Positions 1 through 64,000 of a DNA stretch of 64,000 bases are shown here, piece by piece. Source of the DNA: Pseudorhodobacter antarcticus. Its GTDB lineage: Bacteria; Pseudomonadota; Alphaproteobacteria; Rhodobacterales; Rhodobacteraceae. The notes under the pieces are model-generated. The model ran no database searches and was not told the DNA's origin. It saw only the letters and a list, made by a program, of their open reading frames with translations. Position 1 is the first letter of the stretch; each line of letters begins with the position of its first letter. Both the position numbers and the translations under genes were made by a program. Location: NCBI RefSeq assembly GCF_900110135.1, contig NZ_FOCO01000009.1:62001-126000 (forward strand). The letters run 5' to 3'.

Positions 1-283
1 GGGCGGTGTCGGCGATGGTTTCGCCGTGGCCGAGCTGCATTTCCTTGCCTGACAGCACCATCGTTTGCCCGCCAAGTTGGCGCACGCCGACATCAAAGGA
101 CACGCGCGTGCGGGTCGATGGTTTTTCAAAGATCAAGGCGACCATGTGGCCTGCCAAGGGTTGGTCATCATCGGGTGTGCCTTTGGGGCGGCCGTTGCGG
201 GCGGTTTTCATCGCATGGGCGCTGTTGATCATAGACCGCAGGTCGGTGGCGGAGGTGGTGTGGATGTCTAAAAAATGAGCCAT
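1..283 (-). CDS. argF: Ornithine carbamoyltransferase, N-terminal part (cut by window edge)
   Basis: The minus strand encodes the first 94 residues of ornithine carbamoyltransferase, which makes citrulline from ornithine and carbamoyl phosphate in arginine biosynthesis in the cytoplasm. The carbamoyl-phosphate binding motif STRTR lies at residues 56-60 inside [15 protein letters not shown], and the start [10 protein letters not shown] is typical of alphaproteobacterial ArgF. The ATG is at 283-281, with only a weak AGAAAG-like Shine-Dalgarno in front. The gene runs off the left end of the window, so the ornithine-binding half is not visible. It lies downstream of argD on the same strand, 74 bases after the argD stop, with a hairpin and repeat in the gap. 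The family call is firm from the motif; intactness of the rest cannot be judged. Confidence 0.93.
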
Positions 284-302
284 TTTTGCTTTCTGGAAAG
301 CG

Positions 303-351
303 CCGGGGGGCCAGCCCCCCGGACCCCCCGAGGTATTTTTACTAAGATGAA
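303..351. repeat. GC hairpin plus CCCCCGAGGTATTTTT-type intergenic repeat, copy 1
   Basis: An 8-bp perfect hairpin (CCGGGGGG, loop CCAG, CCCCCCGG; 303-322) is followed by CCCCCCGAGGTATTTTT and ACTAAGATGAA (324-351). The same arrangement recurs at 60010-60077 in the same orientation, with the tail GCCAAGATGAA. Here it sits between the argD stop and the argF start. Read on the minus strand the hairpin could modulate readthrough into argF. I infer a dispersed intergenic element that is also part of a terminator-like structure. Its function is unknown. Confidence 0.7.
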
Positions 352-357
352 TAGGAT

Positions 358-1530
358 TTAGGACGCGAGCGAAGCGGCTGCGTGATCAAGACGGGCCAAT
401 GCTTCGGTTATGTCGGCATCGGTGATATTGAGTGCGGGCAGCAGGCGGACCACGTTATCGGCGGCGGGCACTGTCAGCAGGTGTTGGCCGTAACTGGCTT
501 TGACCACGTCCGTATTGAGCGCTTTGCACTTTAGGCCTAGCATTAGGCCTGCGCCGCGCACTCCTTCAAACACTTCCGGATGGCTGGCCGCCAGCCCTTC
601 TAGCCCTTGGCGAAAAAGGCCCGCTTTGCGGTTCACCTCGGCCAGAAAGGCGGGGTCCGTGATCACTTCCATCACTTTTGCGCCAACGGCGCAGCCCAAA
701 GGATTGCCACCATAAGTAGAGCCGTGGGTGCCCGGCACCATGCCTGCGGCAGCGTTTTCGGTGGCCAGCAGCGCGCCGATGGGAAAGCCGCCGCCGATGC
801 CCTTGGCGACCATCATGATGTCGGGAGTGATGCCGGACCATTCATGCGCGAACAGTTTGCCCGTGCGGCCCACGCCGCATTGCACCTCGTCCAAAATCAT
901 CAGGACGCCGGTTTGATCGCACAGATCGCGGAGCCCTTTCAGGCAAGCATCGGGCAGCACGCGGATGCCGCCTTCGCCTTGGATTGGTTCGAGCATGACG
1001 GCGGCGACATTGTCTGTCATGGCCGCGCGCAGGGCGTCATGGTCGCCAAAATCAAGAGTTTTGAAGCCGGGCATCAAGGGGCCAAAGCCTTTGACCATTT
1101 TCTCGGAGCCTGCGGCAGCAATGGCCCCGGTGGAGCGGCCATGGAATGCACCAGTAAAGGTTAAAATTTCCACTCGGTCTGGTTGGCCTTTGTCGTACCA
1201 ATATTTACGGGCCATTTTGATGGCGAGTTCGGCGGCCTCTGTGCCGGAATTGGTGAAAAAGACCGTGTCGGCAAAGGTGTGTTCGACCAGCAAATCCGCC
1301 AGTTTTTGTTGCTGGGGGATTTGGTAGAGGTTGGAGACGTGCCACAATTGGCCGGCCTGTTCCGTCAGCGCCTCGACCAATGCGGGGTTGGCGTGGCCAA
1401 GCGCGTTTACTGCGATGCCTGCCCCCAAATCCAAGTATCGCGCGCCATCCATTGTGGTCAGCCATGAGCCTTCGCCTTTGGCAAACGCCAAGGGAGCACG
1501 GTTGTAGGTGGGCAAAATGGCGGGGATCAT
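358..1530 (-). CDS. argD: Acetylornithine aminotransferase
   Basis: This is a class-III PLP-dependent aminotransferase of 390 residues that converts N-acetylglutamate semialdehyde to N-acetylornithine in arginine synthesis. The PLP Schiff-base lysine is K243 in [11 protein letters not shown]214 in [12 protein letters not shown] is the residue expected to contact the pyridine nitrogen. [10 protein letters not shown], near residue 97, is the usual phosphate-binding region. I chose the ATG at 1530 ([16 protein letters not shown], the usual ArgD start). It has an AAAGGA Shine-Dalgarno about 9 bases upstream, whereas a longer reading to 1587 adds residues without family support. argF follows on the same strand. 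The gene is divergent from gcrA. Length and motifs fit a functional enzyme. Confidence 0.95.
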
Positions 1531-1885
1531 GGTGTTGTCCTTTTGGTGGGGATGCTTAGCCGTGCCAAAGGCGGGCCGCCAAGTCAACGTCTATGTCATG
1601 GGGAAACGGGGCGGCGTGCCTGTCGGGCATGGTAGATCGGCCGAAAACGCGTTGATTAGCGTCGGCGTCGGGGCAGTTGGAAATGGAGTGCCTGCGTGAT
1701 CATGTTCATCTTGCTAAGGGGGGGGCGGGACCTTGTAACGTGTGATTTTGTGGGTTTTGCCCTTTGTTTTCGCGGTAAGGGTACTGCGGGCCTTGTATCC
1801 GCCGCGCTGGGATTGTATCTAGGCCCGTCACAGATAATTGGCGCAGGCGCGGCCACTTTGCCCGCCCCCAACACCGGAGATAGGC
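1531..1885. other. Divergent intergenic region between argD and gcrA
   Basis: These 355 bases separate the divergently transcribed argD and gcrA and must carry both promoters. I see no convincing coding region. A run of nine Gs lies near 1718-1728. No clear TTGACA/TATAAT pair and no GANTC (CcrM) site was noticed, although such a site would be of interest next to a gcrA gene. Nothing more can be supported. Confidence 0.5.
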
Positions 1886-2509
1886 ATGTCCTGGACAGAT
1901 GAGCGTGTTGAAACGCTGACGAAAATGTGGGCGGATGGCCAAAGCGCCAGCCAGATTGCCAAGGAATTGGGCGGGGTTACGCGCAATGCGGTGATTGGCA
2001 AGGTCCACCGTTTGGGCCTGTCGAACCGTGTTGCTGGCGGTGCGGAAAAGGAGGAGGCGGAGGCAAGTTCCGCAGCCCCGGTCCGGGAAGAGCCTGTTGT
2101 GCGCCCCGTGGAAGCGGCGGCTGTGCGGACGGAGGTAAAGCCCGCAGCACCCACCCCGCGGCCTGCATCGGCCCCCGTCAATCCAAAAATGGCGCAGGTG
2201 GTTAACAACGTGACCCCGTTGCCGTTGCGCAAGTCAATTGTGCCTGCGGGCCAGCCATTGCCACCGCAACCATCGGCGAATGAGATCAGCCCCGAAGCGC
2301 TGGCATCGGTGCGGGAGGTTGAAAAGCATGCCAAGCGGATTAGCCTGATGGAATTGACCGAGCGCACTTGCAAATGGCCGATTGGTGACCCCGCGACCGA
2401 GGATTTTTGGTTTTGCGGTCTGCCATCGGCTACGGGTAAACCTTATTGCGATGCGCATGTGGGTGTGGCGTTCCAGCCAATGAGCGCGCGGCGTGATCGC
2501 CGTCGTTAA
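1886..2509 (+). CDS. gcrA: GcrA-type cell-cycle regulator
   Basis: The 207-residue product begins MSWTDERVETLTKMW and carries the N-terminal GcrA helix-turn-helix (SASQIAKELGGVTRNAVIGK, residues about 20-40). In Caulobacter, GcrA binds sigma-70 RNA polymerase and activates promoters carrying CcrM-methylated GANTC sites. A Pro/Ala-rich linker (about 50-125) leads to a conserved C-terminal block containing TCKWPIGDP, FWFCGLP and PYCDAH, the cysteine/histidine-rich end seen in family members. The ATG at 1886 has GGAG 7 bases upstream; an in-frame start at 1838 lacks family similarity. The gene ends before a bidirectional terminator. The family call is secure. The role as a master regulator in this organism is inferred from homologues. 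Confidence 0.88.
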   Translation: MSWTDERVETLTKMWADGQSASQIAKELGGVTRNAVIGKVHRLGLSNRVAGGAEKEEAEASSAAPVREEPVVRPVEAAAVRTEVKPAAPTPRPASAPVNPKMAQVVNNVTPLPLRKSIVPAGQPLPPQPSANEISPEALASVREVEKHAKRISLMELTERTCKWPIGDPATEDFWFCGLPSATGKPYCDAHVGVAFQPMSARRDRRR

Positions 2510-2534
2510 AACAGCGTTTCCATGCGCCATGGAC

Positions 2535-2560
2535 AAAAGCCGCCTTTGGGCGGCTTTTTG
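2535..2560. terminator. Bidirectional intrinsic terminator after gcrA
   Basis: A perfect 10-bp stem AAAAGCCGCC / GGCGGCTTTT (2535-2544 and 2549-2558) with loop TTTG is followed by T. The A-run on the left makes it usable on both strands. That suits the convergent gcrA and lipoprotein genes that flank it. Confidence 0.9.
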
Positions 2561-2572
2561 TTTATGTTTGGC

Positions 2573-2878
2573 TTATTTGGGTTTGGGGCAGTTGATGCGG
2601 CCCCGCATTTCACCGCTGTCGCCTTGCAGCGTGCTTTCGACCAAACGGCAGCCCGTCACCTCTGGGATCAGTGCGATCATGGTGGCCCTGATGCCTTGGT
2701 GGTCGCCTGGTGATGCCCAGCCAAGGCGTATCACCTCTACCCGTCGGTCTTTTTGAAACACGGTGTAGGCGCGGCCGTCGCGCGTTACATCGGTGCGTTC
2801 GGCCCCCCACATTTGCGGGGTGGGCTGTGCGCCGCAGGCGGCGAGGGCGAGGCAAAGGAGGGGGACAATTTTCATCAT
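2573..2878 (-). CDS. Small putative lipoprotein of unknown function
   Basis: The 101-residue product starts MMKIVPLLCLALAAC, a short signal peptide ending in a lipobox (LAAC, Cys15). It is therefore probably lipid-anchored on the periplasmic side. The mature part (about 87 residues) is polar and has two further cysteines (in TGCRLVE and INCPKPK) that might form a disulfide. I recognise no domain. It is convergent with gcrA and shares its terminator. The next gene upstream on the same strand starts at 3409, 51 bases away, so the two may be co-transcribed. The ORF is supported by the lipobox and clean boundaries, but there is no functional evidence. Confidence 0.65.
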   Translation of the reverse strand: MMKIVPLLCLALAACGAQPTPQMWGAERTDVTRDGRAYTVFQKDRRVEVIRLGWASPGDHQGIRATMIALIPEVTGCRLVESTLQGDSGEMRGRINCPKPK

Positions 2879-2929
2879 GCGTTAAGGATGCTGCAGGTTT
2901 GGTTAAAAATTGGTTAACCACGCAGGGCT

Positions 2930-3409
2930 TTACGCCAATATATCCTGCGCCGTCAGCGAAAACGCTTTTCCAAAGCCTGCGTTGAGCAAACCGTTGAGGG
3001 GACGTAAGCGCACAAAGGCGAAATCTGCGAAATCGACATAGAGTTTGGCTTTTGGATGGGTGGCCAACCACAGGCCGCGCAGGGCGGCGCGTTCGTCTGT
3101 GCTGGCAAATTCGGCATTTGCGCGCAGCATCACGCGCGGGTGGGTTAGCGGATCGCCTTTTGGCCCCGGTTCGCCCAGCATCAGCGCGCAAGTGGGGTGT
3201 GCGCGCAGGCCCGCCACATGCGGCGCCAAACTGGACACCAGAGTTAGCGGCACGCCCGCCCCATCCCGCCCCAAAGCGATGCGGCTGATGCCGGGCCAAC
3301 CATCTGCCGAGGTGTATGACAGCGCGCAGTGACCCAGTTGTAGAAAATCCTGAACCATCGCAAGGGCTTCGGTTGTTGCGGAGGGTGTGGGATCAATACG
3401 TTTTTCCAT
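2930..3409 (-). CDS. HugZ / pyridoxamine 5'-phosphate oxidase-like protein
   Basis: The 159-residue product is a split-barrel flavin/heme-type protein. The blocks ALSYTSADGWPGISRIAL, TLVSSLAPHVAGLRA, CALMLGEPGPKGDPL and HPKAKLYVDFADFAFVRL match the HugZ-like pyridoxamine-5'-phosphate oxidase family. The substrate cannot be assigned; relatives bind FMN or heme, and some act in heme use. The start MEKRIDPTPS at 3409 is preferred because upstream in-frame residues look random, although its Shine-Dalgarno (AAAGG) is distant and an alternative ATG exists at 3451. The gene is divergent from the SulP gene starting at 3495. Length suits the single-domain form; the C-terminal DUF2470 domain of longer members is absent. 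Confidence 0.75.
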   Translation of the reverse strand: MEKRIDPTPSATTEALAMVQDFLQLGHCALSYTSADGWPGISRIALGRDGAGVPLTLVSSLAPHVAGLRAHPTCALMLGEPGPKGDPLTHPRVMLRANAEFASTDERAALRGLWLATHPKAKLYVDFADFAFVRLRPLNGLLNAGFGKAFSLTAQDILA

Positions 3410-3494
3410 GACTATGGGCCTTTGCGTGCGGTGGTTGCTTGACACTATCATGCGCGCGGTTTCTTGTGGCGGGCAACGGATATAAAGGCCGCAC

Positions 3495-5168
3495 ATGCGC
3501 CAAACCAATCGCCCTACCCCGCCCGAATTTGTTCCCAAACTGGTAACAGTGCTGCGCGAAGGTTATGGGTTGGCGCAGTTGCGTGCCGACGCGCTTGCAG
3601 GTCTGACCGTGGCGATCGTGGCGTTGCCTTTGTCGATGGCGATTGCGATTGCCAGCGGGGTAGGGCCGGAGCGGGGGCTGTACACAGCGATTGTTGGTGG
3701 GTTTTTGGTGTCGATGCTGGGGGGATCGCGGTTTCAGATCGGGGGGCCTGCGGGGGCGTTCATCGTTTTGGTTGCGGCCTGCGTTGCGGCCACGGGGGTG
3801 TCGGGGTTGCTGCTGGCCACGTTCCTGTCGGGGCTGATGTTGATTGCGGTGGGGGCGCTGCGGCTGGGCAGTTACATCCGGTTTATACCCTATCCGGTGA
3901 CGGTTGGGTTTACCGCCGGCATTGCTGTGATCATCTTTGCCAGCCAGTTGCGTGATTTGTTGGGTCTGTCCCTGACCGCCGAGCCGGGTGAGATTGTAGA
4001 GAAAATCCCGGCCCTGTGGGCGGCGCGGGGCAGTATCAGCGGGGCGGCCTGTGCGGTGGCCGCATTGACCATCGTGGTGATTTTGGGGGTGAAACGCTGG
4101 CGCCCGCACTGGCCGGGGATGTTGCTGGCGGTTGTGGTGGCGTCGGGTGTGGTGTTCGCGCTGGGCCTGCCTGTTGATACGATTGGCACCCGTTTTGGGG
4201 CGTTGCCGTCGCATTTGCCTGCGCCTGCCTTGCCCGATTTGTCGGTGGCGGCCGTGATGCAGGCCTTGCCGTGGGCTGCCAGTTTTGCCCTGCTGGGGGC
4301 GATTGAATCGCTGTTGTCTGCGGTGGTTGCGGATGGGATGACGGGGCGCAGGCACCGGTCCAACGCGGAGCTGGTGGCGCAAGGGGTGGCCAATATGGGG
4401 TCCGCGCTGTTTGGTGGGTTTTGTGTCACGGGCACCATTGCGCGCACCGCCACCAATGTGCGCGCCGGGGCTGTGGGGCCAATATCGGGGATGCTGCACG
4501 CGTTGTTTGTGTTGGGGTTTATGCTGCTGGCCGCCCCTTTGGCCGCGTATATTCCGCTGGCGACCTTGGCCGGGGTGTTGGCGATTGTCGCGTGGAATAT
4601 GGCCGAGAAGGAGGAGGCTTGGGCCTTGATCCGCGCCAGTCGGGCGGATGCGATGGTGGTGCTGGTCACATTTGCGCTGGTTGTGTTTCGCGATTTGACC
4701 ACGGGCATTGTGGTTGGCTGTGCGCTGGGTGGGGCGGTGTTTATTCGCCGCATGTCGGATGCCGCCAGCCTGCACCAGCCTGAGGACCCCTTGGAGGAGC
4801 GACCGGGCCTTGATGCCGCTGCCAGTGATTTGGTAGTGTGCCATCTGCGGGGACCGTTTTTCTTTGGCGCGGCGGCACGGCTAGGTTTCGTTTTGGATCA
4901 AATCGCCGATACGCCGCGCGGCTTTGCGGTGGATTTTACGGACGTGCCGTTCATCGACAGCTCGGGCGCGCGGTCGTTTGAATTGTTGGCCCGCAAGACC
5001 GCGCGCAAGGGCGGCAGGTTATTTTTCACCGCAACCAATGCCGATGTGCGCGCCATGCTGCATAGCCATGGGTTGCGCGCGCCATATGTCACCTATTTGC
5101 CCGATTTGGCGGCGGTACGCGCTGTTTTGGCGCAGGCAGAATCACCCGAATCATCTGCGCGGCACTGA
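3495..5168 (+). CDS. SulP-family anion transporter with STAS domain
   Basis: A 557-residue inner-membrane transporter. Residues about 30-420 form a series of hydrophobic segments typical of the SLC26/SulP fold, with the signatures VAIVALPLSMAIAIASG, GGSRFQIGGPAGAF and IRFIPYPVTVGFTAG. The C-terminal STAS domain (about 450-550) carries VPFIDSSGARSFELL, the antisigma-antagonist-like phosphorylatable serine region. Family members exchange sulfate, bicarbonate, fumarate or other anions, and the substrate here cannot be fixed by sequence. There is no adjacent carbonic anhydrase or sulfate-assimilation gene. The start MRQTNRPTPPEF has no strong Shine-Dalgarno, and the reading begins soon after the divergent HugZ-like gene. 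Confidence 0.88.
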   Translation: MRQTNRPTPPEFVPKLVTVLREGYGLAQLRADALAGLTVAIVALPLSMAIAIASGVGPERGLYTAIVGGFLVSMLGGSRFQIGGPAGAFIVLVAACVAATGVSGLLLATFLSGLMLIAVGALRLGSYIRFIPYPVTVGFTAGIAVIIFASQLRDLLGLSLTAEPGEIVEKIPALWAARGSISGAACAVAALTIVVILGVKRWRPHWPGMLLAVVVASGVVFALGLPVDTIGTRFGALPSHLPAPALPDLSVAAVMQALPWAASFALLGAIESLLSAVVADGMTGRRHRSNAELVAQGVANMGSALFGGFCVTGTIARTATNVRAGAVGPISGMLHALFVLGFMLLAAPLAAYIPLATLAGVLAIVAWNMAEKEEAWALIRASRADAMVVLVTFALVVFRDLTTGIVVGCALGGAVFIRRMSDAASLHQPEDPLEERPGLDAAASDLVVCHLRGPFFFGAAARLGFVLDQIADTPRGFAVDFTDVPFIDSSGARSFELLARKTARKGGRLFFTATNADVRAMLHSHGLRAPYVTYLPDLAAVRAVLAQAESPESSARH

Positions 5169-5505
5169 GCGTTGGCGACCTTTCGCTGATGCGGCGCGGA
5201 TATGACGAAACACTGCGCCCTTTCCCCTTGTTGCTTGCCGAATGTGCAGCCCTGCCCAATCCTTCACCAGTTTGTGAACGGTTAGTTGATTGAAAAACAA
5301 TGCCAAAAATTTGACACAATTCACTAAGTTTACAAAATATGGCCGCAGCGGGTAAATAAATTTACAGAAAAACCATTGTATTAAAAAGAGTTACGCAAAA
5401 ATTGACTATTGCGCTATAGTACCGAAATGGGGAGGGGTTGGTCGCGCAGCAAGCCGCGCAGGCCCCATGGCAAAGCAGCCCCCCACCGTTTGAGGAGAAA
5501 CAGTC
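5169..5505 (+). promoter_or_regulatory. AT-rich upstream region of acs with candidate promoter
   Basis: These 337 bases contain no credible gene and turn clearly AT-rich from about 5290 to 5430. A possible sigma-70 promoter is TTGACA at 5311-5316 with CAAAAT at 5333-5338 (16-base spacer, weak -10). A second TTGACT lies at 5402-5407, followed too closely by TATAGT to act as its partner. acs is normally strongly regulated, so activator sites are expected here, but I cannot identify them. No terminator for the preceding SulP gene is visible. Confidence 0.4.
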
Positions 5506-7470
5506 ATGTCGCACCCCACGCAGGCCGCTTTGGTTTACCCCGCATCAGATGATTTCGTCGCAGGTGCCCATGTCAACGCCGCGCAATATGCGTCGATGTA
5601 TGCGGCGTCTGCCGCCGATCCTGTTGCCTTTTGGGCCGAACAGGGCAAGCGCATCGACTGGATCAAGCCTTATACCAAGGTCAAAGATACCAACTTCACG
5701 CTTGGTGAAGTGTCGATCAAATGGTTTGAGGATGGCAATCTGAACGTTTCGGCCAATTGCGTGGATCGCCACATGACCACCCGCGCCAACCAGACCGCGA
5801 TTATCTGGGAGCCGGACCACCCTGATACACCCGCCCAGCACATCACCTATGCGCAACTGCTTGAAAACACGTGCCGCATGGCCAATGTGCTGAAGGCCCA
5901 CGGTGTTGCCAAAGGCGACCGCGTGGTGATCTATCTGCCGATGATCCCCGAGGCGGCCTATGCGATGCTGGCCTGCGCGCGGGTTGGGGCGATCCATTCC
6001 ATCGTGTTCGCGGGCTTTTCCCCCGATGCATTGGGCAACCGGATTAACGATTCTGAGGCGAAGGTGGTGATCACCGCTGATTTTGCGCCCCGTGGTGGCC
6101 GCAAAACTGGGTTGAAGGCCAACACGGACGCGGCGCTGTTGCATTGCGATGATCGGGTGAAATGCTTGGTTGTAAAGCACACAGGCGATCAGACCACTTG
6201 GGTTGAGGGTCGCGATGTGGACGTAAAGGCCGAAATGGCTGCCGCAGCGCCCTATTGTTCGTATGTTGAGATGAACGCTGAGGACCCGCTGTTTATCCTT
6301 TATACCTCTGGCTCCACCGGTAAGCCCAAGGGGGTTGTCCACACTTCGGGCGGGTATTTGGTTTATGCCGCCATGACACATCAGATGACGTTCGATTATC
6401 ATGATGGCGATGTGTTTTGGTGTACCGCCGATGTGGGTTGGGTCACGGGGCACAGCTATATCATCTATGGCCCGCTGGCGAATGGTGCGACCACGATCAT
6501 GTTTGAAGGGGTGCCGACGTTCCCCGACGCAGGCCGGTTTTGGGAAGTGTGCGCCAAGCACAAAGTGAACCAGTTTTACACCGCGCCCACCGCCATTCGT
6601 GCGCTGATGGCGCAGGGGCATGAATGGGTCGCAAAACATGACCTTTCCAGCCTGAAACTGCTGGGGTCGGTGGGCGAGCCAATTAACCCAGAGGCGTGGA
6701 ATTGGTACAACACCCATGTCGGTAAGGGCAAATGCCCGATTGTTGATACATTCTGGCAAACCGAAACCGGCGGTCACATCGTGACGCCGTTGCCGGGGGC
6801 CATTCCGCAAAAGCCGGGGTCTGCGACATTGCCCTTTTTTGGGGTAAAGCCAGTTGTTTTAGATGCCGCCACCGCTGCGTTGCAAACTGAAACCGTGGCC
6901 GAGGGGGTGATGTGCATTTCCGACAGCTGGCCGGGCCAAATGCGCACCCTGTGGGGCGATCATGCCCGGTTTGAAGAGGCGTACTTCAGCCAATATCCCG
7001 GTTATTATTTCACAGGCGATGGCTGTCGCCGTGATGCCGATGGGTATTACTGGATCACGGGGCGCGTGGATGACGTGATCAACGTATCCGGGCACCGTAT
7101 GGGCACTGCCGAGGTTGAATCTGCGCTGGTTGCCCATGCGATGGTGGCCGAGGCGGCGGTTGTGGGTTATCCGCATGAAATCAAGGGCCAAGGCATCTAT
7201 GCCTATGTGACCTTGATGAATGATGTCGAACCCACCGATGATTTGCGCAAGGATTTGGTGAAATGGGTGCGCCAAGAAATTGGCCCGATTGCCAGCCCTG
7301 ATTTGATCCAATGGGCGCCCGGCTTGCCGAAAACCCGTTCGGGCAAAATCATGCGCCGCATTTTGCGCAAGATCGCCGAGAATGATTTTGCGACCCTTGG
7401 GGATACGTCGACCCTTGCCGATCCGTCGGTGGTGGATGATTTGATCAACAATCGCATGAACCGGGTGTGA
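5506..7470 (+). CDS. acs: Acetyl-CoA synthetase
   Basis: A 654-residue AMP-forming acetate-CoA ligase: acetate + ATP + CoA gives acetyl-CoA + AMP + PPi. Full length matches the family (about 650). The adenylate-forming P-loop motif [11 protein letters not shown] starts at residue 266, and the hinge and adenylation motifs ([23 protein letters not shown]) are intact. The C-terminal [11 protein letters not shown] holds the catalytic lysine K614, which is the site of inhibitory acetylation in characterised Acs. A strong Shine-Dalgarno GAGGAG precedes the ATG. It begins a co-directional run with a second adenylate kinase (1-base gap), the DUF4212/symporter pair and regulatory genes. Together they form an acetate uptake and activation cluster. 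Confidence 0.97.
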
Positions 7471-7471
7471 C

Positions 7472-8155
7472 ATGTCGGATGTGACAACAATCCCCGCTGT
7501 TCTAATCCTGTTGGGCCCGCCCGGGGCCGGCAAAGGCACCCAAGCGCGCATGCTCGAGGAGGCGTTTGGCCTTGTGCAGCTGTCTACGGGCGATCTTTTG
7601 CGCGCGGCGGTGGCGGCGGGTACAGATGCGGGTATGGCGGCAAAGGCCGTGATGGCGGCGGGGGCGTTGGTGCCAGATGACGTCGTGCTGGCGATCTTGA
7701 AGGACCGTATGCGCGACGCAGACACCAAGCGCGGCGTGATTTTGGACGGCTTTCCGCGCACAGCGGGGCAGGCCGAGGCGCTGGACGGGTTGCTGGCCTG
7801 CACCGACCAGCAGGTGAATTCGGTCATCTCGATGGATGTCGAAGATGGTCCAATGATTGCCCGCGTGGCCGGGCGGTACACCTGTGCCGGTTGCGGCGAA
7901 GGGTATCATGATATGTTCAAGCAACCGGCAAAAGCCGGGGTTTGCGACAAGTGCGGCGGGGCGGATTTCAAGCGCCGCCCCGACGACAATGCTGAAACGG
8001 CAGGGGCGCGTTTGACTGCGTACCATGCCCAGACAGCGCCGCTGATCGCCTATTACGAGGGCCGGGGTGTTTTGGAACGGGTTGATGCGATGGCAGATAT
8101 CGCCGCAGTCCGTGACGCTTTGCAGGCCCGCGTAAAACGGGTGATGGGCGACTAA
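7472..8155 (+). CDS. Adenylate kinase, acs-linked paralogue with zinc-type LID
   Basis: A 227-residue adenylate kinase (ATP + AMP to 2 ADP). The P-loop GPPGAGKG is at 15-22 (K21). The AMP-site motifs STGDLLR (38-44) and DGFPRT (92-97) are present, and the LID domain has a four-cysteine zinc motif (C138, C141, C158, C161). The arginines expected in RPDDN and in ARLTAYH are retained, so activity is likely. It starts one base after the acs stop, implying translational coupling. AMP is a product of Acs, so local recycling is the obvious role (inference). A second adenylate kinase with the same layout lies in the spc operon at 46934 and is the likely housekeeping copy. The N-terminus is about 8 residues longer than in that copy. 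Confidence 0.92.
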   Translation: MSDVTTIPAVLILLGPPGAGKGTQARMLEEAFGLVQLSTGDLLRAAVAAGTDAGMAAKAVMAAGALVPDDVVLAILKDRMRDADTKRGVILDGFPRTAGQAEALDGLLACTDQQVNSVISMDVEDGPMIARVAGRYTCAGCGEGYHDMFKQPAKAGVCDKCGGADFKRRPDDNAETAGARLTAYHAQTAPLIAYYEGRGVLERVDAMADIAAVRDALQARVKRVMGD

Positions 8156-8220
8156 GGGGAAGGGGCTGCCCGGTCATTCTGGCGGGGCGGTTGAGAGAAC
8201 AAAAACAGGGAGTTACACAA

Positions 8221-8478
8221 ATGGCGGACAAATCATCGTCCAACGCCTATTGGAGCGCAAACATCCGTATCATCATGACCTGCATGGTGATTTGGTTCGT
8301 TGCATCCTTTGGCTTCGGCATTCTGCTTCGGCCCATGCTGTCAGGCATTTCGGTCGGCGGCACGGATCTTGGGTTCTGGTTCGCGCAGCAGGGGTCCATT
8401 CTGGTCTTTCTCGCGCTGATCTTCTTCTATGCTTGGAGAATGAACAAACTCGACGCCGAACATGGCGTAGAAGAATAA
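8221..8478 (+). CDS. DUF4212 small membrane subunit of a sodium:solute symporter
   Basis: An 85-residue protein with two hydrophobic helices (about 12-37 and 46-70) and the family pattern NAYWSANIRIIMTCMVIWF, FGFGILLRPML and FWFAQQGSI. DUF4212 proteins are encoded just upstream of acetate/actP-like symporters and are thought to be accessory subunits. The start MADKSSSNAYW at 8221 is chosen because AGGGAG lies 8 bases upstream; an in-frame ATG at 8191 is less likely. The symporter gene starts 13 bases downstream, so the pair is surely co-translated. The physical partnership is inferred from conserved adjacency. Confidence 0.9.
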   Translation: MADKSSSNAYWSANIRIIMTCMVIWFVASFGFGILLRPMLSGISVGGTDLGFWFAQQGSILVFLALIFFYAWRMNKLDAEHGVEE

Positions 8479-8491
8479 GGGACGGGGAAAC

Positions 8492-10261
8492 ATGGATCAA
8501 TTTACACTTAACATGATCTTTGTAGGCGGCTCTTTTGCCCTCTACATCGGGATCGCCATTTGGGCGCGTGCAGGCAGCACCGCCGAATTTTATGCAGCAG
8601 GCCAGGGCGTTCACCCCATTCTAAACGGTATGGCCACCGCAGCGGACTGGATGTCTGCAGCGTCCTTTATTTCGATGGCGGGCTTGATCGCCACCGTTGG
8701 TTATGGCAACTCGACCTTCCTGATGGGTTGGACGGGCGGCTATGTTTTGCTGGCGCTGTTGCTGGCCCCCTATCTGCGTAAGTTTGGTAAATTCACGGTG
8801 CCACAGTTTATTGGCGACCGTTTTTACAGTCAAAAAGCCCGCATGGTGGCCGTTGTTTCGTTGATCATCATCTCGGTGACGTACGTTATCGGGCAGATGA
8901 CTGGCGCAGGCGTTGCGTTTTCGCGCTTTTTGGAAGTGTCGAGCGACACGGGCCTTTATATCGCGTCGACCATCGTGTTCATCTATGCCGTTCTTGGCGG
9001 CATGAAGGGCATCACCTATACGCAGGTGGCACAGTATTGCGTTTTGATTATCGCCTACACCATTCCGGCGATCTTCATCTCGTTGCAGTTGACGGGTAAC
9101 CCGATCCCAGGCTTGGGTCTGTTTTCAACGCACATTGAATCCGGTTTGCCATTGCTGACCAAGCTGGACCAAGTTGTGACCGAATTGGGCTTTGCCCAGT
9201 ACACCACGCTGAACTCCTCGATGTTCAACATGTTCTTGTTCACCTTGTCCTTGATGATCGGTACTGCGGGTTTGCCGCACGTCATCATCCGCTTTTTCAC
9301 CGTGCCAAAGGTTTCTGATGCACGTTGGTCTGCGGGTTGGGCATTGGTGTTCATCGCTTTGCTGTACCTTTCGGCCCCGGCCGTTGGTGCTATGGCGCGT
9401 TTGAACGTGATCTCCACCATCTATCCACAGGGCACCCAAGCTGATGCGGTTCTGTACGAAGAACGTCCAGACTGGATGCGCAACTGGGAAGTGACGGGCC
9501 TGTTGAAGTTTGAGGACTTGAACGGCGACGGTCGGATCCAGTTCTACAACGACAAGAATGAAGGCTTTGCTGCCACCGCAACCGAGCGCGGCTGGACAGG
9601 CAACGAATTCACCTACAACAACGACATCTTGGTGTTGGCAAACCCCGAAATTGCACAGCTTCCAGGCTGGGTGATTGCGCTGATCGCGGCGGGTGGTCTG
9701 GCGGCTGCTTTGTCGACCGCAGCGGGCTTGTTGTTGGCCATTTCGTCGGCCATCAGCCACGACTTGATCAAATCCTACCTGAACCCCGGCATTTCGGAAA
9801 AGGGTGAATTGTTGGCTGCCCGGATTTCGATGGCAGGGGCGATTGTGGTGGCGACATGGTTGGGGCTTAACCCCCCCGGCTTTGCGGCGCAGACTGTTGC
9901 TTTGGCCTTTGGTCTGGCAGCGGCGACGATCTTCCCATCCTTGATGATGGGGATCTTCTCCAAGCGGATCAACGCTTGGGGTGCGACCTTGGGTATGCTG
10001 GCCGGTCTGGTTGTGACCTGCGCGTATCTGTTCACCTACTTGGGCATGTTCTTTATCCCCGGCACGAACCTGTTGGAGCCAGTGGCAGCGAACTATCTGT
10101 TCGGTATTCCACCAGCATCCTTTGGCCCAATTGGCGCGCTGATCAACTTTGGTGTCGCGTATATTGTGTCGATGATGACAGCACCGCCGCCAAAAGACGT
10201 GCAGGACTTGGTTGAATCCATCCGCGTGCCGAAAGGTGCAGGGGCGGCTTCCAGCCACTAA
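8492..10261 (+). CDS. Sodium:solute symporter (SSS family), acetate/ActP-like
   Basis: A 589-residue inner-membrane symporter with about 13 hydrophobic segments. SSS-family blocks include FYAAGQGVHPILNGMATAAD, GWTGGYVLLALLLAPYLRKF, VLGGMKGITYTQV and FFTVPKVSDARWSAGWAL. It belongs to the DUF4212-linked subfamily, and the adjacent acs suggests that acetate or another short carboxylate is the substrate (inference). A soluble insertion between transmembrane segments (about residues 315-380) contains DLNGDGRIQFYND at 342-354, an EF-hand-like calcium-binding loop. It shares an operon with acs, adk and the DUF4212 gene, and is followed by a strong terminator before the DUF294 gene. The gene is complete and has no unusual codon use. 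Confidence 0.9.
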   Translation: MDQFTLNMIFVGGSFALYIGIAIWARAGSTAEFYAAGQGVHPILNGMATAADWMSAASFISMAGLIATVGYGNSTFLMGWTGGYVLLALLLAPYLRKFGKFTVPQFIGDRFYSQKARMVAVVSLIIISVTYVIGQMTGAGVAFSRFLEVSSDTGLYIASTIVFIYAVLGGMKGITYTQVAQYCVLIIAYTIPAIFISLQLTGNPIPGLGLFSTHIESGLPLLTKLDQVVTELGFAQYTTLNSSMFNMFLFTLSLMIGTAGLPHVIIRFFTVPKVSDARWSAGWALVFIALLYLSAPAVGAMARLNVISTIYPQGTQADAVLYEERPDWMRNWEVTGLLKFEDLNGDGRIQFYNDKNEGFAATATERGWTGNEFTYNNDILVLANPEIAQLPGWVIALIAAGGLAAALSTAAGLLLAISSAISHDLIKSYLNPGISEKGELLAARISMAGAIVVATWLGLNPPGFAAQTVALAFGLAAATIFPSLMMGIFSKRINAWGATLGMLAGLVVTCAYLFTYLGMFFIPGTNLLEPVAANYLFGIPPASFGPIGALINFGVAYIVSMMTAPPPKDVQDLVESIRVPKGAGAASSH

Positions 10262-10270
10262 GCAATACGG

Positions 10271-10298
10271 CGCCCCCCGGTTTGACCGGGGGGCGTTT
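10271..10298 (+). terminator. Intrinsic terminator after the symporter gene
   Basis: A perfect 10-bp stem CGCCCCCCGG / CCGGGGGGCG (10271-10280 and 10286-10295) with loop TTTGA is followed by TTT. The T-run is short, so partial readthrough into the DUF294 gene 30 bases later is possible. Confidence 0.75.
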
Positions 10299-10328
10299 CC
10301 CATTTAGCCAAGGACGCTGGACCAAGAT

Positions 10329-12146
10329 ATGACGCAACCCGCGATCATCAGCTTTCTGGAAACCGTCCACCCCTATGACACGCTGTCTCGGGATGATCTG
10401 GTGCGCGTGGGCGGTCTGTTTGACCGCCGCGAATATGCCGCCGGAGATGAGATTTACCACACAGGCCAACCGCTTGCAGGTATCTATCTGGTCAAGCGCG
10501 GCTCGGTCGAGGTGTTGGAGCCGTCGGGCGGGCTGGTATCGTTGCTGGGTCCGCGCAATTCGTTCGGCGAACGCGGGATTATGCGGGACGGGTTGGCTGT
10601 GACCACCGCCCGCGCGACGGAAAGCACCGTGGCGCTGATGCTGCCCACGCTGGAATTTAAACGCCTGATCGCTAATTCACCCGCATTTGCCCGGTTTTTC
10701 AGCCGGGGCAGGGGACATGAGGCGCGCGGCGCCGATTTGACCACGCAAAAGGTCGCCGATCTGATGGCGCGCAAGCCTGTCACCCTTGGCCCCGATGCCA
10801 CCATCCGCGCTGCGGCTATTAAAATGCGAGATAGCCATGTGTCCAGCCTTGGGATTGTCGCCGGTGAGGTGTTTTTGGGCATTGTCACCATCCGCGATAT
10901 GTCGAACAAAGTTTTGGCGCTGGGGTTGGACCCTGCCAGCCCGGTGTCGGGCATCATGAGCCGTGACCCCGTAACCCTTACGCCGGACGATCTTGGGTCC
11001 GATATTTTGCACATCATGCTGGAACGTCGCATTGGCCATTTACCAGTGGTTGAAGGGACGCGGTTGGTTGGCATGGTCACGCAAACCGATTTGACCCGAT
11101 TTGCTGCCGTATCGTCGGCCAGTTTGGTGCGGGATGCGGCGGTTGCCGAAACCATGGCGGATATGGCCGCTGTGACCAAACGTATCCCTGCGCTGCTGGC
11201 GCAACTGGTTGGGTCGAACAACACGCATGAAGTGGTGACGCGGCTGATCACCGATATTGCCGATACCGTCACGCGCCGCCTGTTGGCACTGGCCGAGGCG
11301 CAGTTTGGCCCGCCGCCGGTGCCGTATCTGTGGCTGGCCTGCGGCAGCCAAGGGCGGCAGGAACAAACCGGGGTGTCGGATCAGGACAATTGCCTGATGC
11401 TGGACGACGCGGTGACGCCTGCCGATATGCCCTATTTCGCAGCCCTCGCGAAATTTGTTAGCGATGGGTTGGACGGGGTTGGATATTTCTATTGCCCCGG
11501 CGATATGATGGCCACCAATCCGATGTGGTGCCAGCCCGTGCACGTGTGGCGCGAGTATTTTCGCAAATGGGTCGCCACGCCGGACCCAAAGGCGCAAATG
11601 CTGGCATCGGTGATGTTTGATCTGCGCCCCATTGGTGGCGCGGCCAGCCTGTTTCGCGATCTGCAAACGGAAATGCTGGACATGGCGTCGAAGAATTCGA
11701 TCTTTGTTGCGCATATGATCGGCAACAGCTTGACCCACTCGCCACCGCTTGGCTTGTTGCGCGGTTTTGCCACCATCCGGTCTGGTGAGTTTAAGAACCA
11801 CATTGATTTGAAACATTCAGGCGTGGTGCCCATCACAGACCTTGGCCGCGTCTATGCGCTGATTGGCAAGTTGGCAGCTGTCAATACCCGCGCAAGGTTG
11901 CTTGCGGCGGAGGATGCGGGCGTCATCTCCACCTCGGGCGCGCGGGATTTGGTGGAGGCGTATGATGTGATTGCCCAGATCCGGCTGGAAAGTCAGGCGC
12001 GTTTGATCCGGTCTGGGCGCAAGCCCGATAACTTCATGGCACCGTCTGATCTGTCAGACTTTGAACGCTCGCACCTGCGCGATGCGTTTGTTGTGGTGCG
12101 CACAATGCAATCTGCCATTGGTCAAGCCCGTGGTGCCCGTTCGTGA
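10329..12146 (+). CDS. cNMP-binding / CBS-pair / DUF294 nucleotidyltransferase-like signalling protein
   Basis: A 605-residue cytoplasmic protein with four parts. A cyclic-nucleotide-binding-like domain (about 15-125) contains AGDEIYHTGQPLAGIYLVKRG and SFGERGIMRDG. Two CBS domains (about 145-265) contain VSSLGIVAGEVFLGIVTIRDM and IGHLPVVEGTRLVGMVTQTDL. A DUF294 nucleotidyltransferase domain has GSQGRQE at 339-345 and D351/D353 in VSDQDN, the same layout as the GlnD nucleotidylyltransferase active site. A DUF294 C-terminal helical domain follows. The residues suggest catalytic competence, but the target is unknown. In other proteobacteria such proteins are typically encoded beside actP/acs genes together with a DnaQ-like exonuclease, as here. 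A role as adenine-nucleotide sensor and protein modifier is inference. Confidence 0.88.
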   Translation: MTQPAIISFLETVHPYDTLSRDDLVRVGGLFDRREYAAGDEIYHTGQPLAGIYLVKRGSVEVLEPSGGLVSLLGPRNSFGERGIMRDGLAVTTARATESTVALMLPTLEFKRLIANSPAFARFFSRGRGHEARGADLTTQKVADLMARKPVTLGPDATIRAAAIKMRDSHVSSLGIVAGEVFLGIVTIRDMSNKVLALGLDPASPVSGIMSRDPVTLTPDDLGSDILHIMLERRIGHLPVVEGTRLVGMVTQTDLTRFAAVSSASLVRDAAVAETMADMAAVTKRIPALLAQLVGSNNTHEVVTRLITDIADTVTRRLLALAEAQFGPPPVPYLWLACGSQGRQEQTGVSDQDNCLMLDDAVTPADMPYFAALAKFVSDGLDGVGYFYCPGDMMATNPMWCQPVHVWREYFRKWVATPDPKAQMLASVMFDLRPIGGAASLFRDLQTEMLDMASKNSIFVAHMIGNSLTHSPPLGLLRGFATIRSGEFKNHIDLKHSGVVPITDLGRVYALIGKLAAVNTRARLLAAEDAGVISTSGARDLVEAYDVIAQIRLESQARLIRSGRKPDNFMAPSDLSDFERSHLRDAFVVVRTMQSAIGQARGARS

Positions 12147-12159
12147 AAGAAACGCCTTT

Positions 12160-12681
12160 ATGCTGATGGATTATATCGCCACCTTTGCCGCAGGCCTTGG
12201 CCTTGTGGGCTTTGTCGTGATCGTACGGCACCTGTCCAAGGGGCGCTTACCAAAATGGACCATCCCGGCGTCGATCGGTCTGGGGATGCTGCTGTTTTCG
12301 ATTTGGAATGAATATACTTGGTACAGCCGCACCACTGCGGCGCTGCCTGAACAGGTGATCATCCTCACCTCACCCGCCGACAAGGTGGGGTATCGCCCTT
12401 GGACCTATCTGTTTCCGGTTGCGACCCGTTTTGCCGCGTTTGATGGCACAGGCATGGTGAAAAGCCCGGAGAATGACAATTTCCGCATGGGTGAAGTGCT
12501 GTTTGTTCGCCGTTGGAGTGCGACACAGCGTGTGCCTGTTGCGTTTGATTGCGCAGGCGGGCGGCGTGCAGACCTGATTGAAGGCGCGGAACTGTCACCC
12601 GATGGCACCTTGACCAAAGGCATTTGGGACGATGTCGGGGTGGAGGATGAATTGCAACGCGCGGCCTGCGCAGGGGGGTAG
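12160..12681 (+). CDS. Membrane-anchored protein of unknown function in the acetate island
   Basis: I do not recognise this 173-residue protein. With the ATG at 12160 (MLMDYIATFAAGLG) there are two hydrophobic stretches, about 3-22 and 35-53. These are separated by a short basic loop (RHLSKGRLPK), followed by a soluble region of about 115 residues with two cysteines (in VAFDCAGG and RAACAGG) and no clear motif. The start could also be 12166; the Shine-Dalgarno (GAAAGA) is weak. A longer reading from 12061 overlaps the DUF294 gene and lacks coding character. It begins 13 bases after the DUF294 stop and ends 4 bases before the receiver gene, so it is in the same operon. Topology suggests the soluble part lies in the cytoplasm or periplasm depending on orientation, which I cannot settle. 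Confidence 0.6.
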   Translation: MLMDYIATFAAGLGLVGFVVIVRHLSKGRLPKWTIPASIGLGMLLFSIWNEYTWYSRTTAALPEQVIILTSPADKVGYRPWTYLFPVATRFAAFDGTGMVKSPENDNFRMGEVLFVRRWSATQRVPVAFDCAGGRRADLIEGAELSPDGTLTKGIWDDVGVEDELQRAACAGG

Positions 12682-12685
12682 CACC

Positions 12686-13072
12686 ATGCCGATGGACGGG
12701 GCTAAACAGTACAGCGTTTTGGTGGTGGAGGATGAAGATAACATTGCCCTTGCGCTGGATTATCTGATGACCCGCGAAGGTTATGCGCATGACCGCGTGG
12801 CCAATGGTGGGGCGGCGCTGGCGCGTATCCGGGATATGCGGCCCGATCTGGTTTTGCTGGACGTGATGCTGCCCGAAATGTCGGGTTATGAAATTTGTCA
12901 GGCGATGCGGCTAGACCCAGATCTGGCGGGCATCAAGATTTTGATGATGACCGCGCGCGGATCGGCGATCGAACGCAAAAAGGGGCTGGCGCTGGGCGCG
13001 GATGGGTTCATTTCCAAACCGTTTGAGTTGGGTGAATTGCGGGCAGAGGTGCGGCGGCTGCTGGAAAGCTGA
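12686..13072 (+). CDS. Stand-alone response-regulator receiver
   Basis: A 128-residue single-domain receiver. VLVVEDEDNIALAL supplies the acidic pair, D59 in DLVLLDVMLPEMSG is the phospho-acceptor, MMTAR holds the conserved Thr, and K111 in FISKPFE is the invariant lysine. All key residues are present, so phosphorylation is expected. There is no DNA-binding output domain, so it should act by protein contact. The start MPMDGAKQYSV at 12686 follows AGGGGGG. It lies 4 bases after the unknown membrane gene and 24 bases before the sensor-exonuclease gene, whose kinase region lacks the phospho-accepting histidine. The kinase that phosphorylates it is therefore not obvious in this window. Confidence 0.9.
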   Translation: MPMDGAKQYSVLVVEDEDNIALALDYLMTREGYAHDRVANGGAALARIRDMRPDLVLLDVMLPEMSGYEICQAMRLDPDLAGIKILMMTARGSAIERKKGLALGADGFISKPFELGELRAEVRRLLES

Positions 13073-13096
13073 CCGCGCGGGGACAAGGGGGGGCAG

Positions 13097-15217
13097 ATGA
13101 CACAAAGACCTTTTGCGCTGTCCCGGCTTGGCCTGCGGATGCGGGTGTTTTTGTTCTTTGCTGCATTGGCGTTGGGGGCGCTGGGGTTGCTGGCGCTGGG
13201 TCTGATGGTGGGGTTTCGCAGGCTGGGTGCGCCCGATGGCCTGAACGCCTTTGTGCAGGCAGGGGTGATTGGTGGCTTTGGCACGGTGGGGTTGGTGGCG
13301 GCGGTTTGGTATTTGTTCGATGTGAACGTCGCCAAACCGATTGATGTTTTGGCGGGGGCGTTGCGCGTGCGGGCCCATGCCGATGTTGGCACGGCGTTGG
13401 ACGCAGATATGGCGCAATATCTGGGGGATTTGGCCCCGGCGGCGCAGGCAACCACCTTGACTCTGTCGGACACTCGCAATGCGTTGGCCGAGGCGGTGGC
13501 GCGCGAAACCACCCGATTGTCAGCGGAAAACACTCGGTTGGCGGCGTTGTTATCGGACGTGCCTGTGGGGGTGGTTCTATGTTCGGGCGACCATCAATTG
13601 GTGTTTTACAATGGGGTGGCGGCGGGTTTGATCGGCGCGGGGCTGGACCGCCGCCTGTTTGATTATCTGCGCGAGGGGCCGATTTTGCACGCTTATCGTC
13701 GTTTGATTGACACGGCCGATGCGGATGCTGCGTCGGACCTGTTATGTGCCACCCGCAATGGCGCGGATATTTTGGCCGCCCGCATGCGCCTTTTGCCTGC
13801 CAACGACGGTCCGCCCGGATATGTGCTGACCTTGCGCGATGTCACTGCCGATTTTGCCACCCATGCCGCGCGAGAGGCCTTGTTGGCGGAGGTGCTGGAC
13901 CGTGTGCGCCGCCCCGCTGCTAATTTGCGCGCGTTGTTGGCCGTTATTCCCGAAGGAACGCCCACCCCACCCGCTATGGATGCCGCGCTGCGCGCTGAGG
14001 CTGACAGCCTGAGCCGCGCGGTAACGGACGTGGCGCAGCGGGCCGAGGAGGGGCGCGGCGAGGTGTTTGCGCGCACCCCTTTGCGCATGACCGATCTGGC
14101 CGACAGTTTGCGCGCCCGGATGGAGGCGATGGGCCTGACCTTGACCGCTGCCGATGCGCCATTGTTGCTGCGCTGCGATGGGTTTGAGGTGGTGATGCTG
14201 TTGGCCCGTGTTGCGCAAGGGATTGCGGGGCAAGATGTGGCGGAGCAAGAGGGTGCGGGGCAAGGGTTGGTGGGGCAGCACCTCATTACCGCCTTTGATT
14301 TCACCGTAACTGAGGACAGCGGCACCGCCCTGTTGCGCCTGTGTTGGCAGGGGGAGGCGCTGCGGATTGGGCCGTTGGAGGCGTGGTTGAACGGCGCGCT
14401 GGATGCCGATGTGCCGGGGGTTACGGGCCGCCATGTGCTGACAGGACATGCGACCGAAATTTGGCCTGAAACCCTGGCAGGTGGCACCCAAGCCCTGTGT
14501 TTGCCTTTGCGGATTGCGCGCCGCACCGGGCCACGCCCCAAACCGATCAGCCGGGCTGTGGTCTATGATTTTGAGCTTTTGGGTCGGGCGCGCAACGCCG
14601 CCGTGGTGGATACGGCGCTGACCGATCTGACCTATGTGGTGTTTGACACGGAAACCACCGGACTGCGCCCCGACCAAGGCGATGAGATTGTGCAAATCGC
14701 TGCCGTGCGCATTGTGAATGGCAAGCGCGTGGCGGCCGAAGTGTTTGACATGCTGGTTGATCCGGGCCGCGCGATTCCGGTCGCCTCTACGGCCGTGCAT
14801 GGGATTACGGATGCGATGGTGCGGGGTGCGCCCGACATTGCCAGCGCAGGCCGCGCCTTTCACAAATTTGCGGAAGGGGCGGTTTTGATTGCGCATAACG
14901 CGCCGTTCGATATGGCGTTCTTGCGCCGCCATGAAAGCGCGATTGGGCAGCAGTTTGACCATCCCATTTTGGACACTGTGCTTTTGTCTGCAGTGGTTTT
15001 TGGTCAGCATGAAACCCACAGCCTTGATGCGCTGACGCATCGTTTGGCGATTACGATACCCGAGGAGGCGCGGCACACAGCCATTGGCGACAGCGTGGCG
15101 ACCGCCGATGCGTTCTTGAAACTGCTGCCGATGCTGCAGGGCCGGGGGCTGCGCAGTTTTGGCGCGGTGCTGACCGAAATGCGCCGGCATGGCCGTTTGT
15201 TGAAAGATTTGAACTGA
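13097..15217 (+). CDS. Membrane sensor with degenerate kinase region fused to DEDDh 3'-5' exonuclease
   Basis: A 706-residue protein of unusual build. Two membrane segments (about 16-39 and 52-74) are followed by a HAMP-like and coiled stretch (75-150) and a PAS-like domain (about 150-250). A dimerisation-helix-like segment, EVLDRVRRPAANLRALL, has D268 where a histidine kinase has its phospho-histidine. The next region (about 335-480) sits where an ATPase domain would be but lacks recognisable N and G boxes. The C-terminus (about 510-690) is an epsilon/DnaQ-type exonuclease with all five catalytic residues: D517 and E519 (VVFDTETTGL), D605 (HNAPFDMAF), and H660 and D665 (HTAIGD). The role is unknown: it is not a normal replicative epsilon subunit because it is membrane-bound. 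It follows the receiver gene in the acetate island. The domain call is firm for the exonuclease and moderate for PAS and pseudokinase. Confidence 0.85.
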   Translation: MTQRPFALSRLGLRMRVFLFFAALALGALGLLALGLMVGFRRLGAPDGLNAFVQAGVIGGFGTVGLVAAVWYLFDVNVAKPIDVLAGALRVRAHADVGTALDADMAQYLGDLAPAAQATTLTLSDTRNALAEAVARETTRLSAENTRLAALLSDVPVGVVLCSGDHQLVFYNGVAAGLIGAGLDRRLFDYLREGPILHAYRRLIDTADADAASDLLCATRNGADILAARMRLLPANDGPPGYVLTLRDVTADFATHAAREALLAEVLDRVRRPAANLRALLAVIPEGTPTPPAMDAALRAEADSLSRAVTDVAQRAEEGRGEVFARTPLRMTDLADSLRARMEAMGLTLTAADAPLLLRCDGFEVVMLLARVAQGIAGQDVAEQEGAGQGLVGQHLITAFDFTVTEDSGTALLRLCWQGEALRIGPLEAWLNGALDADVPGVTGRHVLTGHATEIWPETLAGGTQALCLPLRIARRTGPRPKPISRAVVYDFELLGRARNAAVVDTALTDLTYVVFDTETTGLRPDQGDEIVQIAAVRIVNGKRVAAEVFDMLVDPGRAIPVASTAVHGITDAMVRGAPDIASAGRAFHKFAEGAVLIAHNAPFDMAFLRRHESAIGQQFDHPILDTVLLSAVVFGQHETHSLDALTHRLAITIPEEARHTAIGDSVATADAFLKLLPMLQGRGLRSFGAVLTEMRRHGRLLKDLN

Positions 15218-15328
15218 CGCGGACCGGTTTTGCATTTCAGGCCAAGGGGGCCAAATTCTGCGGGCTTGAAACTTGGCCCGCAAGCGCGTAGTTGGCCGAG
15301 TAATCAAGTGAAACGTCAGGATGCGATC

Positions 15329-15526
15329 ATGGCAAAAACCAACCCTCTCCAGTTTATCCAGCAGGTGCGCAGCGAAGTTTCCAAGGTCGTCTGGCCAAAC
15401 CGCCGCGAGGTCGTATTGACCACGATTATGGTGTTTATCATGGCGGCCCTGACAGCCACGTTCTTTTCCTTGGTTGATCTGGGCATCCGCACCGCGTTGA
15501 GCCAGGTGATCAACGCCCTCGGCTAA
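15329..15526 (+). CDS. secE: Preprotein translocase subunit SecE
   Basis: The 65-residue protein MAKTNPLQFIQQVRSEVSKV has one C-terminal transmembrane helix (about 30-55). The amphipathic segment VSKVVWPNRREVVLTT is diagnostic of SecE, the clamp subunit of the SecYEG channel. This is the short single-helix form usual outside gammaproteobacteria. The start at 15329 is chosen because the upstream in-frame residues are not conserved. It heads the secE-nusG-rplKAJL-rpoBC cluster. No tRNA-Trp or tuf gene precedes it, unlike many bacteria. A strong terminator separates it from nusG. Confidence 0.93.
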   Translation: MAKTNPLQFIQQVRSEVSKVVWPNRREVVLTTIMVFIMAALTATFFSLVDLGIRTALSQVINALG

Positions 15527-15620
15527 ACCTTTCGGTTTGGTCAAAACCTGCCGGAGCGTGGCGTACCCCCTTGAAATCACGGGGCTGGCGCTGTATCCGG
15601 TTCCCTAATCAGGACGAAAA

Positions 15621-15658
15621 AACGCGCGGCGATTCGGTGCCGCGCGTTGTTTTTTGTT
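15621..15658 (+). terminator. Intrinsic terminator between secE and nusG
   Basis: A perfect 10-bp stem AACGCGCGGC / GCCGCGCGTT (15621-15630 and 15639-15648) with an 8-base loop is followed by GTTTTTTGTT. It implies that nusG has its own promoter in 15659-15736 or depends on readthrough. Confidence 0.88.
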
Positions 15659-15736
15659 CTGGTCGTGGCGGTTGAACGGCACGAAAATACAGGAATTTCC
15701 GTGGCTTAGGTCTTGGATCAGATAGGTGAAGCAGGC

Positions 15737-16270
15737 ATGGCGAAGCGTTGGTATTCGGTGAGCGTTCTCTCAAATTTTGAGAAGAAGATCGCTGAGCAGA
15801 TCAGAACAGCCGTGATTGAAGCCAATCTGGGCGAAGAAATTGAAGAAGTGTTGGTTCCGACAGAAGAAGTGCTGGAAGTGCGGCGCGGCAAGAAGGTGAC
15901 GTCTGAACGTCGCTTTATGCCGGGTTACGTTCTGGTGCGGATGGAAATGTCGAACAAAGGCTATCACTTGATCACGTCGATCAACCGCGTCACCGGCTTT
16001 TTGGGCCCACAAGGCAAGCCGATGCCGATGCGGGATGAGGAAGTGAACGCGATTTTGAACCGTGTGGAAGAAGGCGAAGCCGCCCCACGCAACCTGATCC
16101 GCTTTGAAATTGGCGAGCAGGTGAGCGTGTCTGATGGGCCGTTTGAAGGCTTTTCGGGCATGGTTGAAGAAGTTGACGAAGATCACAGCCGCTTGAAAGT
16201 GACTGTCTCGATCTTTGGCCGGGCGACCCCGGTCGAATTGGAATTTACGCAGGTCACCAAAACGGCCTGA
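15737..16270 (+). CDS. nusG: Transcription termination/antitermination factor NusG
   Basis: The 177-residue protein has an N-terminal NGN domain (MAKRWYSVSVLSNFEKKIAE, MPGYVLVRMEM, VTGFLGPQGKP) and a C-terminal KOW domain (about 125-177, with FEIGEQVSVSDGPFEGFSG). NusG binds RNA polymerase, suppresses pausing and links polymerase to Rho or to ribosomal S10. The start at 15737 gives the standard MAKRWYSV opening; an in-frame ATG at 15713 is less conserved. It lies between the secE terminator and rplK, in canonical order. Confidence 0.96.
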   Translation: MAKRWYSVSVLSNFEKKIAEQIRTAVIEANLGEEIEEVLVPTEEVLEVRRGKKVTSERRFMPGYVLVRMEMSNKGYHLITSINRVTGFLGPQGKPMPMRDEEVNAILNRVEEGEAAPRNLIRFEIGEQVSVSDGPFEGFSGMVEEVDEDHSRLKVTVSIFGRATPVELEFTQVTKTA

Positions 16271-16375
16271 CGTATTGCCGTGGGAGGCGCGCTTTTGCAG
16301 TTTATCTGCACGGGCAGGCCGAACCACTAAACCATGCGACCCAAGGTGGGGCGCGGTGATTAAAGGAGAGGCCAC

Positions 16376-16828
16376 ATGGCCAAGAAGATTATCGGGCAGC
16401 TGAAGCTGCAAGTAAAAGCGGGGCAAGCCAACCCTTCCCCACCCGTCGGCCCAGCATTGGGTCAGCGCGGCTTGAACATCATGGCATTCGTCAAGGAGTT
16501 CAACGCAAAGACTGCTGATCTGGAGCCGGGCACGCCGACACCTGTGATCATTACCTATTACCAAGACAAGTCTTTCAGCTTGGAAACCAAAGTCGCCCCG
16601 GCGTCTTACCTGTTGAAAAAGGCCGCTGGCCTGCCGCCCGTTGGCAAGCGCAACCGCGCCAAGGGGTCTGTGAAGCCGGGCCGTGAAACGGTCGGGACAA
16701 TCACACTGGCACAATTGCGCCAGATCGCAGAGACGAAGATGAAAGATTTGAACGCCATCGACGTTGAGGGCGCTATGCAGATCATTCTCGGCTCGGCCAA
16801 GTCCTGCGGCATCGAGATTAAAGGGTAA
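16376..16828 (+). CDS. rplK: 50S ribosomal protein L11
   Basis: The 150-residue protein begins [20 protein letters not shown] and has the Pro-rich signature [17 protein letters not shown] and the C-terminal rRNA-binding domain (about 75-150). L11 forms the GTPase-associated stalk base on 23S rRNA. An AAAGGAGA Shine-Dalgarno precedes the ATG. rplA starts 3 bases downstream, so the two are co-translated. In E. coli this pair is autoregulated by L1. The 105-base gap upstream may hold the mimic site, but I cannot identify it. Confidence 0.97.
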
Positions 16829-16831
16829 ATC

Positions 16832-17530
16832 ATGGCAAAGTTTGGAAAACGGACGCGCGCGGCGCGGGAAGCCTTTGCTGGCAAAGATATGGTTTCTTTG
16901 GAAGATGCCGTTGCATTGGTGAAAGCCAACGCAAAAGCAAAATTTGACGAAACGCTGGAAATTGCGATGAACTTGGGTGTTGACCCGCGTCACGCAGACC
17001 AGATGGTGCGTGGCGTCGTGACCTTGCCGAATGGCACGGGCAAAACGGTGCGTGTGGCTGTGTTTGCACGCGGCCCAAAGGCCGATGAAGCAACCGCTGC
17101 TGGTGCTGACATCGTTGGCGCTGAGGACCTGATGGAAGCTATTCAAGCGGGCAAGATCGACTTTGATCGCTGTATCGCGACACCGGACATGATGCCGTTG
17201 GTCGGTCGTTTGGGCAAAATCTTGGGCCCACGCAACTTGATGCCAAACCCTAAGGTTGGTACCGTGACGATGGATGTGGCTGGCGCTGTTGGCAATGCCA
17301 AGGGCGGTGAAGTGCAGTTCAAGGTCGAAAAAGCTGGCGTTATCCATGCTGGTGTTGGCAAAGCATCGTTTGATGCGGCCCAATTGGCCGAAAACATCCG
17401 CGCCTTTGTAGATGCTGTGACGCGTGCGCGCCCTGCTGGCGCAAAAGGCACCTATGTGAAGAAAGTGTCGCTTTCTTCCTCGATGGGGCCGGGCGTTGCT
17501 GTTGATCTGGCATCGACCGCTGCGAAGTAA
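16832..17530 (+). CDS. rplA: 50S ribosomal protein L1
   Basis: The 232-residue protein has the L1 signature [21 protein letters not shown] and the usual two-domain length. L1 binds the mobile stalk of 23S rRNA near the E site, and in other bacteria it represses its own operon. It is tightly coupled to rplK (3-base gap). Its stop is followed after 8 bases by a 26-bp perfect inverted repeat (17539-17599). Confidence 0.97.
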
Positions 17531-17538
17531 TACGGGCG

Positions 17539-17599
17539 GGGCGGTGGATTTACACCCACCCTACGCTTAATGGGTAGGGTGGGTGTAAATCCACCGCCC
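17539..17599. repeat. 26-bp perfect palindrome: inverted pair of the GTAGGGTGGGTT-type element
   Basis: The arms at 17539-17564 and 17574-17599 are exact reverse complements (26 bp) around a 9-base loop. Each arm resembles the shorter elements after rplP (39142), rpmD (44141) and fusA (31825). Here two element copies face each other. There is no T-run, so it is not a classic terminator; it may act as an mRNA 3'-end block or processing site (inference). Confidence 0.8.
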
Positions 17600-17841
17600 G
17601 CAAAGAATTCCTGACCTTTCGAGGAAGGGATGGCGGGGCCGCCAAAACGGCCCTGTCCTGTCCGAGACGGTGGGGGGGCATCTGCCCTTAATCTTCCTGC
17701 CTGAGATGGGGAACGAGACAATTTTCTGAGGGTGTTTTCCTCGGGTGATCTGGCCTCGGGACCCGTAAAGGACCCGAATGTTCCTTTTTCGAAAGGGACT
17801 AATATGAGCCGGGGGGAAACCCCCAAACTTGGAGTGAAACT
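17600..17841 (+). promoter_or_regulatory. Likely L10 leader region
   Basis: These 242 bases between the palindrome and rplJ have no credible gene. They contain several GC-rich short inverted repeats, for example GGGGCCGCC...GGCCC near 17635-17652 and CGGGACCCG...GGACCCG near 17756-17777. In many bacteria this position carries the L10 leader RNA, bound by L10(L12)4 to repress rplJL. I infer the same from position only and cannot confirm the fold. A T-rich run with AAAGGGAC lies near 17783-17798. Confidence 0.4.
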
Positions 17842-18357
17842 GTGGATAGAGCACAAAAAGAGAAAGTGGTCGAGGAACTCGGCCAAATCTTCGAGCGCTC
17901 TGGCGTCGTCGTGGTAGCCCACTACGCCGGGATCACGGTTGCACAGATGCAGGACCTGCGCGCAAAAATGCGTGTTGTCGGTGGTTCTGTACGCGTTGCC
18001 AAGAACAAGCTCGCCAAGATCGCCCTTGATGGAAAGCCAGCTGCAAAGATGGCCGACCTTCTGACGGGTATGACCGTGATGGCCTATTCCGATGACCCTG
18101 TCGCAGCTGCGAAGGTCGCGGAAGAGTACGCCAAGAAGAACGACAAGTTCGTTATTCTTGGTGGTGCTATGGGTGACACGTTGTTGGACGCCGCTGGTGT
18201 GAAAGCCGTTGCCGCAATGCCGTCGCGTGAGGAGCTTATCGCTTCGATCGTGGGCTGTATCGCTGCACCTGCCGCAAACATCGCCGGTGCCATTGGCGCG
18301 CCTGCATCTAACATCGCCGGTATCTTGTCCACGATTGAGGACAAGGCTGCCGCCTGA
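17842..18357 (+). CDS. rplJ: 50S ribosomal protein L10
   Basis: The 171-residue protein, [20 protein letters not shown] after its start, uses a GTG start at 17842 with GGAG 7 bases upstream. L10 anchors L7/L12 dimers to the ribosome. The N-terminal rRNA-binding domain contains [15 protein letters not shown] and RVAKNKLAK, and the C-terminal helix ([19 protein letters not shown]) is the L12 docking helix. The gene follows a probable autoregulatory leader and precedes rplL. Confidence 0.95.
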
Positions 18358-18428
18358 GCAATCCCATGATCCGGCGTGGTTGTTATGACCTTCGTTGGAA
18401 CCCAACTTAAAATTGAACGGAACAGAAA

Positions 18429-18800
18429 ATGGCCGATCTGAAAAAACTCGCTGAAGAAATCGTAGGTTTGACCCTTCTTCAGGCACAAGAACTGAAAACC
18501 ATCCTGAAGGATGAATATGGCATCGAGCCCGCTGCTGGCGGCGCTGTGATGATGGCAGGCCCTGCAGCAGCTGCTGAAGCTGTTGAAGAGCAGACTGAAT
18601 TTGACGTTGTTCTGACCGATGCTGGCGCGAACAAAATCAACGTCATCAAAGAAGTGCGCGCGATCACCGGTCTTGGCTTGAAAGAAGCCAAGGACCTGGT
18701 TGAAGCAGGCGGCAAGGTAAAAGAAGGCGTTTCCAAAGCTGACGGCGAAGGCTTCAAAAAGAAGCTGGAAGAAGCTGGCGCCAAGGCAGAGCTGAAGTAA
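18429..18800 (+). CDS. rplL: 50S ribosomal protein L7/L12
   Basis: The 123-residue protein has the N-terminal dimerisation domain ([20 protein letters not shown]), an Ala-rich hinge (about 38-52) and the factor-binding C-terminal domain with [20 protein letters not shown]. It forms the flexible stalk that recruits EF-Tu and EF-G. It lies 71 bases after rplJ. A conserved-looking stem-loop lies between it and rpoB. Confidence 0.97.
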
Positions 18801-18837
18801 TTTAGCCTTAGTGCCGTAAGGCACCGCTTGAAAATAG

Positions 18838-18866
18838 GGCTGGGTGCGATCAATTCGCGCCCAGCC
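18838..18866 (+). other. Stem-loop between rplL and rpoB
   Basis: A 12-bp stem GGCTGGGTGCGA / TCGCGCCCAGCC with one G-T pair and a 5-base loop sits 38 bases after rplL, without a strong T-run. In E. coli the rplL-rpoB gap holds an attenuator and an RNase III site that set the polymerase-to-ribosome ratio. This hairpin could serve the same purpose (inference from position). Confidence 0.6.
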
Positions 18867-19053
18867 AAATGCGTGTTAAAGCGTGTCTTGGCAGGGATTT
18901 GCCCTAAAACCCCTTCCAAGGAGCGTTTGTGGTTCGGGAGCTTTTCGGTGGGACGAAAAGCATGAATGGAACCACATAACCCCTATCGCCGTGCGGCGCA
19001 TGACAGTGGCCCGACTGTTACGCGCCGGCGAAACGATGAAAGGTACTATGAGC

Positions 19054-22000
19054 ATGGCTCAGAGCTACGTAGGTCAAAAGCGTATCCGCCGTTATTTCGG
19101 CAAAATTCGTGAAGTCTTGGAGATGCCGAACCTTATTGAGGTTCAGAAATCCTCCTATGACTTGTTCCTGAAGTCGGGCGAAGGCCCGAAGCCAACCGAT
19201 GGGGATGGTATTCAGGGCGTGTTTCAATCGGTTTTTCCGATCAAGGATTTCAATGAGACGGCAGTTTTGGAGTTCGTGAAATACGAACTTGAAAAGCCGA
19301 AATATGACGTGGACGAATGTCAGTCCCGCGATATGACTTATGCGGCACCGCTTAAGGTGACGCTGCGGTTGATCGTGTTTGATGTCGATGAAGATACAGG
19401 CGCGCGGTCGGTTAAGGACATCAAAGAACAAGACGTATTCATGGGCGATATGCCTTTGATGACGCATAACGGCACGTTTGTTGTGAACGGCACGGAACGC
19501 GTGATCGTGTCTCAGATGCACCGTTCGCCCGGCGTGTTTTTCGACCATGACAAAGGCAAAACCCACTCCTCGGGCAAGCTGTTGTTTGCTTGCCGGATTA
19601 TCCCCTATCGCGGGTCGTGGTTGGATTTTGAATTTGACGCAAAGGACATTGTGTTCGCACGCATTGACCGCCGTCGCAAACTGCCGGTCACCACGCTGTT
19701 GTATGCGCTTGGCATGGGCCAAGAGCAGATCATGGACGCGTATTACAACACCGTCAGCTATACTTATCTGAAGAACAAGGGCTGGGTCACCAAGTTCTTC
19801 CCCGAGCGCGTGCGCGGCACCCGTCCGACCTTTGACATCGTAGATGCCGACACTGGCGAAGTGTTGTGCAAAGCGGGCGAGAAGATGACACCGCGGATGG
19901 TCAAGCAGATCATTGACGATGGTAAGGTCAAGGAGCTGTTGCTGCCTTACGACCAGATCGTTGGCAAATATGTGGCCAAGGATATCATCAACGAAGAAAC
20001 CGGCGAGATTTGGGTCGAGGCCGGCGACGAGTTGACGATGGAATATGACCGTGATGGTGAAGTCAAAGGCGGCACCCTGAAAGTGTTGCTCGACCAAGGC
20101 ATCACCGACATTCCGGTGCTGGACATCGACAACGTCAACGTCGGTCCCTACATCCGCAACACCATGGCGGCGGACAAGAACATGGGCCGCGATACAGCAC
20201 TTATGGACATCTACCGCGTTATGCGTCCGGGTGAGCCTCCAACGGTTGAAGCGGCGTCGAACCTGTTCGACACGCTGTTCTTTGACAGCGAACGTTATGA
20301 CCTGTCGGCCGTTGGCCGCGTGAAAATGAACATGCGTTTGGATCTGGGTCGCCCCGATACTCAGCGCACATTGGACCGTGCCGATATTGTGGCCTGTATC
20401 AAAGCCTTGACCGAATTGCGCGATGGCAAGGGCGAGATTGACGACATCGACCACCTTGGCAACCGCCGTGTTCGTTCGGTTGGCGAATTGATGGAAAACC
20501 AGTACCGCGTTGGTTTGCTGCGCATGGAACGGGCGATCAAGGAACGCATGTCCAGCGTTGAGATTGACACGATCATGCCGCAAGACCTGATCAACGCCAA
20601 ACCAGCCGCGGCTGCGGTGCGTGAATTCTTCGGCTCCTCGCAGCTGTCGCAGTTTATGGACCAAACCAACCCATTGTCCGAGGTGACGCACAAGCGCCGC
20701 CTTTCGGCGCTGGGGCCAGGCGGTTTGACACGCGAACGTGCGGGCTTTGAAGTGCGGGACGTTCACCCGACCCATTATGGCCGGATGTGCCCAATTGAAA
20801 CGCCAGAAGGTCAGAACATCGGCTTGATCAACTCTCTCGCGACCTTTGCGCGGGTGAACAAGTACGGCTTTATCGAAACACCGTACCGCAAGGTGATCGA
20901 CGGCAAAGTGACCGACGAAGTGGTTTATATGTCCGCGACCGAGGAAATGCGCCACACCGTTGCGCAGGCCAACGCGGTTCTGGATGAAGAAGGCCGCTTT
21001 GTGAATGATCTCGTTTCCACACGGAAATCGGGTGAATTCATGCTGAACCCATCGGAGGCTGTCGATCTGATCGACGTTAGTCCAAAACAGTTGGTTTCTG
21101 TTGCGGCATCTTTGATTCCGTTCCTTGAAAACGACGACGCCAACCGCGCCCTTATGGGCTCGAACATGATGCGTCAGGCTGTGCCTTTGGTCAAATCCGA
21201 TGCGCCGTATGTGGGCACCGGGATTGAAGGCATCGTGGCGCGTGACAGTGGTGCTGCGATTATGGCACGGCGTGCGGGCATCATCGACCAGGTCGATGCG
21301 CAGCGTATCGTCGTGCGCGCAACCGAGATGATGGAACCGGGTGAACCCGGCGTCGACATCTACCGTTTGCGCAAATTCAAGCGGTCCAACCAGTCGTCTT
21401 GCATCAACCAACGTCCGTTGGTGAAAGTTGGCGACACGGTTGTGCGTGGCGAAGTGGTGGCCGATGGTCCTTGCACCGACATGGGCGAATTGGCCGTTGG
21501 CCGGAACGTCATCGTCGCGTTTATGCCTTGGAATGGTTACAACTACGAAGACTCGATCCTGATTTCGGAGCGTATTCTGAAAGACGACGTGTTCACCTCG
21601 ATCCATATCGACGAATACGAAGTTGCGGCACGCGACACGAAACTGGGGCCAGAGGAAATCACGCGTGACATCCCGAACGTGGGCGAAGAAGCCCTGCGCA
21701 ATCTGGATGAAGCCGGAATTGTCTATATCGGCGCCGAAGTGCAGTCGGGCGACATTCTGGTTGGTAAAATCACGCCAAAGGGCGAAAGCCCGATGACGCC
21801 AGAAGAAAAGCTGCTGCGCGCGATCTTTGGGGAAAAAGCATCGGATGTGCGCGACACATCGCTGCGTCTGCCCCCCGGCGCGTTCGGTACGATTGTTGAA
21901 GTGCGTGTGTTCAACCGTCACGGTGTGGACAAAGACGAACGTGCGCTGCAGATCGAGCGTGAAGAAGTGGAGCGTTTGGCACGCGACCGGGATGACGAAT

Positions 22001-23187
22001 TGGTCATCTTGGAGCGTAACATCTATGCCCGTCTGAAAACCCTGATCACGGGCAAAACCGCGGTAAAGGGACCGAAAGGCATCCGTTCCGGTTCGACCAT
22101 TGATGAGGAATTGTTGGGCACGCTGTCGCGTGGCCAGTGGTGGCAGTTGGCATTGGGCGAAGAAGCCGAGGCCAAAGACGTGGAAGCGTTGCACGACCAG
22201 TTTGAGGCGCAAAAGCGTGCTTTGGATCACCGTTTCGACGACAAGGTCGAAAAAGTACGCCGCGGCGACGATTTGCCCCCCGGCGTGATGAAGATGGTCA
22301 AAGTGTTCGTGGCGGTGAAGCGTAAGCTGCAACCGGGGGACAAAATGGCTGGTCGTCACGGCAACAAGGGCGTTGTGTCGAAAGTGGTCCCACAAGAGGA
22401 CATGCCGTTCCTTTCGGATGGGACGACCGTGGACATTTGTTTGAACCCACTGGGCGTGCCATCGCGCATGAACGTTGGTCAGATTCTGGAAACCCACATG
22501 GGTTGGGCCGCGCGCGGCTTTGGGATGAAGATTGACGAGGCTTTGGCCGCATACCGCCGTTCTGGCGATATGACCCCGGTCAAGGACGCGGTGCGTCTGG
22601 CGTATGGCGATGAGACGTATGAGGCGGCGTTTGCCCATCAGGACGAGGAAACTTTCCTTGAACTGGCAGGTAACGTGACCGGCGGTGTACCGATTGCAAC
22701 GCCCGTCTTTGACGGTGCCAAAGAGGCGGACATCAATGATGCGTTGAAACGGGCAGGGTTCGCAGAATCCGGTCAGTCCATCGTGTTTGATGGCCGTTCG
22801 GGTGAACAGTTTGCCCGTCCGGTTACCGTTGGCGTCAAGTACTTGCTGAAGCTGCACCACCTTGTGGATGACAAGCTGCACGCACGTTCAACTGGTCCGT
22901 ATTCGCTTGTGACCCAGCAGCCGCTGGGTGGTAAGGCGCAATTCGGTGGCCAGCGTCTTGGGGAGATGGAGGTCTGGGCGCTTGAAGCCTACGGTGCCGC
23001 TTATACCTTGCAAGAGATGTTGACCGTGAAGTCGGATGACGTGGCAGGCCGCACGAAAATGTACGAGAGCATCGTGAAGGGTGAAGATAACTTTGAGGCC
23101 GGCGTGCCTGAAAGCTTCAACGTTCTGGTGAAGGAAGTGCGCGGCCTCGGCCTGAATATGGAACTCCTGGACTCGGAAGAAGAATAA
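19054..23187 (+). CDS. rpoB: RNA polymerase beta subunit
   Basis: A 1377-residue beta subunit. I chose the start [20 protein letters not shown] at 19054, matching alphaproteobacterial RpoB. The GAAAGG at 19038-19043 serves it or the ATG at 19048, and in-frame codons back to 18883 look untranslated. The rifampicin pocket reads [20 protein letters not shown] then [11 protein letters not shown], the susceptible type. The C-terminal [18 protein letters not shown] is intact. It is followed after 71 bases by rpoC. Confidence 0.98.
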
Positions 23188-23258
23188 GCGGGCGGCCCCG
23201 GTTTGCAAAAGCCGGGGCACCCCATTCCCCTTTCGACGCCCCTTTCAAGGATTGAGAT

Positions 23259-26200
23259 ATGAACCAGGAACTTTCGACCAACCCGTTCAACCCGGTTGCC
23301 CCTGTCAAAACGTTTGACGAAATCAAGATCAGCCTGGCCTCGCCAGAGCGGATTTTGAGCTGGTCTTATGGTGAGATCAAAAAGCCGGAAACCATCAACT
23401 ATCGCACGTTCAAGCCCGAGCGTGACGGTTTGTTCTGCGCGCGTATCTTTGGCCCGATCAAAGATTACGAATGTCTGTGCGGCAAATACAAGCGCATGAA
23501 ATATCGCGGCGTTGTCTGCGAAAAATGCGGCGTGGAAGTCACGCTGCAAAAAGTGCGCCGCGAACGGATGGGCCATATCGAATTGGCCGCCCCCGTCGCG
23601 CACATCTGGTTTTTGAAGTCCCTGCCAAGCCGGATTGGTTTGATGCTGGACACCACGCTGCGGGATCTGGAACGCATCCTGTATTTCGAAAACTATGTGG
23701 TGATTGAGCCGGGTCTGACCGACCTGACCTATGGCCAGTTGATGACCGAAGAAGAGTTTTTGGACGCCCAAGATCTGTACGGCGCCGATGCTTTCACCGC
23801 CAACATTGGTGCGGAGGCCATTCGCGAAATGCTGGCCGCGATTGATCTGGACGCCACTGCGGAGCAGTTGCGCGAGGAGCTGAAAGAAGCGACTGGCGAA
23901 TTGAAGCCAAAAAAGATCATCAAGCGTTTGAAGATCGTTGAATCCTTCCTTGAATCCGGCAACCGCCCGGAATGGATGATCTTGACCGTTCTGCCGGTTA
24001 TTCCGCCAGAACTGCGCCCCTTGGTGCCGCTCGATGGAGGCCGCTTTGCGACCTCGGATTTGAACGACCTGTATCGCCGCGTGATCAACCGCAACAACCG
24101 TCTGAAGCGTTTGATTGAACTGCGCGCGCCTGACATCATCGTGCGCAACGAAAAGCGGATGCTGCAAGAAGCGGTTGATGCGCTGTTTGACAATGGCCGT
24201 CGGGGCCGCGTGATCACGGGCACCAACAAGCGGCCGTTGAAATCGTTGTCCGATATGCTGAAGGGTAAGCAGGGTCGTTTCCGCCAGAACTTGCTCGGCA
24301 AGCGCGTCGACTTCTCGGGCCGTTCGGTGATTGTGACCGGGCCGGAATTGAAACTGCATCAGTGCGGTTTGCCGAAAAAGATGGCGTTGGAACTGTTCAA
24401 GCCGTTCATCTATTCGCGTTTGGAGGCGAAGGGCCTGTCGTCCACCGTCAAGCAAGCCAAAAAGCTGGTCGAAAAAGAGCGTCCCGAGGTTTGGGATATC
24501 TTGGATGAGGTAATCCGCGAACATCCAGTGCTGTTGAACCGTGCGCCAACCTTGCACCGTTTGGGCATCCAAGCGTTTGAACCGATCTTGATCGAAGGGA
24601 AGGCCATTCAGCTGCACCCGCTGGTCTGTTCGGCCTTTAACGCCGACTTTGACGGTGACCAAATGGCAGTCCACGTTCCCTTGTCGTTAGAGGCACAGTT
24701 GGAAGCCCGCGTGTTGATGATGTCCACCAACAACGTGCTTTCCCCTGCAAACGGCGCGCCGATTATCGTGCCGTCGCAGGATATGATCTTGGGTCTGTAC
24801 TACACGACCATGGAGCGTAAGGGCATGATCGGTGAGGGTATGGCCTTTGCGGATGTGACCGAAGTGGAACATGCGCTGGCGGCCGGGGCCGTGCATTTGC
24901 ACGCCTCGATTAGAGCGCGGATCAAGCAGATCGACGCCGAAGGCAACGAGGTTTGGAAGCGGTTTGACACCACACCCGGCCGTTTGCGCCTTGGCAACTT
25001 GTTGCCCGTGAACACCAAAGCACCGTTTGATTTGGTCAACCGCTTGCTGCGGAAAAAAGACGTGCAGAACGTCATCGACACTGTTTATCGCTATTGCGGT
25101 CAGAAAGAGTCGGTTATTTTCTGCGATCAGATCATGACCATGGGTTTCCGTGAGGCGTTTAAGGCTGGCATTTCGTTTGGTAAAGACGACATGCTGATCC
25201 CCGACACCAAGTGGGACATCGTGAACGGCGTGCGCGATCAGGTGAAGGACTTTGAACAGCAGTACATGGACGGCCTGATTACGCAGGGCGAAAAGTACAA
25301 CAAAGTCGTTGATGCCTGGTCCAAGTGTTCGGACACCGTTGCGAGCGAGATGATGAAAGAAATCTCGGCTGTGCGTCATACCGATGCGGGCGTCGAACAG
25401 GAGCCGAACTCGGTCTATATGATGTCGCATTCGGGCGCGCGGGGTTCGCCTGCCCAGATGAAGCAGTTGGGCGGGATGCGTGGATTGATGGCCAAGCCGA
25501 ACGGCGAGATCATTGAAACGCCGATCATTTCGAACTTTAAAGAAGGTCTGACCGTGTTGGAGTACTTTAACTCCACCCACGGTGCCCGTAAGGGTCTGGC
25601 CGATACGGCTTTGAAAACGGCGAACTCTGGCTATCTGACCCGCCGTTTGGTGGACGTGGCACAAGATTGCATCATTCGCGCCCATGATTGTGGCACGGAA
25701 AACAGCATCACCGCTTCGGCGGCTGTGAACGATGGGGAGGTTGTTTCTTCCTTGTCCGAGCGGGTGCTGGGTCGCGTTGCAGCTGAGGATATTCTGGTCC
25801 CCGGTCAGGACGAAGTGATCGTGGCGCGTGGCGAGTTGATTGACGAACGCAAGGCAGATCTGATTGATCAGGCCGGTGTGGCGTCGGCGCGTATCCGCAG
25901 CCCATTGACCTGCGAAGCCGAAGAGGGCGTTTGCGCCCAGTGCTATGGCCGTGACTTGGCCCGGGGTACGTTGGTGAACCAAGGCGAGGCTGTTGGTATT
26001 ATCGCTGCGCAGTCGATTGGTGAACCGGGCACACAGCTGACGATGCGGACGTTCCACATCGGCGGTATTGCGCAAGGTGGCCAGCAGTCGTTTTTGGAAG
26101 CCAGCCAAGAAGGCAAGGTGGAGTTCCGCAACGCCAACTTGCTGGAAAATGCTGGTGGCGAACAGGTCGTTATGGGCCGGTCGATGCAGATCGCAATTGT

Positions 26201-27470
26201 CGATGAGGCGGGGCAGGAACGTGCTGCGCACAAGGTGTCTTATGGTGCCAAGGTTCACGTCAAGGATGGCCAGCAGGTCAAACGCGGCGCGAAGCTGTTT
26301 GAATGGGACCCCTACACTTTGCCAATCATCGCCGAAAAGGCGGGCGTTGCACGGTTTGTCGACCTGATCTCGGGCATTTCGGTGCGCGAAGATACGGATG
26401 ATGCGACAGGCATGACACAGCGGATCGTGTCCGATTGGCGTTCCGCGCCAAAAGGCAACGACTTGAAGCCAGAGGTCATCATCATGGATGCCAACGGCGA
26501 GCCTGTGCGCAACGAGGCCGGGAACCCGATTTCCTATCCAATGTCGGTTGACGCGATTTTGTCGGTCGAAGACGGTCAGGACATTCGCCCCGGTGACGTG
26601 GTTGCACGTATTCCGCGCGAAGGTGCCAAGACCAAGGACATCACCGGGGGTCTTCCCCGTGTGGCGGAATTGTTCGAGGCGCGCCGTCCAAAGGACAACG
26701 CGATCATCGCGGAATCCGATGGCTATGTACGGTTTGGCAAAGACTACAAGAACAAGCGCCGCATTACGCTGGAGCCGATCGATGACAGCTTGCAGCCGCT
26801 GGAATACATGGTGCCCAAGGGCAAGCATATTCCAGTTCAGGAAGGTGATTTCGTTCAAAAGGGCGATTACATCATGGACGGCAACCCAGCCCCGCACGAT
26901 ATTTTGCGGATCTTGGGGGTCGAGGCGCTGGCCAACTACATGATCGACGAAGTGCAGGACGTGTACCGTCTGCAAGGCGTGAAGATTAACGACAAGCATA
27001 TCGAAGTGATCGTGCGTCAGATGTTGCAAAAGTTTGAGGTCTTGGACTCAGGCCAAACAACGCTGCTGAAGGGCGAAAACGTCGATAAGCAAGAGTTGGA
27101 AGAAGCCAACGCGCGTGCACACAAACTTGGTGTGCGTCCGGCCACGGCAGAACCGATCTTGCTGGGCATCACCAAGGCGTCGTTGCAAACGCGCAGCTTC
27201 ATCTCGGCGGCGTCGTTCCAGGAAACCACGCGGGTTCTGACCGAGGCTTCGGTCCAGGGCAAGCGCGACAAACTGGTCGGCTTGAAGGAAAACGTCATTG
27301 TGGGTCGTTTGATCCCAGCAGGGACGGGCGGGGCCACCAGCCGCGTGAAGCGCATCGCCGCTGAGCGTGACTTGAAGGTTGTCGATGCACGTCGTTCGGA
27401 TGCGGAACATGCAGCCGCTTTGGCGGCACCCGAAACGGTGGCGGCAGCGACAAGCGACGAACAGGAATAA
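23259..27470 (+). CDS. rpoC: RNA polymerase beta' subunit
   Basis: A 1403-residue beta' subunit. The N-terminal zinc ribbon contains [13 protein letters not shown] and CEKCGV. The catalytic Mg-binding motif [12 protein letters not shown] holds D463, D465 and D467. A second zinc site ([16 protein letters not shown]) and the trigger-loop region [13 protein letters not shown] are present. An AAGGATTGAG Shine-Dalgarno precedes the ATG. The gene ends in a terminator at 27492, closing the rpoBC unit. Confidence 0.98.
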
Positions 27471-27491
27471 TCTGTTCTAGAACATTGATTT

Positions 27492-27525
27492 GGCCCCTCA
27501 CAGGTGACTGTGTGGGGCCTTTTTG
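27492..27525 (+). terminator. Intrinsic terminator after rpoC
   Basis: The stem GGCCCCTCACA / TGTGTGGGGCC has one T-T mismatch and an 8-base loop, and is followed by a T5 run. It ends the rpoBC transcript. Confidence 0.88.
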
Positions 27526-27616
27526 TTTTGTGTGGGATACAAAATTCGCGGGGCAGGGGGCTTGACCCAATGCAACCCGCGCGGACAGGTTGAACACCAG
27601 CGGGCAGGGGGGCATC

Positions 27617-28537
27617 GTGGCAGTCACAGACAACACACGCGGCATCATTTTCATGGCCGTGGCAATGGCGACCTTTACCGTGAACGACAGTTTCATGAAA
27701 GCTGCAACCCAGATTTTGCCCTTGTCACAAGCCATCGTTATTCGCGGCGGTTTAACCATCGTTGCCCTTTTGGTGCTGGCCCGTGTTATGGGGGTGCGCA
27801 CGTTGCGCGTGGCAAAGGTGGACCGCAAATTGCTGGGCTGGCGCACTGTGGCGGAACTTGGGGCCACGCTGACCTTTTTGTTGGCATTGATGAACATGCC
27901 TCTCGCCAACCTCTCGGCAATTTTGCAATCCTTGCCGCTGGCGGTGACTTTGGGGGCGGTGATCGCGCTGCGCGAACCTGTGGGCTGGCGGCGGATGACG
28001 GCGATTGGTGTGGGGCTTGCGGGGGTTTTGCTGATCGTGCGCCCCGGGACCGAGGGGTTTAACGTCTGGTCGGTGCTTGCCCTTATTTCCGTCGCGTTTG
28101 TGGTGGTCCGCGACTTAACCACGCGGCAGTTTTCAAAAGGTCTGCCGTCGGTCACAATTGCGATTTACACTTCGGTTTCCGTGACGTTGATGGGGCTGGC
28201 GGGCTTGTTTATCCAAGATTGGATCCCGGTGCCGCCGCGCGCGCTTGCCATGCTGGCGGCCGCCGCTGCGATGCTGATCATGGGGTATCTGTTTATTGTG
28301 ATGGCAATGCGGGTAGGGGATGTGGCGATTGTGGCCCCGTTCCGCTATTCCGCGCTGATCTGGGCAATTCTGATCGGGTGGTTGGCCTTTGGTGAAATCC
28401 CCAAGGCGCTGACCTTTGTGGGGGCGGCCATTGTGGTGGGAACCGGCCTTTACACCTACCTGCGCGAACATCAGGTGCAGCGCAAAATCGCGGCCACTGC
28501 GGCGTCGATGACGGGGACCGCCACCCCCGATAGGTAG
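27617..28537 (+). CDS. EamA/DMT-family membrane transporter
   Basis: A 306-residue inner-membrane protein with about ten hydrophobic helices in two EamA repeats: first half TRGIIFMAVAMATFTVNDS to VGLAGVLLIVRPG, second half WSVLALISVAFVVVRDLTTR to the end. The drug/metabolite transporter superfamily exports amino acids, nucleotides or other metabolites, and the substrate is unknown. The preferred start is GTG at 27617 with AGGGGGG 7 bases upstream; a TTG at 27590 also keeps the frame open. It is an isolated gene between the rpoC terminator and the str promoter and has no evident link to either. Confidence 0.85.
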   Translation: MAVTDNTRGIIFMAVAMATFTVNDSFMKAATQILPLSQAIVIRGGLTIVALLVLARVMGVRTLRVAKVDRKLLGWRTVAELGATLTFLLALMNMPLANLSAILQSLPLAVTLGAVIALREPVGWRRMTAIGVGLAGVLLIVRPGTEGFNVWSVLALISVAFVVVRDLTTRQFSKGLPSVTIAIYTSVSVTLMGLAGLFIQDWIPVPPRALAMLAAAAAMLIMGYLFIVMAMRVGDVAIVAPFRYSALIWAILIGWLAFGEIPKALTFVGAAIVVGTGLYTYLREHQVQRKIAATAASMTGTATPDR

Positions 28538-28549
28538 CGGGCCTGCGTG

Positions 28550-28578
28550 TTGACATCCCCCGCGACTCCCCTTATACG
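28550..28578 (+). promoter_or_regulatory. Sigma-70 promoter upstream of rpsL
   Basis: TTGACA (28550-28555) is followed by a 17-base spacer and TATACG (28573-28578), a near-consensus promoter about 225 bases upstream of rpsL. The long leader between them (28585-28803) has no gene. It is the best promoter seen in the window and probably drives the str operon. Confidence 0.72.
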
Positions 28579-28803
28579 CCGCCTCACCTGACACTTGCGC
28601 AAGCGGGAAAAGGGTCTCAAAGACTAAAGTGGTCACGATCCGGGCCTTAAAAACCCCGATCCTCTGGAATTCCACCGCACCGTCACCCGTTTGGGCGACG
28701 AATGCGGTTTTGGTGTTTTGTGAAGGCACAAGATGCCGTCGAGAAGCAGTGTGCCGGAACCGATCCGGTGCGAGTATTGACAGTTGCAACACGAGGAACG
28801 TGA

Positions 28804-29175
28804 ATGCCAACGATCCAACAGCTTATCCGCAAGCCGCGCGAACCGCGCGTCAAGCGGTCCAAGTCCATGCACTTGGAATCCTGCCCGCAAAAACGCGGCG
28901 TATGTACCCGCGTTTACACAACCACCCCGAAAAAGCCGAACTCAGCTATGCGGAAGGTCGCCAAAGTGCGTCTGACCAACAGTTTTGAGGTTATCTGCTA
29001 TATTCCGGGTGAAAAACATAACCTTCAGGAACACTCTGTGGTCCTGATCCGCGGCGGTCGTATCAAAGACCTTCCGGGTGTCCGTTACCACATCCTGCGC
29101 GGTGTGTTGGATACCCAGGGTGTTAAAGAGCGTCGTCAGCGCCGGTCGAAATACGGCGCGAAGCGTCCGAAGTGA
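28804..29175 (+). CDS. rpsL: 30S ribosomal protein S12
   Basis: The 123-residue protein [15 protein letters not shown] is the decoding-centre S12. The streptomycin-relevant lysines are wild type: K43 in [10 protein letters not shown] and K88 in [14 protein letters not shown]89 is the residue methylthiolated by RimO in other bacteria. It is the first gene of the str operon (rpsL-rpsG-fusA-tuf), with rpsG 11 bases downstream. Confidence 0.98.
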
Positions 29176-29183
29176 GGGATTAA

Positions 29184-29657
<474 letters not shown>

Positions 29658-29666
29658 GGGGGCCTC

Positions 29667-31790
29667 ATGGCACGCGAATACGAACTCCGCCGTTACCGCA
29701 ATATCGGAATCATGGCGCATATCGACGCGGGTAAAACCACGACGACTGAGCGGATCCTTTACTATACAGGCAAGTCGCACAAGTTGGGCGAAGTGCATGA
29801 CGGTGCGGCAACTATGGACTGGATGGAGCAGGAGCAGGAGCGTGGGATCACGATCACTTCCGCTGCGACAACCACGTTCTGGCAGCGCCAAGAAGATCCG
29901 ACCACCGAAGGCACCAATGAAACGAAATACCGTTTCAACATCATCGACACTCCCGGCCACGTTGACTTCACGATTGAAGTTGAGCGTTCGCTGGCTGTGC
30001 TTGATGGTGCGATCTGCTTGCTGGACGCCAACGCTGGTGTAGAGCCGCAGACCGAAACTGTTTGGCGCCAAGCCGACCGGTACAAAGTGCCGCGTATCGT
30101 TTTTGTCAACAAAATGGACAAGATCGGCGCTGACTTTTACAACTGCGTTAAGATGATCAAAGACCGCACTGGTGCGACCCCGTTGCCAATCGCTTTGCCG
30201 ATCGGTGCTGAGGACAAGCTGGAAGGCATCATCGACCTCGTGAAGATGGAAGAGTGGGTCTATGAGGGAGAAGATCTTGGCGCAGGCTGGGTTCGTAAGC
30301 CGGTCCGCGCTGATCTGTTGGAAAACGCCAAGGAATGGCGTCACAACCTGCTGGAAATCATTGTCGAGCAGGATGACGCTGTTATGGAATCGTATTTGGA
30401 AGGCAACGAGCCTGACGAAGCGACCATTCGCCGTTTGATCCGCAAAGGCACATTGTCGTTGACCTTCGTTCCCGTGACTGCGGGTTCGGCGTTCAAAAAC
30501 AAAGGCGTTCAGCCGCTGTTGAACTCGGTTATCGACTATCTGCCCTCGCCGCTGGACGTGCCTGCCTATATGGGCTTCAAGGCCGGCGATGAGACAGAAA
30601 CCCGCGACCAACCCCGTTCGGCAGACGACGCACAGCCCTTCTCGGGTCTGGCGTTCAAAATCATGAACGACCCCTTTGTTGGGTCCTTGACCTTCACACG
30701 GATCTATTCCGGCGTGTTGAAAAAGGGCGACCAGATGGTGAACACCACCAAAGGTCGTAAAGAGCGCGTTGGCCGTATGATGATGATGCACGCCATCAAC
30801 CGCGAAGAGATTGATGAAGCCTTTGCGGGCGACATCATCGCGCTGGCCGGTCTGAAAGAAACGACCACCGGTGATACATTGTCCGACCCGAACCATCAGG
30901 TCGTGCTGGAAACCATGACCTTCCCCGAGCCAGTGATCGAAATCGCTGTCGAGCCGAAGACCAAGGCTGACCAAGAAAAAATGGGTATCGCGTTGGCACG
31001 TTTGGCAGCTGAGGATCCATCCTTCCGTGTGGAAACCGATTTCGAGTCGGGCCAGACGATCATGAAGGGCATGGGCGAACTTCACCTCGACATTCTCGTG
31101 GACCGTATGCGCCGCGAATTCAAAGTTGAGGCGAATATCGGCGCGCCACAGGTGGCCTACCGCGAAACGATCTCTCGCGAAGCGGAAATCGACTACACGC
31201 ACAAAAAGCAATCCGGTGGTACCGGTCAGTTCGCGCGCATCAAGTTGATTATCTCGCCAACCGAGCCGGGCGAAGGGTATTCGTTCGAATCCAAGGTTGT
31301 TGGCGGTTCTGTTCCAAAGGAATACATCCCCGGCGTCGAAAAAGGCATCAAGTCCGTTATGGATTCAGGTCCTTTGGCTGGCTTTCCTGTGATCGATTTC
31401 AAAGTGGTCCTAGTCGACGGTGCATACCACGACGTGGACAGTTCGGTTCTGGCTTTTGAGATCGCGGCGCGTGCCGGGATGCGCGAAGGTCTGAAAAAGG
31501 CAGGGGCCAAGTTGTTGGAACCCATCATGAAAGTCGAAGTTGTGACGCCGGAAGAATATACCGGTGGCGTGATCGGCGACTTGACCTCCCGTCGTGGGAT
31601 GGTCACGGGGCAAGACAGCCGCGGCAACGCGAACGTCATCGCTTCGATGGTGCCTTTGGCGAACATGTTCGGCTATATTAACACGTTGCGGTCCATGACT
31701 TCGGGCCGTGCCGTGTTCTCGATGAGCTTCGATCACTACGACTCGGTTCCGCAGAACATCTCGGATGAGATCCAGAAAAAATACGCTTAA
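29667..31790 (+). CDS. fusA: Translation elongation factor G
   Basis: A 707-residue GTPase that drives translocation. G1 is [12 protein letters not shown] (K23), G2 includes [10 protein letters not shown]3 is DTPGHVDF and G4 is [10 protein letters not shown]. Domains II to V follow at normal length, including [12 protein letters not shown] near the C-terminus. There is only one copy here. The gene is followed by a GC hairpin and a degenerate copy of the dispersed palindromic element before tuf. Confidence 0.98.
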
Positions 31791-31797
31791 TCGGTGC

Positions 31798-31847
31798 GGC
31801 GGGGGAAACCCCGCCCTCCATTCCGTAGGGTGAGCTTTCGCGCACCG
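31798..31847. repeat. Hairpin and degenerate GTAGGGTG-type element between fusA and tuf
   Basis: A 7-bp hairpin GGCGGGG / CCCCGCC (31798-31815) is followed by GTAGGGTGAGCTTTCGCGCACC (31825-31846). This looks like a diverged, inverted copy of the elements after rplP and rpmD. There is no T-run. It may mark an mRNA processing point that lets tuf accumulate apart from fusA (inference). Confidence 0.5.
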
Positions 31848-31872
31848 CATCTATCCAAATCAGGAGGCCATC

Positions 31873-33048
31873 ATGGCAAAGGCAAAGTTTGAACGTAACA
31901 AACCGCACGTCAACATCGGCACGATTGGTCACGTTGACCACGGCAAAACGACGTTGACCGCAGCGATCACCAAGTATTTCGGCGAATTCAAGCCCTACGA
32001 CCAGATCGACGGCGCGCCGGAAGAAAAAGCGCGTGGGATCACGATTTCCACAGCACATGTGGAATACGAGTCCGCAAACCGCCACTACGCGCACGTCGAT
32101 TGCCCCGGCCACGCTGACTATGTGAAGAACATGATCACCGGTGCTGCGCAGATGGACGGCGCGATCTTGGTGGTGAACGCGGCCGATGGCCCGATGCCAC
32201 AAACACGCGAGCACATCTTGCTTGGCCGTCAGGTTGGTATTCCGTTCATGGTTGTTTACATGAACAAGGTCGACCAAGTGGACGACGAGGAATTGCTGGA
32301 ACTGGTGGAAATGGAAATCCGCGAGCTGCTGTCCAAGTACGACTATCCCGGCGATGATATCCCAATCATTCGTGGTTCCGCATTGCACGCAATGAACGGC
32401 ACCCGTCCGGAAATCGGCGAAACTTCGATCCGTGCGCTGATCGCGGCTGTGGATGAATATATCCCAACCCCAGCACGCGCTGTTGACCAGCCGTTCTTGA
32501 TGCCAGTCGAAGACGTGTTCTCGATCTCGGGTCGCGGTACTGTTGCCACCGGTCGTATCGAACGCGGTATCATCAAAGTCGGCGAAGAAATGGAAATCGT
32601 GGGCATCCGCGATACCAAGAAAACCGTGTGTACCGGTGTGGAAATGTTCCGCAAGTTGCTGGATCAGGGTCAGGCTGGCGATAACGTTGGTCTGTTGCTG
32701 CGCGGTGTTGACCGTGAAGGCATCGAGCGCGGCCAAGTGCTGTGCAAGCCATCTTCGGTAAAGCCACACACCAAGTTTGAAGCAGAAGCCTATATTCTGA
32801 CCAAAGAAGAAGGTGGCCGTCACACGCCATTCTTTGCAAACTACCGTCCACAGTTTTACTTCCGCACGACAGACGTGACGGGCACAGTGAACCTGCCGGA
32901 AGGCACTGAAATGGTTATGCCAGGCGATAACTTGAAGTTCGAAGTTGAACTGATCGCCCCAATCGCCATGGAAGAAAAACTGCGCTTCGCCATCCGTGAA
33001 GGCGGCCGTACCGTCGGCGCTGGCGTTGTTTCGAAAATTCTTGCTTAA
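31873..33048 (+). CDS. tuf: Translation elongation factor Tu
   Basis: A 391-residue EF-Tu, the GTPase that brings aminoacyl-tRNA to the ribosome. G1 is [11 protein letters not shown] (K25), G3 is DCPGHADY and G4 is NKVDQVDD. Domains II and III are complete, to [10 protein letters not shown]. The kirromycin and elfamycin region in domain III looks ordinary. The strong AGGAGG precedes the ATG. Many alphaproteobacteria have a second tuf near secE; none is present in front of secE here. Confidence 0.98.
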
Positions 33049-33067
33049 TTTTTCTGGCAGAGGGGTC

Positions 33068-33095
33068 GGGTCCGGTGGTGCAAACCATCGGGCCT
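33068..33095 (+). other. Stem-loop between tuf and rpsJ
   Basis: An 11-bp stem (GGGTCCGGTGG with CCATCGGGCCT, three G-T pairs) and loop TGCAAA lies 32 bases before rpsJ. It has no T-run, so it is not an intrinsic terminator. It could be an S10 leader structure or a processing site. Confidence 0.45.
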
Positions 33096-33126
33096 GATTT
33101 CCCGCCAAGCCTAAAGGGCACCAAAT

Positions 33127-33435
33127 ATGTCAAGTCAAACGATCCGTATCAGGCTGAAAGCCTTCGATTACCGGGTGTTGGATGCGTCCACACAGGAAAT
33201 CGTAAACACCGCGAAACGTACCGGCGCTACCGTGCGCGGCCCGATTCCGCTTCCCAACAAAATTGAGAAATTCACGGTTCTCCGTGGTCCGCACATCGAC
33301 AAGAAGTCGCGCGACCAGTGGGAAATCCGCACGCACAAGCGTCTTCTCGATATCGTCGATCCAACACCCCAGACCGTGGACGCGCTGATGAAGCTCGACC
33401 TCGCTGCCGGTGTTGACGTCGAAATCAAAGTATAA
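33127..33435 (+). CDS. rpsJ: 30S ribosomal protein S10
   Basis: The 102-residue S10 ([18 protein letters not shown]) carries [19 protein letters not shown] and [15 protein letters not shown], the conserved loop region. It sits in the 30S head and is NusE, the partner of NusB and NusG. It is the first gene of the S10 operon, with rplC 14 bases downstream. Confidence 0.98.
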
Positions 33436-33449
33436 GGGGGCATCAGATT

Positions 33450-34298
33450 ATGCGCTCTGGCGTTATTGCAAAGAAGTTGGGCATGACCCGGCTGTTTCTC
33501 GAAGATGGTAAGCAGATTCCTGTAACCGTTCTTCAACTCGACAACTTGCAGGTTGTGGCACAGCGCACCGCTGATCGCGACGGTTATACCGCCGTGCAGC
33601 TGGGTGCTGGTTTGGCCAAAGCCAAGCGGACCACCGCCGCAATGCGCGGCCATTTTGCCAAGGCAAACGTAGAACCAAAGCGCAAGATCGCTGAGTTCCG
33701 CGTGACTGCCGATTGCATGATTGATGTGGGCGAAGAAATCACCGCTGACCATTACTTTGAAGGTCAGTTTGTGGACATCGCCGGCACTTCGATCGGTAAA
33801 GGTTTCCAAGGGGCGATGAAGCGTCACAACTTCCGGGGCCTTCGGGCGTCGCATGGTGTGTCGGTGTCGCACCGCTCGCACGGGTCCACGGGCCAGTGTC
33901 AGGATCCGGGCAAAGTGTTCAAAGGCAAGAAGATGGCGGGCCACATGGGTTCGACACGCATTACCACGCAAAACCTGCAGGTCGTAAAGACCGACAGCGA
34001 GCGCGGGATCATCATGGTACGGGGCGCAGTGCCCGGTTCCAAAGGTGGCTGGGTGACGATGAAGGACGCGGTAAAGAAAGCCGTTCCGGATAACGTGATC
34101 ATGCCTGCGGCCCTGCGTTCGGCGGGTGAAGCGGCCAAGAAGGCAGCTGAAGCAGCAGCAGCAGCGGCAGCTGAGGAAGAAGCGATCCGCGCAGCGGCGA
34201 TGGCAGCAGAAGCGGCAGCAGCCGAAGAAGCAGCAGAAGCAGCAGCGGCAGTAGATGCCCCGGCGACGACCGATGGAGGCGAAAAGAATGAAGGCTGA
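33450..34298 (+). CDS. rplC: 50S ribosomal protein L3 with Ala/Glu-rich C-terminal extension
   Basis: The 282-residue L3 includes the standard core (about 1-220) with the loop [20 protein letters not shown] that reaches the peptidyl-transferase centre. After about residue 222 there is a tail of some 60 residues made almost entirely of Ala and Glu, with a few Lys, Arg, Met and Ile. It is likely a long helix, ending [11 protein letters not shown]. coli L3 is 209 residues. The tail is in frame and runs into rplD by 11 bases, so it is not an artefact of a missed stop. Longer L3 forms occur in Rhodobacterales; the function of the tail is unknown. Confidence 0.96.
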
Positions 34299-34908
34299 TG
34301 TCATCACCCTGGACGGCGGCAAAGCCGGTTCCATCGACCTGAATGACGCGCTTTTTGGCCTTGAGCCACGCGCCGACATTCTGCACCGCGTTGTGCGTTG
34401 GCAGCGGGCGAAAGCCCAAGCTGGCACACATTCGACACTGGGCCGTTCCGATGTAAGCTACTCGACCAAGAAGATTTATCGCCAAAAAGGCACCGGTGGC
34501 GCACGCCATGGTGACAAAGGCGCGCCGATCTTCCGTCACGGTGGTATCTACAAAGGCCCGGTTCCACGCAGCCACGCCCATGATCTGCCAAAGAAGTTCC
34601 GCGCCCTTGGGTTGCGTCACGCGCTGTCGGCCAAGGCCAAAGCGGGTGAGCTGATCATCTTGGACACCGCCATGATGGCCGATGCGAAAACCTCTACCCT
34701 TGCCAAGATGGCAAAGGAATTGGGTTGGAAGCGCGTGCTGATCATCGACGGTGCTGAGCTGGACGGAAACTTCGTTCTGGCCGCGCGCAACATCGACACC
34801 ATCGATGTTCTGCCAGGCATGGGTGCAAACGTTTATGATATCTTGAAGCGGGATCAACTTGTGATCACCAAAGCAGGGATCGAAGCACTGGAGGCTCGTT
34901 TGAAATGA
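34288..34908 (+). CDS. rplD: 50S ribosomal protein L4
   Basis: The 206-residue L4 starts [14 protein letters not shown] at 34288, with GGAGG 8 bases upstream and an 11-base overlap with the end of rplC. The exit-tunnel loop [19 protein letters not shown] is present. In E. coli, L4 represses the S10 operon. An in-frame codon at 34255 is an unlikely start. The stop overlaps the rplW start. Confidence 0.97.
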
Positions 34909-35201
34909 GCGTTAAAGCAAACCATTACGATGTGATCCGCAAGCCGATCATCACTGAAAAGGCCACTATGGCCTCTGAACACAACGCTGTTGTGTTCCAA
35001 GTGGCGATGGATGCAACCAAGCCGATGATCAAAGAAGCTGTTGAAGCTGTCTTTGGCGTCAAGGTGAAGGCCGTGAACACGACCATCACCAAAGGCAAGG
35101 TAAAGCGGTTCAAAGGGCGCCCCGGCGTTCGTTCCGACAAGAAGAAAGCCTATGTGACGCTTGAAGAAGGCAATACGATCGACGTGTCCACCGGGCTCTG
35201 A
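34905..35201 (+). CDS. rplW: 50S ribosomal protein L23
   Basis: The 98-residue L23 ([20 protein letters not shown]) sits at the peptide exit and docks SRP and trigger factor. An ATGA overlap with rplD shows translational coupling. It is the last gene before an intrinsic terminator and a 1.3-kb interruption of the S10 operon, which is unusual because rplB normally follows at once. Confidence 0.97.
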
Positions 35202-35221
35202 TCGGCACATAGCTGCAAAGG

Positions 35222-35250
35222 AAGGCCCCTGCGAGTGCGGGGGCCTTTTT
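35222..35250 (+). terminator. Intrinsic terminator after rplW
   Basis: The stem AAGGCCCC / GGGGCCTT (35222-35229 and 35240-35247) is followed by a T run. It ends the first S10 segment, so rplB and later genes need another promoter or readthrough. Confidence 0.88.
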
Positions 35251-35252
35251 CG

Positions 35253-35444
35253 TTATTTCTGCAACAGGAAATAATGGTTTCCAAGCAATTCGCTGACAGC
35301 CCAGTGTTTGACGCGGTATGTCTCACCTTTCAGGATGAGGGTGGCGCGGTCTTCCCTATCGTTGTGACTGATGCCAATCGCGCGGAACAAGGCCCCGCGA
35401 ATTTGCGTATTGGAAACGCCTTCGTTTCGCAGGACATAATTGTT
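35253..35444 (-). pseudogene. C-terminal coding remnant without start (minus strand)
   Basis: On the minus strand a frame bounded by TGA (35447-35445) and TAA (35255-35253) reads like a protein end. It includes YVLRNEGVSNTQIRGALF, GISHNDREDRATLILKG and KHWAVSELLGNHYFLLQK. There is no in-frame ATG, GTG or TTG at a sensible place, and the frame opens straight after a stop. I therefore read it as the surviving end of a broken gene. It shares frame with the last part of the remnant at 35445-36231 and could be its far end beyond a nonsense codon. The family is not recognised. Confidence 0.4.
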
Positions 35445-36231
35445 TCATAGAAAGTTAAAGGTCACTTTACACTCAAATTTTCTTTTGTTTTCTGAATTAT
35501 AGTGATTGATTTCAAATTTAACAAAGATGTCCATAAGTTTGGACTCTGCGCCTTGTCCGCCGCAGAACAAGCCAGAGGTGGCATCTTTGGTTTCGGCCGC
35601 AAACCCCCGCGCGCGCCGCATTTGCGATGGCACACAGGTCCGGTGCGTTGTCGACCGCGACCTCCATGAACAGACTGACCATTTTTTGCAAAGGGGTGCC
35701 TTCGGCGATAAGCGCCGCCTGTTCGGCTGGGGGGGGCGATCTTTTAGCCAGATGTTTTGCTCGAGGCTCAACTCTACCGCAGGGCCGCCATTCAACGTGA
35801 ACAGGGAGGGCAGGATCCCTAAATCCATCCCGCGCCCGCCAATCGGCTTGGCCGACCAGAACCGACCTTTGTATAACGGGCTGTGGCGCGGCGGAGGAAA
35901 CCACGCCGTTTTTTTTCCAAACTTGTTGGGTGGTTTCCGTCAAAGCGGATTGGGACTTTACGAAAGTGAGAAGCCCCTCGCGCGCCTCTGACGTATCGGA
36001 AACAACAAGATTGACGACACGCGGCCAATCCTTGCGGCCCTCAAAGCAACTAAAAGCAAAGGGCATATAGGGGTTCTGAAACAGGGTTGATGTATCTTCG
36101 GGGCCAGTGTTATGGCCAAGCCTGTGGGTTTCAACGAAACCCATTTCAGGCAGGACACGCGGAAGGGTTGGGATATGGTCGATATTGGCCAGACAGACCT
36201 TTTGAAACATCGCCTTGGCGGCATCGTGCAT
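35445..36231 (-). pseudogene. Frameshifted gene remnant inserted between rplW and rplB
   Basis: A minus-strand gene of about 260 codons with a good start: ATG at 36231 (MHDAAKAMFQKVCLANIDH) and GGAGG 7 bases upstream. Coding-like sequence runs in one frame to about 35830 (to VGQADWRARDG). It continues in a second frame (DLGILPSLFTLNGGPAVELS, EQNIWLKD). At a run of eight Gs (35729-35736 on the plus strand) it returns to the first (AEQAALIAEGTPLQKM, SLFMEVAVDNAPDLCAIA). Near a GC-repeat at about 35610 it shifts again (SGLFCGGQGAESKLMDIF). Three shifts, two of them at low-complexity tracts, suggest decay or possibly sequence errors. I do not recognise the family. It is antisense to the ribosomal operon. 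Confidence 0.55.
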
Positions 36232-36394
36232 TTTAGGGCCTCCAGAGGGGGTGAAGCGTCAGATTGGCAGGTGCGGGGCGAGTTGCCAATCATGGACAAT
36301 CCGCCCTCGCTGATTTCTGAAGCATTGCACGGAAAAAGCGTTGCCCCGCATGGACAGCCCCAACCATTCCTGTTACTTCCCCGTTATTCCAATG

Positions 36395-36415
36395 GCCCCG
36401 GATTCGTTCCGGGGC
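36395..36415 (+). other. Hairpins in the region just upstream of rplB
   Basis: An 8-bp stem GCCCCGGA / TCCGGGGC is followed by TTTGG. Further small inverted repeats follow at 36443-36460 (GGCCCT / AGGGCC) and 36460-36472 (CCGC / GCGG). Together they look like a structured leader, or a weak terminator of an upstream transcript, 85 bases before rplB. A promoter for rplB must lie in or before this stretch, but I cannot pick one. Confidence 0.45.
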
Positions 36416-36499
36416 TTTGGAATTTATGTTGGGGACCTTCGGGGCCCTGTAACCTAGGGCCGCAAACTGCGGTCCTCAAGCTAGCGGAAGACAGAGAGC

Positions 36500-37339
36500 A
36501 TGGCACTCAAGTCGTACAAACCGACGACGCCTGGCCAACGAGGGTTGGTTCTGATCGACCGTTCGGAGCTGTGGAAAGGCCGTCCGGTCAAAGCCCTTAC
36601 TGAGGGTTTGAGCAAATCGGGTGGCCGGAACAACACCGGGCGTATTACAATGTGGCATCACGGCGGTGGGGCAAAGCGCCTGTACCGTATCGTTGATTTC
36701 AAACGCACAAAGCGTGATATGGCGGCTGTGGTAGAGCGGATCGAATACGATCCCAACCGCACTGCGTTTATCGCCTTGATCAAATACGAAGATGGCACCC
36801 TGAACTACATCCTTGCGCCGCAGCGTTTGGCCATTGGGGACAGCGTTATCGCTGGCGCCAAGACTGACGTAAAGCCGGGCAATGCGATGCCGTTTTCGGG
36901 TATGCCGATCGGTACGATCGTTCACAACGTGGAAATGAAGCCAGGCAAGGGCGGGCAGATTGCACGCGCGGCGGGCACATATGCACAGTTCGTGGGTCGT
37001 GATGGTGGTTACGCACAGATCCGTTTGTCTTCGGGCGAACTGCGTCTGGTGCGTCAAGAATGCATGGCAACGGTTGGTGCCGTGTCCAACGCAGACCATT
37101 CGAACCAGAACTTCGGCAAAGCGGGCCGCATGCGTCACAAGGGCATCCGCCCAACCGTTCGCGGTGTGGCGATGAACCCAATCGACCACCCGCATGGCGG
37201 CGGCGAAGGCCGTACCTCGGGCGGCCGTCACCCGGTTACGCCATGGGGCAAGGGCACCAAGGGCAATCGTACCCGTTCGAACAAGACCACGGATAAATAC
37301 ATCCTGCGGTCGCGTCACGCTAAGAAGAAGGGCCGCTGA
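36500..37339 (+). CDS. rplB: 50S ribosomal protein L2
   Basis: The 279-residue L2 ([20 protein letters not shown]) has the C-terminal peptidyl-transferase-linked motif [18 protein letters not shown], including the histidine required for activity. The length is standard. It restarts the S10 series after the 1.3-kb gap, with rpsS 3 bases downstream. Confidence 0.98.
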
Positions 37340-37342
37340 TAG

Positions 37343-37621
37343 ATGGCACGTTCAATCTGGAAAGGCCCGTTCGTCGATGGCTACGTCCTGAAAAAGGCCG
37401 AGAAGTCGCGCGAAGGTGGCAAAAACGAAGTGATCAAGATTTGGTCGCGTCGTTCCACCATTCTGCCACAGTTCGTGGGTTTGATGTTTGGTGTCTATAA
37501 CGGCAAAAAGCACGTTCCCGTCAACGTGACCGAAGAAATGATCGGCCAGAAGTTTGGCGAATATTCGCCAACACGGACCTACTATGGTCACTCTGCCGAT
37601 AAAAAAGCCAAGAGGAAATAA
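37343..37621 (+). CDS. rpsS: 30S ribosomal protein S19
   Basis: The 92-residue S19 ([20 protein letters not shown]) has the conserved [20 protein letters not shown] and carries [13 protein letters not shown] near the end. It sits in the 30S head with S13. Gaps of 3 bases on each side link it to rplB and rplV. Confidence 0.98.
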
Positions 37622-37624
37622 GTC

Positions 37625-38005
37625 ATGGGCAAGGCAAAAAATCCGCGCCGCGTGGCCGATAACGAAGCAATGGCGCTTGCTAAAATGCTTCGCACCTCGC
37701 CGCAAAAACTTAACCTCGTTGCTGGTTTGATCCGCGGCAAGAAGGTGGACAAGGCTCTGGCTGACCTCACTTTCTCCAAAAAGCGGATCGCAAAGGACGT
37801 AAAGAAATGCTTGCAGTCCGCAATCGCCAACGCCGAAAACAACCACGGTCTTGATGTGGATGAATTGATCGTTGCCGAAGCGTATTGCGGCAAGAACCTG
37901 ACACTGAAGCGCGGCCGCCCGCGTGCGCGTGGCCGGTTCGGCAAGATCATGAAGCCGTTCAGCCAGCTGACGATTCTGGTACGTCAAAAAGGGGAGTCCG
38001 CATAA
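37625..38005 (+). CDS. rplV: 50S ribosomal protein L22
   Basis: The 126-residue L22 ([16 protein letters not shown]) has the beta-hairpin [18 protein letters not shown] that lines the exit tunnel and is a macrolide-resistance hot spot; it looks wild type. Its TAA overlaps the rpsC ATG by one base. Confidence 0.97.
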
Positions 38006-38715
38006 TGGGTCAGAAGGTCAATCCGATCGGTATGCGCCTCCAGGTCAACCGGACCTGGGACAGCCGCTGGTTTGCGGAAAGCAAAGATTACGGCAACCTG
38101 TTGCTGGAAGATCTGCGCATGCGCAAATACATTCACAAAGAATGTATGCAGGCTGGTATTTCCAAAGTCATCATTGAACGTCCGCACAAAAAGTGCCGTG
38201 TGACCATTCACACAGCGCGTCCGGGCGTCATCATCGGCAAAAAAGGCGCGGATATCGAAACGCTTCGCAAGAAGCTGTCGGTGTTCACTGCTTCCGAGTT
38301 GCACCTCAACATCGTTGAGATCCGCAAGCCGGAAATGGATGCCAAGCTGGTGGCAGAATCGATCGCACAGCAAATGGAACGCCGGGTGTCTTTCCGTCGC
38401 GCCATGAAGCGTGGCGTACAGAACGCGATGCGCATGGGGGCCTTGGGCATCCGTGTGAACGTGGCGGGCCGTCTGGGCGGCGCAGAAATTGCGCGGACCG
38501 AATGGTACCGTGAAGGCCGCGTGCCTTTGCACACATTGCGCGCTGACATCGACTATGCACACCACGAGGCGACCACCGCCTATGGTATCATTGGTGTGAA
38601 AGTGTGGATCTTTAAGGGCGAAATCCTTGAGCATGACCCACAAGCACATGATCGTCGCCACGCCGAGGCACAGGAAGGCGCTGTTCCGCGCCAACCGCGC
38701 CGCGAACGCACGTAA
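38005..38715 (+). CDS. rpsC: 30S ribosomal protein S3
   Basis: The 236-residue S3 starts [19 protein letters not shown] at 38005, sharing an A with the rplV stop. The KH domain contains [21 protein letters not shown]3 is at the mRNA entry site and contributes to helicase activity. An open frame extends further upstream, but it is shadow sequence within rplV. Confidence 0.98.
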
Positions 38716-38727
38716 GGGAGCATAAAC

Positions 38728-39141
38728 ATGTTGCAACCTAAACGGACTAAGTTCCGCAAACAGTTCAAAGGCAAGATCAGCGGCGAGGCCAAAGGCGGCT
38801 TTCTGTTGAATTTTGGTACCTACGGCCTGAAAGCCACCGAGCCGGAGCGTGTCACCGCGCGCCAGATCGAAGCGGCACGCCGCGCCATCACCCGCCACAT
38901 GAAGCGTCAAGGCCGTGTCTGGATCCGGATTTTCCCGGATGTTCCTGTCACGTCTAAGCCGACTGAAGTGCGGATGGGTAAAGGTAAAGGTTCCGTTGAT
39001 TATTGGGCAGCCAAGGTGAAACCTGGCCGCGTGATGTTTGAAATCGACGGCGTTTCGGAAGTGATTGCGCGCGAGGCCCTGCGCCTTGGTGCGATGAAGC
39101 TTCCCGTCCTGACGCGCGTTGTTCAACGCGAAGATTGGTAA
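38728..39141 (+). CDS. rplP: 50S ribosomal protein L16
   Basis: The 137-residue L16 ([20 protein letters not shown]) has [20 protein letters not shown] and [14 protein letters not shown], the usual signatures. It organises the A-site region of 23S rRNA. The stop is followed at once by a palindromic element and a terminator, then a 0.65-kb gap before rpmC, where normally only a few bases separate the genes. Confidence 0.98.
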
Positions 39142-39167
39142 GGGCGGTGGGTTGAAACCCACCCTAC
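39142..39167. repeat. Palindromic GGTGGGTTGAAACCCACC element after rplP
   Basis: GGGCGGTGGGTTGAAACCCA and then CCCTAC occur directly after the rplP stop. The inner part is a perfect inverted repeat GGTGGGTT / AACCCACC. It matches one arm of the element at 17539-17599 and the element at 44141. It is followed 5 bases later by a true terminator. Confidence 0.75.
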
Positions 39168-39171
39168 TTAG

Positions 39172-39204
39172 AAGGCCCCGCTGGAAACGGCGGGGCTTTT
39201 TGTT
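39172..39204 (+). terminator. Intrinsic terminator after rplP
   Basis: The stem AAGGCCCCGC / GCGGGGCTTT, with one G-T pair and loop TGGAAACG, is followed by a T-rich run. It ends the second S10 segment. Confidence 0.88.
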
Positions 39205-39444
39205 TTGTATTGCTATGAGTGGGTTTAACTGACTTGACGGAGGGTCCCTGCCTAAAATTTGGTGCCAACTGATAGCGCCCCTTTGAATTTTCAGTGATCA
39301 ATTACCAGCTGAAAACTAGCGCTCAAATGGGGCACCGACAAAGTCACGCTGGCCGACGGCATCTGACTGAAAAAGAGGAAATGTTGGCAAGTGTGCTATG
39401 TGGCTTCTATAAGGGTACGCACACACGAGATGTAGGGGTACGTT

Positions 39445-39558
39445 ATGCGTGCATCATTCATCCTCGAAGCCACGAAACCCTGCGGTACGAAGTACCGTTT
39501 TGAGTTTTCCTTGGGACTTGTGTTCTTTGGATGGCTTCTAGGGTCCTTCGGGCTTTAA
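39445..39558 (+). CDS. Possible 37-residue small membrane protein
   Basis: An ATG at 39445 with AGGGG 6 bases upstream opens a 37-codon frame, MRASFILEATKPCGTK then YRFEFSLGLVFFGWLLGSFG. Its C-terminal 16 residues are hydrophobic and could span or insert into a membrane. It ends 9 bases before a terminator stem, so a short transcript carrying it is conceivable. No family is recognised, and an ORF this short can occur by chance. Confidence 0.25.
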   Translation: MRASFILEATKPCGTKYRFEFSLGLVFFGWLLGSFGL

Positions 39559-39567
39559 GACTGAAAA

Positions 39568-39595
39568 AGGCAGCCCTTTGGGGCGGCCTCTTTTT
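39568..39595 (+). terminator. Intrinsic terminator in the rplP-rpmC gap
   Basis: The stem AGGCAGCCC / GGGCGGCCT, with one A-G mismatch, is followed by CTTTTTC. Its presence implies that something upstream in the gap is transcribed separately from rpmC. Confidence 0.65.
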
Positions 39596-39817
39596 CTATA
39601 TATTGGCACCAACGTCAGTATATCAGGCATTTGGTGCATTGAGGCAAACGCGATACTCGCCTATGTCAACTTCCCCCTTGCCCTTCCACTCCCATCCACC
39701 TATACGGCCCTATCTATCGATTCCGGGTGACCGGATTCGTTGGTCTATCATTGACTCCACTGGGCAAAGGGTAACCCTCGCGGGCCTTCCGGTGATGTGA
39801 AAAAGGGAAGATCGCTC

Positions 39818-40069
39818 ATGGCCAAAAAAGCCACCGCAAAAGTAACGAAGGCAGTGTCGTCGCACTCTGCCTCCGAGCTTAAGACAAAAACACCTGACCA
39901 ATTGCGTGACAGCTTGGTGGCTTTGAAGAAAGAAGCCTTCAACCTGCGCTTTCAACAAGCGACTGGTCAGCTTGAAAACACATCGCGTATGCGCACCGTC
40001 CGTCGTGACGTGGCACGCATCATGACTGTGTTGAACCTCAAGGCGGCCGAAGCCGCCATCGCGAATTAA
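39818..40069 (+). CDS. rpmC: 50S ribosomal protein L29 with N-terminal extension
   Basis: The L29 core is clear: [20 protein letters not shown] then [16 protein letters not shown]. With the ATG at 39818 (GGGAAG 8 bases upstream) the protein is 83 residues. About 16 extra N-terminal residues rich in Lys, Ala, Ser and Thr ([18 protein letters not shown]) lie before the usual start, and a short AAEAAIAN tail follows the core. Typical L29 is 63-70 residues. L29 sits by the exit tunnel near L23. It opens the rpmC-rpsQ-rplN series, with rpsQ 13 bases downstream. Confidence 0.93.
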
Positions 40070-40082
40070 GGGAGCCTGAAAT

Positions 40083-40316
40083 ATGCCCAAACGCATCCTG
40101 CAAGGCACCGTAACTGGCGACCAAAACAACCAGACCATCACTGTGTCTGTTGAGCGCCGCTTCAAGCACCCGCTGCTTCACAAGACTGTTCGTAAGTCCA
40201 AGAAGTACCGCGCGCATGACGCACAAAACCAATTCAAAGTTGGTGACACTGTTCGTATTGAAGAGTGCGCGCCAATTTCGAAAACCAAACGCTGGACGGT
40301 GGTTTTGACTGCATAA
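40083..40316 (+). CDS. rpsQ: 30S ribosomal protein S17
   Basis: The 77-residue S17 ([20 protein letters not shown]) is an OB-fold protein with [20 protein letters not shown] near the C-terminus. It binds the 16S 5' domain. A small 7-bp hairpin (40352-40368, TGGGGGA / TCCCCCA) lies in the 70-base gap before rplN. Confidence 0.97.
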
Positions 40317-40386
40317 CGCAGCCTGCCATCTTTAGCCATTTTACGAAACCCTGGGGGATGGTCCCCCAAAGGTCGGGAGAAACCAA

Positions 40387-40755
40387 ATGATCCAGATGCA
40401 GACCAACCTGGATGTTGCTGACAACAGCGGCGCGCGCCGTGTACAGTGCATCAAGGTTTTGGGCGGTTCGCACCGTCGGTATGCTTCGGTTGGCGACATT
40501 ATTGTAGTGTCGGTAAAAGAAGCCATTCCGCGCGGTCGCGTGAAGAAGGGTGACGTGCGCAAAGCCGTCGTTGTTCGTACCGCCAAAGAAGTCCGTCGCG
40601 AAGACGGCACCGCCATTCGTTTTGATCGCAACGCTGCTGTCATTCTGAACAACGCGGGCGAGCCTGTTGGCACGCGTATTTTTGGGCCAGTGGTCCGCGA
40701 ATTGCGCGCAAAAAACTTCATGAAAATCATTTCGCTCGCACCGGAGGTGCTGTGA
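40387..40755 (+). CDS. rplN: 50S ribosomal protein L14
   Basis: The 122-residue L14 ([20 protein letters not shown]) has the signature [19 protein letters not shown] and [11 protein letters not shown]. It forms the L14-L19 bridge to the 30S subunit and is the docking site of RsfS. It is the normal start of the spc series; rplX begins after one base. Confidence 0.98.
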
Positions 40756-40756
40756 T

Positions 40757-41062
40757 ATGGCTGCTAAATTGAAAAAAGGCGATAAAGTCGTCGTGCTGAC
40801 TGGCAAAGACAAGGGTAAAGAGGGCGAAATCTCGTCCGTGAACCCTGATGCTGGCAAGGCAATCGTGGATGGCATCAACATGGCCATCCGTCACACCAAG
40901 CAAAGCCAGGGCACACAGGGAGGGCGCATCTCGAAAGCGATGCCGATCCAACTGTCGAACCTGTCGCTGATTGATACCAATGGTAAGGCCACCCGCGTTG
41001 GCTTCCGCATGGAAGACGACAAAAAGGTGCGTTTCGCCAAGACCACGGGGGATGTTATCTGA
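40757..41062 (+). CDS. rplX: 50S ribosomal protein L24
   Basis: The 101-residue L24 ([19 protein letters not shown]) has an N-terminal KOW motif and then [18 protein letters not shown]. It is an early assembly protein at the 23S 5' end. The last base of its TGA is the first base of the rplE ATG. Confidence 0.97.
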
Positions 41063-41622
41063 TGCTGGACCAAGCAACATACACCCCGCGTTTGAAGGGC
41101 GTTTTCAAGGACACCATCCGTGCGGCCTTGAAAGAAGAATTCGGTTACAAGAACGACATGCAGATCCCGCGTCTGGACAAGATCGTGATCAACATGGGCG
41201 TTGGCGAAGCTGTCAAGGACACCAAAAAAGTGAAAAAGGCAGCAGACGAGCTGACCCTGATCGCTGGCCAAAAGGCTGTCATCACCCACGCCAAGAAATC
41301 CATCGCGGGTTTTCGAGTGCGCGAAGAGATGCCGCTTGGCTGCAAGGTGACTTTGCGCGGCGACAAGATGTACGAATTTTTGGACCGTCTGATCACCATC
41401 GCATTGCCGCGCGTGCGCGACTTTCGGGGTGTGAAGCCGACATCGTTTGATGGCCGTGGCAACTATGCCATGGGTCTGAAAGAACAGCTCGTGTTCCCAG
41501 AGATCAACTTCGACCAAGTCGATGAAGTCTTGGGTATGGACATCATCATCTGCACCACCGCGAAAACAGACGCGGAAGCGAAGGCACTGTTGAAGAATTT
41601 CAACATGCCCTTCACGTCGTAA
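41062..41622 (+). CDS. rplE: 50S ribosomal protein L5
   Basis: The 186-residue L5 ([20 protein letters not shown]) has [19 protein letters not shown] and the 5S rRNA and tRNA contact segment [20 protein letters not shown]. It is complete and in canonical order before rpsN. Confidence 0.98.
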
Positions 41623-41639
41623 GCGGGAGGAATAGAGAT

Positions 41640-41945
41640 ATGGCTAAAAAATCCATGGTAAACCGCGAAGTGAAGCGCGCAAAATTGGTGGCACGCGATG
41701 CTGCCAAGCGTGCTGCACTGAAAACGGTGATCAAGAACCAAGAGCTGCCGATGGAAGAGCGCTTTAAGGCGACCATCAAATTGGCAGAACTTCCCCGCAA
41801 TGGCTCGGCCGTGCGTTTGCACAATCGTTGCCAGCTGACGGGTCGCCCGCATGCGTATTACCGCAAGCTTAAACTTTCGCGCATCATGCTGCGTGATTTG
41901 GCCTCGTTTGGCCAGATCCCCGGCATGGTCAAATCCAGCTGGTAA
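41640..41945 (+). CDS. rpsN: 30S ribosomal protein S14 (zinc-free type)
   Basis: The 101-residue S14 ([20 protein letters not shown]) is the long form without the CXXC zinc motif, as usual in proteobacteria. It carries [20 protein letters not shown] near the C-terminus. The Shine-Dalgarno GGGAGGAA lies upstream. Confidence 0.97.
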
Positions 41946-41957
41946 GGAGATCGAACG

Positions 41958-42356
41958 ATGATGATGAATGATCCTATCGGCGATATGCTGACACGAATCC
42001 GCAATGCGCAGATGCGTGGCAAATCGACCGTTAAAACACCAGCGTCCAAATTGCGCGCTTGGGTTTTGGATGTGCTGGCCTCCGAAGGCTACATCCGTGG
42101 TTATGAAAAAGCTGAGACCGCAGACGGTCAGGGCGAAATCACAATCAGCCTGAAGTATTTTGAAGGCACGCCGGTCATTCGTGACCTCAAGCGCGTCTCC
42201 AAGCCAGGCCGCCGGGTCTATATGGCGTCGAAGGATATCCCTTCGGTGCGCAATGGCCTTGGTGTTTCAATTGTCTCCACGCCTAAGGGCGTCATGTCCG
42301 ATGCAGCTGCACGATCCGCCAATGTTGGCGGCGAAGTGCTCTGCACCGTGTTCTAA
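41958..42356 (+). CDS. rpsH: 30S ribosomal protein S8
   Basis: The 132-residue S8 has [20 protein letters not shown] and the C-terminal [20 protein letters not shown]. Three ATG codons in a row (41958, 41961, 41964) are possible starts. AAGGAGA at 41944-41950 is best placed for the first, while the third gives the usual MNDP start. S8 is the translational repressor of the spc operon in E. coli. Confidence 0.97.
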
Positions 42357-42366
42357 GGAGGGCAAG

Positions 42367-42900
42367 ATGTCTCGTATTGGTAAAAAACCGGTTGACCTGC
42401 CAGCAGGCGTTTCGGCGTCGCTGTCCGGCCAGACCATCGAAGTGAAGGGGCCGAAAGGCACCCGCACTTTTGCTGCAACGGATGATGTGACGATCACGAT
42501 TGACGGCAATGTTGTGACGGTAAAACCGCGCGGCCTGTCCAAGCGTGCCCGTTCGCAGTGGGGCATGACCCGCAACCAGATCGAAAATCTGGTGACTGGC
42601 GTGACCACTGGCTTCAAAAAAGAGTTGGAAATTCAGGGTGTTGGTTATCGTGCTGCGATCACCGGCAACATCTTGAAACTGTCTCTGGGCTACAGCCATG
42701 ATGTGAACTTTGAGGTTCCTGACGGCGTAACCGTTGTGGTTCCAAAGCAGACCGAAATCATTGTGGAAGGCATTGACCAGCAAGTTGTTGGCCAAGTCGC
42801 TGCGAACATCCGCGAATGGCGCAAGCCTGAGCCCTACAAGGGCAAAGGCATCCGTTATAAGGGTGAATTCGTATTCCGCAAAGAAGGCAAGAAGAAGTAA
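42367..42900 (+). CDS. rplF: 50S ribosomal protein L6
   Basis: The 177-residue L6 starts [20 protein letters not shown] at 42367 with a strong AAGGAGG 6 bases upstream. The frame stays open far upstream inside rpsH, but that is shadow. The C-terminal rRNA-binding signature [20 protein letters not shown] is present. Confidence 0.98.
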
Positions 42901-42911
42901 GGGGCGTAAAA

Positions 42912-43271
42912 ATGGCGAACACAAAACGCGAGTTGTTCCTCAAGCGCCGCTTGCGCACACGGAACAAAATCAAGGCGATGGCAAATGGGCGCGCGCGTCT
43001 GTCTGTCCATCGTTCTAGCAAGAATATCAGCGTCCAGCTGATCGACGACCTCAACGGTGTGACTTTGGCCGCCGCTTCTACCCTCGAAAAGGGTTTGGGC
43101 TTTGTGGGCAAAAACAACATCGAAGCGGCGACGAAAGTTGGTGCGACGATTGCCGAGCGGGCTAAAAAGGCTGGGGTCGAAGATGTTTACTTCGACCGTG
43201 GTGGTTTCCTTTTTCACGGTAAGATCAAGGCTTTGGCCGACGCTGCCCGTGAAGGTGGCCTGAAGTTCTGA
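42912..43271 (+). CDS. rplR: 50S ribosomal protein L18
   Basis: The 119-residue L18 ([20 protein letters not shown]) binds 5S rRNA with L5 and L25. It contains [20 protein letters not shown] and the C-terminal [20 protein letters not shown]. It is complete; a 102-base gap with a hairpin precedes rpsE. Confidence 0.98.
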
Positions 43272-43278
43272 TACCAGC

Positions 43279-43298
43279 GGGTGGCGTTCGCGCCACCC
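43279..43298 (+). other. Stem-loop between rplR and rpsE
   Basis: A perfect 8-bp stem GGGTGGCG / CGCCACCC with a TTCG loop lies 7 bases after the rplR stop and has no T-run. It could stabilise the upstream mRNA end or be a processing site. Confidence 0.5.
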
Positions 43299-43373
43299 CG
43301 ATGATCCGGGGGCCTTGCCCACTAGGATTGGTTCATTTGGCGCGAACCCCGCGCATGATACGAGGAATGCCTA

Positions 43374-43937
43374 ATGGCAAGAGAAGATAACCGTCGGGAC
43401 AATCGCGGTGGCCGCGAAGAAACCCCGGAGTTTGCAGATCGTTTGGTTGCGATCAACCGTGTTTCCAAAACCGTAAAAGGTGGTAAGCGCTTTGGTTTCG
43501 CAGCCCTCGTGGTTGTGGGCGATCAGCGTGGCCGTGTCGGTTTCGGCAAAGGCAAAGCCAAAGAAGTGCCTGAGGCCATTCGCAAGGCCACCGAGCAGGC
43601 CAAGCGTCAGATGATTCGTGTGCCGTTGAAGGACAGCCGCACGCTTCACCACGACATGGAAGGCCGTCATGGCGCAGGTAAGGTGGTCATGCGGACTGCT
43701 GTTGCCGGTACAGGGATCATCGCTGGTGGTCCAATGCGTGCGGTATTTGAAATGTTGGGTTTGCAGGACGTAGTGGCGAAATCCATCGGGTCGCAGAACC
43801 CCTACAACATGATCCGCGCTACGATTGATGGCTTGAAGCAAGAAGCCAGCCCCCGTCAGGTCGCGCAGCGTCGCGGCAAGAAAGTGGCTGAGATTTTGGG
43901 CACCAAGCCTGAAGCTGCAGAAACTGTGGAGGCTTGA
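43374..43937 (+). CDS. rpsE: 30S ribosomal protein S5
   Basis: The 187-residue S5 has the double-stranded-RNA-like S5 domain [20 protein letters not shown], followed directly by [19 protein letters not shown] (spectinomycin-loop region, wild-type-looking), and a C-terminal domain to about 170. It is longer than E. coli S5 (167) because of both ends. It is coupled to rpmD by a 2-base gap. Confidence 0.97.
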
Positions 43938-43939
43938 TT

Positions 43940-44137
43940 ATGACTGATGGCAAAAAAACAATCGTTGTGAAGCAGGTTAAATCTGCTGCACGCCGCCCTG
44001 CAATCCAGACCGCGACCCTCAAGGGTCTTGGCCTTAACAAAATGAACCGCACCCGCGAATTGGAAGATACTCCTTCCGTGCGCGGCATGGTCAACAAGAT
44101 CTCGCATCTTGTTGAGATCATCGAAGAGCGTGGTTGA
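43940..44137 (+). CDS. rpmD: 50S ribosomal protein L30
   Basis: The 65-residue L30 starts [20 protein letters not shown] at 43940 with GGAGG about 7 bases upstream, inside the end of rps[21 protein letters not shown] is the family signature. An upstream TTG in frame (43934) is less likely. It is followed by a palindromic element, a terminator and a 0.8-kb interruption before rplO. Confidence 0.96.
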
Positions 44138-44140
44138 AGT

Positions 44141-44165
44141 GGCGGTGCGTTGAAACGCACGCTAC
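44141..44165. repeat. Palindromic GGTGCGTTGAAACGCACGCTAC element after rpmD
   Basis: GGCGGTGCGTTGAAACGCAC then GCTAC lies 3 bases after the rpmD stop. The inverted repeat GTGCGTT / AACGCAC has compensatory changes relative to the element after rplP (GTGGGTT / AACCCAC). This suggests the paired structure, not the sequence, is conserved. Confidence 0.72.
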
Positions 44166-44820
44166 GTTAGATGAGAGCGCCCTGCGGGAAACCGTGGGGC
44201 GTTTTGGTTTTGCTTTCTCATTTCCTTTTCCAACTCAAAGAGAATAAAGTTGCAAGCCCAATGCGTAGTTTGTTGAACGACCAAACGATTCATTCCGGAG
44301 CACGAAACTACGGGCAATCGAATTAGCCTTGTTTCGTAGTAACGTAATGCTCCGCCATCATGTGCGTGATGATCGTCTAACCAATCTACCGCGTCAGAGA
44401 GTTTTGGGATGGCCTGGCCTATATCATAGTTGCTGGGCGTTTGGTCTGCGAATGCCCCGTGGGTGTTCGCAAGGTATAGTTCCCGATCATCACGGAGTTG
44501 AACTTTCCAATGACCTTTTACAGTTTTTTCGGTGCGGCTATTAGAAGTTTTGATTTAACATGGCCTTTAGCGCGACTGTATGGCCCACGCAGGTTGTGTC
44601 CATTGGCCCGAACATCTTCCTGCGACTTCCCTTGCCAAAGAGAAATAGCCTTTAGCGTCAATTCTAGGGAGTGCGCCAAGAGTACAAGTTGGGGCGCATG
44701 AAGTGAGAGCGGCTCTTGCTTTGATCTCCTTTTTTCAAGCAATTCGGCGCTTTGCAAAAAATCTTTAGCAAGGTTAAGATGCGCTGGTACCAAATTGCCC
44801 CAGTGTTCAGGGGGGTTCAT
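44162..44820 (-). pseudogene. Frameshifted HEPN-like gene inserted between rpmD and rplO
   Basis: On the minus strand ATG 44820 opens HLNLAKDFLQSAELLEKRRS and QLVLLAHSLELTLKAISLWQ, then GKSQEDVRANGHNL. This layout (H-S-x-E-L-x-L-K-A, later G-H-N/D-L) resembles HEPN-domain proteins often found with antiphage or toxin genes. The frame stops at 44518. From about 44555 a second frame continues with protein-like sequence: GHWKVQLRDDRELYLANTHG, DQTPSNYDIGQAIPKL and ALRYYETRLIRLPVV, down to a stop at 44162 in the rpmD terminator. One indel near an A-rich stretch (about 44555-44565) would restore about 219 codons. HEPN is a guess from pattern; the true end may be earlier. Confidence 0.55.
44178..44206 (+). 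terminator. Intrinsic terminator after rpmD
   Basis: A 10-bp stem CGCCCTGCGG / CCGTGGGGCG with two G-T pairs and a GAAA tetraloop is followed by TTTTGGTTT. It ends the spc transcript before the interruption. Confidence 0.82.
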
Positions 44821-44978
44821 TTCATGCTCTTTCCTCGATTAAGTTCGATTAGACTTGAAACAAGACGGTATTGCAAATACATGCCGCGAGTGGTCCTTCC
44901 GGCTCGCAAAGAATCAAGAAACGCCGCGTTTGGCCGCTCCCGTCGCTGGGGGTCACATCCGGCAATAGGAGAAGCGAC

Positions 44979-45458
44979 ATGAAACTGAATGAACTTTCCG
45001 ACAACGCCGGTGCGGCGAAAAAGCAAAAGCGCAAAGCGCGTGGTCCGGGTTCGGGCAAGGGTAAAACTGCTGGCCGTGGTATCAAGGGCCAGAAATCGCG
45101 TTCGGGTGTCTCGATTGGCGGCTACGAAGGCGGCCAGATGCCTCTTTATCGTCGTTTGCCAAAGCGCGGCTTTACCAAGCCGAACCAAAAGCATTACGCC
45201 GTTGTGAACCTGGGCCTGATCCAAAAGTTCATCGACGCCGGCAAGTTGGACATCAAAGCCGACATCACCGAAGATGCGATCATCGCCGCTGGTCTGACCA
45301 AGGGCAAGCTGGACGGTATCCGCGTCTTGTCCAAGGGTGCGCTGACCTCCAAGGTCACTTTGATCGTCACGGGCGCATCTGCATCCGCGATTGAAGCGGT
45401 GGCGCAGTTGGGTGGCAGCCTCACGGTTGCGGCACCACACGCGGCTGCGGCTGAATAA
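44979..45458 (+). CDS. rplO: 50S ribosomal protein L15
   Basis: The 159-residue L15 ([20 protein letters not shown]) has the Gly-rich basic [20 protein letters not shown] and the C-terminal signature [21 protein letters not shown] strong AGGAGA precedes the ATG at 44979; the frame is open further up but without L15 similarity. It restarts the spc operon after the interruption. Confidence 0.98.
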
Positions 45459-45506
45459 GAGGTTGTGAGCCGCGCCAAAGCGGCTTACATCCCTATAAGT
45501 TTTCTC

Positions 45507-45538
45507 GCGCCGCCGACCGGAAAACGGTTTGGCGGCGC
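45507..45538 (+). other. Strong hairpin between rplO and secY
   Basis: The stem GCGCCGCC / GGCGGCGC is extended by GACCG / CGGTT with one bulge and loop GAAAA, followed by TTCCTTT. The T-run is imperfect, so it is more likely an attenuator lowering secY expression relative to ribosomal genes (inference). Confidence 0.6.
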
Positions 45539-45568
45539 TTCCTTTAGCGCCTGCGGAGAAATTTAACC

Positions 45569-46924
45569 ATGGCTTCAGCTGCGGAACAAATGGCGGCCAA
45601 TCTGAGCTGGGGGGCGCTGGGTAAGGCGACCGACCTGCGCCAACGGATCTTTTTCACCATCGGCTTGCTGATCGTGTACCGCGTCGGGACATATATCCCT
45701 GTGCCGGGCATTGATGGCACAGCACTGCGTGAATTTATGGCCGATCTGTCCACCGGCATCGGTGGCATGCTGAACATGTTCACCGGGGGCGCAATTTCCC
45801 GGATGGGGATTTTTGCGCTTGGGATCATGCCCTATATCTCCGCGTCGATCATTGTGCAGCTGATGACGGCCATGGTGCCGAAATTGGAGCAGTTGAAAAA
45901 GGAAGGCCAGCAGGGCCAAAAGAAAATCAACCAATACACGCGCTATGGCACTGTGGTTTTGGCGACGTTTCAGGCTTACGGCATCGCGGTCAGTCTGCAA
46001 AGTGGCGGGTTGGTGACGACGCCGGGTTGGTTCTTTATCGGCGCTTGCGTGATCACGCTTGTGGGCGGCACCATGTTCCTGATGTGGCTGGGTGAACAGA
46101 TCACTGCGCGCGGCATCGGCAACGGCATTTCGTTGATCATATTCGTCGGCATTGTGGCCGAAATTCCCGCCGCATTGGCTCAGTTCTTTAGCCAGGGCCG
46201 TTCGGGCGCTTTGTCACCTGCGGTGATCATCGGCGTGATCATCATGGTGATTGTCGTGATCGCCTTTGTGGTGTTCATGGAACGCGCCCTGCGCAAGATC
46301 CATATCCAATATCCCCGCCGCCAAGTCGGCATGAAGGTTTATGACGGTGGCTCCAGCCATTTGCCCGTCAAGGTCAACCCCGCTGGCGTGATCCCCGCGA
46401 TCTTTGCCTCCTCGTTGCTCTTGTTGCCCGTTACGGTTTCGACATTCTCGGGCGCGCAAACGGGACCGATCATGTCAACAATTCTGGCCTATTTCGGCCC
46501 CGGGCAGCCGCTGTATCTGTTGTTTTTTGTTGGGATGATTGTGTTCTTTGCCTATTTCTACACTGCGAACGTGGCATTCAAGGTAGAGGATGTAGCCGAT
46601 AACCTGAAAAATCAGAACGGCTTTGTGCCCGGCATTCGTCCTGGCAAAAAGACCGAGGAATATCTGGAATATGTGGTTAACCGCGTGTTGGTTTTGGGCT
46701 CTGGCTATTTGGCCTTGGTTTGCCTGTTGCCGGAAATCCTGCGCCACCAGTTGGGAATCCCCTTCTATTTTGGTGGTACGTCGGTGCTGATCGTGGTTTC
46801 GGTCACGATGGACACGATCAACCAAGTGCAATCGCATTTGTTGGCTCATCAGTATGAAGGGCTGATTGAGAAATCGAATCTTCGGGGCAAAAAGCGCGGC
46901 AAGCCCGCACCTGCGCGCCGCTAA
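45569..46924 (+). CDS. secY: Preprotein translocase subunit SecY
   Basis: The 451-residue channel subunit has ten transmembrane helices. It includes the plug/TM2 region LNMFTGGAISRMGIFALGIM, the cytoplasmic loop KVNPAGVIPAIFASS and the C-terminal FGGTSVLIVVSVTMDTINQV. SecY forms the protein-conducting pore with SecE (15329) and SecG. adk follows after 9 bases, the standard spc order. Confidence 0.98.
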   Translation: MASAAEQMAANLSWGALGKATDLRQRIFFTIGLLIVYRVGTYIPVPGIDGTALREFMADLSTGIGGMLNMFTGGAISRMGIFALGIMPYISASIIVQLMTAMVPKLEQLKKEGQQGQKKINQYTRYGTVVLATFQAYGIAVSLQSGGLVTTPGWFFIGACVITLVGGTMFLMWLGEQITARGIGNGISLIIFVGIVAEIPAALAQFFSQGRSGALSPAVIIGVIIMVIVVIAFVVFMERALRKIHIQYPRRQVGMKVYDGGSSHLPVKVNPAGVIPAIFASSLLLLPVTVSTFSGAQTGPIMSTILAYFGPGQPLYLLFFVGMIVFFAYFYTANVAFKVEDVADNLKNQNGFVPGIRPGKKTEEYLEYVVNRVLVLGSGYLALVCLLPEILRHQLGIPFYFGGTSVLIVVSVTMDTINQVQSHLLAHQYEGLIEKSNLRGKKRGKPAPARR

Positions 46925-46933
46925 GGGGGGATC

Positions 46934-47587
46934 ATGGCGAATATCATTTTACTGGGACCACCCGGCGCAGGAAAAGGCACACAAGCAAAGCGGTTGGTGG
47001 AGGGACGCGCCATGGTGCAGCTTTCCACCGGCGATATGCTGCGCGAGGCGAAAACCTCCGGCTCTGAAATGGGCCGGATGGTGGCGGGCGTGATGGCGCG
47101 GGGGCAGTTGGTCACGGATGAGATCGTAATCGGCCTGATCCGCGAAAAACTGTCAAGCGATGCAGGCGGCGGGTTCATCTTTGACGGCTTCCCCCGCACG
47201 CTGGGCCAAGCAGATGCTTTGGGCGCGTTGATGGCCGATATGGGCATGCGCCTTGATGCGGTCATTGAAATGCAGGTGGATGACGCCGCATTGGTTGCGC
47301 GGATCACGGGGCGTTACACTTGCGGTGGCTGTGGTGCGGTCTATCACGACAAGACACATCCGACCGAGGTGGGCGGGGTGTGTGACGATTGCGGATCGGA
47401 CAAGATGATGCGCCGCGTCGATGATACTGCCGAGGCGCTGCGCACGCGTCTGATGGAATATTACAAAAAGACCTCGCCGCTGATTGGGTATTACTATGCC
47501 AAAGGGGCGTTGTCTGTGGTGGACGGGCTTGCCGAAATGGATGTGGTTGCGGCAGAAATTGCTGCGGTGCTGGACCATAGCGAATAA
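46934..47587 (+). CDS. adk: Adenylate kinase (housekeeping copy)
   Basis: The 217-residue enzyme interconverts ATP + AMP and 2 ADP. The P-loop GPPGAGKG holds K14, and STGDMLR and DGFPRT follow. The LID has four zinc-type cysteines (C130, C133, C150, C153). The position after secY is the standard one. It shares domain layout and the zinc LID with the acs-linked copy at 7472, but the LID insert differs ([13 protein letters not shown] versus GYHDMFKQPAKAG), so the duplication is not recent. Confidence 0.96.
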
Positions 47588-47764
47588 AGCGCCTGCGCCC
47601 TTGACGGGCAGGTTAAAACCCCATATTGCACGGCGTCCCGCATGGGAATCGTTCTGCATTTTGGGTTTCTGAAACGTGAACGAAAACATCAAAGGCGGAG
47701 ACGCCGTCTTTGGGTTGTGAAAAAAGGTTCTGGCACAACGGAACCGCAACGAAAGGAAGCGCGC

Positions 47765-48133
47765 GTGGCTCGTATTGCTGGCGTAAACATTCCGACGGGG
47801 AAACGTGTCCCCATCGCATTGACCTATATCACTGGGATTGGTTCCCACACCGCTGAGTTGATCTGTGAGGCTGTCGGCATCGACCGGGCCCGCCGCGTGA
47901 ACGAGCTTTCGGATGCCGAAGTGCTTGCGATCCGCGAACATATTGACGCAAACTTCACCGTTGAAGGCGATCTGCGTCGTGAAACATCCATGAACATCAA
48001 GCGTTTGATGGATTTGGGTTGCTATCGTGGCCTGCGTCACCGTCGCGGTCTGCCAGTGCGCGGTCAGCGCACGCACACCAACGCTCGTACCCGCAAAGGC
48101 CCCGCAAAGGCCATTGCTGGCAAGAAGAAATAA
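47765..48133 (+). CDS. rpsM: 30S ribosomal protein S13
   Basis: The 122-residue S13 uses a GTG start at 47765 ([20 protein letters not shown] after it), with AAAGGAAG upstream. The HhH segment [19 protein letters not shown] and the C-terminal [20 protein letters not shown] are typical. It heads the alpha operon; a 177-base gap follows adk, and no clear promoter is seen in it. Confidence 0.97.
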
Positions 48134-48147
48134 GGGGGCGTTGAGAT

Positions 48148-48537
48148 ATGGCACGCGATAAGACTCGTATGAAGAAAAAGGAACGCAAAAACATCGCCGC
48201 TGGCGTTGCGCATGTGAATTCCTCGTTCAACAACACCAAAATCCTGATTTCTGACGTTCAGGGCAACGCAATTTCATGGTCCTCCTCGGGCACCATGGGC
48301 TTTAAGGGTTCGCGCAAATCGACCCCTTATGCAGCCCAGATGGCAGCCGAAGATGCCGCGCGCAAAGCACAAGAACACGGCGTGAAAACGCTGGAAGTCG
48401 AAGTGCAGGGCCCCGGTTCGGGCCGTGAATCCGCATTGCGCGCGTTGGCTGCTGCTGGTTTGAACATCACCTCTATCCGTGATGTGACCCCAATGGCGCA
48501 TAACGGTTGCCGCCCACCAAAGCGCCGCCGCGTTTAA
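48148..48537 (+). CDS. rpsK: 30S ribosomal protein S11
   Basis: The 129-residue S11 ([20 protein letters not shown]) has [20 protein letters not shown] and ends in the signature [13 protein letters not shown]-like stretch (here [14 protein letters not shown]). It lines the 30S platform. It is followed by a terminator before rpoA, which in most bacteria is not separated this way (rpsD is also absent here). Confidence 0.98.
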
Positions 48538-48552
48538 AATTATTCTTTCCAG

Positions 48553-48587
48553 CCGGGCCGCGCGCGTTTTGCGCATGGCCCGGTTTT
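48553..48587 (+). terminator. Intrinsic terminator or attenuator between rpsK and rpoA
   Basis: The stem CCGGGCC..GCGC / GCGC..GGCCCGG around GTTTT is followed by TTTT. It may lower rpoA expression or end the rpsMK transcript. Confidence 0.75.
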
Positions 48588-48658
48588 GGGTATTTCTACA
48601 TCCTCGGGCGTCGACTGCTTAGGGACATGAGCAGAAGACTAGTATGGAGGCTACACGC

Positions 48659-49675
48659 ATGATCCACAAAAATTGGGCCGAGCTGATCAAACCGACGCAG
48701 CTGGTGGTTCACCCCGGCCCGGACGCACAGCGCACCGCAACCGTGATTGCAGAACCGCTGGAGCGTGGCTTTGGCCTGACGCTCGGCAACGCGCTGCGCC
48801 GCGTTTTGATGTCGTCGCTGCAGGGCGGGGCCATCACTGCGGTGCAGATCGACAATGTATTGCACGAATTTTCTAGCGTTTCTGGTGTGCGTGAAGACGT
48901 CACCGACATCGTGTTGAACCTGAAAGGCGTCAGCCTGCGGATGGAAGTTGAAGGGCCAAAGCGCTTGTCGATTTCTGCCAAAGGACCGGGCGTTGTGACC
49001 GCTGGCGACATCTCCGAATCCTCCGGGATTGAGGTTTTGAACAAGGACCATGTGATCTGTCACCTTGATGATGGCGCAGACGTGTTCATGGAACTGACCG
49101 TAAACACCGGCAAAGGCTATGTCTCTGCTGACAAAAACCGCCCCGAAGATGCGCCGATCGGTTTGATTCCGATTGATGCGATCTATTCGCCAGTGAAAAA
49201 AGTCAGCTATGAAGTGCAGCCAACCCGTGAGGGGCAGGTTCTGGATTATGACAAGCTGACCATGAAAATCGAAACCGATGGTTCGTTGACGCCAGATGAC
49301 GCCGTGGCCTATGCCGCGCGTATTTTGCAAGACCAGCTGTCGATCTTTGTGAACTTTGATGAGCCGGAATCGGCGACACGTTCGGACGTAGATGACGGGC
49401 TGGAATTCAACCCGCTGCTGCTGAAGAAGGTCGACGAGTTGGAATTGTCGGTGCGTTCGGCAAACTGCCTGAAGAACGACAATATCGTTTACATCGGCGA
49501 TTTGATCCAGAAAACCGAAGCCGAAATGCTGCGCACACCAAACTTTGGTCGCAAGTCCTTGAACGAAATCAAGGAAGTGCTGTCGGGTATGGGCTTACAT
49601 TTGGGGATGGACGTCGAAGATTGGCCGCCAGAAAACATCGAAGATTTGGCTAAGCGGTTCGAAGACCAGTTCTAA
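48659..49675 (+). CDS. rpoA: RNA polymerase alpha subunit
   Basis: The 338-residue alpha subunit starts [20 protein letters not shown] at 48659 with GGAGG 8 bases upstream. The N-terminal dimerisation domain includes [19 protein letters not shown]. The C-terminal domain (about 250-325) includes [19 protein letters not shown] and [20 protein letters not shown], which contacts UP elements and activators. The length is standard. Confidence 0.98.
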
Positions 49676-49681
49676 GACTTA

Positions 49682-49701
49682 GGGGGGCAGCAATGCCCCC
49701 C
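49682..49701 (+). other. GNRA-capped stem-loop between rpoA and rplQ
   Basis: A perfect 8-bp stem GGGGGGCA / TGCCCCCC capped by a GCAA tetraloop lies 6 bases after the rpoA stop and is followed by CGAAATG, so there is no T-run. It is probably an mRNA-stability or processing hairpin rather than a terminator. Confidence 0.6.
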
Positions 49702-49807
49702 GAAATGCCCGGATCTGCCGGGGAAGATATGGGCAAAACGCCCCAAGGTGAGCGGCCCAATCGTAGGGCTGCCGGACAAAGCAAAACGCGACTTTAGGAG
49801 ATATAAA

Positions 49808-50227
49808 ATGCGTCACGCCCGTGGTTACCGCCGTCTAAACCGTACACATGAACACCGCAAAGCGCTGTTTGCCAACATGTGCGGCTCGCTTATTGAACAT
49901 GAGCAGATCAAGACCACTTTGCCAAAAGCAAAAGAATTGCGTCCGATCATCGAAAAGCTGATCACACTGGCAAAGCGCGGCGATTTGCACGCCCGCCGTC
50001 AGGCTGCGGCGCAGTTGAAGCAGGACCAGTATGTGGCCCGCCTGTTCGAAATTCTTGGTCCCCGCTATAAAGAGCGTCAGGGCGGTTACGTCCGCGTGTT
50101 GAAGGCTGGTTTCCGTTATGGTGACATGGCGCCAATGGCGATCATCGAATTTGTGGACCGCGATCCGAACGCAAAAGGCGCCGCCGACAAGGCCCGCGTC
50201 GCAGCATTCGAAGTCGCTGACGAATAA
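49808..50227 (+). CDS. rplQ: 50S ribosomal protein L17
   Basis: The 139-residue L17 ([20 protein letters not shown]) has [20 protein letters not shown] and [21 protein letters not shown] strong TTAGGAG precedes the ATG at 49808. It closes the alpha operon and is followed by a perfect terminator. Confidence 0.98.
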
Positions 50228-50250
50228 TCCCAATTTTTCTTTGTAATTTC

Positions 50251-50279
50251 AAAGGCCCGCTGTCACAGGCGGGCCTTTT
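50251..50279 (+). terminator. Intrinsic terminator after rplQ
   Basis: A perfect 10-bp stem AAAGGCCCGC / GCGGGCCTTT is followed by TC. It ends the ribosomal cluster before luxR. Confidence 0.88.
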
Positions 50280-50409
50280 CCATGCGCCCCTCCGTGTGAA
50301 TGTGGCAAAAATATGTCCCCTAGTTAATGGAATCTTAACAAAGGTGCTGGAATAGGGGAAGAGGTATATTTAGAGTTGAGTAGATTCTAAAAGGGCTCTG
50401 TTAAAGTTG

Positions 50410-51021
50410 ATGTCAGTAGAAAAGCGGTTGGGTGAATTGTACAAAGAATTGGATCATTTGGCACCCGAAGGCTATGCAGTTGGGCTGCATATTCGATTCG
50501 CATCACCTTTGATTTATCACAGCTGCTACCCGTCTGATTGGGTGGCTTACTACAACGCAAATTCATACTACCTGCGCGATCCGCTTGTTTTTTGGGGCAT
50601 AGGAACCGCAGGAACGGCCCGGTGGAGCGAGATTCCGCTGCCTGACCCGTTCAATGTGCTGAAAAAAGCTGCGGCGCATGGGATGAACTTCGGGGTTGTG
50701 TCGTCTTACGGGCCCATAACCTCACGTTCGATGGCTGGGATTTGCCGGTCTGATCGTGAGTTTTCAGATGAAGAGATGGCACGTTTGGCTGAAATTACAG
50801 CCCGTTTGCACATAGAGGCAAAGCCGTCCTCTGAACTGACAAAAGCACAGATAGAGGCGTTGCAATGCATCGCCGATGGGGACCGTCACACTGCTGCCGC
50901 CGCTAAACTTGGGATTTCGGAAAGTGCCTTTAAGGCGCGCTTAACATCTGCGCGATTGCGCCTTGAGGCACGAACCACGTCCGAGGCGTTGCGCATAGCG
51001 CGAGAGTACCGATTGCTTTAA
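50410..51021 (+). CDS. LuxR-family autoinducer-binding transcription factor
   Basis: A 203-residue regulator. The N-terminal autoinducer-binding domain keeps the residues known to line the acyl-homoserine-lactone pocket in TraR and LasR: W44, Y48, D57-P58, W72 and G91. The C-terminal helix-turn-helix (about 143-203) contains LTKAQIEALQCIADGDRHTA and KLGISESAFKARLTSARLRL, a somewhat diverged GerE-type domain. The start is ATG 50410; the frame also opens at TTG 50407. It lies 52 bases upstream of a luxI-type gene in the same direction, so the two form a probable quorum-sensing pair. The upstream region is AT-rich, but I see no clear lux box. Confidence 0.9.
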   Translation: MSVEKRLGELYKELDHLAPEGYAVGLHIRFASPLIYHSCYPSDWVAYYNANSYYLRDPLVFWGIGTAGTARWSEIPLPDPFNVLKKAAAHGMNFGVVSSYGPITSRSMAGICRSDREFSDEEMARLAEITARLHIEAKPSSELTKAQIEALQCIADGDRHTAAAAKLGISESAFKARLTSARLRLEARTTSEALRIAREYRLL

Positions 51022-51073
51022 GAGTGTAGGACGCCCCCTCTGACCGGTTCTAAACCCCAGAAGGAGCACTAAA

Positions 51074-51661
51074 ATGGAAGTTACTACACTCTCTTACGAG
51101 AATCTTCATAACCATGGTGAATTGTTCGCGAATATGTTTCGCGCGCGGCATCGGTCGTTCATCTTGCAAAACAAATGGGATTTGCCGCAAGCGAATGGCA
51201 TGGAATTCGACCAGTATGATACCCCCGCAAGCCGCTGGGTGGCGGTGCATGAAGGGGGGCAGGTTTTGGCGGGTATCCGTTTGACGCCGACGACGCACCG
51301 CTGTGGGATTTATTCCTACATGATTCGTGATGCGCAGATGGGGCTTTTGGCCTCCATCCCGCCCACTTTGCTGTATGAAGATGCGCCAGTCGCAGATCAT
51401 ATCTGGGAAAGCAGCCGGGTGTTCGTGTCGGATTTGGTCCCGGCCAATCTGCGCCTGCGGGTCCAGTTGCAGCTGCGCCATGAAATGGTGATTGCGGCGC
51501 GCAATGTGGGTGCGACCTCGGTCTTGGGTCTTATCCCGGAAAATTCGCGCCGTTTGGGCCGCCGCGTGGGGCTGGATTGTGAACCCGCAGGCCCGATCAT
51601 GGATATTGACGGCGTGGACTGCGTCTGTGTTGCCATTAACATGTCGGCAAAACTGCACTAA
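51074..51661 (+). CDS. Acyl-homoserine-lactone synthase (LuxI family)
   Basis: The 195-residue enzyme keeps the LuxI catalytic set: R25 and F29 (FRARHRSF), W35, D46 and D49 (EFDQYDT), R69 (GIRLTPT), and E112 and R115 (WESSRVF). Such enzymes join an acyl group from acyl-ACP or acyl-CoA to S-adenosylmethionine to give an AHL signal. The acyl chain cannot be deduced. GGAG lies 9 bases before the ATG. It sits directly after luxR and is followed by a hairpin (51692-51717). All key residues are present, so activity is expected. Confidence 0.92.
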   Translation: MEVTTLSYENLHNHGELFANMFRARHRSFILQNKWDLPQANGMEFDQYDTPASRWVAVHEGGQVLAGIRLTPTTHRCGIYSYMIRDAQMGLLASIPPTLLYEDAPVADHIWESSRVFVSDLVPANLRLRVQLQLRHEMVIAARNVGATSVLGLIPENSRRLGRRVGLDCEPAGPIMDIDGVDCVCVAINMSAKLH

Positions 51662-51691
51662 ACATACTTAGGGGTGAGTGGTCATTGTGCT

Positions 51692-51717
51692 GCCGTCGAC
51701 CGTGTGGGGTCGGCGGC
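51692..51717 (+). terminator. Hairpin after luxI, possible terminator
   Basis: The stem GCCGTCGACC / GGTCGGCGGC with one mismatch and a 6-base loop lies 30 bases after the luxI stop. No T-run follows, so termination would be weak or Rho-assisted. Confidence 0.45.
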
Positions 51718-51766
51718 GCCTTCAAATCCCTTCCTAACCCACCCAAGGGCGCGTAACATACCCGCC

Positions 51767-53074
51767 ATGACCGACCTGTTTGATCAAACCCCGTTACAAA
51801 CACCCACAGGCCCGCGCCCGCTGGCCGACCGCTTGCGCCCGCGCAAATTGGATCAGGTGATCGGGCAGACAGCAGTCCTTTCCCCCGACGGTCCTTTGGG
51901 CGCGATGCTGGCGGCCGGGTCGCTGTCGTCGCTCATCTTTTGGGGCCCGCCCGGGGTTGGCAAAACCACCATCGCCCGCCTTTTGGCGGATGAAACCGAC
52001 CTCAGCTTCGTCCAAATCTCCGCCATTTTTACCGGCGTCCCAGACCTGCGCAAAGTGTTCGAATCCGCCAAAATCCGTCGGCAAAATGGCCAAGGCACCC
52101 TGCTGTTCGTGGATGAAATCCACCGTTTCAACAAGGCGCAGCAAGACGGTTTTTTGCCCTATATGGAGGATGGCACCATCCTTTTGGTCGGCGCCACCAC
52201 CGAAAACCCCAGCTTTGAATTGAACGCTGCGCTTTTGTCGCGCTCCCAAGTGATCATCCTTCAACGTCTGTCGCTGGTCGAACTCGAACTGCTCGCGCAA
52301 CGCGCCGAAATGGACCTTGGCCGCGCGCTGCCCTTAAAAGGCGAAGCGCGCGAGGCGATGCTGGAAATGGCAGATGGGGACGGGCGCGCGCTTCTCAATC
52401 TGATCGAACAGGTTGCTGCGTGGAAAACCACCGAAAGCCTGACCCGCGATCAGCTTTCCACCCGCCTGATGCGCCGCGCCGCCAAATACGACAAGTCGGG
52501 AGAGGAGCATTACAACCTTATCTCTGCCTTGCACAAATCCGTCCGTGGCTCTGACCCCGACGCAGCGCTGTATTGGTTCGCCCGCATGCTTGAAGGCGGC
52601 GAGGATCCGCGTTTCCTTGCCCGCCGCATCACCCGCATGGCCGTAGAGGATATCGGGCTTGCCGACCCGCAAGCACAAGATGTGTGCCTGCAAAGCTGGC
52701 AAACCTATGAACGTCTGGGCAGCCCCGAAGGCGAATTGGCTTTGGCGCAGGCCGTGGTCTATCTCGCGCTTGCCCCAAAATCCAACGGGGTTTATGTCGC
52801 CTATAAAGCGGCGCGGGCAGCAGCAAAACAAACCGGGTCCGAACCACCCCCCAAGCATATCCTGAACGCCCCCACCAAGCTGATGAAAGATATCGGCTAT
52901 GGTGCCGATTACGCCTATGATCACAACGCCGAGGATGGGTTTTCTGGCCAAAACTACTTTCCCGACGGTATGAAGCGCCCGGTTTGGTACGCCCCCCCCG
53001 AACGTGGGTTCGAACGCGAATTGAAAAAGCGGATTGATTATTTTGCCAAACTGCGCGCCAAACGGCAGCCGTAA
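51767..53074 (+). CDS. rarA: Replication-associated recombination protein A (AAA+ ATPase)
   Basis: The 435-residue RarA/MgsA/WRNIP1-type clamp-loader-like ATPase acts at stalled replication forks. Walker A is GPPGVGKTTIARLL, Walker B is LLFVDEIHRF, and sensor 1 is LVGATTENPSFELNAALLSR. The C-terminal tetramerisation part includes YNLISALHKSVRGSDPDAAL and YFPDGMKRPVWY. The start MTDLFDQ at 51767 lacks a strong Shine-Dalgarno; frames open to 51674 but without similarity. The next gene, crcB, starts 55 bases downstream. Confidence 0.96.
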   Translation: MTDLFDQTPLQTPTGPRPLADRLRPRKLDQVIGQTAVLSPDGPLGAMLAAGSLSSLIFWGPPGVGKTTIARLLADETDLSFVQISAIFTGVPDLRKVFESAKIRRQNGQGTLLFVDEIHRFNKAQQDGFLPYMEDGTILLVGATTENPSFELNAALLSRSQVIILQRLSLVELELLAQRAEMDLGRALPLKGEAREAMLEMADGDGRALLNLIEQVAAWKTTESLTRDQLSTRLMRRAAKYDKSGEEHYNLISALHKSVRGSDPDAALYWFARMLEGGEDPRFLARRITRMAVEDIGLADPQAQDVCLQSWQTYERLGSPEGELALAQAVVYLALAPKSNGVYVAYKAARAAAKQTGSEPPPKHILNAPTKLMKDIGYGADYAYDHNAEDGFSGQNYFPDGMKRPVWYAPPERGFERELKKRIDYFAKLRAKRQP

Positions 53075-53129
53075 CGCACCCACCCCTTGCAAGGTTGACA
53101 AAACCGCGTGGCGGGCACAGATAGCGCCC

Positions 53130-53507
53130 ATGATACCAACCCTTTTCCAAGTGGCGCTTGGCGGCGCAATCGGGGCTTCGGCCCGTTTTTTGACCAATGC
53201 AGCGGTGATGCGCTGGATCGGGCCGGGGTTTCCCTATGGCACGATGCTGGTCAACGTGGCCGGGTCATTCCTGGTGGGTGTGCTGGTCGTCGTCTTGGCG
53301 TATAAAAGTGGCACACGGTTTGCGCCCTTTCTGATGACGGGCGTTTTGGGCGGCTTCACCACGTTTTCCGCCTTTTCGCTTGATGCGCTCACGCTGTGGG
53401 AACGCGGGCAGGGGGCGCTGGCCGGGGCTTACGTTATCGGGTCCGTGGTGGCATCCATCGCCGCACTTGTGGCAGGGGTTTTGACAATGCGGGGGGTACT
53501 GGCATGA
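53130..53507 (+). CDS. crcB: Fluoride channel CrcB/Fluc
   Basis: The 125-residue protein has four transmembrane helices and Fluc motifs: GGAIGASARF near the N-terminus, the TM2 motif GTMLVNVAGSFLVG and the TM3 break GGFTTFSAFSLD. Dimers export fluoride. No fluoride riboswitch is recognised upstream, where the gene lies close behind rarA. The start of rluC overlaps its stop in ATGA. Confidence 0.93.
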   Translation: MIPTLFQVALGGAIGASARFLTNAAVMRWIGPGFPYGTMLVNVAGSFLVGVLVVVLAYKSGTRFAPFLMTGVLGGFTTFSAFSLDALTLWERGQGALAGAYVIGSVVASIAALVAGVLTMRGVLA

Positions 53508-54550
53508 ACACGGTAAAATTGATGACGGTGTCGGTGGATGAAGGCGAACAGCGGCTGGACCGTTGGTTCAAACGCCGCTTTCCCCACATCACCCAAGGCA
53601 ATGTCGAAAAGATGTGCCGCACGGGCCAAGTCCGCGTCGATGGCGGCCGCGCCAAGGCGTCCGACCGCGTGGCCCCCGGCATGGAAATTCGTATCCCGCC
53701 GTTGCCCACCGGCGATGCGCCCTCGCGCCCTGCTGCGGGCGGTGTGTCGCCTGCCGATGAAAAAATGATCCAGAACGCAGTGATTTTCCGCGATGAACAT
53801 CTGATCATCATCAACAAACCGCCGGGTCTGCCCAGCCAAGGCGGGTCGGGGCAGGGCGATCGGCATGTTGACGGTCTGACCGAGGCGTTGAAGTTTGGCT
53901 ACAAGGACCGCCCCAAACTGGTGCATCGTTTGGACAAAGACACCTCTGGCCTGTTGATGTTGGCCCGCACCGACCGCGTGGCAAGGGCGCTGTCCGAGGC
54001 GCTGCGCCACCGCAACACCCGCAAGATTTATTGGGCCGCCGTTGCAGGCGTGCCAAACCCGCGCAAAGGCTCCATCAAATACGGGTTGATGAAAGCCGGC
54101 GGGCGCGGTCAGCGCGGCGAAGGCGAAAAGATGATCTGCATCCATCCCGCCAAAATGGCCGATTATCCCGATGCAAAACGCGCCCATACCGACTTTTTTG
54201 TGCTGTGGTTCTTGGGCAGTCGCCTGTCTTGGATGGCGCTGGAACCCGTCACGGGCCGCACTCACCAATTGCGCGCGCATATGGCCGAACTCGGTTTCCC
54301 TATCCTTGGCGATGGCAAATACGGTGGGTCTGGCGCGGACAACCAAGGCGACGGTTGGGGCGCGTCCATCGGCGGCGAGATTAGCCGCAAACTGCATCTG
54401 CACGCGCGGTCCCTGACCATCGAACACCCGATTACCAAGAAAATGATGACGTTCCTCGCGCCTTTGCCCGACCATATGGCGCGCACTTGGAAGGCGTTGG
54501 ATTGGGGTATCAATGACGTGCCTGCCGACCCATTCGGGGATAATGCATGA
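53504..54550 (+). CDS. rluC: RluC/RluD-family 23S rRNA pseudouridine synthase
   Basis: The 348-residue enzyme has an N-terminal S4 RNA-binding domain (QRLDRWFKRRFPHITQGNVE) and the RluA-type catalytic domain. The catalytic aspartate is D144 in HRLDKDTSGLLML, and the uridine-site motif PVTGRTHQLRAHMAELG is intact. RluC modifies 23S rRNA positions in E. coli; whether this member has RluC or RluD specificity is inferred from annotation habit only. It overlaps crcB by 4 bases at the start and the ATP12 gene by 4 bases at the end. Confidence 0.88.
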   Translation: MNTVKLMTVSVDEGEQRLDRWFKRRFPHITQGNVEKMCRTGQVRVDGGRAKASDRVAPGMEIRIPPLPTGDAPSRPAAGGVSPADEKMIQNAVIFRDEHLIIINKPPGLPSQGGSGQGDRHVDGLTEALKFGYKDRPKLVHRLDKDTSGLLMLARTDRVARALSEALRHRNTRKIYWAAVAGVPNPRKGSIKYGLMKAGGRGQRGEGEKMICIHPAKMADYPDAKRAHTDFFVLWFLGSRLSWMALEPVTGRTHQLRAHMAELGFPILGDGKYGGSGADNQGDGWGASIGGEISRKLHLHARSLTIEHPITKKMMTFLAPLPDHMARTWKALDWGINDVPADPFGDNA

Positions 54551-55254
54551 GCGGTTGGGCCGCCAAACGGTTCTGGACGCAAGCAACCGTGGTTCCCGCT
54601 GATCAAGGGTTCACGGTTTCGCTTGACGGGCGCGCCCTGAAAACTCCCGCCAAAACCTCGTTCTGGGTGCCTTCACAGGGCTTGGCCGATGCTGTGGCAC
54701 AGGAATGGCAGGCGCAGGATGGCAAAATCCGTCCCGAAACCATGCCTTTCACCCGTACCGCCAACTCGGCACTGGATAAGGTGACGCCGCAATTTGCCGC
54801 CGTGGCGGATATGCTGGCAGGTTATGGCGGGTCAGATTTGCTGTGCTACCGCGCCGCCGCCCCCCAAGAACTGGTGGCCCGCCAAGCCCATGCTTGGGAC
54901 CCGCTTTTGGCATGGGCTGCGGCCACCTATGACGCGCCTCTGACTGTCACGATCGGCCTGATGCCCATTGACCAGCCCGATGCGCCCAAGGCCGCCCTTG
55001 CGCGTGCCGTCCACGCCCTGACCCCGTTTCAATTGGCCGCGTTTCACGACCTTGTGGCGATCACTGGGTCCTTGGTGCTGGCCCTTGCCATTGCGCATGG
55101 GCATTTGACCCCGGACGCCGGGTTCGATCTGTCGCGCACGGACGAGCAGTGGCAAATTGATCTGTGGGGCCCGGACGACGAAGCCGCCGAATCCGAAGGC
55201 CACAAACGCGTCAGCGTGGCACATGCTGCGCGATTCTTTACATTGTGTGGGTAA
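54547..55254 (+). CDS. ATP12-family F1-ATPase assembly chaperone
   Basis: A 235-residue ATP12-type protein. Family blocks include FTVSLDGRALKTPAKTSFWV, QDGKIRPETMPFTRTANSAL and ALAIAHGHLTPDAGFDLSRT. In mitochondria Atp12 helps the F1 alpha subunit fold into the F1 ring; in alphaproteobacteria it is often encoded away from the atp operon, as here. It is translationally coupled to rluC by an ATGA overlap. No catalytic site is expected. Confidence 0.9.
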   Translation: MSGWAAKRFWTQATVVPADQGFTVSLDGRALKTPAKTSFWVPSQGLADAVAQEWQAQDGKIRPETMPFTRTANSALDKVTPQFAAVADMLAGYGGSDLLCYRAAAPQELVARQAHAWDPLLAWAAATYDAPLTVTIGLMPIDQPDAPKAALARAVHALTPFQLAAFHDLVAITGSLVLALAIAHGHLTPDAGFDLSRTDEQWQIDLWGPDDEAAESEGHKRVSVAHAARFFTLCG

Positions 55255-55489
55255 CAATCTTGCCCAAATACTCGGCAAACATGCGTGATATTGCAGCAAT
55301 TGGCCTGTAAACCTTTAAAAACACACAATCTTTCATTTGACCAAGGGTTCTGCTTGACCTTTCAAAGCGGTTCGGAGGAAAGTAGCTGAGACTGTGGGGG
55401 CATGCCCTCAATCAGTTTCGTCCCGGTTTCGGGGCAAGGGAGCAATAAATCCACCTGAAATTGGGTGGGAAATTAGGAAGAGGTAATCC

Positions 55490-56512
55490 ATGAAGAAAAC
55501 CGTATTCATCGGCGCAATGACCGCTGCCGCGACACTCGTCGCTGGCGCTGCATCCGCGTCCGTATTGGATGAAGTAAAGGCTCGTGGCGAATTGAACTGT
55601 GGCGTGTCCACAGGCGTCAACGGCTTCTCGGCACCGGATTCGGCTGGCGAATGGCAGGGCTTTGACGTGGCGGTGTGCCGCGCTGTTGCCGCTGCCGTTT
55701 TGGGCGATCCCAAAAAGGTAAAGTTTGTCACCACCACAGGCCAGACCCGCTTCACCGCGCTGTCCTCGGGCGAAATCGACATGCTGGCCCGTAACACCAC
55801 GTGGACATTCAGCCGCGACACAGATCTGAAATTCACCTTTGCTGGCGTGAACTATTACGACGGTCAGGGCTTCATGATCAATAAATCGATGGGCGTATCG
55901 TCGGTTAAGGAATTGGACGGTGCAACCGTTTGCATCCAAACCGGCACCACGACAGAATTGAACTTGGCCGACTATTTCAAAGCCAACAACATGAAATATG
56001 AGCCGGTTCCAATCGAAACCAACGCCGAAGCACAACAGCAGTACCTTGCTGGCGCTTGCGATGTGTACACCACCGACGCATCCGGCCTTGCAGCAACCCG
56101 CGCAACATTTGCGGATCCAGAAAACCACATCTTGCTGCCCGAAATCATCTCGAAAGAACCATTGGGGCCATTGGTCGCACATGGCGATGACCAATGGGCA
56201 GATATCGTGCGCTGGACTATGAACGCATTGGTCGCTGCCGAAGAATTGGGCATCACATCTGCGAACATCGAAGAGCTGTCCAAAGGCACAGAAAACCCAG
56301 AAATCAATCGTATGCTTGGGTCGTCCGACGACGATCTGGGCGGTATGATCGGTCTGGAAAAAACCTGGGCCAAGCAGGCGATTATGGCTGGTGGTAACTA
56401 CGGCGAAATCTTTGCCACAAACATCGGCGAATCCACACCAATCGGTCTGGCACGCGGCTTGAACGCGCTGTGGACCCAAGGTGGCTTGCAGTACGCACCG
56501 CCCTTCCGGTAA
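55490..56512 (+). CDS. aapJ: General L-amino acid ABC transporter, periplasmic binding protein
   Basis: The 340-residue precursor has a signal peptide MKKTVFIGAM...AASA with likely cleavage after A23. The mature SBP_bac_3 protein has GELNCGVSTGVNGFSAPDSA, GQTRFTALSSGEIDMLARNT and VCIQTGTTTELNLADYF. It belongs to the AapJ/BztA type that feeds broad-range amino-acid uptake. The 235-base upstream region carries its promoter, with TTGACC-like boxes near 55337 and 55354 and no clear -10. A strong terminator-like hairpin after the gene probably allows more of this protein than of the membrane subunits. Confidence 0.93.
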   Translation: MKKTVFIGAMTAAATLVAGAASASVLDEVKARGELNCGVSTGVNGFSAPDSAGEWQGFDVAVCRAVAAAVLGDPKKVKFVTTTGQTRFTALSSGEIDMLARNTTWTFSRDTDLKFTFAGVNYYDGQGFMINKSMGVSSVKELDGATVCIQTGTTTELNLADYFKANNMKYEPVPIETNAEAQQQYLAGACDVYTTDASGLAATRATFADPENHILLPEIISKEPLGPLVAHGDDQWADIVRWTMNALVAAEELGITSANIEELSKGTENPEINRMLGSSDDDLGGMIGLEKTWAKQAIMAGGNYGEIFATNIGESTPIGLARGLNALWTQGGLQYAPPFR

Positions 56513-56523
56513 GGCGCGGCTTG

Positions 56524-56553
56524 AAAAGGGCGCACATCAGTGCGCCCTTTTTT
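56524..56553 (+). terminator. Terminator/attenuator between aapJ and aapQ
   Basis: A perfect 11-bp stem AAAAGGGCGCA / TGCGCCCTTTT is followed by TT. Partial readthrough would give the usual excess of binding protein over permease. Confidence 0.85.
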
Positions 56554-56644
56554 AACAATCGACTTGTCTGACAGATGCAGGGGCCAAGCCCTTTTCCACA
56601 TCAGAGCGCGTTAAAGCGACAGATCAGACGCAGGGAGAACACAC

Positions 56645-57898
56645 ATGGCGATGACGTCAGATACCCCGAGCAGCTCGTTTCGGCTCAGCATGCTTATCTA
56701 TGATACACGCTACAGGTCGATAACGATCCAGATCGTGTTCTTGTTCTTGATCACGATGGGGTTTTGGTGGCTGGTGGATAACACCTTGGTCAACCTCGCC
56801 GAAAAGGGCAAAGACATTGATTTCAGCTTTCTAGGTGCGCGCGCGGGCTATGACATCAACCAGCGCTTGGTTGATTATTCCAGCGACAGCATCCATGCCA
56901 CCGCGTGGCTGGTCGGCCTGCTAAACACCATTGTTTTGGCCGTGGTCGCGTGCATTTCTGCCACCGTGATTGGCGTGATCGCTGGCGTTTTGCGTTTGTC
57001 AAACAACTGGATCGTGTCCAAGCTGATGTCGATCTATGTCGAAATGTTCCGCAACGTGCCTTTGCTGTTGTGGATCATTGTGTTCTTTGCGGTCCTGACC
57101 GAAGTAACGCCTGCCCCCAATGCTTTTCGCGGTGAAAACCCTACGGCGTCGATGCTGTTTGGCGATGCGGTTGCCATTACCAACCGCGGCACTTACCTGC
57201 CCGCGCCGTTGTTTGACCGCAGCTTGGGCCAGATTGATATTGGTGTGGCGCATCTCAGCTCCAATTATCTGGTGATCCTTGCGGTCATCATCGGGTCCAT
57301 CATGGGCTACCGCGCATTGCAGCGCCGCGCGACCGTGGTGCAAGAGGCGACGGGCCTGCGCCCCACCACATGGTGGAAATCGGCGCTCATCCTGATCGCG
57401 CCAATCGTGGTTGTCTTGATGGCGATGGGGTTCCATCTGGAATATGCCACGCTACAAGGCTTCAACTTTTCGGGCGGCGGCTATATCCGCAATTCCTACA
57501 TTGCGATGTGGCTGGCGCTAACCTTCTACACCGGGGCGTTTATCGCCGAGAACGTGCGCGCGGGCATTCTTGCCATTTCCAGCGGGCAATCAGAGGCGGC
57601 TTTTGCCCTTGGCCTGCGCCCCAACCGCACGATGAATTTGGTGATCTTGCCGCAAGCGCTGCGCGTCATTATCCCGCCGTTGATTTCGCAATACCTCAAT
57701 ATCACCAAGAACACGTCGCTGGCGCTGGCCGTTGGTTACATGGACCTGCGCGCGACCTTGGGCGGTATCACGCTGAACCAAACAGGGCGCGAGCTGGAAT
57801 GTATGATGCTGTTGATGCTGACCTATCTGGTGCTTAGTTTGATGATCTCAGGCGCCATGAACATCTATAACAATTCCGTCAAGCTGAAGGAGCGTTGA
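56645..57898 (+). CDS. aapQ: General L-amino acid ABC transporter permease
   Basis: The 417-residue inner-membrane permease has the BPD_transp_1 fold and an enlarged periplasmic region between TM segments (about 150-230), as in AapQ/BztB. Marks include YVEMFRNVPLLLWIIVFFAV and the EAA loop GQSEAAFALGLRPNRTMNLV with LPQALRVIIPPLISQYLNIT. The AGGGAG Shine-Dalgarno lies before the ATG. It is followed by aapM one base after its stop. Confidence 0.93.
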   Translation: MAMTSDTPSSSFRLSMLIYDTRYRSITIQIVFLFLITMGFWWLVDNTLVNLAEKGKDIDFSFLGARAGYDINQRLVDYSSDSIHATAWLVGLLNTIVLAVVACISATVIGVIAGVLRLSNNWIVSKLMSIYVEMFRNVPLLLWIIVFFAVLTEVTPAPNAFRGENPTASMLFGDAVAITNRGTYLPAPLFDRSLGQIDIGVAHLSSNYLVILAVIIGSIMGYRALQRRATVVQEATGLRPTTWWKSALILIAPIVVVLMAMGFHLEYATLQGFNFSGGGYIRNSYIAMWLALTFYTGAFIAENVRAGILAISSGQSEAAFALGLRPNRTMNLVILPQALRVIIPPLISQYLNITKNTSLALAVGYMDLRATLGGITLNQTGRELECMMLLMLTYLVLSLMISGAMNIYNNSVKLKER

Positions 57899-57899
57899 G

Positions 57900-59198
57900 A
57901 TGAGCGATACACACAGCAACACTGCAGCTTATGTCCGCGATACCATGCTGCCGCAAAAAGCACCGCCCAGCAGCCAAGTTGGGGCCGTGCGCTGGGTGCG
58001 CGAAAACCTGTTTTCGGGGCCGTTGAACACAACCTTGACCGTGCTGGGCGTCTTGGCGGTTTACTATCTGGTCGCCAATATGGGGCCGTGGCTGCGCAAC
58101 TCTATCTGGAACGCAAATTCCCTGTCCGAATGTCGTGAAATCCTTGCAGGGGCCAGCGGCGCCTGTTGGGGCGTGATCAAGGACCGCTGGCACCAATTGC
58201 TGTTCGGGTTCTATCCCCAAGACGCCTATTGGCGCCCCGTGCTGACCTTTGTTTTGATGATCGTCGCCGCAGCGCCCATCCTGTTTGAACAGGTGCCGCG
58301 CAAACTGTTGTGGTTTTCGGCCATTTTTCCGGGTGTCGCGTTCTTCATTCTTTGGGGCGGCAGCGTCTGGTTCCCGGTATTCGTGATGATGGGGTTTGTG
58401 GTTGGCTATGCGGCCTATATCGCGTTGCAGCGTGTGTCGGGGTTGGTGGCAACCATTGGTGCGCTTGCGGTTCCTGTGATCTGGTGGGTGTTTCTTGCAG
58501 GGCCGATCGGCGATCTGTTTGCCACGATCATTCCGATTGAACTCCCTCACATCGCGTCGGACGAATTTGGCGGCTTCATGATTTCGATCATCATCGGGGT
58601 CACGGGCATCGCGCTGTCGCTGCCGCTGGGCATCTTGCTGGCCTTGGGCCGTCAATCCGACATGCCTTTGGTGAAATGGATTTGCGTCGGCTTCATCGAA
58701 TTTATCCGGGGCGTGCCCTTGATCACTTTGCTGTTCACCGCGTCCTTGCTGCTAAACTACTTCCTGCCGCCGGGCACCAGCTTTGACATCGTGCTGCGGG
58801 TTATCATCATGGTGACCTTGTTCGCTGCGGCCTATATGGCCGAGGTGGTGCGCGGGGGCTTTGCCGCCTTGCCACGCGGGCAGTATGAGGCGGCGGATTC
58901 GCTGGGCCTTGATTACTGGAAGGCGCAACGACTTATCCTGCTGCCACAAGCGTTGAAGATCTCGATCCCGGGCATCGTGAACACCTTTATCGGGCTGTTC
59001 AAAGATACCACCTTGGTCGTGTTCATCGGCATCTTGGACCCGATTGGCCTGTCCACAGCGATCCGTGCGGATAGCGATTGGAACGGCCTGTTCTGGGAAC
59101 TTTACGCCTTCATCGCGCTATGTTTCTTCATCTTCTGTTACGGCATGTCCCGGTACTCGCAGTACCTAGAGGGCAAGCTGAAAACCGACCACCGTTAA
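57900..59198 (+). CDS. aapM: General L-amino acid ABC transporter permease
   Basis: The 432-residue second permease has several extra N-terminal transmembrane helices (about 70-200), typical of AapM/BztC. The EAA loop is [20 protein letters not shown] with [20 protein letters not shown]. Other marks are [20 protein letters not shown] and [15 protein letters not shown]. It pairs with AapQ in the membrane and is followed by the ATPase gene after 11 bases. Confidence 0.93.
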
Positions 59199-59209
59199 GG
59201 GAGACCGCT

Positions 59210-60001
<792 letters not shown>

Positions 60002-60007
60002 AACAAA

Positions 60008-60032
60008 AGGAGGGGGGCGCTGCCCCCTCTTT
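60008..60032. terminator. Terminator between aapP and sixA (convergent)
   Basis: The stem GAGGGGG / CCCCCTC with loop GCGCTG is followed by TTTG. It sits between convergent genes and immediately before the second CCCCCGAGGTATTTTT repeat. Confidence 0.7.
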
Positions 60033-60049
60033 GCCTTATGGCAAATTCA

Positions 60050-60077
60050 CCCCCCGAGGTATTTTTGCCAAGATGAA
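60050..60077. repeat. CCCCCGAGGTATTTTT-type repeat, copy 2
   Basis: CCCCCCGAGGTATTTTT then GCCAAGATGAA. It is identical to copy 1 (324-351) except in three bases of the spacer. In both copies a short G/C hairpin precedes it on the same side. Here it lies at the end of two convergent genes. Confidence 0.75.
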
Positions 60078-60090
60078 ATCGAAAGGCGCG

Positions 60091-60597
60091 TCAGGCCATA
60101 ATTTCGCTGGGAATGATAAAGTCCAGCACAGCGCCGGTTCCAAACTCAACATCTTTCCAATCATCCGCTGAGAAATCCACGACCAAGGTGGCACCCGTCG
60201 GATAGCGCGCGAAATCTGCGTTTGCCGGGGCGCGGGTGATCAGTCGCGCCGCAAATTCTGCGATGCCGGGATTGTGCGCGATCAACATCACGCTGTCGGC
60301 ATGGGCATGGCGCAGCACAGCCAGCAAAACATCTGGCCCCGCGTTGTACAGTGCTGGCTTTAGCGTTGCATCGGGTGCATCGGGCAATGCCGCGCGCATC
60401 CCGTCAAAGGTTTCGCGCGTGCGCTGTGCATCGGAACACAGCACCTCGGCTGGGGTGTAGCCGCGTGAGGCGAGCCATTGCCCCAGATCGGCAGCGGCGC
60501 GATGCCCGCGCGTGTTAAGCGGGCGATCGTGGTCGGGTGTCAGTGGGTCATCCCAGCTGGATTTGGCATGACGTGTCAGGATCAAACGTTTGGTCAT
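60091..60597 (-). CDS. SixA-type histidine phosphatase
   Basis: The 168-residue protein has the phosphatase RHG-type motif LTRHAKSSWDDP (catalytic H10) near the start and the second histidine in LIAHNPGIAEFA. Family relatives such as SixA dephosphorylate phospho-histidine on HPt domains or PTS proteins. The substrate here is unknown. The start [12 protein letters not shown] at 60597 overlaps the stop of the ferredoxin-like gene in ATGA; the long upstream frame is shadow. It is the last gene of a minus-strand argB-led set. Confidence 0.88.
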   Translation of the reverse strand: MTKRLILTRHAKSSWDDPLTPDHDRPLNTRGHRAAADLGQWLASRGYTPAEVLCSDAQRTRETFDGMRAALPDAPDATLKPALYNAGPDVLLAVLRHAHADSVMLIAHNPGIAEFAARLITRAPANADFARYPTGATLVVDFSADDWKDVEFGTGAVLDFIIPSEIMA

Positions 60598-61247
60598 TTG
60601 TGAAATTGCCCCATGTGATAGGCTGATTGTTCTGGCAGTCTTGCATAGGCTTGGGACAGGGGGCAAGCGCTCCGCACACCGCAGCCGTTTTTCATGCACT
60701 GCGCCCCGTCTGGTTGGTCCAAAAACCCGTGGCACAGGGGCAAATCATACCCTGCCCCGGTCAAAGCGCCGGCGGGGCAGGCGGTTAGGCAGGGTTTATC
60801 CGCGCAACTGTCGCAAGGTTTGGGCGAGGGCGGGGGCACATCAACCGCCTCTTTCAACGCCAAGGCGCCTCGAAACGATGCAAACAGCCCCGTGCGATCA
60901 TTCACCAGCAGTCGCACCGGGCTGTCCCATGTGCGCCCCGTCCTCAACGCCCAAGCGTAAAACGGATGCCAAGGCGGGCCGCCAAATGGAAAAACCGCCT
61001 TGGCGCCCAGGCCGCAGGCCACCCCCCCGATCACCCGGCGCGACCAGCGGTCCACCGGGTCGGGGCTGCCATCGCGCCATTCCGGCCCCGCTGTCAGATG
61101 GGCCCAAAATCCGGGTTCTTGCGGCCCGATCAACAGCAGCGTGCGCGTGCCCGCAGGCAAGTCCACATCGCCATCCGCGGCAAACCCGCCCATAACGGCC
61201 AGAAAATGCGGGGCCAGTGCGGCCTCAACTACTGCCAGCGTCATCAT
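60594..61247 (-). CDS. 4Fe-4S ferredoxin-like protein of unknown function
   Basis: The 217-residue protein has a C-terminal iron-sulfur motif: C145, C148, C153 and C157 in [19 protein letters not shown]. Further cysteines lie in [24 protein letters not shown]. The N-terminal about 130 residues resemble the small-molecule-binding front part of QueG-like/DUF1730 proteins (for example [16 protein letters not shown] and [18 protein letters not shown]), but no corrinoid motif is evident. I do not assign a function. Its start overlaps the argB stop and its stop overlaps the sixA start, each by 4 bases, so it is translationally coupled on both sides. Confidence 0.7.
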
Positions 61248-62143
61248 TCCTCGCGCGGTTTTACCCGCGGTGCGACAGTGGCCGACCGGATCAGCGACCC
61301 AGCGCCATGATCAGTGAACAGTTCCAGCAAGCAGGCGTTTTGGATGCGCCCATCAAGGATCACCACTGCCCGCACGCCTTGTTCAATCGCCATCAAAGCC
61401 GTTTCGGTTTTGGGGATCATGCCGCCCGAAATCACGCCTTGGGTTGTCAACTCGCGCACCTCCTCGGGGGTCATCTGCGTGATCACCTCACCGTCAGCAT
61501 TTTTCACGCCTGATACATCGGTTAGCAGCAACAAACGGTCTGCCTTTAGTGCGCCTGCAATTGCGCCCGCCGCTGTGTCGCCGTTCACGTTAAACGTTTC
61601 TCCATTGTCGCCGGGGGCCACAGGGGCCACCACCGGAATGATGCCTGCCTGGAACAAATCGCGCAGTACTTGCACCCGCATGTCGCGGGGGCGGCCCACA
61701 AACCCCAATTCGGGGTCGTCATAATCGCAAACCATCAGATCATCGTCTTTGCCCGAAATCCCCACGGCGCGGCCCCCCGCATCGTTGATCGCTTGCACAA
61801 TCCGCTTGTTCACTAGGCCCGACAGCACCATCTCCACCACCTCAACCGTGGCCGCATCTGTCACGCGCTTGCCGCGAATGAACTCCGATTTGATGCCCAG
61901 TTTCGCCAATAGGCTGTTGATCATCGGCCCGCCGCCATGCACCACCACCGGGTTCAACCCGACTTGGCGCATGAACACGATGTCTTGCGCAAACTCTTCC
62001 ATCGCCTCGGCGTCGCCCATCGCATTGCCGCCGAATTTCACAACGATAATCGCACCGTCATAGCGCTGCAAATAGGGCAGCGCTTCATTCAGGGTGCGGG
62101 CGGTGGCAATGGAATCGCGCATGTTCATGATCTGCTTTTTCAT
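61244..62143 (-). CDS. argB: Acetylglutamate kinase
   Basis: The 299-residue amino-acid kinase phosphorylates N-acetylglutamate in arginine synthesis. [12 protein letters not shown] (K36), [14 protein letters not shown] and [20 protein letters not shown] are the phosphate and substrate-binding signatures. The arginine-feedback N-terminal helix (about 10-28) is present, as in inhibitable forms. The start at 62143 has GAAGGG about 9 bases upstream. It leads the coupled set with the ferredoxin-like and SixA-like genes; argD and argF lie at the other end of the window. Confidence 0.95.
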
Positions 62144-62306
62144 GGCTGGGGTCCCTTCTTGGGTTGTTCATTTGCTAACGGCTTTGTGCGCCAGTGCCAA
62201 GAGGGGGGGGGGCAGCGATGGGGCCAAGACATCTGACCACAGGCCATCTGCGCGCTGTCAAAATCGGGCAATCACAGGCACAGGTCGCCACCAGCGGATC
62301 ACTGCG

Positions 62307-63176
62307 TCAAAACCACTGGCCCGGCTCCATCAGCCCCAAATCCATCAATTGCTGGCTATGCCACTGAAATTTGGTTGAATTGTGCCATTTGAAATCATGG
62401 ATGTCATAGCGCGATCCCGGATTGGATTTCAGCGCCTTGGCCGTGCGAAACGATACCACCGATGTGGTGATGTTGTGGTGCCACGGGCAGGCATAGGTGT
62501 TATATTCTTCATCCGAAAAGGTATAATCGGCGCGCAATTTCAGGCCCGGCTTGGCGCGAAACAGCGCAATCCGGTCAATTTTACGCCGTGCGGCTGGAAT
62601 ATGTTCTTCAAACCGCCAGCGCAGACCGCCGAAAAAATCCAACTGGCGCTCGCGCGGATGGTTGTGGTTGGCCGGGTCCGGGCGGCCCAACGCGTAATAG
62701 CCGGACCTGTCCAGCATGGCCGTGTCCAGCGACACCGCCAAAGGGTGCGCAATCAGATCATCGGCATAAAGATCAATGACATAGGACAGCAGCGCATCGC
62801 GCCGCTCCTCGGTCTGAAAGGCCAACAGGTCGCGCACATTTCGCGTTTCGCAAAACGGGTGAAACAGATATTCGGCGTTGAACCCGTAATACATCCAAGT
62901 GCCGACAGCCGCCTCGATCACTTGATTGACCGCTGTTTGAATGGCCTCTGGCACATGGGTTTCATAATCCACCCGATGCACCTGATCTTCGACCGTTTGG
63001 GACAGGGCAATCTCGCGGTTGGCCAGCAAAATCACCGCACGAAACCCGATGTTCAGGTGATGCAGCACCGTGCTTTCAATTTCCACTTGGTCCTCGGCCA
63101 TCACAATCGCAATCGGCCCTTTTGCCAGAATATCGCGCCCGGCCTCTATAAACGCCGCTAGGTTTTTATATCGCAT
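62307..63176 (-). CDS. Glycosyltransferase-like conserved hypothetical protein
   Basis: The 289-residue protein opens MRYKNLAAFIEAGRDILA, then VMAEDQVEIESTVLHHLNIG. The latter resembles the E/D-x-x-x-I/L-E-x-x-x-x-H-H-x-x-x-G start of family 2/92-like glycosyltransferases, and it contains YADDLIAHPLAVSLD. His- and Trp-rich stretches (CPWHHNITTSVVSF, FKWHNSTKFQWHSQQL) lie near the end. I cannot name a substrate. The start at 63176 has GGGGACAG upstream; an alternative is 63191 (MTGDRM). The frame stays open to 63971, antisense to miaB, which is shadow. It is divergent from miaB. Confidence 0.65.
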   Translation of the reverse strand: MRYKNLAAFIEAGRDILAKGPIAIVMAEDQVEIESTVLHHLNIGFRAVILLANREIALSQTVEDQVHRVDYETHVPEAIQTAVNQVIEAAVGTWMYYGFNAEYLFHPFCETRNVRDLLAFQTEERRDALLSYVIDLYADDLIAHPLAVSLDTAMLDRSGYYALGRPDPANHNHPRERQLDFFGGLRWRFEEHIPAARRKIDRIALFRAKPGLKLRADYTFSDEEYNTYACPWHHNITTSVVSFRTAKALKSNPGSRYDIHDFKWHNSTKFQWHSQQLMDLGLMEPGQWF

Positions 63177-63341
63177 TCTGTCCCCGGTCATTGGCCCGCA
63201 ATCTGGCTTGGCGCGAATGGTAAAGGCTAGGCCACCCAAAGCGCAAGACCACATGCGCGGGGCCACCAAATCCACACAGCGTTGCGGCGGGGGCGCGCCC
63301 GGTGTAAACAGCCAATTAGACCGTGAAAAGGTGCCTGCCCC

Positions 63342-64000
63342 ATGACGCAATCCACGACCCCGCCCATCATTCCGCCGAAAAAGCTGTTCATCAAAACCTA
63401 TGGGTGCCAGATGAATGTCTATGACAGTGAACGCATGGCCGAAAGCTTGGGTTCGGTAGGCTATGTGCCCACCGACACGGTGGAAGATGCGGATATGGTG
63501 ATGATCAACACCTGCCACATCCGTGAGAAAGCATCGGAAAAACTGTTTTCCGATCTGGGCCGTCTGCGCCCCGCCAAAGAGGCGAACCCAAACTTGAAAA
63601 TTGCCGTGGCGGGCTGCGTGGCACAGGCCGAAGGCGCCGAAATTATGCGCCGGATGCCGCTGGTTGATCTGGTCGTCGGCCCGCAAAGCTATCACCGCTT
63701 GCCGGAAATGGAGGCAAAGGTCCAACGCGGCGAACGCGCGATCGAAACCGAATTTCCTGCCGAGGATAAGTTTGACCATCTGCCAGAACGCAAATCCCTG
63801 CGCGGCCCAACCGCGTTTTTGACCGTCCAGGAGGGCTGCGACAAGTTTTGCGCCTTTTGCGTCGTTCCCTATACCCGGGGTGCCGAGGTCAGCCGCCCCC
63901 CCGAACGCCTGCTGGCCGAGGCGCGCAATCTGGCCGCGCGCGGGGTGCGCGAACTCACGCTTTTGGGCCAAAACGTCAACGCCTACAGCGCAAACGGCTA
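63342..64000 (+). CDS. miaB: tRNA-2-methylthio-N6-isopentenyladenosine synthase (5' part, cut by window edge)
   Basis: The first 219 residues of MiaB, a radical-SAM enzyme that adds the methylthio group to i6A37 of tRNAs. The N-terminal UPF0004 domain keeps three cluster cysteines: C22 in [15 protein letters not shown]58 in INTCHIREK and C92 in [10 protein letters not shown]. The radical-SAM CxxxCxxC is C165, C169 and C172 in GCDKFCAFC. The start [16 protein letters not shown] at 63342 has a weak Shine-Dalgarno. The gene continues beyond the right edge; the TRAM domain is not visible. Confidence 0.95.

Follow-up and report, generated by a model that had tools for sequence, protein, structure and literature searches.

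Class I sensor histidine kinases, among them ZraS, CpxA, WalK and HK853, share a TM-PAS-DHp-CA layout in which the DHp helices serve as the docking site for response regulators (RRs), and the output of such two-component systems is usually DNA binding or second-messenger turnover. Protein nucleotidylation offers another mode of control: GlnD couples adding and removing activities, its HD domain taking the nucleotide off PII. In Caulobacter, DivL senses phosphorylated DivK (DivK~P) with a dead DHp, and in alphaproteobacteria without DivK the DHp-CA part of DivL is often missing (PMC4211667). DivL keeps its N and G boxes (PMC4211667), has Tyr as its acceptor residue (with one exception reported, Ala) and acts on CckA. 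A further described system concerns nucleases. In Pseudomonas putida, pp_0353, an RNase_T protein, and pp_0354, a CBS protein, form one operon under MxtR/ErdR; pp_0353 is required for normal growth on pyruvate, a phenotype common to actP-I, and a role in mRNA decay has been proposed for it (PMC9927547).

A locus in Pseudorhodobacter antarcticus shares features with these systems. The window analysed here is a stretch of 64,000 nucleotides, drawn from an assembly of 3.79 Mb in 115 contigs. Within it, one 706-residue protein joins a membrane sensor, a pseudo-histidine-kinase region and a DEDDh exonuclease with intact active-site residues, as the initial annotation had proposed. A literature search, with most subscription journals outside its reach, found no description of this sensor-pseudokinase-exonuclease architecture. 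The features of the locus are as follows; the flanking genes given without a strand were identified by eye from their translations.

5506: acs
7472: adenylate-kinase-like gene
about 8221: small DUF4212-like transmembrane protein
8492..10261, + strand: VC_2705-family sodium:solute symporter of the acetate type (TIGR03648, 1.4e-243)
10329..12146, + strand: protein with a cNMP-binding domain, two CBS domains, DUF294 and DUF294_C, a predicted nucleotidyltransferase (Pfam, motif)
12160..12681, + strand: small conserved protein with one transmembrane helix (neighbourhood, hydropathy)
12686..13072, + strand: single-domain response regulator of 128 aa with D59, T89 and K111 (Pfam Response_reg, 4.7e-26)
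13097..15217, + strand: whole gene for the 706-aa TM-HAMP-like-PAS-pseudo-histidine-kinase-DEDDh exonuclease protein (reading frame, Pfam, AlphaFold)
13127..13321, + strand: pair of transmembrane helices joined by a very short loop, residues 11-75 (hydropathy, AlphaFold helices)
13322..13546, + strand: strongly conserved HAMP-like linker and signalling helix, residues 76-150 (position, AlphaFold helices)
13547..13843, + strand: PAS domain, residues 151-249 (weak Pfam PAS_4, PF00989 in relatives, AlphaFold)
13844..14071, + strand: pseudo-HisKA (DHp) helical hairpin, residues 250-325 (AlphaFold, profile matches to ZraS and CpxA, HisKA in distant relatives)
13898..13900, + strand: codon of D268, at the position of the phospho-acceptor histidine (profile alignment, counts in relatives)
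14078..14530, + strand: degenerate HATPase_c (CA) domain with N and G box residues lost, residues 328-478 (structure match, alignments)
14627..15124, + strand: DEDDh exonuclease domain, residues 511-676, with D517, E519, D605, H660 and D665 (Pfam, PolC structure match, conservation)
3' of the exonuclease gene: secE- and nusG-like genes

The four genes from the DUF294 gene through the exonuclease gene are separated by only 4-24 bp and so look like one transcription unit. An Rfam scan of positions 5000-16500 gave no match.

The exonuclease gene is a single unbroken reading frame. Its nearest named relatives are proteins of Pseudorhodobacter at about 75% identity, and in three such loci (L032-L034) the gene is likewise one reading frame of the same make-up. 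The fusion is thus not a local frameshift artefact, and the two-gene arrangement that the initial annotation had named as a refutation could be ruled out. AlphaFold modelled the whole protein with a pLDDT of 90.1. The two transmembrane helices expected at the N-terminus correspond to hydropathy peaks at about residues 11-41 and 51-74 and to predicted helices at 13-43 and 46-95. The linker that follows was described as HAMP-like, and since no Pfam HAMP match was obtained in the protein, that label stands on position and predicted helices and not on a family assignment. The PAS-like domain was borne out: PAS_4 matches weakly (E 0.041 at residues 153-251), the PAS matches of relatives reach 5e-8 (PF00989), and the predicted structure agrees.

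The middle of the protein yields no Pfam match to HisKA or HATPase_c. It was folded and searched alone, the exonuclease domain having filled the list of structure matches for the whole protein. The resulting model (pLDDT 90.3) shows a CA domain after a DHp hairpin. All PDB matches listed by Foldseek were DHp-CA proteins of the histidine-kinase type, DivL among them; the CA part matches histidine-kinase CA domains with a VIA Z of 11-12.6 and an rmsd of about 3 Å. Sequence profiles tell the same story. A 41-member profile run against solved structures finds ZraS (E 1e-5) and CpxA (E 3.3e-5), and among 21 distant members HisKA is matched in five (best 5.5e-4) and, more weakly, HATPase_c in two (best 0.058). 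These profile matches and predicted folds mark the middle region as a histidine-kinase transmitter, both in ancestry and in fold.

As the annotation had recognised, an aspartate occupies the place of the phospho-histidine: D268 falls in that column of ZraS and CpxA in the profile alignment, with R271 and P273 of its 'DRVRRP' motif aligned to the 'HExRxP' of both kinases. R271 is nearly invariant across relatives. Among 100 relatives that keep the DHp, the acceptor position holds Asp in 62, Glu in 25 and other residues in 13; neither His nor the Tyr of DivL occurs in any. A normal kinase in relatives was therefore ruled out, members from other classes included. The N-box Asn and the DxGxG motif (N, G1 and G2 boxes), read from family alignments, are absent as well. 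The earlier remark that the region lacks recognisable ATP boxes thus applies to the N and G residues themselves; the predicted fold of the region is still that of a full CA domain of the kinase type. Compared with Class I sensor kinases, the protein has their layout and DHp-CA fold but neither the phospho-histidine nor the ATP boxes, and it carries an extra C-terminal exonuclease. Judged by these defining residues, it is no functional histidine kinase. One could still argue from the preserved DHp-CA fold that this is an active, unusual kinase which phosphorylates some other residue and was joined to an exonuclease by chance. Such a kinase is very improbable, as no member has an acceptor histidine, the family as a whole lacks the N and G box residues, forms with only the CA part or with no transmitter at all exist, and the exonuclease is the most conserved part of the protein, with 82 of its 166 positions conserved at 90% or more.

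That C-terminal domain belongs to the DEDDh superfamily on the strength of sequence as well as fold. RNase_T (PF00929) matches residues 514-673 at E 1.7e-34, with 120.2 bits against a gathering score of 24, and the five catalytic residues named by the initial annotation are unchanged in 133 of 133 relatives. A single exception to the DEDDh set appeared in the first alignment, L128, a 35% match from a genome without DUF294, and it was treated as a non-member. Structure matches to PolC (VIA Z 24.9) and E. coli epsilon (VIA Z 21.9), at 29-30% identity, cover residues 503-705 and 510-678, and its nearest structural neighbours are 3'-5' exonucleases of the DnaQ/PolC, RNase T and ERI types. The domain shares catalytic residues and fold with the DnaQ/PolC type but sits in a membrane-anchored sensor protein outside replication. 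The TIGR01406 equivalog of proteobacterial DnaQ scores 110.7 bits against a cut-off of 222.7, so that a role as the epsilon subunit of DNA polymerase III is not favoured, in keeping with the poor fit to replication remarked on earlier.

What, then, might a dead transmitter do for a nuclease? The neighbouring genes offer a clue that the initial annotation, which otherwise stood in part, had missed, for neither the RR nor the nucleotidyltransferase partner figured in it. In the window the RR gene lies directly upstream of the exonuclease gene. Neighbourhoods could be read at 133 loci. Of these, 100 retain the DHp, counted as 60 or more residues of its segment, and 92 of them have an RR gene beside the exonuclease gene and on its strand; the other 33 loci lack the DHp, and none has such an RR gene. 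These classes come from residue counts in the full alignment; a split by HMM was discarded, its mainly Rhodobacterales profile having misclassified distant members. Relatedness inflates the raw locus counts, and well-supported tree branches offer seven independent pairs; the RR goes with the DHp in an average of 5.4 of them and against it in none (median p 0.0625). Of the 33 DHp-less loci, 11 were scored as keeping the CA-like part with the DHp lost or shortened, and none has an adjacent RR. Among the 11, L173 is an EamA fusion in which the aligned residues are a chance match, which makes ten the safer count. The RR is a single-domain protein with D59 in 91 of 92 copies, T89 in 87 and K111 in 89. 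Eight loci keep the DHp and have no adjacent RR, hence the RR is either not obligate or located elsewhere. Four loci with the long form and the DHp but no adjacent RR (L094, L097, L099 and L100) form one clade, in which L094 carries the label Arenimonas (a MAG) although it clusters with members from Rhizobiales.

Because the DHp is the docking site for RRs and DivL and DivK follow the same pattern, the partner RR being absent where the DHp is lost (PMC4211667), docking of the RR on the pseudo-DHp is the best explanation of this gene content. The likeness to DivL and DivK extends to the DHp-CA fold, the non-histidine acceptor, the upstream PAS domain, the membrane anchor and the single-domain RR. 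The differences are that the acceptor is Asp or Glu in 87 of 100 members, that the N and G boxes are lost and that the output would be a fused exonuclease. By this analogy we infer that the 706-aa protein works like a DivL-type pseudokinase with an exonuclease output.

The distribution of the family bears on how far this control reaches. In a sample of 149 genomes of the same family, 73 gave a match; slightly fewer than half of the matches are long, around 700 aa, and most of the others are short, around 480 aa. The short form joins query residues 8-260 directly to 484-706 and is a TM-PAS-exonuclease protein without transmitter and without RR. The central function therefore cannot be gating by the RR. 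Other alphaproteobacterial families and other classes of Pseudomonadota also have full-length relatives, mostly at 30-45% identity; the fusion is thus not the lineage-specific elaboration it had been taken for. In a tree of the exonuclease domain, transmitter-free and DHp-free forms lie in several separate places among long forms, a scatter that fits repeated loss. The short forms of Rhodobacterales mostly look like secondary loss of the kinase-like part, a direction deduced from a tree whose root is undefined. Elsewhere the same kind of exonuclease domain shares a reading frame with an EamA-type transporter (L149:1453-2970, - strand; L151:625-2130, + strand), with matches to EamA at 5.9e-33 and RNase_T at 1.7e-30 in L149.

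The short forms also lend weight to a rival idea, in which the pseudo-transmitter does no more than connect PAS and exonuclease rigidly, while the RR, held or released by the protein, serves as output or sink rather than as input. The PAS domain alone may suffice in these proteins, and a single-domain RR could act on other partners. A rigid relay would, however, leave the tracking of the DHp by the RR without a reason and has no need for a conserved HExxR-type arginine at the docking site, R271. Overall, it seems a somewhat unlikely account. The more probable reading, held with reasonable though not strong confidence, is that the exonuclease is controlled by a repurposed pseudo-histidine-kinase transmitter with RR docking as the gate. 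Under this scheme, a membrane sensor with a PAS domain, presumably dimeric as such kinases are, would feed a DHp-CA module that is predicted to be unable to autophosphorylate on histidine and to have lost the residues that normally bind ATP. The RR, most likely in one phospho-state, would dock on the pseudo-DHp helices much as DivK~P does on DivL, a step suggested by the near-exclusive co-occurrence. Together with the PAS signal, docking would shift the conformation of the DHp-CA module and thereby the activity or access of the exonuclease, itself probably located on the cytosolic side of the membrane. Phosphate for the RR may come from another kinase or, given an acetate kinase gene on the same contig, from acetyl phosphate.

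The exonuclease has another companion in the DUF294 protein. A true DUF294 gene is present in 72 of the 73 exonuclease-bearing genomes of the family sample versus 2 of the 76 others (Fisher 4.5e-39, kinship of genomes ignored), and the sole exception is the doubtful match L128. Adjacency persists in other families with differing gene orders, and where the two are not adjacent the DUF294 gene was found elsewhere in 11 of 12 genomes tested. In 12 genomes from other alphaproteobacterial families, exonuclease and CBS-CBS-DUF294-DUF294_C are one reading frame of 712-823 aa with both active-site motifs intact (L219-L226, L228 and L230-L232, not L227 or L229; six of the 12 confirmed by Pfam and the remainder by profile and BLAST). 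Co-occurrence, adjacency and fusion together make it very probable, as far as gene content can tell, that the two proteins act in one process. Two fused loci, L223 and L228, have downstream a longer RR-like frame (223-249 aa, about 31% identity to the receiver) that is possibly an ErdR/CrbR-like regulator. In L227, from a strongly reduced genome of 1.2 Mb (G246), the exonuclease gene is flanked by the DUF294 gene on one side and by a symporter-like gene on the other.

The process itself invites two readings. The DUF294 protein of the window carries the GSxGRxE...DxD motif of GlnD and GlnE, the catalytic pattern GSxxR.E...DxD being present here and in 116 of 116 frames of at least 400 aa, and DUF294_C groups with the C-terminal domains of GlnD and GlnE (PMC3710099). 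By analogy, the DUF294 protein could attach a nucleotide to a protein and the DEDDh enzyme could remove it by cleaving the phosphodiester, with the pseudo-kinase and RR setting the rate of removal; the remover would then be a DEDDh and not an HD domain. Candidate targets are the symporter or the small one-TM protein, a possible target that has no Pfam or NCBIfam match and that lies, in almost every Rhodobacterales locus, between the DUF294 gene and the RR/exonuclease genes. Besides the near-perfect co-occurrence, deep adjacency and fused frames, this reading draws on P. putida, where loss of the exonuclease or of ActP-I slows growth on pyruvate and loss of the CBS protein does not (PMC9927547), as expected if the nucleotide mark inhibits the transporter. 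The P. putida pair is a putative counterpart, with the same exonuclease and CBS protein and with other Pseudomonas homologues beside actP, but pp_0353 is described solely as an RNase_T-family exonuclease (PMC9927547). Removal of a protein-bound nucleotide by a DEDDh enzyme remains unlikely all the same. We know of no DEDDh enzyme that removes nucleotides from proteins, the DUF294 activity is itself predicted, and a shared nucleic-acid substrate is equally compatible with the fusions.

Such a shared substrate is what the second reading supposes: a regulated RNase that trims or degrades RNA 3' ends, to which the DUF294 protein adds nucleotides. The substrates would be mRNA of transport or TCA genes, tRNA 3' ends or nanoRNA, and gating by the RR would be compatible with it. 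The nearest folds of the domain and the mRNA decay proposed for the Pseudomonas gene (PMC9927547) both point this way, although the scheme with a nucleotide mark would fit the same P. putida data. An RNase would leave the membrane tethering and the tie to one symporter unexplained, and no RNA-binding domain was seen in the protein; it seems possible but less likely than not. On either reading, the proposed mechanism has the exonuclease and the CBS/DUF294 nucleotidyltransferase sharing a substrate, presumably tied to the uptake of small carboxylates by the symporter. The silent deletion of the CBS partner in P. putida, under the conditions tested (PMC9927547), counts against it. A search of the literature for DUF294, exonuclease and acetate together, again with most subscription journals outside its scope, found nothing of the kind.

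Taken together, the findings suggest that many Pseudomonadota have a kinase module rebuilt as the input port of a phospho-switch, with a nuclease attached directly to it. In its fullest form, which is quite unlikely, this would be a phylum-wide system in which a receiver is read by a dead kinase whose exonuclease erases a nucleotide mark written by the CBS/DUF294 protein on a carboxylate uptake system. Should the gating itself prove true, it would be a second, independent case of the DivL principle, a dead kinase taking its signal from an RR, and the enzymatic output could be assayed in one tube. It would also provide a handle on the widespread CBS/DUF294-exonuclease pair beside acetate and pyruvate transporters.
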